Of a stretch of DNA of 32,285 nt, positions 1 through 32,285 are shown one piece after another. The stretch spans positions 1-32,285 of the forward strand of contig QIJL01000567.1 of the NCBI GenBank assembly GCA_003232435.1, given 5' to 3'. This DNA is from Flavobacteriales bacterium (lineage in GTDB: Bacteria; Bacteroidota; Bacteroidia; Flavobacteriales; Flavobacteriaceae). The position numbers and the translations under genes were made by a program. The notes below the pieces were generated by a model. That model saw only the letters and a list, made by a program, of their open reading frames with translations. It was not told the DNA's origin and did no database searches. The stretch's first letter is position 1; every line of letters begins with the position of its first letter.

Positions 1-683
1 GTCCAAGCAGGAATATTATGTTGGGTTGAATTCGGAATAATGGCCTGTTTCCCTGAATTTGGAATGATTTCCTTGAAGCGTATAAAACTTTCGGTATCGA
101 AGATTTTTTCCGAAGGATCAGCGGAAACCTCTTCTTGAAAAGCTTTGTAAATGGCTTGTGTCTCTATTTTTGAAACCATTTGGTCGATTCCGCTCTTGAT
201 GGAATTCCGAAAGGAAAATTGCGTTGCCGGATCAAAATATAGCTTTACCTCCTTAGGTTCCAATTTTGATTTTTCAGAAGGAAGTTCTCCTTCAACCACT
301 CCGAATTTGGCCAAAATCCCCGCTACGTTTTCAGTCACTTTTAAGTTGAGGTCAGTCGATAGGTTTTCAGGGATCACGATCGCCAATTGATATTCTCCTT
401 TTTGCACTAACTCCTGCGCAGAGGATTCCTCATTGTTCGTGACCACTTCGAACATTTCCGATTCTCTCAAATTTTCCTCAACGCTTTTTGCAACATTTCC
501 ACCATCTTTATCGACCAAAATAATCGGAATCTTATTTTGCTTGATGGTCTTGAAAGAGCTGTCTTGAATGACGGTTATCGTAATGACCAAAAGCAATGGC
601 ATCAAGAATAAAACCGCCAGTCCGCCGATATCGCGTGTCAGCAGTAAAAATTCCTTATAGGCACTGGCCAGTAGTTTATGCAT
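1..683 (-). CDS. ABC-2 type transporter permease, partial (C-terminus beyond window start)
   Basis: Minus-strand reading from ATG at 683 gives MHKLLASAYKEFLLLTRDIGGLAVLFLMPLLLVITITVIQDSSFKTIKQNKIPIILVDKD..., open to position 1. Start overlaps the ABC ATPase stop by 8 nt. Confidence 0.8.
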   Translation of the reverse strand, partial: MHKLLASAYKEFLLLTRDIGGLAVLFLMPLLLVITITVIQDSSFKTIKQNKIPIILVDKDGGNVAKSVEENLRESEMFEVVTNNEESSAQELVQKGEYQLAIVIPENLSTDLNLKVTENVAGILAKFGVVEGELPSEKSKLEPKEVKLYFDPATQFSFRNSIKSGIDQMVSKIETQAIYKAFQEEVSADPSEKIFDTESFIRFKEIIPNSGKQAIIPNSTQHNIPAW

Positions 684-1374
684 AATCACGAAGGGCTTTA
701 CCGGTCAGGGCCAAGAAAACATCTTCTAAATGCCGGGCATCTTTTTGCTCGGCGATCAATTGCTTAGGCTCGCCCTTGCAGACGATGGTTCCTTGGTCGA
801 TGATGGCGACCCGGGTGCAGAATTCTTCCGCCTCGTTCAAATGGTGTGATGTATAGATTATGGTCGTGCCGTTTTTGTCTACTCCGACGGTGGGCTCATC
901 CAAGAATAATACTTTGGGTCGGTGTAATATTCCTGCTATAAGATTGACCCTTCTTTTCATACCGCCCGAATAGGTTTTTATTTTCTTTCCGGCAAACTGT
1001 GAAAGACCCAAGGTTTCGAGATGGTCTTGAATGTCTTTTTTCAACTCCCGACTCTTAATGCCGTACATGCTTCCGAAATACATCAAATTTTCCAAGGCGG
1101 TCAACGATGGATAAAGGGCATATTCCTGGGGTACCGTGCCAATGAGTTGTTTTAGTTCTTTTGGATTTTTCGAATAATCGAGTCCGTCAATGCTGAAAGT
1201 GCCCGAGCTAGGTTTTAGAATTGAACTCAACATTGAGATCAAGGTGGTTTTTCCCGCACCATTTGGGCCTAGCAAACCAAATATTTCTTCCTCTGAAATG
1301 GTCAAGTCCAACTCTTTTACCGAAAAAAAGTCGGTTCCCTTGTATTTTTTAGAAAGGTTGTTGATTTGAATCAT
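676..1374 (-). CDS. ABC transporter ATP-binding protein, with apparent in-frame internal deletion
   Basis: Walker A GPNGAGKTT, signature YSGGMKRR, Walker B VLFLDEPTVGVD, switch His TSHH. The segment between the D-loop and H-loop is unusually short (GVDKNGTTIIYTSHH). Confidence 0.88.
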   Translation of the reverse strand: MIQINNLSKKYKGTDFFSVKELDLTISEEEIFGLLGPNGAGKTTLISMLSSILKPSSGTFSIDGLDYSKNPKELKQLIGTVPQEYALYPSLTALENLMYFGSMYGIKSRELKKDIQDHLETLGLSQFAGKKIKTYSGGMKRRVNLIAGILHRPKVLFLDEPTVGVDKNGTTIIYTSHHLNEAEEFCTRVAIIDQGTIVCKGEPKQLIAEQKDARHLEDVFLALTGKALRDYA

Positions 1375-1412
1375 ATCCTAATTAAGCTCTCTAAAGGGCT
1401 AACTTTTTCAGT

Positions 1413-2531
1413 TTATTGTTTTAAAAAATCCCTGAAATTTTCTTTATGAACGATATTTATTTTTGCATCGTAGGTTTCCATAAACGATTTGGGTTTTTTG
1501 GATTTTGCCTTCGGATTCCACTTAAACTCATATCCTTTGATTTTTCCGGCATTTTCCTCAACATAATCGATTTCCTGTTGTCTGGTGGTCCTCCAAAAGT
1601 AGGCATTGGTCAACGGACTTTCATAGTTCAGTATTTTTAGTCTTTCGGCTATTAGAAAGTTTTCCCAAAGGGATCCTTTATCCGTCCTAACTTCCAAAGA
1701 GTTAAAATTGCCGATTATCGCATTTCGGATTCCCGTATCATAAAAATAGATTTTTTGATTGGTCTTTATCTCGTTTCTAAGATTGCGACTAAAACTTGGT
1801 AGTTTGAAAACCACATACCCCTTTTCAAGAATTTCGATATAGTTGCCGACCGTTTTTTTATCGATGCCCAATAGTTGCGCCAGTTCGTTGTAGCTTACTT
1901 CGTTGCCGATCTGTAAGGCCAATGCACGTAGCAATTTTTCAAGGATTTCAGGTTTACGGATACCTCCAAAGGCCAATAGATCTTTGTATAGGTAACTGTC
2001 GGCCAATTGTTTTAACACCTCTGTTTCTTCGCCGATATGGTTGATGGCGTCGGGATACATACCATGTAGTATGCGAAGCTCCAATTGTTGTTCCGCATTG
2101 ACGTATCCTATTGAATTTTCAAGTTCGGCCCACGAAATCGGAAACAATTGGTACTGCCATTTTCTGCCGGTAAGCGGTTCGCTCGTCAGGTCGTTCAGTT
2201 CAAAGGCTGAGGAGCCGCTGACCAGTAGTTGTACTTGTTTGAATTGATCGGTAATAAGTTTCAAGGTAATACCGACGTTTTTGATGCGCTGCGCCTCATC
2301 GATAAATACGATTTTATGTTCTCCGATAATACTTTTGAGTTGTTGGGTGCTAGAATCGGTAAGCAAGTTTCTTGTCGTAGGGTCGTCTCCGTCAAGGAAC
2401 AAATGTTCCTTGTCTTTCAGGACGGAACTTATCAGAGTGGTCTTGCCGACCTGTCTTGGCCCGACCACGATTATGGCTTTTCCTTTGCCCAGTTTTTGAA
2501 TGATTTTTTGCGATAGACTTCGCTGAATCAT
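1413..2531 (-). CDS. AAA+ ATPase with DUF4143-like C-terminal domain
   Basis: 372 aa; Walker A VGPRQVGKTTL, Walker B IVFIDEAQ, C-terminal WENFLIAERLK...YFWRTTRQQEIDYVEE typical of AAA_14/DUF4143 proteins. Confidence 0.88.
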   Translation of the reverse strand: MIQRSLSQKIIQKLGKGKAIIVVGPRQVGKTTLISSVLKDKEHLFLDGDDPTTRNLLTDSSTQQLKSIIGEHKIVFIDEAQRIKNVGITLKLITDQFKQVQLLVSGSSAFELNDLTSEPLTGRKWQYQLFPISWAELENSIGYVNAEQQLELRILHGMYPDAINHIGEETEVLKQLADSYLYKDLLAFGGIRKPEILEKLLRALALQIGNEVSYNELAQLLGIDKKTVGNYIEILEKGYVVFKLPSFSRNLRNEIKTNQKIYFYDTGIRNAIIGNFNSLEVRTDKGSLWENFLIAERLKILNYESPLTNAYFWRTTRQQEIDYVEENAGKIKGYEFKWNPKAKSKKPKSFMETYDAKINIVHKENFRDFLKQ

Positions 2532-2539
2532 GATGATCA

Positions 2540-2586
2540 GGGATTATAATCCCCAAATATACGTATTTTTAGGGATTATAATCCCT
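2540..2586. promoter_or_regulatory. Two palindromes GGGATTATAATCCC immediately upstream of the AAA+ ATPase gene
   Basis: Perfect palindromes at 2540-2553 and 2571-2586 (AGGGATTATAATCCCT), 32 bp apart start to start, 9 bp and 40 bp upstream of the ATG at 2531. Confidence 0.6.
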
Positions 2587-2629
2587 GATTATACATTTTT
2601 TTGCTATCCTTGTATTTGCTAAGATTATT

Positions 2630-2721
2630 AAATCTCCTTGCGGAATATTCAAATCCAAATCTTTTACAGAAAAAAAGTCGGTTCCCTTGTATTTTTTAGA
2701 AAGGTCGTTGATTTGAATCAT
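2630..2721 (-). pseudogene. Truncated relic of a second ABC ATPase N-terminus
   Basis: Reverse complement from 2721 reads MIQINDLSKKYKGTDFFSVKDLDLNIPQGD..., nearly identical in DNA and protein to the start of the 676-1374 gene (MIQINNLSKKYKGTDFFSVKELDLTISEEE), then loses homology before Walker A. Confidence 0.82.
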
Positions 2722-2898
2722 TGGTCGAAACAGCAGGAAATCTACAAATTGATACTATTATTCCCTAAATATCCGTGTTTTTGGGGATTATAATCTCCAA
2801 AATTACATTTTATTCCCGCCAGTGGGTTTAATAACCCGAGGCTCGCCTCGATAATTCTTTAAAGCGCTATTTTGACACGAATTCGGCCAACCCTCCTA

Positions 2899-2936
2899 CG
2901 GCGGGCAGGCCTGCCTGTCGGCAGACAGGTCGGCGC
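2899..2936. repeat. Dispersed palindromic intergenic repeat (CCTGTCGGCAGACAGG type)
   Basis: CCTGTC-GGCA-GACAGG hairpin; related sequences at 15813-15836 and 27617-27637. Confidence 0.6.
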
Positions 2937-3042
2937 AATTTTTTCCGCAAACTATTTTTGGAACTTGGAACTTGGTTTTTGGAATTTTAATGCCTCGTGG
3001 GCTTGCCCCGAGGTAGTTTACTAATGTTCGCGTCTTTAGATC

Positions 3043-4053
3043 TTATTTAACCGCCCTTTTCAATTTCTTGAAAAAGGCTTCTTCCTTGTTGGCAATCGCC
3101 TCTAACTGGTCGGCGATGTTATTGTAGCCATCTGTTTGGCCACTTCTATTCTTATAGATTCGTGAGGCATCGACGGCAAAGCCTCGCCATTCGTCGCCAA
3201 TTTGGGTCATTTCCTTAGAAAGTTCCAATAGGGCGGTGTTATCCAAAATTTTCCCCGCTTCCTGCAAAAATGCCGCGTAGATAAATCGGAAGCCGCCGCC
3301 ACCGGTTCCTATTTCTTCTTGCATGCGAACGATCTGGCCCAAATAGTGATTTGTCTTTTTTGTGCCCAGTTTTTTGGGCCATTTACGAATATTCTTGGCG
3401 ACCCACCGCATGGCCTTTGTGCCCACTAAGGGCACAGGGGACGTCATATCCCTGCACGTATGTTTGATGCCTTTTACGATAGCCTTTTCCAATTCTAATT
3501 CCTCCGGAAAAGCTGTTGGGTAGTACATATGACCTTTTGGCGCAAAGGCACCTTTGGCAAAACGCACTTTTTCGAGCTCTTTATCTGTCAAGGTAGTCAC
3601 GCCCTCCATCACGGGATCGCTGATGAGATAAGTATTGCCTTCTTTTCCGTATACGACCATATTGTGGGCATTGAAATGAAAACGATATTCTTCCGGAAAA
3701 TAGGGCAGTTGGTATACGCCCACTTGAAGTGCTACCGGATTGTCATTTTCAAGGTTCTCGTCCAAACGAAATTTTGCAGTTGCGGGATTCGAAAATTTTT
3801 CCCTTTTCACCTTGATACCGACCCTTTTGGCGAAGCGGTCAAAAATCATGCCCGGCATGACCCTATAGGTAAAAACAGGGGCGTAATTTACCTTTATAAA
3901 TGGAAGGTAGCTGAATAACAGGCCAGACCCGATACCGAATACCAGAGGTTCGCTCACCTCAAAGCCGTTATGCCTCATGAGATTCGAAACCACACCATTT
4001 TCGCAATGTGCCGATTGCTTGTGCGCGAAATCTATTTTGAGGGATTCACTCAT
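3043..4053 (-). CDS. BtrH N-terminal domain-like protein (pigment locus)
   Basis: 336 aa; HCENGVVSNLMRHNGFEVSEPLVFGIGSGLLFSYLP N-terminus resembles the butirosin biosynthesis BtrH N-terminal fold. Confidence 0.75.
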   Translation of the reverse strand: MSESLKIDFAHKQSAHCENGVVSNLMRHNGFEVSEPLVFGIGSGLLFSYLPFIKVNYAPVFTYRVMPGMIFDRFAKRVGIKVKREKFSNPATAKFRLDENLENDNPVALQVGVYQLPYFPEEYRFHFNAHNMVVYGKEGNTYLISDPVMEGVTTLTDKELEKVRFAKGAFAPKGHMYYPTAFPEELELEKAIVKGIKHTCRDMTSPVPLVGTKAMRWVAKNIRKWPKKLGTKKTNHYLGQIVRMQEEIGTGGGGFRFIYAAFLQEAGKILDNTALLELSKEMTQIGDEWRGFAVDASRIYKNRSGQTDGYNNIADQLEAIANKEEAFFKKLKRAVK

Positions 4054-4447
4054 CGATGCGCTTTAACTCTTCAACCGAAATTTCGAAAACATTGGCATAT
4101 TTTTGAAGGATCTTGTTATTCAATTTTTTAAACACAGCGGGCTTAAAATGCCTTTTTACCCGCCATTTCCAAAGTCCGACATAACTTGCCAAAACGGGCA
4201 GGTCCATTTTATGGAGTTCCATATAATATTCAATGGGGCTGGTCTGGTTGTCCAATACCCGCCGCTTGGCTTCGGCAATTCGCTCTTCGATTACCTGAAG
4301 GGCATTGTCAAGGGCTATTGTCTTTGGTGCCCAACCAGTACTTAGTTCGGTCGTATATTCGCCGTTTTCATCAACGGCGTAGACCATATCCTTAATATTG
4401 GCGGATGCGAGATTGCTTTCGTCTTGCGGTACTTCTTCCTTCTTCAT
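4046..4447 (-). CDS. Hypothetical protein within flexirubin-type operon
   Basis: 133 aa ORF, 8-nt overlap with the downstream BtrH-like gene and directly abutting 4448-4903; co-oriented. Confidence 0.72.
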   Translation of the reverse strand: MKKEEVPQDESNLASANIKDMVYAVDENGEYTTELSTGWAPKTIALDNALQVIEERIAEAKRRVLDNQTSPIEYYMELHKMDLPVLASYVGLWKWRVKRHFKPAVFKKLNNKILQKYANVFEISVEELKRIDE

Positions 4448-4903
4448 CTAGACTTCATGAATTAAAAAATTCAAAGTACAATCTACAATTAAATCATCAT
4501 TTCTAAAAGAGGAGCAACTTATAGTGCAGAGGCTGAGGTCCTCACTGTCATAGCGTGAAACCAGTTTAGCTTTGCTGACCAGGGTGTCGCCCACCTGTGG
4601 CAATTGATGAACCACTGCTTTCTTGATGGCACTGATATAGCCTACTAATTTATTGCTGGTGCCCTCAAGATCATCACGATCAAAATAGCTTTGGCCAACG
4701 ATGGCCGATGAAGTCTGGGCGGCATTTTCAATAATACCGGTTTCGGACAATTGGCCGTTCTCGACAAAAACACAATCAGTGGTTATCTGAAATTCCGTCA
4801 CGACAGAATCGTCATCGATATAGGGCATGTTCGTAACTAATAGCAATGGAGGCCTGTGGGGCAAGAACTTTTTAATATCTATTTTCCCTCGTGCGTGTTC
4901 CAT
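4448..4903 (-). CDS. 3-hydroxyacyl-ACP dehydratase-like hot-dog protein
   Basis: 151 aa; FLPHRPPLLLVTNM and GIIENAAQTSSAIVGQ hot-dog/FabZ-like motifs. Confidence 0.8.
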   Translation of the reverse strand: MEHARGKIDIKKFLPHRPPLLLVTNMPYIDDDSVVTEFQITTDCVFVENGQLSETGIIENAAQTSSAIVGQSYFDRDDLEGTSNKLVGYISAIKKAVVHQLPQVGDTLVSKAKLVSRYDSEDLSLCTISCSSFRNDDLIVDCTLNFLIHEV

Positions 4904-4906
4904 TTT

Positions 4907-5344
4907 TTATTTTGCCAATGCCGTTTTGATTTCTCCTCTGGCAATTAAAATACCCTCGCATTCAATGGTCGCCGATACCAAGGTCACATCCATAATGTCA
5001 TGAAGAATATTGACAGTGGTATGCAATTCTTGGTTCATTTTGGGAAGTTCGAAAATCTCGACCTTTTTCATGGCACCGATATATCCGACCGGTGCCGGAA
5101 GTTTTTTCAAATAATAGGAATATCCCTTGTGCAAAGCAATGGTCTGGGCCATATTTTCTATCAAACCAGGAGCTTGAAAAAGATTATTATCTGAAAATAG
5201 ATTTTCATCCTTTATTGTAAAACCGGAGACAATTTTATCCTCCGAAAAAAAGTGAAGGGCGTCGACCATGACAAATGGACTTTTTTGGGGAATCAAATTC
5301 CCGATAAAAGTTTTATCGGTCAAAGGCGCATCAAGAACATTCAT
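4907..5344 (-). CDS. 3-hydroxyacyl-ACP dehydratase-like hot-dog protein (second)
   Basis: 145 aa; LIPQKSPFVMVDAL and GLIENMAQTIALHKGY hot-dog motifs. Confidence 0.8.
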   Translation of the reverse strand: MNVLDAPLTDKTFIGNLIPQKSPFVMVDALHFFSEDKIVSGFTIKDENLFSDNNLFQAPGLIENMAQTIALHKGYSYYLKKLPAPVGYIGAMKKVEIFELPKMNQELHTTVNILHDIMDVTLVSATIECEGILIARGEIKTALAK

Positions 5345-6478
5345 TTAACATACGGTTAAATATGCGTAAGTATAAGAAAAACGGGCACTTTCTGGTACGT
5401 GCAATAAGATTTTTTGACCCTTTTGAAGTTTTCCGGAAGCGACCAAGTCTTCCAGCATAACATAAATCGAAGCGGCACCGACGTTGCCTACATTTTCGAG
5501 GTTGAGGAACCACTTGTTCCATGGCATTTCAACACCTTGCTCTTTCAGTTCTTCGTACAATCCTTCTTTAAAGTAATAGGAGGAAATATGCGGCAAGTAG
5601 TAATCGACGTCATTAGGAGTTATGTCGTGTTTGGCCAAGGCATTTTTTAAGCTGTCAACTCCTTTGACCAAAATATTGCCAGCCAATAGCTTGACATCCT
5701 GTTTCATTGCGAAGAGCGATTTTTTGCCCCACATTTCGGCGGGATACTCGCTCCACGGTTTCAAATGGCCGCACTCCAACTTGTCACCGCCGGCATACAT
5801 GCAAGTCTCCATTTCGAAGGCATACGAATAGCCTTCCATCCATTCTATTTTCAACGGAGTGTTTCCCTTGGGCTCACTTTCCAATAACATGGCCCCGGAA
5901 CCATCCGAAAGCATCCATCTTAAAAATTCTTTGTCAAAAGCCAAAATCGGATTTTCTTCCAATTCCTTCAAGTGCTCTACTTCGTCTTCGAAGACATCTG
6001 ACTTCATCCAAGAAGATGTGCGTTCAGATCCGGTACATACGGCATTGTTCTTTTGCCCGGACCCTACCGAAAGGTATCCATACTTAAGGGCATTCATGCC
6101 AGAACAACAAGCTCCTGAAGGCGAGTTGATTTCCATATTGCCGTTTTTCAGAAATCCATGCACCATTGAGGCATGTGAAGGTAAAATCTGATCCGGGCTG
6201 GAAGTTCCACAAGACAAAAGTTCGATATCATTGGTCGTAAAATCTTCATCACACAGTTGCTCGACCGCCTCTTTAGTCAGTTGGGCATTATTATGGGTAA
6301 CCTCGCCATTTTTGTCAATGGCATAGTATCGGGTGGTAATTTTATTGTTGCGCAGAACGATTCGGCGTGCTTTGGATACTCTTCCGTCTATAACTCCGAG
6401 CTTTTCCTCCATTTCATCGTTCCCGATGGGGTTGTTCGGTAGAAATTTTGCGATTCTTGTGATGAATACATCCTTCAT
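5345..6478 (-). CDS. darB: Beta-ketoacyl-ACP synthase III, DarB-like
   Basis: 377 aa; active-site Cys in SPSGACCSGMNALKYG, His in YYLPHISSYYF, Asn in ENVGNVGAASIYVML. Next to a DarA-like gene. Confidence 0.85.
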   Translation of the reverse strand: MKDVFITRIAKFLPNNPIGNDEMEEKLGVIDGRVSKARRIVLRNNKITTRYYAIDKNGEVTHNNAQLTKEAVEQLCDEDFTTNDIELLSCGTSSPDQILPSHASMVHGFLKNGNMEINSPSGACCSGMNALKYGYLSVGSGQKNNAVCTGSERTSSWMKSDVFEDEVEHLKELEENPILAFDKEFLRWMLSDGSGAMLLESEPKGNTPLKIEWMEGYSYAFEMETCMYAGGDKLECGHLKPWSEYPAEMWGKKSLFAMKQDVKLLAGNILVKGVDSLKNALAKHDITPNDVDYYLPHISSYYFKEGLYEELKEQGVEMPWNKWFLNLENVGNVGAASIYVMLEDLVASGKLQKGQKILLHVPESARFSYTYAYLTVC

Positions 6479-7440
6479 TAACTCTCCTTTAGCGCCACGG
6501 AGGAATAATACGCTCTTTCCCTATTCCTTTTGCGGCTCATCGGCAAATAAGTCAGCAAAAATACAACAAAAACTATTGGTGCTATGGCCCATATCGCAAA
6601 TTGCAAATAATATTTGAATACCCGGATCCATTTCAATCTTTCAGGTTCTCCAGGCCCGCCTTTTTTGATGATAAGGTCGGCCCATTTTGAGAAGATTATA
6701 TTGCCCCGCTCATCGGTTCGCACCAAAAACGGATTAATGTTAACACTTTTAAGGGCAACCAATTTTTCTTGTAGGTCTGAAAAGTTTCCTGATTCCAAAG
6801 ATTCCTTTATTGGTAGGCCGAACCTCGTGGCTTCTGCAATGTCCTTATCGGAAACCCCGGGTTTCGGAAAAACCCCCAAATACCTATCTTTCCTTCCTGA
6901 GAACATCCAATGTGAAATGGTTATTACGCTGATATGGTTGATATTTCTGTCGACCAATGCAATATGACCGACCAAATTTGCCTCGATGGATTTCAAGAGA
7001 CGTTTAAGTTTCTCTTGTGCTTGGATCCACATATTTCTGCAAGCCAGAACGGTTACGACTGGAGTATCTTTCAAAAGTTTTTTGGCAAATTCGGATTTTA
7101 AAAAAGAATTTATAGGGATGGACGGCGTCAAAAACCAGACCTGATACCCCAAGATCACCAAATCATATTTTTTATTTAGAATTTCTTCTTTAGGAGGATG
7201 GAATCCACAGGGAATTTGAAGAAATGACTCTGGAAAAACATCATAAAAATTTTTTTGCCTCCAAGGGAACTCGAATTCCGGATCCGACTGGATCTTGTAG
7301 TATGTAAAGTGGGTATTTTCATCTTTCAACGACCTGGTAACGTTCTCGATGATATCGAACAGTTGACCTGTCTGAGTGTAATATATAACCAGGACTTCTT
7401 TTCTTTTTTCATACTTAACTATAATCTTCCCAAAAATCAA
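6478..7440 (-). CDS. darA: Dialkylresorcinol condensing enzyme, DarA-like (true start may be internal)
   Basis: Flavodoxin-like start KEVLVIYYTQTGQLFDIIENV; adjacent to DarB-like KAS III. Annotated start overlaps the upstream acyltransferase by 26 nt. Confidence 0.82.
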   Translation of the reverse strand: MIFGKIIVKYEKRKEVLVIYYTQTGQLFDIIENVTRSLKDENTHFTYYKIQSDPEFEFPWRQKNFYDVFPESFLQIPCGFHPPKEEILNKKYDLVILGYQVWFLTPSIPINSFLKSEFAKKLLKDTPVVTVLACRNMWIQAQEKLKRLLKSIEANLVGHIALVDRNINHISVITISHWMFSGRKDRYLGVFPKPGVSDKDIAEATRFGLPIKESLESGNFSDLQEKLVALKSVNINPFLVRTDERGNIIFSKWADLIIKKGGPGEPERLKWIRVFKYYLQFAIWAIAPIVFVVFLLTYLPMSRKRNRERAYYSSVALKES

Positions 7441-8296
7441 AATAATTGAACCATTGCAACGGATATTTTTTCAAGACCCACTCCATGCTCTCCGTATATT
7501 CTTTTAACATCCCTTGTGCGTCAAGCTCCTTTGCTTCCGCCGTTCTGGCATAAAGCTGGTAGTTTCTTTTTTTGCCTTTCATTACATAGACAAAAAGAAC
7601 GGGAACTTTCAAGCGCGAAGCCAGTCGAAAAGGGCCCAAAGGAAATTTCGCCGGCGCTCCCATAAATTTTTCGGTCAAGTATTTGCTGCCCGGTAAATAC
7701 CGATCACCGGTAATCACCACCAACCCACCTCTTTCCAAGGCAGCATGAATTTCGAAAATGTGCGACATATCGTCCTTGACCAAAATAAGCTCCAAGCTTG
7801 TGGCCGTGCTCATTTTATCGAGATAGGCACTGATATGTTCTTGTTCGGCCGGGGTGGTAACCATGCTTATTTTCGAAATGGAATATCTGTTCTCTAGAAA
7901 ATAGTGTGAAATCTCAAAATTACCGACGTGACCGCTGATCAATATGCCGCCCTTTTTCTTTTTAAGGAGGGCGTCGATTTTTTCCATTCCGTCATGGGTG
8001 TAATCAAAGGTTTCTTGTAGACCGGTGGATACTGTTACCCTGTCGCTCAATGTTTGACCCAGCTTATAATAATTTTTGTAAATACTGATAATACTCTTGA
8101 ATCTTGAATACCCAAGCCTTTTTCTGAAGTATTGATAAACGGCCTTTGAGCCTCGCCATGAAAATAAAAAGTAGTAAAGTACAATGGTGTGAAGAAGTAG
8201 ATAAGCACCGTTGACACCAAAATTTTTGAGAACGAAAATATAGATTTTGTACCCTAAAAGTGTTCCTTTAGATTTTCCTTCCCATTCGGTGGCCAT
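7415..8296 (-). CDS. LpxL/HtrB-type lipid A biosynthesis-like acyltransferase
   Basis: 293 aa; GGILISGHVGNFEISHYFL (HxxNxE-type motif), GGLVVITGDRY, FPLGPFRLASRLKVPVLFVYV. Confidence 0.85.
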   Translation of the reverse strand: MATEWEGKSKGTLLGYKIYIFVLKNFGVNGAYLLLHTIVLYYFLFSWRGSKAVYQYFRKRLGYSRFKSIISIYKNYYKLGQTLSDRVTVSTGLQETFDYTHDGMEKIDALLKKKKGGILISGHVGNFEISHYFLENRYSISKISMVTTPAEQEHISAYLDKMSTATSLELILVKDDMSHIFEIHAALERGGLVVITGDRYLPGSKYLTEKFMGAPAKFPLGPFRLASRLKVPVLFVYVMKGKKRNYQLYARTAEAKELDAQGMLKEYTESMEWVLKKYPLQWFNYFDFWEDYS

Positions 8297-8319
8297 TCAT
8301 TGTTGGTTGTTGGTAGTGT

Positions 8320-8562
8320 TCAGGCGAGCTTTCGTTCGATAAGATCATAAAAGTCTTGTAGGGTCATAATATTGACAAAGTCTTCGCCTACCAATTTTAC
8401 CCCGAAATTGCTCTCTACTGCGACGACAAGATCAACAAAGTCTAAGCTATCAAGCTCCAAAGCATCTTTTAAATTGGCTTCGGGAGCAATCTCTTCTTCG
8501 TCAACTTCAAATTCATCAATAAGAAAGTCGTTTATTTTTTCAACTATAACTTCTTTGGTCAT
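8320..8562 (-). CDS. Acyl carrier protein
   Basis: 80 aa; phosphopantetheine site LELDSLDFVDLVVAVE. Confidence 0.92.
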   Translation of the reverse strand: MTKEVIVEKINDFLIDEFEVDEEEIAPEANLKDALELDSLDFVDLVVAVESNFGVKLVGEDFVNIMTLQDFYDLIERKLA

Positions 8563-8568
8563 CTTTCG

Positions 8569-9786
8569 CTAGTACTTTTTAATAATCAAAGCCGAGTTTG
8601 TACCGCCAAACCCGAATGAATTGGACAAAAATACGTCAATTTTTTTATCAATTGTTTGCTTGGCGATGTTTAATTTGGCTGAATCTTCATCTGGTTTTTC
8701 CAAATTTATGTTAGGTGCCACAAAAGAATGTTGCATCATCAGCATTGAATAGACGACCTCGCTTGCACCGGCCATCCAACACTCGTGACCGGTCATCGAT
8801 TTCGTAGAACTTACAAGCGGATCGTTCTTGCCAAAAACTTCATAAATGGCTTTCGCTTCGTTGGCATCACCTACTGGGGTCGAGGTGGCATGGGCGTTGA
8901 CATAATCGATGGCCGAAGCATCCACTTTTGCATCTTCCAAAGCCCTGTTCATCGCCCGCGACGGACCTTCGGCATTGGGTGTGGAAATATGTTCGCCATT
9001 TGATGAAAAACCGTAGCCGATGACTTCTCCCAATATGGGCGCATTTCGTGCGATTGCCGATTCATAACTTTCCAGAATAACGGATGCACCGCCGCCGCTT
9101 GGGACCAATCCGTCGCGATCTTTGTCGAACGGTTTTGATGCTTTTTCTGGATTTTCAATATTGACTGCAAACACTCCAAGTCCATCGAAACTGCCCATTG
9201 CTAAATAATTGATTTCCTGCGCTCCTCCTGCAATGATGCAATCTTGAAGACCGCTCTTGATCAAATGATAGGCCATGCCGATGGAATGCGAGCCACTGGC
9301 GCAGGCGGCACTTATGGTAAAATTGACACCTTTCAATTTGAAAAGAGTGGCAAGGTTCATCGTAACGGTCGAATTCATTGCCTTGAATATGGCACCTGAA
9401 CCAACAAGGGTAGTATCGCCTTTCTCTTTAATGATATCCACCGATTCTATAGTAGATTTGGCAGTACTATCGTTTCCATATATAATGCCGACTTCGTTTT
9501 TGTCAAGAAAGTCTTGGTCTATTTTGGCATTTTGCAAAGCTTCAATGGTGGCCATATAAGCGTATTGAGCTTCTTGCCCCATGCTTATACGCTGTCTTCT
9601 AGAAAGCAAGGGCTTCAAATCGGGTTCTGGCACCATTCCCGTCAGGGGAGAACGATAGCCGAAATCTGCCCGTGCTTGATCAAAGACGATTCCTGATTTT
9701 CCTGCATAGAGCGAATCTTTGACCTCATCGAGATTTTTGCCGATACAAGAATAAATGCCCATGCCTGTAATTACTACTCGCTTCAT
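8569..9786 (-). CDS. Beta-ketoacyl-ACP synthase II (FabF-like)
   Basis: 405 aa; Cys in TISAACASGSHSIGMAY, His in NAHATSTPVGD and KSMTGHECWMAGASE, C-terminal SNSFGFGGTNSALII. Confidence 0.93.
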   Translation of the reverse strand: MKRVVITGMGIYSCIGKNLDEVKDSLYAGKSGIVFDQARADFGYRSPLTGMVPEPDLKPLLSRRQRISMGQEAQYAYMATIEALQNAKIDQDFLDKNEVGIIYGNDSTAKSTIESVDIIKEKGDTTLVGSGAIFKAMNSTVTMNLATLFKLKGVNFTISAACASGSHSIGMAYHLIKSGLQDCIIAGGAQEINYLAMGSFDGLGVFAVNIENPEKASKPFDKDRDGLVPSGGGASVILESYESAIARNAPILGEVIGYGFSSNGEHISTPNAEGPSRAMNRALEDAKVDASAIDYVNAHATSTPVGDANEAKAIYEVFGKNDPLVSSTKSMTGHECWMAGASEVVYSMLMMQHSFVAPNINLEKPDEDSAKLNIAKQTIDKKIDVFLSNSFGFGGTNSALIIKKY

Positions 9787-9870
9787 AATTCATTTGTCGA
9801 TTTTGGTAGGATAACCTAAAGTAAGAAAGTTTCAGTTTTTTGCTTTGCAAAATTGCAAAATATCGGTTAG

Positions 9871-9953
9871 ATGGCACGCAGATGACGCTGATTATTATGA
9901 TAACTGAAGATTTTATCTGCGATAATCTGCCCGATCTGCGTTATCAGCGTTCC
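9871..9953. repeat. Inverted repeat between the KAS II and FabG genes
   Basis: ACGCAGATGACGCTGAT ... ATCTGCGTTATCAGCGT arms, one mismatch. Confidence 0.55.
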
Positions 9954-9958
9954 GTTTT

Positions 9959-10714
9959 TTAAGAATATATACCCCCGTTGATGTTAATTACCTCTCCGGT
10001 AATATATGAAGACTTATCGGATGCCAAAAAAGACACCACATGGGCAACTTCTTCGGCCGTTCCGAATCTGTTGGCAGGGATGATCTTTTTCAATTCTTTT
10101 TCGTCTAGTTCGGCGGTCATGTCGCTTTTAATAAAGCCAGGCGCGACCGCATTTACCGTGACGTTTCTTTTGGCGACTTCTTGTGCAAGAGCCTTGGTCG
10201 CCCCAATGACTGCGCCTTTGGCCGCGGAATAATTTGTCTGCCCCGGAGTACCCTTGAGACCGGAAACCGAAACCATATTAATGATTCGGCCATATTTATT
10301 GACCAATAATTTTTGGATCAGGGTATTGGTCACGTTATAAAATCCGTTGAGGCTGGTATCGATGACCTTCGACCAGTCTTCTAGGGGCATCCACATAAAA
10401 AGCCCGTCTTTTGTGATTCCAGCGTTGTTTACAATCACTTCGATGACAGCATCCTTGTTTTTGTCATGCCAAGATTCCAAAATAGATTTTACCCCATCGC
10501 CATCGACAACATTGAATTGTAACAACTCTCCTTTTCCCCCGGCTTCCTCAACTAATTTCAAGGTTTCCTCTGCAGCTTCCTTGTTACTGTTATAGTTGAT
10601 CAAAAGGCCATAATCCAAATCTTTTGCTAACTGGAGACAAACGGCTCGACCGATACCTCGAGAGCCACCTGTAACTAATGCGTATTTTTGCTTTTCTATT
10701 TTTTTATCCTCCAT
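9959..10714 (-). CDS. fabG: 3-oxoacyl-ACP reductase (FabG-like SDR)
   Basis: 251 aa; TGGSRGIGRAV, NNAG, S...YSAAKGAVIG, C-terminal GEVININGG. Confidence 0.92.
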   Translation of the reverse strand: MEDKKIEKQKYALVTGGSRGIGRAVCLQLAKDLDYGLLINYNSNKEAAEETLKLVEEAGGKGELLQFNVVDGDGVKSILESWHDKNKDAVIEVIVNNAGITKDGLFMWMPLEDWSKVIDTSLNGFYNVTNTLIQKLLVNKYGRIINMVSVSGLKGTPGQTNYSAAKGAVIGATKALAQEVAKRNVTVNAVAPGFIKSDMTAELDEKELKKIIPANRFGTAEEVAHVVSFLASDKSSYITGEVININGGIYS

Positions 10715-10733
10715 TAGATATCATTCCAACGAA

Positions 10734-11832
10734 CTAATTGGCATCAGCAAAGTTCTCCGCATTTTTGTACCACTTGTTGCCTAAGAGTTCTCCTTTCGTA
10801 TTAATAAAACCCCAACCTTTTTTGGTCTTGACCCTTGCGAGACCATTGATAAAACCTTTTTCGGCATTCTTTTTAAGAAAAGAAAATCCTGCGGAAATAT
10901 CATATTCCATGGGAATTACGAGTTTGCCGGACTTATCGATAAACCCCCATAACTTCTCTTTCACAGGCGCAAGGCCATCGGCCGAAAATGTTTCTGCATC
11001 CTTATATTCGAAATCGATGACTTGTTCTCCTTTTTCATTGATATAGCCCCATTTTTTGTCCTTGAGCACTGGTGCCAATCCATTTGAAAAAGCACGGACC
11101 TTGTCAAAGGAAGGCTCGATTACCCATTCGCCTTTATTATTGATGAAACCTATTTTTTCATCTTTTTGTGCATAGGTTAGGTCTGAACTTGCCTTGAAAT
11201 CCCAGATTTTTGTCGCATCGGAAACCGGAGTGAACCTTCCGTTGACAAAAACCCCGAAATCGGATCCCTTTTTCCCCCAAACACCGTTAGTGTTATAGGT
11301 TCCGACTTCTTCATATTCAGCAGGAATAACAACTTCCCCTTTTGCATTGATCAGCCCCCAAAGCTCTCCCTTTCGAATTTTGGCATGCCCGTCCCAGAAC
11401 TTTTTGACGGTTTCATGGGTCGGTTCGAGAATAAGTTTTCCGTCTCCTATATAATGCAACACCCTCTTCAAAATCGAAATATTTATCGGGAGGGTCGACC
11501 TCCAAAACCTCGCCCGAAGTTTTGATATAATTCCATTGATCATCCTTGAAAACCAAGGCCAATCCTGAATTAAAGGCCTTGACTTTGTCATATTGCGGTT
11601 CGATGGCCCATTTTCCGGAGGTATCGATAAATCCCCATTTTTTGCCATCTTGGGCAGCGGCCAGTCCATTTGAAAAACTTGCGGCTTTTTTGAAGTCTGT
11701 CTGTAAAACATAGCTGCCGGAGGTATCGATATACCTGACCTTGCCATCCTCTACGACTTTTGCCAATTCTTGGGCATACGATGAAATGATGCCAAGCACT
11801 AAACATAAAATAAGAGTAATTTTGATTTTCAT
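10734..11832 (-). pseudogene. WG-repeat secreted protein, split by a frameshift
   Basis: Signal peptide MKIKITLILCLVLGIISSYAQ starts at 11832. Repeats (KKWGFIDTSGKW, KKWGYINEKGEQ, KGWGFINTKGE) are split between ORFs 11413-11886 and 10734-11747; the frame changes near 11448-11460. Confidence 0.78.
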
Positions 11833-11883
11833 ATCGCTAGTATTTAAAATAATTATCTGTTTTTCAAAGGTTGGATTAGAAAA

Positions 11884-12128
11884 CATTAGTGTCCGATAAA
11901 AGATATAAGACCGCTTACTTCGACAAGCTCAGCACAGGCCGCTTTAAGACGCAAGAATCAAGACTTGATCGTAGCTATCAGATAAACAATGCTTTAAATT
12001 ATGATAAATTTTAGTGGAAATGTAAATTTAAAAAAGCAAAAAAGCAAGGTGTGTCCTTTTCAAAATCACTCGATCTATTGCTGCATATCGTTTTCAGGCA
12101 TTATTGTGAATTTTAATCGGACAACAAT
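11884..12128. mobile_element. MITE-like element copy A (245 bp)
   Basis: Ends CATTAGTGTCCGATAAAA / (rc) ATTGTTGTCCGATTAAAA; flanked by perfect 10-bp direct repeats GATTAGAAAA (11874-11883 and 12129-12138). Shares TAAAAGATATAAGACCGCTT and AATCGGACAACAA with copy B. Confidence 0.85.
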
Positions 12129-12239
12129 GATTAGAAAATAGAATAGAGATAAGAGAAGGTAGCCTTCTTCTTTCTAGGTTTTGCAATCGCTTAAAGTCTA
12201 TTTTCTTTATTCTATTCTCCTTTTTCTATGTCTCTTTTT

Positions 12240-13772
12240 TTAGCTGTTCTTATGGTTAGTGATAAAATCCTTCACTTGGTTAACATAAGGGTACATGATC
12301 AAGTCTTCTTTGAACGGGGGAACGATTTTTCGAACGGCATCATACATGTTTTTGGTCTTGGTGGAAACCTTATCCTGCACTTTTAAATATTCAATTGCCT
12401 GAACAACGGTAATCATCTCTATCGCGATAACTTCAAAGGCATTTTCAATAACCTTCTTGGTAATAAGTGCAGCGTTCGCGCCCATACTCACGATATCTTG
12501 GTTATCGTTGTTATTGGGGATACTATGCACATACATTGGGTTCGACAGCATTTGATTCTCTGCCGTGGTCGAAGTGGCCGTAAATTGAACGCCTTGCATA
12601 CCGAAGTTCAACCCTAAAGTACCTAAATTGACAAATGGCGGTAAAATATCGTTCAGTTTTGAATTCAATAAATAATTCAACTGGCGTTCCGCCAACATGC
12701 TCATTTTCGTAACGACGATTTTAAGTTTGTCCATTTCCAAGGAAACATAGTCGCCGTGAAAATTTCCCCCGTGGTACACATGTTTTTTCTCAACGTTCAC
12801 GATGGGGTTGTCATTGGCCGAATTTACCTCTTGAATCAAAATGCGTTCGACTTCATTCAAAGTATCTAGGACCGGGCCAAGAATCTGGGGTACGCATCGC
12901 AAGGAATAATACTCCTGAACTTTTTCCTCAAATACCGATACACCACCATTGGTGTCGGTGTAAAGATGGTGTTCGCGCTTGCGCGTCAAGCTACTGTCGT
13001 TCAAATGACTGCGCATCGATCGGGCTATTTCCCGCTGCCCATGGTGCTTTTTTGTTTCGTTAAGATCAGATGAAAGATGATCATCGTAAGCCTGCACAAT
13101 TTCATTTATTGCAGAGGAGCAACTGATCATCCATTCGAGAAGCCTTCTTGTATAGATGGCATTGACAATACCGATACCGGTCATTACCGAGGTGCCATTG
13201 ATAAGGCCAAGCCCCTCGCGTAGCTCGACGTGGATGGGCTCGATTCCTTCAATTTCAAAAACCTCTTTTGTCGGTCTTCGATCACCTTTATAAAATACCT
13301 CGCCCTCGCCGATAAGCACTAGGGCCAGATGCGCCAATTGTACAAGATCGCCACTCGCACCCACCCCACCATGTTCATAAATAAGCGGTACGATATCTTT
13401 ATTGATCAAAGATGCCATAACCTCGATTACAGAGGTGTGCACCCCTGAATAGCCCAGACTAAGCGTATTCAAACGGGCCAACATGGCTGCTTTGACATAT
13501 TTAGGCGGAATAGGATTGCCCGTACCCGAAGCGTGGCTTCGAATTAGATTGTACTGTAATTGTACGGTCTGCGAATCCTTTATTTTGTATTGGGCCATGG
13601 GCCCGAAGCCCGTATTGACGCCATAAATGACTTTATTCTTAGAAAATTCTTTTAAGAAATCGAAACTCTCCTGTACGGTTTGAATTACCTTGTCATCAAC
13701 AGATACTTTTTCCTCATCGAAAATTATTCTGTAAAAATCCGTTATTTCTAACCTTCCCTTAATTTGTGGCAT
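12240..13772 (-). CDS. Aromatic amino acid ammonia-lyase, probable tyrosine ammonia-lyase of a flexirubin locus (HAL/TAL family)
   Basis: 510 aa; MIO motif GGVGASGDLVQLAHLAL, YGVNTGFGPMAQY, NDNQDIVSMGANA. Sequence resembles the flavobacterial TAL type from memory (IRSHASGTGNP). Confidence 0.9.
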   Translation of the reverse strand: MPQIKGRLEITDFYRIIFDEEKVSVDDKVIQTVQESFDFLKEFSKNKVIYGVNTGFGPMAQYKIKDSQTVQLQYNLIRSHASGTGNPIPPKYVKAAMLARLNTLSLGYSGVHTSVIEVMASLINKDIVPLIYEHGGVGASGDLVQLAHLALVLIGEGEVFYKGDRRPTKEVFEIEGIEPIHVELREGLGLINGTSVMTGIGIVNAIYTRRLLEWMISCSSAINEIVQAYDDHLSSDLNETKKHHGQREIARSMRSHLNDSSLTRKREHHLYTDTNGGVSVFEEKVQEYYSLRCVPQILGPVLDTLNEVERILIQEVNSANDNPIVNVEKKHVYHGGNFHGDYVSLEMDKLKIVVTKMSMLAERQLNYLLNSKLNDILPPFVNLGTLGLNFGMQGVQFTATSTTAENQMLSNPMYVHSIPNNNDNQDIVSMGANAALITKKVIENAFEVIAIEMITVVQAIEYLKVQDKVSTKTKNMYDAVRKIVPPFKEDLIMYPYVNQVKDFITNHKNS

Positions 13773-13890
13773 CTATGGTTGATTCTGTCAGGTATATGCA
13801 ATACCTTAGTAAACAAGTTCGAATAAAAATAAGCAAATCGATCGGCAAATTTAAGATAATTGACGGATTGACGAAGCTAATAGACTAAAT

Positions 13891-15135
13891 ATGCGTATGC
13901 CGGAAAATGTCGACGTTTTGATTATCGGTGCAGGCCCTTCAGGTTGTGTTGCCGCTTCATATCTGCACAACGAGGGATTTTCAATAAAAGTAGTCGAAAA
14001 AAACAAGTTTCCAAGATTTGTCATCGGGGAAAGTCTGATACCAAGATGTATGGATCATTTTGAGGCCGTTGGATTGTTGGATTGTCTCAAGGAAAAAAAC
14101 TTCGAAATTAAAAAAGGCGCACGTTTCATGCAAGGCCCTGTCGTCTGTGAGTTCGATTTTAGCAAAAAGCATACCGATGGATGGGATTGGACGTACCAAG
14201 TACCAAGGGCCGATTTCGATAAAACCTTGACAGATGAATTACAGCGCAGGGGAGTAGATATCGATTTTGAAAAGGAAGTCATAGCCGTGCAATTTTCAGG
14301 AGGTGTTTCTCAAACTACAATTAGAGATCTTGAAGGGAAAGAATCTACGATAACCGCAAAATATATCATCGATTCCAGCGGATATGGTAGGGTGCTGCCC
14401 AGGTTGTTGGATTTGGACAAACCTTCCGAACTCGGAAAGCATTCCTCAATATTCACCCATGTGAAGGATGTCAGAAGGCCCGAAGGCTGGGATGGCCATC
14501 GAATTACTTTTGATATTGTGAGTACTTCTACCTGGTTGTGGGTCATTCCTTTTTCAAACGGATATACCAGTATCGGTTATGTAGGGCCAACGGAATATCT
14601 AGAATCTTTCGAAGGGAGTAATGAAGAACGGCTGCGTGAAATGATGAAACTTTCTGACTATTATGTAGATCGTTTCAAAGATCTGCCCTATGAATTCGAC
14701 CCCAGAATAATCAAGAATTACTCAAAATCGGTAAAACAACTTTACGGAAAAGGTTATGTGCTGACCGGAAACAGCGCCGAGTTTCTAGACCCCGTTTTTT
14801 CGTCGGGAGTTACCTTTGCCACCGAATCGGCACATTTGGGCGCGCAGCTTATTGCAAAAGAACTTCGAAACGAAGAGGTCGATTGGGAAGTCGATTACAC
14901 CCGATACATTTTAGAAGGGGTAAATGTTTTTGCCACTTATATAAAAGAATGGTATACGGGGAATCTTCAAAAAATATTCTTTAGCGGATCGGAAAACCCG
15001 GTAATCAAAAGTCAAATATGTGCTGTGTTGGCAGGCTATGTTTGGGATAAGAGCAATCCGTTTGTGAAGAACCACGATCGCTTGGTCAAAACGGTGGCCC
15101 ACATAACGGATCTTGAAAAAGAGATGCCCGAATAA
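13891..15135 (+). CDS. FAD-dependent halogenase-like / geranylgeranyl reductase-type oxidoreductase
   Basis: 414 aa; GAGPSGCVAASYL FAD motif, GESLIPRCMDHFEAVGL, STWLWVIP (WxWxIP), DPVFSSGVTFA. Confidence 0.85.
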   Translation: MRMPENVDVLIIGAGPSGCVAASYLHNEGFSIKVVEKNKFPRFVIGESLIPRCMDHFEAVGLLDCLKEKNFEIKKGARFMQGPVVCEFDFSKKHTDGWDWTYQVPRADFDKTLTDELQRRGVDIDFEKEVIAVQFSGGVSQTTIRDLEGKESTITAKYIIDSSGYGRVLPRLLDLDKPSELGKHSSIFTHVKDVRRPEGWDGHRITFDIVSTSTWLWVIPFSNGYTSIGYVGPTEYLESFEGSNEERLREMMKLSDYYVDRFKDLPYEFDPRIIKNYSKSVKQLYGKGYVLTGNSAEFLDPVFSSGVTFATESAHLGAQLIAKELRNEEVDWEVDYTRYILEGVNVFATYIKEWYTGNLQKIFFSGSENPVIKSQICAVLAGYVWDKSNPFVKNHDRLVKTVAHITDLEKEMPE

Positions 15136-15139
15136 GTTG

Positions 15140-15167
15140 CCTAGTGTCGACACGACACTAGGTTTTT
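15140..15167. terminator. Intrinsic terminator between convergent genes
   Basis: CCTAGTGTCG-ACA-CGACACTAGG perfect 10-bp stem followed by TTTTT; overlaps the stop codon of the convergent gene at 15158. Confidence 0.85.
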
Positions 15168-15754
15168 CTACAAAAGAATTTGGCCGACCAGCGACCTAGT
15201 TCGCCGAATGCCGTGGTCACTTTCTCAAATTCATCGCCGTCGGCAATTCCATGAATTTGTAGGGGCTTTGTAGAGAACAAAAGTGTTTCAAGGTTGTCAG
15301 TTCGATAGATTTCATAGGTAACTTCCAATTCCGCCTTTTGATGCCATAAGACGATATCTTTCCCGGGGTCGATGAACAAGACTTTTACTACCATTGTGTG
15401 GTCGGCCTCCTGATAATTTCTTGAAACCGTAACATGTCTATCCTCCAAACGAAAATCATTGAACTCCTTGATGAAGGTCGGCTCATACCGGTTCGCCCGG
15501 TTTTTAAACCACAATTCCTTAAACTCTTCTCCGGATCCGGCTTTTTTGTTTTCCCTTTTATTGACTTGAAATTCAAGAAATTCCTTTTCGGAATTGAACT
15601 TATGCACTTCAAGATCTGAAGGATATTCAAAAATAATCTTATATTGCTTGACACCAATAATACTATCGATGCTGCCTTTGTCGGCCTCGAATTTCTGACC
15701 AAAGGCCGAACAGGAAATGAATAGTGCTGCTATAATGAAAAGTTGTTTGGTCAT
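15158..15754 (-). CDS. Secreted hypothetical protein (paralog of 15927-16535)
   Basis: 198 aa with signal peptide MTKQLFIIAALFISCSAFGQKFE. Confidence 0.75.
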   Translation of the reverse strand: MTKQLFIIAALFISCSAFGQKFEADKGSIDSIIGVKQYKIIFEYPSDLEVHKFNSEKEFLEFQVNKRENKKAGSGEEFKELWFKNRANRYEPTFIKEFNDFRLEDRHVTVSRNYQEADHTMVVKVLFIDPGKDIVLWHQKAELEVTYEIYRTDNLETLLFSTKPLQIHGIADGDEFEKVTTAFGELGRWSAKFFCRKT

Positions 15755-15926
15755 TTCGCTGAAAATTAGTGGGGATGCAATCTAAACCATTTTTGAAAAT
15801 CCCCCAAAATAAAACCTGTCAGCCGACGGGCAGGTTCCAAAATCCCGTTTTTCGGACATTGGAATTTAATGAAATTTTTTAAAATTCTCTTTCTTTTTTA
15901 AAAGCGCTTCTGTCAGAGTGCCTAAT

Positions 15927-16535
15927 CTAGTACGCTTTTTTTTCTATCATTTTGGTAAAAGACTTACCGGTCTTTGCATAACCCTCTCCAATACGATCTT
16001 CGTTGTCGAAGCTGCTTCCCCACTGGTCTCCGGGAGCGTTTTTACTTGAGACCTCTAAAACCACATTATCACGGTTTGCCGTTTCAACAAACTTCAATCG
16101 GGTGGTTACTTTAGCCGGTTGTTTCATGATACCCGCATCCCATCCCGGAAACACCCAAATGGTCTCAACGACCAATGTATATTTCGCCTCGGTAAGGCCT
16201 TCGCCGAATTTGTTACCATGGTCTTCGTACAGATATCTATTCATCAATTCTAGAAATTTTGGGGCGTAGATCAATTCGCGGGCGGCGATCCAGCCTTTTT
16301 CCCATGTTTCACCCTTGCCCGGACTTTCCTCTTCCAGTTCGGCCGAGTGTTCTTTTACATATTCGTCGTTGGTCAAATTCTTTTTTAAAAGTGTCATGTT
16401 ATCATAGACAAACTCAACGTTTATCTCTTTTTGACCTTTGATAAAATCAAAACCTCCTTTTTCGATTTTCATTTTTTGTGCGGTAATGGCACCAGTACTT
16501 AAAAGAACCATTGCCAAGATGATAAAGCTTTTCAT
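15927..16535 (-). CDS. Secreted hypothetical protein (paralog of 15158-15754)
   Basis: 202 aa with signal peptide MKSFIILAMVLLSTGAITAQKMK. Shared layout: xxxKG..D.I.G.K......EY/F then a central E..W and a P.F....N region. Confidence 0.75.
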   Translation of the reverse strand: MKSFIILAMVLLSTGAITAQKMKIEKGGFDFIKGQKEINVEFVYDNMTLLKKNLTNDEYVKEHSAELEEESPGKGETWEKGWIAARELIYAPKFLELMNRYLYEDHGNKFGEGLTEAKYTLVVETIWVFPGWDAGIMKQPAKVTTRLKFVETANRDNVVLEVSSKNAPGDQWGSSFDNEDRIGEGYAKTGKSFTKMIEKKAY

Positions 16536-16567
16536 TTTGGTCAGTATTTAAATTAATATTTATTTCT

Positions 16568-16783
16568 ATTGTTGTCCGATTATAATTATTTAAATCTATT
16601 TAAAGCCTTGCTATTGCTAAGTTTAAAGGGTTCTTAAAATAAGACACTTTGCTTTTGGATAATATAATGAAAATTATAGGATGTAAAATTCACATATCAT
16701 TGCCAAGCAGGTTATCAGTTAGTTACGGTCGCATCTTTATTCTAACAGCGAAGCGGTCTTATATCTTTTACCGTACAACAATG
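16568..16783. mobile_element. MITE-like element copy B (216 bp, inverted relative to copy A)
   Basis: Ends ATTGTTGTCCGATTATAA / (rc) CATTGTTGTACGGTAAAA; flanked by perfect 11-bp direct repeats TATTTATTTCT (16557-16567 and 16784-16794). Confidence 0.85.
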
Positions 16784-16831
16784 TATTTATTTCTTGATTT
16801 ATTAAAACTGAAGTTCAAAGTTAACATTTTG

Positions 16832-18118
16832 TCAATCATCAACAGCGGCAAAGACCATTTGGCGAAATTTCCAACTGGTTTGACTTCCCGTATTTCCCTG
16901 GGTTTGCTTCATGAGAACCCCGATTATTTTCTCCTTTGGATCGGCAAAATACTGGGTGCTAAAGTAACCGCCCCAGTCGAACGTGCCTTCGCTACCTTCC
17001 CCGCCTGCATCCTGCCCTTCTTCAGTAACTACCCCAAAGGCAAGTCCGTAGTGCTTTTTACCTTCTCCGAATTTTTCTTCGGTCTGATTTCCCATGAGGC
17101 TTTGAACGGTCGTTCTGCTTAAAATGCGTTTTCCATTCAGTTCGCCGTTGTTCAGGTACATCTGTAAAAAGGTAGCATAGTCCTTTGCCGTGCTAGAGAG
17201 TCCGGCACCACCTGAGAAAAATCGTTTCGCGCCTTTTTTCGGATAGTCGGTATCGTAAAAAGTGACCGGGTAATTTTTCCATTTGCCATCCTTTTTATGC
17301 TGTACGGCCACCAAACGGTCGTGTTTTTCCTTCGGAAGATAAAACCAGGTATCGTTCATGCCCAAGGGGTCAAATATTCGCTTTCGAAGGAACTCGTCAA
17401 AGGGCATACCTGAAACCACCTCTATGAAATAACCAAGAACGTCAAGCCCTTCGCTATAGGTAAACTTTTCCCCTGGATTATGATGAAGGGGCAACTTTGC
17501 CAATTTCTTGACACTTTCTTCAATGGAAATATTTTCGGTGGTAAACAGATCGGTAATGCCTGCTTTGGCATAGATTTTTTTGAAACGTTCGTCACCGTCG
17601 ATAACCCCATAGCCTAAACCGGAAGTATGTGTGATCAGGTCGCGGATGGTTATTTGGGCCTCCGCGGGTTTGGTCGTGTAGGTAGAATCTGTCTCAATGA
17701 ACGTATCCAATATTTGCGCTTCGCCGAATTCGGGAATGTATTTCGAAATGGGGTCGTCCATGCGAAATCTACCTTCCTCCCAAAGCATCATGACCGCTGT
17801 TGAAGTGATGGCCTTGGTCTGGGAGGCGATTCTGAAAATGGAATTTTCGTCAAGCTTTTCGCCTTTTTCGTTGGCCGACCCATGAGCCTTGTGATAAACG
17901 ATTTTTCCGTTTCGGGCGATTAAAGCTACTACGCCGGGTACTTGGTTTTCTTGAATTGCGTTTTGTAGCATCGCATCGATCCGATCGATCCGTTCTTGTG
18001 ACATGCCGACTTCTGCCGGTAGTGCCTTGGAGAGAGGTGGCGAGGTTTTTACGGATTTTGTTTGGGCGGTAAGGGTCAGAAAGGCTATGAGGAAAAGGGT
18101 TGTTAGGGTTGTTTTCAT
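16832..18118 (-). CDS. Serine hydrolase, class C beta-lactamase-like, secreted
   Basis: 428 aa; signal peptide, SxxK motif RIASQTKAITSTAV, YSEG motif, C-terminal GGEGSEGTFDWGGYFST. Confidence 0.88.
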   Translation of the reverse strand: MKTTLTTLFLIAFLTLTAQTKSVKTSPPLSKALPAEVGMSQERIDRIDAMLQNAIQENQVPGVVALIARNGKIVYHKAHGSANEKGEKLDENSIFRIASQTKAITSTAVMMLWEEGRFRMDDPISKYIPEFGEAQILDTFIETDSTYTTKPAEAQITIRDLITHTSGLGYGVIDGDERFKKIYAKAGITDLFTTENISIEESVKKLAKLPLHHNPGEKFTYSEGLDVLGYFIEVVSGMPFDEFLRKRIFDPLGMNDTWFYLPKEKHDRLVAVQHKKDGKWKNYPVTFYDTDYPKKGAKRFFSGGAGLSSTAKDYATFLQMYLNNGELNGKRILSRTTVQSLMGNQTEEKFGEGKKHYGLAFGVVTEEGQDAGGEGSEGTFDWGGYFSTQYFADPKEKIIGVLMKQTQGNTGSQTSWKFRQMVFAAVDD

Positions 18119-18399
18119 TTTCTATGAGTGGATTGATTGTTATTTGATTTTTGCCGTAAAGCTTAATCGTGGATTTCGCTAACCTCATGGTCTAATCTAT
18201 GATGGTCTTTTGAACCCCAATTAGCTTCTTCGCCGTCTTCAAGTTCAGTAATGAATTTCTCGATTTTATGGTAACTATATACTTGTTTACACTATGATTA
18301 CATTCATTAAAAACATTTTTAAATGAAAAGATGAATTCGATAAGAGATATGGATTCATGTTAAGAAACAAAATAGTTTCCAATAAATCTTATCACGATG

Positions 18400-18834
18400 T
18401 TAAGACTTTTCATCTTCAGAATTTTCAGGAAAAAGGTAAGGCATGATTTTAGCCTTATTATTTGGTAGAAATTCGTCGATAAATCTTAACTGTTCTTCTT
18501 TTTGTTTTCCTAAACAGTTTTCAAGCAAATAAGCCGTAGAGTGGAACAACTCTAGATGTTCTTTACCCATTACTTCCTTATAATATTCTGATATTTCATC
18601 AATTTTTTCTTTTGTCACCTCATGCATTATATCTCTAACCTTACCGTCATCAGCTATTAAATTTGAAGCTTTACCTAAAACAGTTTCTTCGTTCATCTTC
18701 ACGTATTCTTTAACTTTTTTAATATCGAAAATCTCAAAAAAAGTTTTCACGCTATTAAGAACTTTATTTTGCATAAAAAACAAAGCGACTAATATTGCCA
18801 GTACAACGGAGTTTACAATTTCAAGGTATTCCAT
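18400..18834 (-). CDS. Hypothetical protein with N-terminal transmembrane segment
   Basis: 144 aa; YLEIVNSVVLAILVALFFMQN then a charged helical region. Confidence 0.6.
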   Translation of the reverse strand: MEYLEIVNSVVLAILVALFFMQNKVLNSVKTFFEIFDIKKVKEYVKMNEETVLGKASNLIADDGKVRDIMHEVTKEKIDEISEYYKEVMGKEHLELFHSTAYLLENCLGKQKEEQLRFIDEFLPNNKAKIMPYLFPENSEDEKS

Positions 18835-19739
18835 TAAGTGTTTTTTTGGTTATTTGATAAATATATAAAATTCCTACACAAACTAAATAATTCACAAAGT
18901 AGACGTTAATTACACTAAATAATTAAAATTGGTGTAATTAAAGTATTATCTTAGCTATGTAATATACTAGCAATGATAAACCAAGACTTCAATTCCATTT
19001 TAGAACTAATCCAAGCCTTTCCTGACCAACAGTCTTGCATTGACCATTTGGAAGCTTTAAGGTGGAACGGAAACGTTGTAAGTCCTTTTGATGCCGATTC
19101 TAAAGTCTATAGCTGTAAAGGCAATAAGTACAAGTGCAAGAACACAGGAAAGTACTTCAATGTAAAGACTGATACCATTTTCGACAACACTAAGATTGAA
19201 TTACAAAAATGGTTTCTTGCCATTTGGTTAGTTACTTCACACAAGAAAGGAATTTCATCTTTACAATTAGGGAGAGACTTAAATATTACTCAAAAATCTG
19301 CGTGGTTCATGTTGAGCCGTATTCGTCAATGTTTTGGCTTAGACAATGATTCTAAACTTGACAACGAAGTTGAAGCAGACGAAACCTTTGTAGGTGGAAA
19401 GAACAAAAACAGACACGCCAACAAAAAGACTTACGGCAGTTCTGACGACAAAGCACCAGTTTTAGGGATGGTAGAGCGCAATGGAAAAGTTATCGCTAAG
19501 AAAGTGCCTAATACGACTTACGAAACCCTATCAACCGAAATACTAAGAAGTGTAAATGAAACCGCTAAATTATATACCGATGAATATTCATCTTACAAGA
19601 AACTAAAGCGAGTTTACGACCACCAAACAGTAAAGCACCACAGACGCCAATACGTTAAAGGTAGAGTGCATACAAATACAATAGAGGGTTTTTGGTCATT
19701 ACTAAAGCGTGGTATCTTTGGTATCTATCACTTTACTTC

Positions 19740-21039
19740 ACTAGTGGGTACTAAAAAATATAACAAGTTCTTTGAAATTCCTTGTATATCGTATTTACGG
19801 CAATTTTTGGTAGCGTGACGATTTGAATCGGAAAATAGGATTTTTGTTTAAAAATCCCATGAACCAAGGTAAATATGTCTTCGCCCAGATTACCGAATTC
19901 CTTCCGCGAAGGGTTTTCGACCGTATCGTAAAGGAACATCACGGCAACGGATACGTCAGGAGTTTCACCTGTTGGAACCATGCTCTGCATGGTCTTTGGG
20001 CAACTGACCTCAAGGGACGGTATGCGGGACCTGATTTTGAGCCTAGAGGCACACCGCCCCAAATACTACCATTTGGGGTTCGGGACATCCGTTACCAGAC
20101 GTAACCTTGGCAAGGCCAACGAAAAGAGAAGCCACAGGATCTTCGAGGAGTTCGCCTACGCCCTGATCGCCGAGGCCAGGAAAAGTTGTTACCGTGACGA
20201 TTTCGAGATCGATGTGGATGGCAACGTGCATGCCCTTGACTCTACGACGATAGACCTTTGCCTGAGCGTGTTCTGGTGGGCGGAGTTCCGAAAGGCCAAG
20301 GGAGGGATAAAGCTCCATGTGCTTTATGACGTAAAGACATCGATCCCCGGCTTCCTCCATATATCCAATGCGAGCCTCCACGATGTCAACGTGTTGGACA
20401 TACTTGCGTACGAGGCCGGAAGCTTTTACGTGATGGACAAGGCGTATATCGATTTTGCCCGGCTGTACGAGATACACCTGCAAAAGGCCTTTTTCGTTAC
20501 CCGTGCCAAGAAGAACATGCGCTTCAAAAGGATGTACTCGACAAGGACCGACAGGGTCAAAGGCATAAAATACGACCAGATAGGAAAACTAGAAGGACGC
20601 CATGCCAAAAAGAGCTATCCCGAAAAATTCCGGCGCATAAAGTATTTTGACGGTGAGGCCGAAAAGGAATTCATTTTCCTGACCAACAATACGGATCACA
20701 ATGCCACCGAGATAGCGATGCTGTACAAGAAACGCTGGGAGGTGGAACTGTTCTTCAAATGGATGAAACAACATCTGAGAATAAAATCATTTTGGGGGAT
20801 CAGCATCAACGCGGTCAAGATTCAGATCTATTGTGCAATCATAGCCTATTGCCTTGTCGCCATAATCGGGAACAAACTCAAATCAAAGCGTAGAATCTAC
20901 GAAATATTACAGATATTGAGCATATCGCTACTCGACAAAACCCCTGTAAGAGAGATACTTACAGATTACGATTACAAAGATGTCAAAGAACTAGAATCTA
21001 AACAATTGAAAATCAATGGGTTTTAAGTACCCACTAATG
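19740..21039 (+). mobile_element. IS4-family insertion sequence (1300 bp)
   Basis: Terminal inverted repeats ACTAGTGGGTACTAAAA / (rc) CATTAGTGGGTACTTAAAA; 10-bp TSD ACTTTACTTC at 19730-19739 and 21040-21049. Confidence 0.92.
19859..21026 (+). pseudogene. IS4-family transposase (DUF4372-like N-terminus), frameshifted
   Basis: MNQGKYVFAQITEFLPRRVFDRIVKEHHGNGYVRSFTCWN in one frame, continuing as MLCMVFGQLTSRDGMRDLILSLEAHRPKYYHLGFG in another. Consistent with a 2-nt loss at about 19979. Confidence 0.85.
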
Positions 21040-21180
21040 ACTTTACTTCTAAAAAACACTTACAGTTGTACGTTGACGAATTTGTTGTTAGATACAATTC
21101 AAGAAAACACCCTGAAGCAATGAGATTTAATTTATTTTTGAAAAATACAGAACACAGAATCACTTATAAGGAATTGATAA

Positions 21181-22317
21181 ATGGGTAATTTAGAAGAGCA
21201 AAAAAACTTTTTGTTCTATTCAACGCATGATGGAACAACTAATATTCAGGTTATTTTGGATGATGATACCGTTTGGGTAACTCAATCTAGCATGGCTGAA
21301 ATTTTCGACACCACAAAACAGAATATTAGCCTACACTTATCCAATATTTACAAAGAGGGAGAACTCAATAAATTTTCAACTGTCAAGGAAATCTTGACAG
21401 TTCAAAAAGAGGGAGGTCGGGACGTTCAGCGAACCATTGAGTTTTACAATCTTGACGCTATAATTTCTGTAGGGTATAGAGTAAATTCCCCTAAAGCCAC
21501 TTTGTTTAGGATTTGGGCTACTAGTATTATAAAAGAGTATTTGATAAAGGGGTTCGCTCTGGACGATGATAGACTTAAACAAGGTAAGACTTTGTTTGAT
21601 AAGGATTACTTCGATGAATTACTCGAAAGAATTCGTGAAATCCGTGCGTCAGAAAGGCGTTTTTATAAGAAAATAACCGACATATATTCTTTAGCTATTG
21701 ACTACGATTCTAAAGCTAAAATATCTCAAACATTCTTTGCTACGGTACAGAATAAGTTGGAATATGCAATAACTCATCATACAGCTTCGGAAATAGTAAA
21801 ACTTAGGGCAAATTCAAAATTGCCAAACATGGGTTTAACAAGTTGGAAAAATGAGAAAAGGGGAGGTAAGATTTTAAAATCAGATGTTTCCGTTGCTAAA
21901 AACTATTTCAACCGCGATGAAATATCAGAGTTAAATATTTTGGTCAACATGCTGCTTGATTTTGCGGAATTACAAGCAAAAAGAAATCAAGGGATGACTA
22001 TGAAGGATTGGGTTGAAAGACTAGATGCCTTCATTAAATTCAATGATTACGATTTACTAAAGGATGCTGGTAAAGTTAGGGCTACCGCGGCAAAGTCTTT
22101 TGCAGAAAAGGAATTTTCCAAATTTAGAATAGTTCAAGACGTAGAATTTAAATCTGACTTTGATAAATTTGTTGAACAATCAAAATCTGGAAAATTACCT
22201 AAAGAAAATAAGCACAATCTTCCGCCTTGGCCTGATGATGAGAAGGAAGAATTCTCTACGTTCAATAAGAAACTTAAAAAAGGATTAGAATGGAATCCTA
22301 AGAAAAATAAAAAATAA
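21181..22317 (+). CDS. rhuM: Virulence RhuM family protein
   Basis: 378 aa; VWVTQSSMAEIFDTTKQNISLHLSNIYKEGEL, IEFYNLDAIISVGYRVNSPKATLFRIWAT. ATG at 21181 overlaps the IS1595 transposase stop (21186-21188). Confidence 0.9.
   Translation: MGNLEEQKNFLFYSTHDGTTNIQVILDDDTVWVTQSSMAEIFDTTKQNISLHLSNIYKEGELNKFSTVKEILTVQKEGGRDVQRTIEFYNLDAIISVGYRVNSPKATLFRIWATSIIKEYLIKGFALDDDRLKQGKTLFDKDYFDELLERIREIRASERRFYKKITDIYSLAIDYDSKAKISQTFFATVQNKLEYAITHHTASEIVKLRANSKLPNMGLTSWKNEKRGGKILKSDVSVAKNYFNRDEISELNILVNMLLDFAELQAKRNQGMTMKDWVERLDAFIKFNDYDLLKDAGKVRATAAKSFAEKEFSKFRIVQDVEFKSDFDKFVEQSKSGKLPKENKHNLPPWPDDEKEEFSTFNKKLKKGLEWNPKKNKK
21378..21402. repeat. Intragenic palindrome in RhuM
   Basis: AACTGTCAAG-gaaat-CTTGACAGTT, perfect 10-bp arms, at about codon 66. 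Confidence 0.9.
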
Positions 22318-22318
22318 C

Positions 22319-22550
22319 ATGAATCCGAAAATTGATATACTAACGGAAGCCGTTGTAAAAATGGAAAATCTATTTGAAGTCTATAATCCAGACGATGTAG
22401 AATCGGTAAGTATGCTAAATTATTCAGTAAATTCAAATGAATTGATGTTGCACACGGCTTAAAGAAGCAAACCACAACGAAGAATTCATTCCCATATTTG
22501 AAGCCTTAGAAAAAAGAGTTGCAGCTGTGAAGGCTAAAGCTAATCTTTAA
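22319..22550 (+). pseudogene. Small frameshifted ORF remnant downstream of RhuM
   Basis: MNPKIDILTEAVVKMENLFEVYNPDDVESVSMLNYSVNSNELMLHTA* then, in another frame, RLKEANHNEEFIPIFEALEKRVAAVKAKANL*. Confidence 0.4.
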
Positions 22551-22800
22551 AAATAGCACATCGGTTTTGACCGTTTCGTCTTGGTTACTGCCCTAAAAAA
22601 GCGAACATTGACATTGTGCATACGCTCCTTGAAACACAAGAATACCTTTAGCGGACTTTTTCCCTTGCTCTGCGTTACTGAATTAGCCGTAACGTAACCA
22701 AAAAGGTTGAACTTGTAAAAAAACAGGATGGCTCTACATCCGAAATCCGACTTTTCTCATTAGTGTAAAGTAGTATATAGTTTCGTGAATATCAATGATA

Positions 22801-22851
22801 TAAACGTTCATAAACGAAAACAAACGTTTATGAACGTTTACAAACGAAAGT
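22801..22851. repeat. Five tandem 10-bp AAACG-type units containing a 16-bp perfect inverted repeat
   Basis: AAACGTTCAT AAACGAAAAC AAACGTTTAT GAACGTTTAC AAACGAAAGT (22802-22851); arms 22801-22816 and 22825-22840. Confidence 0.85.
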
Positions 22852-22944
22852 AATTATTTTCCGACCGAATAAAAGTTGAGGCAGGCTCTAGGTTTGTGGT
22901 GTCGGAGGATAGTCCGCCGATAGTATCAATTGTTTAACCATGAG

Positions 22945-22964
22945 TTTCCCGCCGTTGCGGGAAA
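22945..22964. promoter_or_regulatory. Hairpin in the ssb leader
   Basis: TTTCCCGC-CGTT-GCGGGAAA perfect 8-bp stem, ending 21 bp upstream of the ssb ATG. Confidence 0.6.
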
Positions 22965-22985
22965 GAAATTAAAAAATCATTTATT

Positions 22986-23318
22986 ATGAACGCACTTAAA
23001 AACAAAGTACAGTTGATCGGTAACTTGGGCCAAGACCCTGAAATCGTAACCTTAGAAAATGGTAGCAAGCTCGCCAAGTTTACCATTGCCACAAACGACT
23101 TTTACAAGAACGCCCAAGGCGAAAAAGTAGAGGACACCCAATGGCACAATGTGGTCGCTTGGGACAAGCTCGCCGATATCGCCGAAAGTTATCTGGCCAA
23201 GGGCAAACAAATTGCCGTCGAAGGCAAGTTGACGCACCGCTCTTACGAAACGAAGGAAGGCGAAAAACGCTACTTTACCGAAGTCAGATGTAACGAGCTT
23301 TTGATGTTGGGAAAGTAG
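22986..23318 (+). CDS. ssb: Single-stranded DNA-binding protein
   Basis: 110 aa; NKVQLIGNLGQDPEIVTLENGSKLAKFTIATND, WHNVVAWDKLADIAESYLAKGKQIAVEGKL. Confidence 0.93.
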   Translation: MNALKNKVQLIGNLGQDPEIVTLENGSKLAKFTIATNDFYKNAQGEKVEDTQWHNVVAWDKLADIAESYLAKGKQIAVEGKLTHRSYETKEGEKRYFTEVRCNELLMLGK

Positions 23319-23530
23319 AGCCCTCCTTAATCTCCCCAAAGGGGGAGACCTGTTAAGGGTAGAAAGATGTGAACCGTCTGTCAGTAAAAACAGATGGACG
23401 GTCCATTTTATATAGCATGTCGGTCGAACATGTCAGTCCGAGCGCCCGCCTGAATGACAAAGTCGGGCAGGCAGTCGAAGACCATACCGGCACAGAGATC
23501 AATCAATACCTAGCCAAAGTACTTTTAAAA

Positions 23531-23863
23531 ATGAACAAAGAGATAATCATTTCCGATGAGATTGTTCACGGCAAGATTTATCATATCAGAGGGCAAAAAG
23601 TTATGCTTGACAGAGATTTAGCAGAACTCTACGGAGTCGAAACCAAGTATTTGAAACGTCAGGTGCGAAGAAATATCGAACGTTTCCCCGAAGATTTTAT
23701 GTTTCAGCTTGAAAAAGAAGAACTTGAAAATTGGAGGAGACAAATTGGCACCTCCAATTCTTCCGATAACTTGAGGAGCCAAAATAGCACCTCAAGTTGG
23801 GGAGGCACCAGATATGCATCGATAGCGTTTGCAGAAAATGAATTCAAAAATTTAAGAGTGTAA
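23531..23863 (+). CDS. ORF6N domain protein, C-terminally truncated
   Basis: In-frame start MNKEIIISDEIVHGKIYHIRGQKVMLDRDLAELYGVETKYLKRQVRRNIERFPEDFMFQL; ends prematurely after WGGTRYASIAFAENEFKNLRV. Confidence 0.78.
   Translation: MNKEIIISDEIVHGKIYHIRGQKVMLDRDLAELYGVETKYLKRQVRRNIERFPEDFMFQLEKEELENWRRQIGTSNSSDNLRSQNSTSSWGGTRYASIAFAENEFKNLRV
23730..23799. repeat. Two intragenic palindromes in the first ORF6N gene
   Basis: AATTGGAGG...CCTCCAATT (23730-23760) and AACTTGAGG...CCTCAAGTT (23769-23799), each with perfect 9-bp arms. Confidence 0.9.
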
Positions 23864-23875
23864 ATAATTTAGGAA

Positions 23876-24406
23876 ATGAGCAAGGAAATAACCATCTCCG
23901 AAGAAATAATCCATGGCAAGATATATTATATGCGGAGTCAAAAAGTAATGTTGGATAGGGATTTGGCCGAACTGTATGGCGTTGAAACAAAAGTTTTAAA
24001 ACAAGCTGTACGAAGAAACCTGAAACGGTTTCCCAAAGACTTTATGTTCGAGATGAGCAAAGTAGAGCTGACCCATTGGAGGTCACAATTTGTGACCTCC
24101 GATAACGACAAGTTCGGACTGCGATATGCACCATTTTGTTTTACCGAGCAGGGCGTAACTATGTTATCTTGCATTTTGAATAGTGATCGGGCAATTGCAG
24201 TAAACATTCGGATCATTAGAGTATTTGCAAAAATGAGAGAAGTGTTTGCAGATACCTTGAACTTAAAATTTGAAATCGAGGAAATCAAAAAGCAACTCTC
24301 AAACCATGGCAAGAACATAGAACTGGTTTTTGATTATCTGGATGAGCTGATCAAGAAGAAAGAAAATAACGAACCAAGAAAACGAATAGGCTACAAATCA
24401 CAATAG
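23876..24406 (+). CDS. ORF6N domain-containing protein
   Basis: 176 aa; MSKEITISEEIIHGKIYYMRSQKVMLDRDLAELYGVETKVLKQAVRRNLKRFPKDFMFEM...LRYAPFCFTEQGVTMLSCILNSDRAIAVNIRIIRVFAKMR. Confidence 0.9.
   Translation: MSKEITISEEIIHGKIYYMRSQKVMLDRDLAELYGVETKVLKQAVRRNLKRFPKDFMFEMSKVELTHWRSQFVTSDNDKFGLRYAPFCFTEQGVTMLSCILNSDRAIAVNIRIIRVFAKMREVFADTLNLKFEIEEIKKQLSNHGKNIELVFDYLDELIKKKENNEPRKRIGYKSQ
24079..24101. repeat. Intragenic palindrome in the second ORF6N gene
   Basis: GGAGGTCACAA-T-TTGTGACCTCC, perfect 11-bp arms, at about codon 68. Confidence 0.92.
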
Positions 24407-24449
24407 CCGCACATAAGTATATTGAACAACAATCCATATTTTTACAACA

Positions 24450-26267
24450 ATGACATCCGTAACGACTACACACCAAGATTTACTCCCCTTATTAAAAACC
24501 CATTTTGGCTACGACTCCTTTTTACCGAACCAATTGGCGGTGATCGAGGATGTGCTGTCAAAAAAAGATGTATTGGCCATCATGCCTACGGGCGGCGGAA
24601 AATCACTCTGCTTCCAATTGCCTGCTTTGGCTATGGAAGGCACCACCATTGTGGTATCGCCTTTGATCGCATTGATGAAAGATCAAGTAGATGTACTTCG
24701 TGCCAACGGAATCGTCGCTGCCTACTACAACAGTTCACAATCCCCGGAAACACAACAGGAAATTTTTCAACAGTTAAAAAAAGGCGAACTAAAATTGTTC
24801 TATGTCGCTCCGGAGAGCCTAGGTTCGTTCGGCAGCATTTTCAAAGAAATCGAAATCAGTCTGTTCGCCATCGACGAGGCGCATTGCATCTCGTCTTGGG
24901 GACATGATTTTCGCCCGGCCTATACCCAATTGGGAAGTTTGAAAGAGCGGTTTCCCGAGATACCCGTTTTGGCCCTGACCGCTACAGCGGATAAAACTAC
25001 GCAAGACGATATTGCGGATCAATTGGCGATTCCGTACGCCGAAAGGCATTTGGCCTCTTTCAATCGACCGAATCTGTATTTGGAAGTCCGTCCCGCCCAA
25101 AACCGCATCAAACAGATTGTTGATTTTATTGGACACCGACCCGACGAAAGCGGTATCATCTATTGTTTGAGCCGGAAGAATACCGAGAAAATCGCCGAAC
25201 GGTTGCGGGATTCCGGCTTCTCGGCCAAGGCCTACCATGCGGGTATGTCAACACAGGAACGTACACAGACCCAAGAAGATTTTGTCAACGACCGCATACC
25301 CATTATCGTGGCGACCATCGCCTTCGGTATGGGTATCGATAAAAGCAATGTGCGCTGGGTAATTCATTATAACCTGCCCAAAAATGTCGAGGGCTATTAT
25401 CAGGAAATCGGCCGTAGCGGTCGAGATGGGTTACCTGCCCATACGCTGCTTTTTTACAGTTTTGGCGATGTAGCCCAGTTGCGCAGGTTTATTTCGGAAA
25501 GTGATAATGCCGAGGTCGAATATGCCAAACTCGAACGTATGCAGCAGTTCGCCGAGGCCTTGAGTTGCCGCCGCATCGCTTTGCTGAACTATTTTGGCGA
25601 GAATCTGACCGAAAATTGTGGCAATTGCGATATCTGTAACCGTCCGCCCAAATATTTTGATGGTACGCTGATGACCCAAAAAATCTGTTCCGCAGTGGCG
25701 CGGTTAAAAGAATCGGAACCTATGGGTACCGTGGTCGATGTGCTCAGGGGCGCGCAGAATGCGAATATTTACGAAAAAGGATTGCAAAGTATAAAGACTT
25801 ACGGTGCGGTAAAAGATGTTTCTTGGCAGGATCTGCAGCAATACGTAATTCAACTTTTGAACCAAGGGGTGCTTGAAATCAATTTTAGGGAAGGCTCCCG
25901 AATCGCACTGACCCCCTTGGCGAAACAAATTTTGTTCGAAAGAAAAAAAGTACAGCTCGCCATTTTGGTCAAGGAAAAACCGAAGACAAAACGGGAACGG
26001 AGAGCTACGATCGAAAAAACAGAATTGTTCGAAAAACTCCGTGCGCTGCGCTATCAGATTGCCACCAAAGAAAATGTACCCGCTTATGTGGTCTTCGGCG
26101 ATGCCAGTTTGAAGGATATGGAAGCGAAACTCCCTGCCAACGAACATGAATTTCTGGAAGTTTCCGGAGTAGGTAAGGCGAAGTTGGAAAAATATGCCGC
26201 CGTTTTTCTAAAGGCGATTGCCGAGCATCAAGCTTCCATGAAACATGAAACTTTCGCTCACAAGTAA
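24450..26267 (+). CDS. recQ: ATP-dependent DNA helicase RecQ
   Basis: 605 aa; MPTGGGKSLCFQLPAL, DEAHCISSWGHDFRPAY, QEIGRSGRDG, zinc-binding CRR...CGNCDIC, C-terminal HRDC-like region. Confidence 0.94.
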   Translation: MTSVTTTHQDLLPLLKTHFGYDSFLPNQLAVIEDVLSKKDVLAIMPTGGGKSLCFQLPALAMEGTTIVVSPLIALMKDQVDVLRANGIVAAYYNSSQSPETQQEIFQQLKKGELKLFYVAPESLGSFGSIFKEIEISLFAIDEAHCISSWGHDFRPAYTQLGSLKERFPEIPVLALTATADKTTQDDIADQLAIPYAERHLASFNRPNLYLEVRPAQNRIKQIVDFIGHRPDESGIIYCLSRKNTEKIAERLRDSGFSAKAYHAGMSTQERTQTQEDFVNDRIPIIVATIAFGMGIDKSNVRWVIHYNLPKNVEGYYQEIGRSGRDGLPAHTLLFYSFGDVAQLRRFISESDNAEVEYAKLERMQQFAEALSCRRIALLNYFGENLTENCGNCDICNRPPKYFDGTLMTQKICSAVARLKESEPMGTVVDVLRGAQNANIYEKGLQSIKTYGAVKDVSWQDLQQYVIQLLNQGVLEINFREGSRIALTPLAKQILFERKKVQLAILVKEKPKTKRERRATIEKTELFEKLRALRYQIATKENVPAYVVFGDASLKDMEAKLPANEHEFLEVSGVGKAKLEKYAAVFLKAIAEHQASMKHETFAHK

Positions 26268-26541
26268 TCCCATATATGGTTCAAGAAAGGCTTGTCGGTC
26301 TCCAAAACCACTTTTAAACGTGCATTTATGCATTTTTAGGAATCTGATCCCCTTCCTTCGGAGGGGAATGTCCCAACAAATGATAGTGGATAAATTTGAC
26401 ACCGAAAAAGCCTTTATCCCTCCCGATAGATTGGGACTAAAGGGAGGACTTTTTATAGACTCTAGCCTCCCGACGCCTCGGGGTCAATCCCTTCAGGGCT
26501 TGGGCAAATAAAAACTGGCGGCTCTTTTGGGTAAATCCCTT

Positions 26542-27594
26542 TTACTCCGAACCTTTTGTGAAGACCGGATTCTCCATCGTTTCATAAAAATCAGCTATTA
26601 TCTCGTCGCGGTCAAAATTTTCCCAGAGCAAAATTTTCCGTTCGTTATTTGGTCGCTCGACCCATTTATTATCTATTAGAATGGGGCAAGGAATGTTTTT
26701 TATCTCTCCCCAATCGGAGTTCTTCAAAACGGATAAGGCTACCATGTCGAAAAGTGGTCGCGAAAGTGTAACCTGTGAAGTGCCCATATGATCGAAAATG
26801 TGTTCAAAGAGATTTGCGGCATAATCACCGAAGTTGTCAAAAGTACCTCCATGTCTTCCCGTTATCGGTTCATTGGCTTTCGGGCCGAGACCGGCCATTT
26901 TTTGTTCGACTTCAGTCTTTGTAACCGCGACGGCATCGGTACCCGACGGTTTTCCATAGCGCACGGTAACCATTTCAAAAGGTATTTTACTATTCAAAAC
27001 ATAGTTCATTGCTATGGTATCATTGTCTTGATTGTATTCCCCTGGCTCAGGGTAATTACTGCCCAGCCAAACAATTTTTGTGCGTTCGGTAAATGAAGGG
27101 TCTTTTTTAATTGCCAAGGCGATATTGGTCAATTTTCCTACGGCAACAATGATCACGGATTCTTTTTTGGTTTCTTCTAACATAAAATCAACACCATCTT
27201 GGCCGTCATATTCCAATGGGTTAAAATTTTTGGAAATTTTCGCGAAATTACCTTCTGCTCCTTTCAATAGCGGTAGCGAATCCTTCAAATTGCACAATTG
27301 CATTATGCGTTCCGCCTCATCATAGTGACCTTGAACATCGGGGTCATTTCGAGTAGCGTTTGCAGTTATTCCCTTGACATCGAAAACGTCGCCGTTCAAT
27401 AACATATAAGCAATTGCGAACTGGTCGTCCAATTCATTATTTGCGTCGGTGTCAAAAATCAACTTGATCTTGGTCACAGATTTTTCAAAGGCTTTTTCTG
27501 AAATTGTTTCGGGGTTTTCTGTTTTGATTTCCCTACAGGAAGAAATCAAAAAGAGTGTGCCTATACAGGACAAAAAGAAAAATCTAAGTTTCAT
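26542..27594 (-). CDS. Nucleoside hydrolase-like lipoprotein
   Basis: 350 aa; lipobox-like LISSCRE, KLIFDTDANNELDDQFAIAYML, VGKLTNIALAIKKDP. Confidence 0.85.
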   Translation of the reverse strand: MKLRFFFLSCIGTLFLISSCREIKTENPETISEKAFEKSVTKIKLIFDTDANNELDDQFAIAYMLLNGDVFDVKGITANATRNDPDVQGHYDEAERIMQLCNLKDSLPLLKGAEGNFAKISKNFNPLEYDGQDGVDFMLEETKKESVIIVAVGKLTNIALAIKKDPSFTERTKIVWLGSNYPEPGEYNQDNDTIAMNYVLNSKIPFEMVTVRYGKPSGTDAVAVTKTEVEQKMAGLGPKANEPITGRHGGTFDNFGDYAANLFEHIFDHMGTSQVTLSRPLFDMVALSVLKNSDWGEIKNIPCPILIDNKWVERPNNERKILLWENFDRDEIIADFYETMENPVFTKGSE

Positions 27595-27915
27595 TGGTCA
27601 CAATCGTTAGTTGAAACCCTGCCCGCCGGCAGACAGGTTAGTGCAAGTCCGCCTTGGGCGGATTCTAAAATACTTATCGTTTATTTTTGGCCAGAAGCCC
27701 GATGTGGGAAGTTGGAAGACGATCGCTTCCGACTTCGGTCTTCCGACAAAAACGGATTTTAAAAAAAACGAATTTCATTCGTAAAAAAATCTATGTACTT
27801 GCAGTGCATAGTGGTTTAATTGCTTTTCTAAATATGGTTTCAAATCTAATGAAAAATACAAAATATTGATTATGGCTTCAAATATCTACCAAGTTAATGT
27901 GCTGCAATACCCTGA

Positions 27916-28635
27916 TCATTCAGCCTTCAAAACGACAGAATGAGTTCCTTTTTTTGATTTTTCAAGAGATTTGTTTATGCCATGGTCGGCGTATTGTGCA
28001 TGTAGTACATATGCCGCTTTGTCTAGACCGTCTTTCCGTCGCTTCTTAGTCTTGAAAGCACCTTCTGTTCCGACATAAAAAGTAAAATCGGAATCTTGAG
28101 CATTTTTAAATATCCATTCAAGGATTTGCAAAATCTTATCGGTTCCCAACTCAGGTTGGCCAGGCATAATTTCGTCGCCCCAAACACCTTTTGAACCCTC
28201 GCGAATTTTTTGCGCCAAGTATTCTTTGTTTTCCGGAGCAGGACTGTATCTATTGGCTATTTCTTCAAATGACGGCCCGATCAACTTGCCCTTGGCTTTG
28301 TGGCAAGTGAAACAGTTTGAGGAAGCCATTTTAGAAAGCATGTCTGATCTTGCAGCAATTTCTTCCTTGACGTACTTTTCAACTTTAGAAGAATCAGAAA
28401 AGTATGTCACGGTCAGAACAACTTCGCTACTATTGATTTCATCATATTCCGAATTCCCATCCTCTTGATCCGAAATAATAATGCGATAAGGTACTATGGT
28501 ATTCCATTCCAATTTGACATTTTCGGAAGGGGAGATGATCTTGACCTTTGGAGCCGTGTTTTCCTGACCAGGCCAAAACGAAAAGATTAGGGTAAACAAG
28601 AAAAATAGAAGTATGGAGAGCAATTTGTTTCCCAT
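27916..28635 (-). CDS. Class I cytochrome c domain protein
   Basis: 239 aa; heme site SNCFTCHKAKGKLIGPSFEEIA, distal Met EIMPGQPELGTDKILQILEWIF; N-terminal signal/anchor. Confidence 0.88.
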   Translation of the reverse strand: MGNKLLSILLFFLFTLIFSFWPGQENTAPKVKIISPSENVKLEWNTIVPYRIIISDQEDGNSEYDEINSSEVVLTVTYFSDSSKVEKYVKEEIAARSDMLSKMASSNCFTCHKAKGKLIGPSFEEIANRYSPAPENKEYLAQKIREGSKGVWGDEIMPGQPELGTDKILQILEWIFKNAQDSDFTFYVGTEGAFKTKKRRKDGLDKAAYVLHAQYADHGINKSLEKSKKGTHSVVLKAE

Positions 28636-28646
28636 GAATTATTATT

Positions 28647-30116
28647 CTAGGCCTGGTCGATTTCTTTGGCCACTCGATTACCTGAGCGAGTTGCCGCCTC
28701 GGTACCCCAATTCAAGTTGTCGGCATAGGCGCCTGAAAAATGAATGCGCCCCTCGGATTTCATGATGACCGGCCAGAATTTTTTAAGTTCCCCGATGGGA
28801 AAAGATAATCTTTCACAGGTCGAAGCATAGGGTTGCTTTGTCCAATCCCTACCTATGGCAAGTTCAATAGTATCTTTACCGGGGTAGACCTCACGAAAAG
28901 CGGCCAATGCGCGTTGTGGTGAAATACCGCCGGACCCTGTACCCAGAACAATAACGCGATGGGTGTCAACCTCATCCGCAGAATGCCAAACCGCCCATAA
29001 ATCAGAATGCTCAAGGTTCATATTAATACTCAGGCCATCATCGAGCCAAAATTTTGAACTTGCCTGAAATACGAACCGCTGGTAGGAATCATAAGTGACA
29101 TTTTCTAGGGCATATTGCTTTTCTGGACTAAGAACGGGTTTAACCGGGATCTTCATGAAAGCCGGCGGGGGAATACAGTTCACAAAGTGATCCGCAGTAA
29201 TTTTTTTGGTTTCCTTGTTCTCGGCATAGGTAATGACCACGTTACTTTCATTGTTCTCGATGGAGGTAATCTTGCGGTTCAGCCAGACCCTTGGTCCTAG
29301 TCTTTTTGCAAAAGCGTTGGGCAACATCTGGTTTCCACCCTTTAAGCGAAAAATTTCGGTAAGATATTCTGGCACCCCACGAAACTTAAGGATGGCGGAA
29401 TACCATAATTCATACAGTGCCGAGGAATTGTTTCCTCCCAAAAAGTTCAAAGCTGTTTTAGAAGCACCCTCTTTTTTATAGATATCCGCCATGGGAATGT
29501 CGTCCAAATCATCATAACCTACTCCGAATGGCTGATATTCGTCTTTGAATTTGTCCAAATAGGGTTTAGTGTACAATGACTTCAATTCTCCCCACGGATG
29601 AGCGGACAAAAAGTCGACTTCTTTTTTGTTAAAGCCCATTTTTCGCAAAATAGCAATGTCATTAAGTTCTTTTTGGGTATAAAAAGTACCGTTGATACTC
29701 CTCAACAAATTTTTTCTTCGTTCGTAGGGTAGCGCGGTCAGGCCAAATTCCTCGATATACTGCCAATAGCGTTCATAGCCGGGCTTTGTAATGTGTTCTT
29801 GGCCACCGTCTCCATAGAGTCTATCTGAAAGTTCGTCTTGCACGGTATAAACATGCCCACCATGCCTGCCTGAAGCTTCAAGTACGGTGACATCATGGCC
29901 GAGTTTCAGGAGTTCGTAGGCAGCACAGAGTCCGCCAATTCCGCCCCCGCCGACTACAACTTTTTTTGGGTTGGCGATTTTTTTTATAACTAGGCCGTCT
30001 TTCCTTCCGGGCTCGCTCGCTTGAGAAGTATTAGTATTCAGAAGTGTTACACCTACTCCGGCCTTAAGTGTGTTCTTGATAAAATCCCTTCGCTTGTTTT
30101 TTCTAACATTCTTCAT
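28647..30116 (-). CDS. FAD-dependent amine-oxidase-like oxidoreductase with Tat-like signal
   Basis: 489 aa; [56 protein letters not shown], C-terminal [28 protein letters not shown]. Confidence 0.85.
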   Translation of the reverse strand: [489 protein letters not shown]

Positions 30117-30176
30117 GTGCCGATCTTTAATTTACTCAAAAAGATACGACAAATCATGAAAGTTCGTAGTTCTGGA

Positions 30177-32285
30177 CTAACTTATCGTACCGCCGTTGCT
30201 AACACCATCTTCATCAGGGTTTACAAAAACCAATTTACCATCTGCATTTTCGGCCATTAGGATCATGCCCTCACTATCTACGCCGCGAAGTGTTCTTGGG
30301 GCTAAATTGATCAATACGGTCACTTTTCTACCAACGATTTCTTCCGGATCAAAACTTTCCGCAATTCCGGAAACGATGGTGCGAATATCAAGTCCGGTAT
30401 CGACTTTGAGTACCATCAATTTTTTGGTCTTGGCCATTTTTTCGGCTTCGACGATAGTGCCTACCCGCATATCAAGCCTAGAGAAGTCGTCAAAAGCGAT
30501 AGTATCTTTTTGTGGCATGAGTTCTTTGTTTGCGTTTTCGTTAGCTTTTTTTGTGGCCTCTAGTTTGTCAAGTTGGGCCTGTATTTCACTATCCTCTATT
30601 TTTCTGAAAAGAAGTTCGGCCTTGTTGATTTGGTGGCCTGATGGTAAAAGAGTTTCGTTTTCAGAAATACCTTCATATCTTGTTTTATTGGTTTTTTCGT
30701 TAAACCTATCTACGCCCCATTTATTTTCTGCTGAAGCATCGATTTTAGAAGAAAGTTCCTTGAAACTAAGATTTGTGCTTAAATTTAACATGGACTTTAG
30801 TTTTTTGGAGGTAAACGGTAAAAAAGGTTCACTAAGTATTGCTAGCTCCGCAACTTTTTGAAGTGCCACAAAAAGAATAGTTTTTACTCGTTCCTCATCC
30901 TGCTTAATAATCTTCCAGGGTTCTTCATCCGCAAGATATTTGTTGCCATATCTTGCGATCCACATAAACGACGCAAGTGCCTTCCTAAACTGATATTCTT
31001 GAATATTTACAGAAATATTCTTGAAGCTTATTTCTCTAGAATCAACTAGAGATTTCAAATCAACGGCCTTTGGTTCGGAGGGTATAGGAACTATGCCATC
31101 GAAATATTTATTAGTGAGAACAATTACACGGTTGACGAAATTCCCAAAGATTGCAACTAATTCATTGTCGTTTTTCGCCTGAAAATCTTTCCAAGTAAAA
31201 TCGTTGTCCTTTGTCTCGGGGGCATTGGCGGTCAAGGTGTATCGCAATACATCTTGCATATCGGGGAATTCCTCCAAATACTCATGCAGCCAGACGGCCC
31301 AATTTTTTGAGGTGGACAATTTATTTCCTTCTAGGTTCAAGAATTCATTTGCGGGCACATTTTCCGGGAGAATATAATCACCGTGCGCTTTTAATATTAC
31401 TGGAAAAATGATGCAATGAAAAACAATATTGTCCTTTCCGATAAAATGGAGCAGCTTGGTATTTTTATCTTTCCAATAAGGCTTCCAATCTTTTCCTTCG
31501 CGTTCTGCCCATTCCTTGGTGGAAGAAATATAACCGATCGGCGCATCGAACCAGACATACAAAACTTTTCCTTCGCCCCCTTTAACCGGTACGGGTATGC
31601 CCCAATCGAGATCACGGGTCACCGCTCTAGGTTCCAAACCGCCATCGATCCAAGATTTGCACTGGCCATAGACATTGGGTTTCCAATCGTTTTTATGTCC
31701 TTCGAGAATCCATTTCCTTAAAAAATCTTCATAACGGTTTAAGGGTAAGAACCAATGTTTGGTTTCTTTTGTTGTTGGAATAGTACCGGTAACCGTTGAT
31801 TTCGGATTTATCAAATCGGTAGCATTCAATGAAGAACCACAATTTTCACATTGGTCTCCATAGGCTTCCTTATGACCGCAAATCGGGCAGGTGCCAACAA
31901 CAAAACGATCCGCTAAAAATTGCTGCGCCTCCTCGTCATAAAGCTGGGCCGTGGTTTCCTCTATAAAATCATCCTGTTCATATAACTTTTTGAAAAAGTC
32001 CGAAGCGGTTTTATGGTGAACGGGCAAAGAGGTTCTAGAATAATTGTCAAAGGTAATTCCGAAGTCGGCAAAAGATTTTTTAATGATGCCATGGTATTTG
32101 TCGATGATTTCCTCGGGAGAAACACCTTCTTTTTTGGCTTTCATGGGGATGGCCGCACCATGTTCATCACTGCCGCAAACAAAAAGAACATCCTTTCCGG
32201 TAAGACGTAAATAACGTACATAAATATCGGCGGGCACATAGACACCGGCCAAGTGGCCGATATGAATCGGTCCATTGGTATAAGG
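30177..32285 (-). CDS. metG: Methionyl-tRNA synthetase, partial (N-terminus beyond window end)
   Basis: [58 protein letters not shown] (KMSKS-type), C-terminal tRNA-binding domain [27 protein letters not shown]. Confidence 0.95.

Follow-up and report, generated by a model that had tools for sequence, protein, structure and literature searches.

We describe a short non-coding element, element A, that lies among the flexirubin pigment genes on the stretch of DNA analysed here (the window, 32,285 nucleotides). Element A is a MITE, an ordinary kind of mobile element, and we propose that a transposase of the IS4 family, with IS4Sa as the best-fitting subgroup, acted on it in trans and inserted it into the flexirubin operon after the lineages had split; we give this reading a probability of about 0.93. 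The ends of the element, its TSD, the number of its copies and the variety of their targets, its absence from relatives and the existence of insertion sequences with matching ends are direct observations. According to the proposal, the ends of element A, which carries no transposase, would be recognised in trans by an IS4-family transposase (DUF4372 plus DDE_Tnp_1), and cleavage of an AT-rich site with a stagger of about 9 bp would give rise to the TSD. The element would have entered between flxA and the WG-repeat gene after the split from the two same-genus species compared. Cut-and-paste is the mechanism of the IS4 family (PMC2266710), and we infer this mode for element A from the family.

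Element A and its insertion site

With boundaries aligned to the rest of its family, element A measures 246 bp (Table 1). Repeat detection returned inverted repeats at 11881-11901 and 12112-12132 that are 81% complementary, and the two ends, CATTAGTGTCCGATAAAA and CATTGTTGTCCGATTAAA, are alike at 15 of 18 positions and so form imperfect terminal inverted repeats. With at most one mismatch, TGTCCGATWAAA occurs six times in the window, against 0.75 expected, and its only two exact sites are the two ends of element A. The family profile matches the element over model positions 1-224 with an E value of 3e-35, as it must by construction, element A being part of the model. The exact direct repeat GATTAGAAAA flanks it at 11874-11883 and 12129-12138. 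In the preliminary description, the element had been drawn as 245 bp with a 10-bp TSD. The bases and the junction are the same, yet the element is best drawn one base shifted, as 246 bp with the perfect 9-bp TSD ATTAGAAAA, because 33 distinct elements of the family have an exact 9-bp repeat. That the element is MITE-like and non-coding between direct repeats, as first described, is borne out by its ends, its TSD, its copies and a longest open frame of 44 codons. It has several of the features that define a MITE: a non-coding sequence shorter than about 500 bp, inverted repeats, a TSD and dispersed copies, together with ends shared with an autonomous element, here through the loci L117, L123 and L143 in other genera.

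Table 1. Positions in the window of element A, its parts, the neighbouring genes and a second copy of the family
Feature	Position	Strand	Basis
flxB, flexirubin SDR reductase	9959..10714	-	NF053542, 417.5 vs 340-bit cut-off
WG-repeat gene, downstream of element A	10734..11832	-	PF14903
TSD, left copy, ATTAGAAAA	11875..11883	.	exact direct repeat; 10 bp with G11874
MITE element A, 246 bp, non-coding	11884..12129	+	profile match
Terminal inverted repeat, left, CATTAGTGTCCGATAAAA	11884..11901	+	repeat and motif comparison
Sub-terminal conserved motif TAAGACCGCT, common to MITEs of other genera	11906..11915	+	alignment
Nested palindromic mini-repeat TACTTCGACAAGCTCAGCACAGG, 23 bp	11916..11938	.	same column in 7/43 aligned copies
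Terminal inverted repeat, right, CATTGTTGTCCGATTAAA on minus strand	12112..12129	-	repeat and motif comparison
TSD, right copy, ATTAGAAAA	12130..12138	.	exact direct repeat
flxA, flexirubin tyrosine ammonia-lyase	12240..13772	-	NF053541, 894.7 vs 700-bit cut-off
Second family copy, 217 bp, TSD TATTTATTTC (10 bp)	16567..16783	-	profile E 5e-33

The pigment locus named in the preliminary description could be identified gene by gene, with flxA, the WG-repeat gene and flxB as neighbours, all on the minus strand. The distances given there to the start codon of the WG gene, 51 bp for the element and 42 bp for its TSD, are correct (ATG at 11832, minus strand), and the 3' end of flxA faces element A. 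We then compared the site with that of relatives. In two genomes of the same genus (G001 and G002) flxA is followed by the WG gene at a distance of 10-12 bp; the two genes apparently overlap by a few bases in three species that belong to a neighbouring genus. The gap is 407 bp in the window, and element A with one copy of the TSD makes up 255 bp of it. Element A used as a query gave no score against G001 and G002, in which the exact end motif has zero matches. The syntenic site had been proposed as the place where an ancestral sequence would be recognised, and the sequence of element A is absent from it in these five relatives of two genera. Judged from these gene orders, element A is clearly not ancestral at the flxA-WG site. 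The exact pre-insertion allele was not recovered in the relatives compared, a further 150 bp or so being different; this residual part of the gap is mostly purine-rich and lies on the flxA side. Between the MITE and flxA, a purine-rich stretch of about 101 bp (12139-12239) is missing in relatives. As a candidate for another repeat this stretch was rejected, since it gave only short low-complexity matches and no high-copy repeat.

A further claim would be that the insertion changes the output of the operon, for example through the distance that now lies between flxA and the two downstream genes (WG and flxB), or through a promoter carried in the element, and we consider it possible but doubtful. 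In relatives flxA has the WG gene as its immediate neighbour, whereas here element A stands between flxA and both downstream genes, and the contrast between the 407-bp gap and the close or overlapping genes of relatives speaks in favour of such an effect. Moreover, the frame of the downstream WG gene is broken near 11443, with a net loss of 29 bp relative to an intact homologue of 375 aa in a same-genus genome. This break would also fit an altered output; however, it may represent either real decay or an error of the draft assembly. As for a promoter, there is a sigma-70-like match on the minus strand at 12026-11998, but it is a consensus hit of a type that is not suited to Bacteroidota, and the terminator-like site at 12168-12154 falls outside element A.

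Family copies and their target sites in the host draft genome

Multiple genomic copies, each with its own TSD, had been predicted, and the search of the host draft (G000; 4.14 Mb, 669 contigs, 84% complete) confirmed them. Element A as a query gave 58 matches, and end-motif sites numbered 94, compared with six for a reversed-pattern control. When ends were paired and flanks tested, 48 distinct elements were obtained over all the loci fetched in several genera, about 30 of them in the host, where they range from 176 to 476 bp and each has a different, AT-rich TSD. An exact 9-bp TSD was present at the expected place in 33 of the 48 distinct paired elements. These exact repeats are 89% A+T, against 62% in the flanks, and their pattern is close to ATTTTTAAT, mostly with A first and T last; the target sites of the family differ from one another. 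Insertion by transposition is well supported because one copy, L078 (G000:C320:2535-2759), splits a DoxX-like gene, the homologues of which are uninterrupted in five relatives. When the flanks of this copy are joined, a single frame of 137 codons is restored, the two halves of which match codons 1-86 and 71-137.

The copy closest to element A in the host genome is 74% identical to it, and by this measure element A lies outside any recent burst of copies. It may be old within the lineage, since the host draft shows only IS remnants and no near-identical copy.

Element A also contains a nested palindromic mini-repeat, TACTTCGACAAGCTCAGCACAGG. The same insert is found in six other copies, across at least two subfamilies, and one of these copies, L011, is otherwise close to copies that do not have it. 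This distribution suggests either a site-specific recurrent insertion or conversion between copies. Fragments of the repeat also occur by themselves at other places in the genome, as well as in other genera. Palindromic GGCAGG/CCTGCC inserts occur at other fixed places in the MITE copies L003, L013, L014, L023, L052 and L074.

Proposed partner insertion sequences and the body shared across genera

We scanned 399 genomes of the bacterial family for exact matches to the end motif, which is present in 14 genera. At two of the loci, L123 (1387 bp, TSD ATTTTTTAT) and L117 (1414 bp), the match belongs to a complete insertion sequence. A search with the transposase of L123 added a third, L143 (1383 bp, TSD ATAAAATAT, 72% identity), in genome G136, which also harbours MITEs bearing these ends. 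The three belong to three other genera and not to that of the host, and up to 16-17 of 18 bases of their ends match those of element A. The transposases of L123 and L117 match PF14294 (DUF4372), PF01609 and NF033592 (IS4 family) above the cut-offs, with NF033592 scores of 213 and 202 bits against a cut-off of 115. The YREK signature Y(2)R(3)E(6)K reads YKNRWQIETMFKRLK and YKKRWQIETLFKQLK in the partner transposases, their DDE spacings (D69D101E and D69D104E) are within D(60-110)D(100-150)E, and the TSDs of the partner IS, 8-9 bp, correspond to the length of about one helix turn that characterises the IS4 family. On these sequence features, the partner IS are IS4-family members. The IS4Sa subgroup is defined by ends of the form CA......T, a size of 1150-1750 bp and a TSD of 8-10 bp (De Palmenaer et al. 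2008, PMC2266710); the partner IS, with ends CATTGTTGT / CATTAGTGT and 1383-1414 bp, fit the published end and size criteria, and by these, rather than by a tree with reference members, IS4Sa is the best fit. The IS4-like label initially given to the ends of element A is thus backed by complete IS that have the same ends and IS4-family transposases.

In the host draft (84% complete, 669 contigs) no intact transposase bounded by these ends was found. It holds only distant relatives of the transposase, the long ones at 29% identity, and a short N-terminal remnant near a TGTCCGATAAAA end on contig C97. The PF01609 transposases of the host were rejected as parents, 0 of 21 being bounded by these ends, and so was an IS4 element of the window (19740-21039), the ends of which, CATTAGTGGGTACTTAAAA, share CATTAGTG with the family and then diverge. 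The latter is a separate IS4/DUF4372 element of about 1300 bp with a 10-bp TSD, ACTTTACTTC, located inside another gene, and its transposase is frameshifted near 19990. Plasmid records contained relatives of the partner transposase at less than 60% identity only.

Past about 18 bp, the body of element A shows no match to the IS ends (profile score 18 bits), and because of this unlikeness a simple internal deletion cannot be recognised as its origin. When 23 elements drawn from many genera are aligned, the layout runs from one end to (T)AAGACCGCT.CGCT about 25 bases in, then through a block close to AAGACTTGATTGTAACTA and on to AAAAGCAAGGTGTC before the opposite end. Over its whole extent, element A can be aligned with MITEs from other genera, the aligned length staying close to 224 bp throughout. 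A profile built from the 23-element alignment was run against 150 genomes of the bacterial family and matched 28 of them at E <=1e-5. Many of the weaker matches are partial and may be due to composition; at E <=1e-11 there were matches in nine genera (G000, G015, G029, G061, G136, G146, G164, G173 and G189). Among named organisms, the full body is present in, for instance, Aquimarina sp. U1-2, Salinimicrobium nanhaiense, Gillisia limnaea, Galbibacter orientalis and Gelidibacter salicanalis. Taken by itself, the end motif has a wider distribution than the body, extending to Bacteroidales and other orders. Phage records gave no match; the viral contigs L304, L305 and L306 carry the exact end motif.

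The conserved layout may reflect shared descent together with transfer between genera, or a constraint on the element. One could imagine, although we hold this only tentatively and with the odds against it, that selection on the element itself has kept the body of about 224 bp, which would then represent an independent MITE lineage of long standing within the phylum and not a series of re-derived IS deletions. The selected features could be, for example, sub-terminal sites for transposase binding or regulation.

It could also be argued that element A does not belong to a MITE family at all and is the decayed, stranded remnant of a single IS4 copy, derived by internal deletion. Such remnants do exist, since IS ends and parts of a transposase persist at the loci L121/L131 (527 bp), and the right end of one G000 subfamily, GTAAACTTTTTTAAAAGT, resembles the transposase-start end of the IS at L143, ATAAACATTTTTAAAAGT. 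However, element A, with a longest frame of 44 codons, contains no fragment of transposase and aligns fully with the MITEs of other genera, and we consider this origin very improbable.

A structured RNA was rejected as well: folding z-scores were -0.02 and 0.01 against shuffles, Rfam gave no match to the element near the gathering score, and folding of the alignment returned no covarying stems besides the terminal repeats. An RNA role is therefore not supported, folding being at the level of shuffled sequences with no covariation past these repeats. Another reading, with the position between flx genes as its sole argument, would make element A a regulatory sequence conserved in this intergenic region of the flexirubin operon, with only the appearance of a transposon. 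Its probability is negligible in view of this folding behaviour, of the absence of element A at the corresponding position in the five relatives compared, which represent two genera, and of the copies at dozens of unrelated sites.

Relation to known elements

We retain the reading of element A as a MITE mobilised in trans by a transposase of the IS4 family. In the open-access literature, searched by sequence string and by topic, with most subscription journals outside this range, we found no published description of the family, which appears to be undescribed and unnamed. With the ends, the preferred targets and the likely transposase of the family defined, copies can be annotated instead of being mistaken for regulatory DNA, and they can be used as insertion markers. 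The insertion in the flexirubin operon also provides a natural experiment on whether pigment genes are altered by elements of this kind.

The partner IS resemble IS4Sa elements in size (1383-1414 bp), CA......T ends, YREK signature, D69D101-104E spacing, TSD of 8-9 bp and single-frame transposase; element A, in contrast, has no transposase. Among the MITEs described in Bacteroidota, MITECca01 of Cardinium, about 240 bp and derived from IS982, was found in one strain only (PMC9769881), and BrickBuilt, MITE239 and MITE464 are MITEs of Porphyromonas gingivalis (PMC4596501). Like the family of element A, these four are short and non-coding, carry IS terminal repeats, are present in many copies and have a body largely unlike that of the parent IS. 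They differ in having ends of the IS982 or IS5 type, whereas those of the element A family are of the IS4 type, and MITECca01 is confined to one strain whereas this family occurs in many genera. Finally, the 23-bp palindromic mini-repeat nested in element A recalls REP-type repeats; REPs, however, have neither IS ends nor a TSD, while element A is bounded by both.
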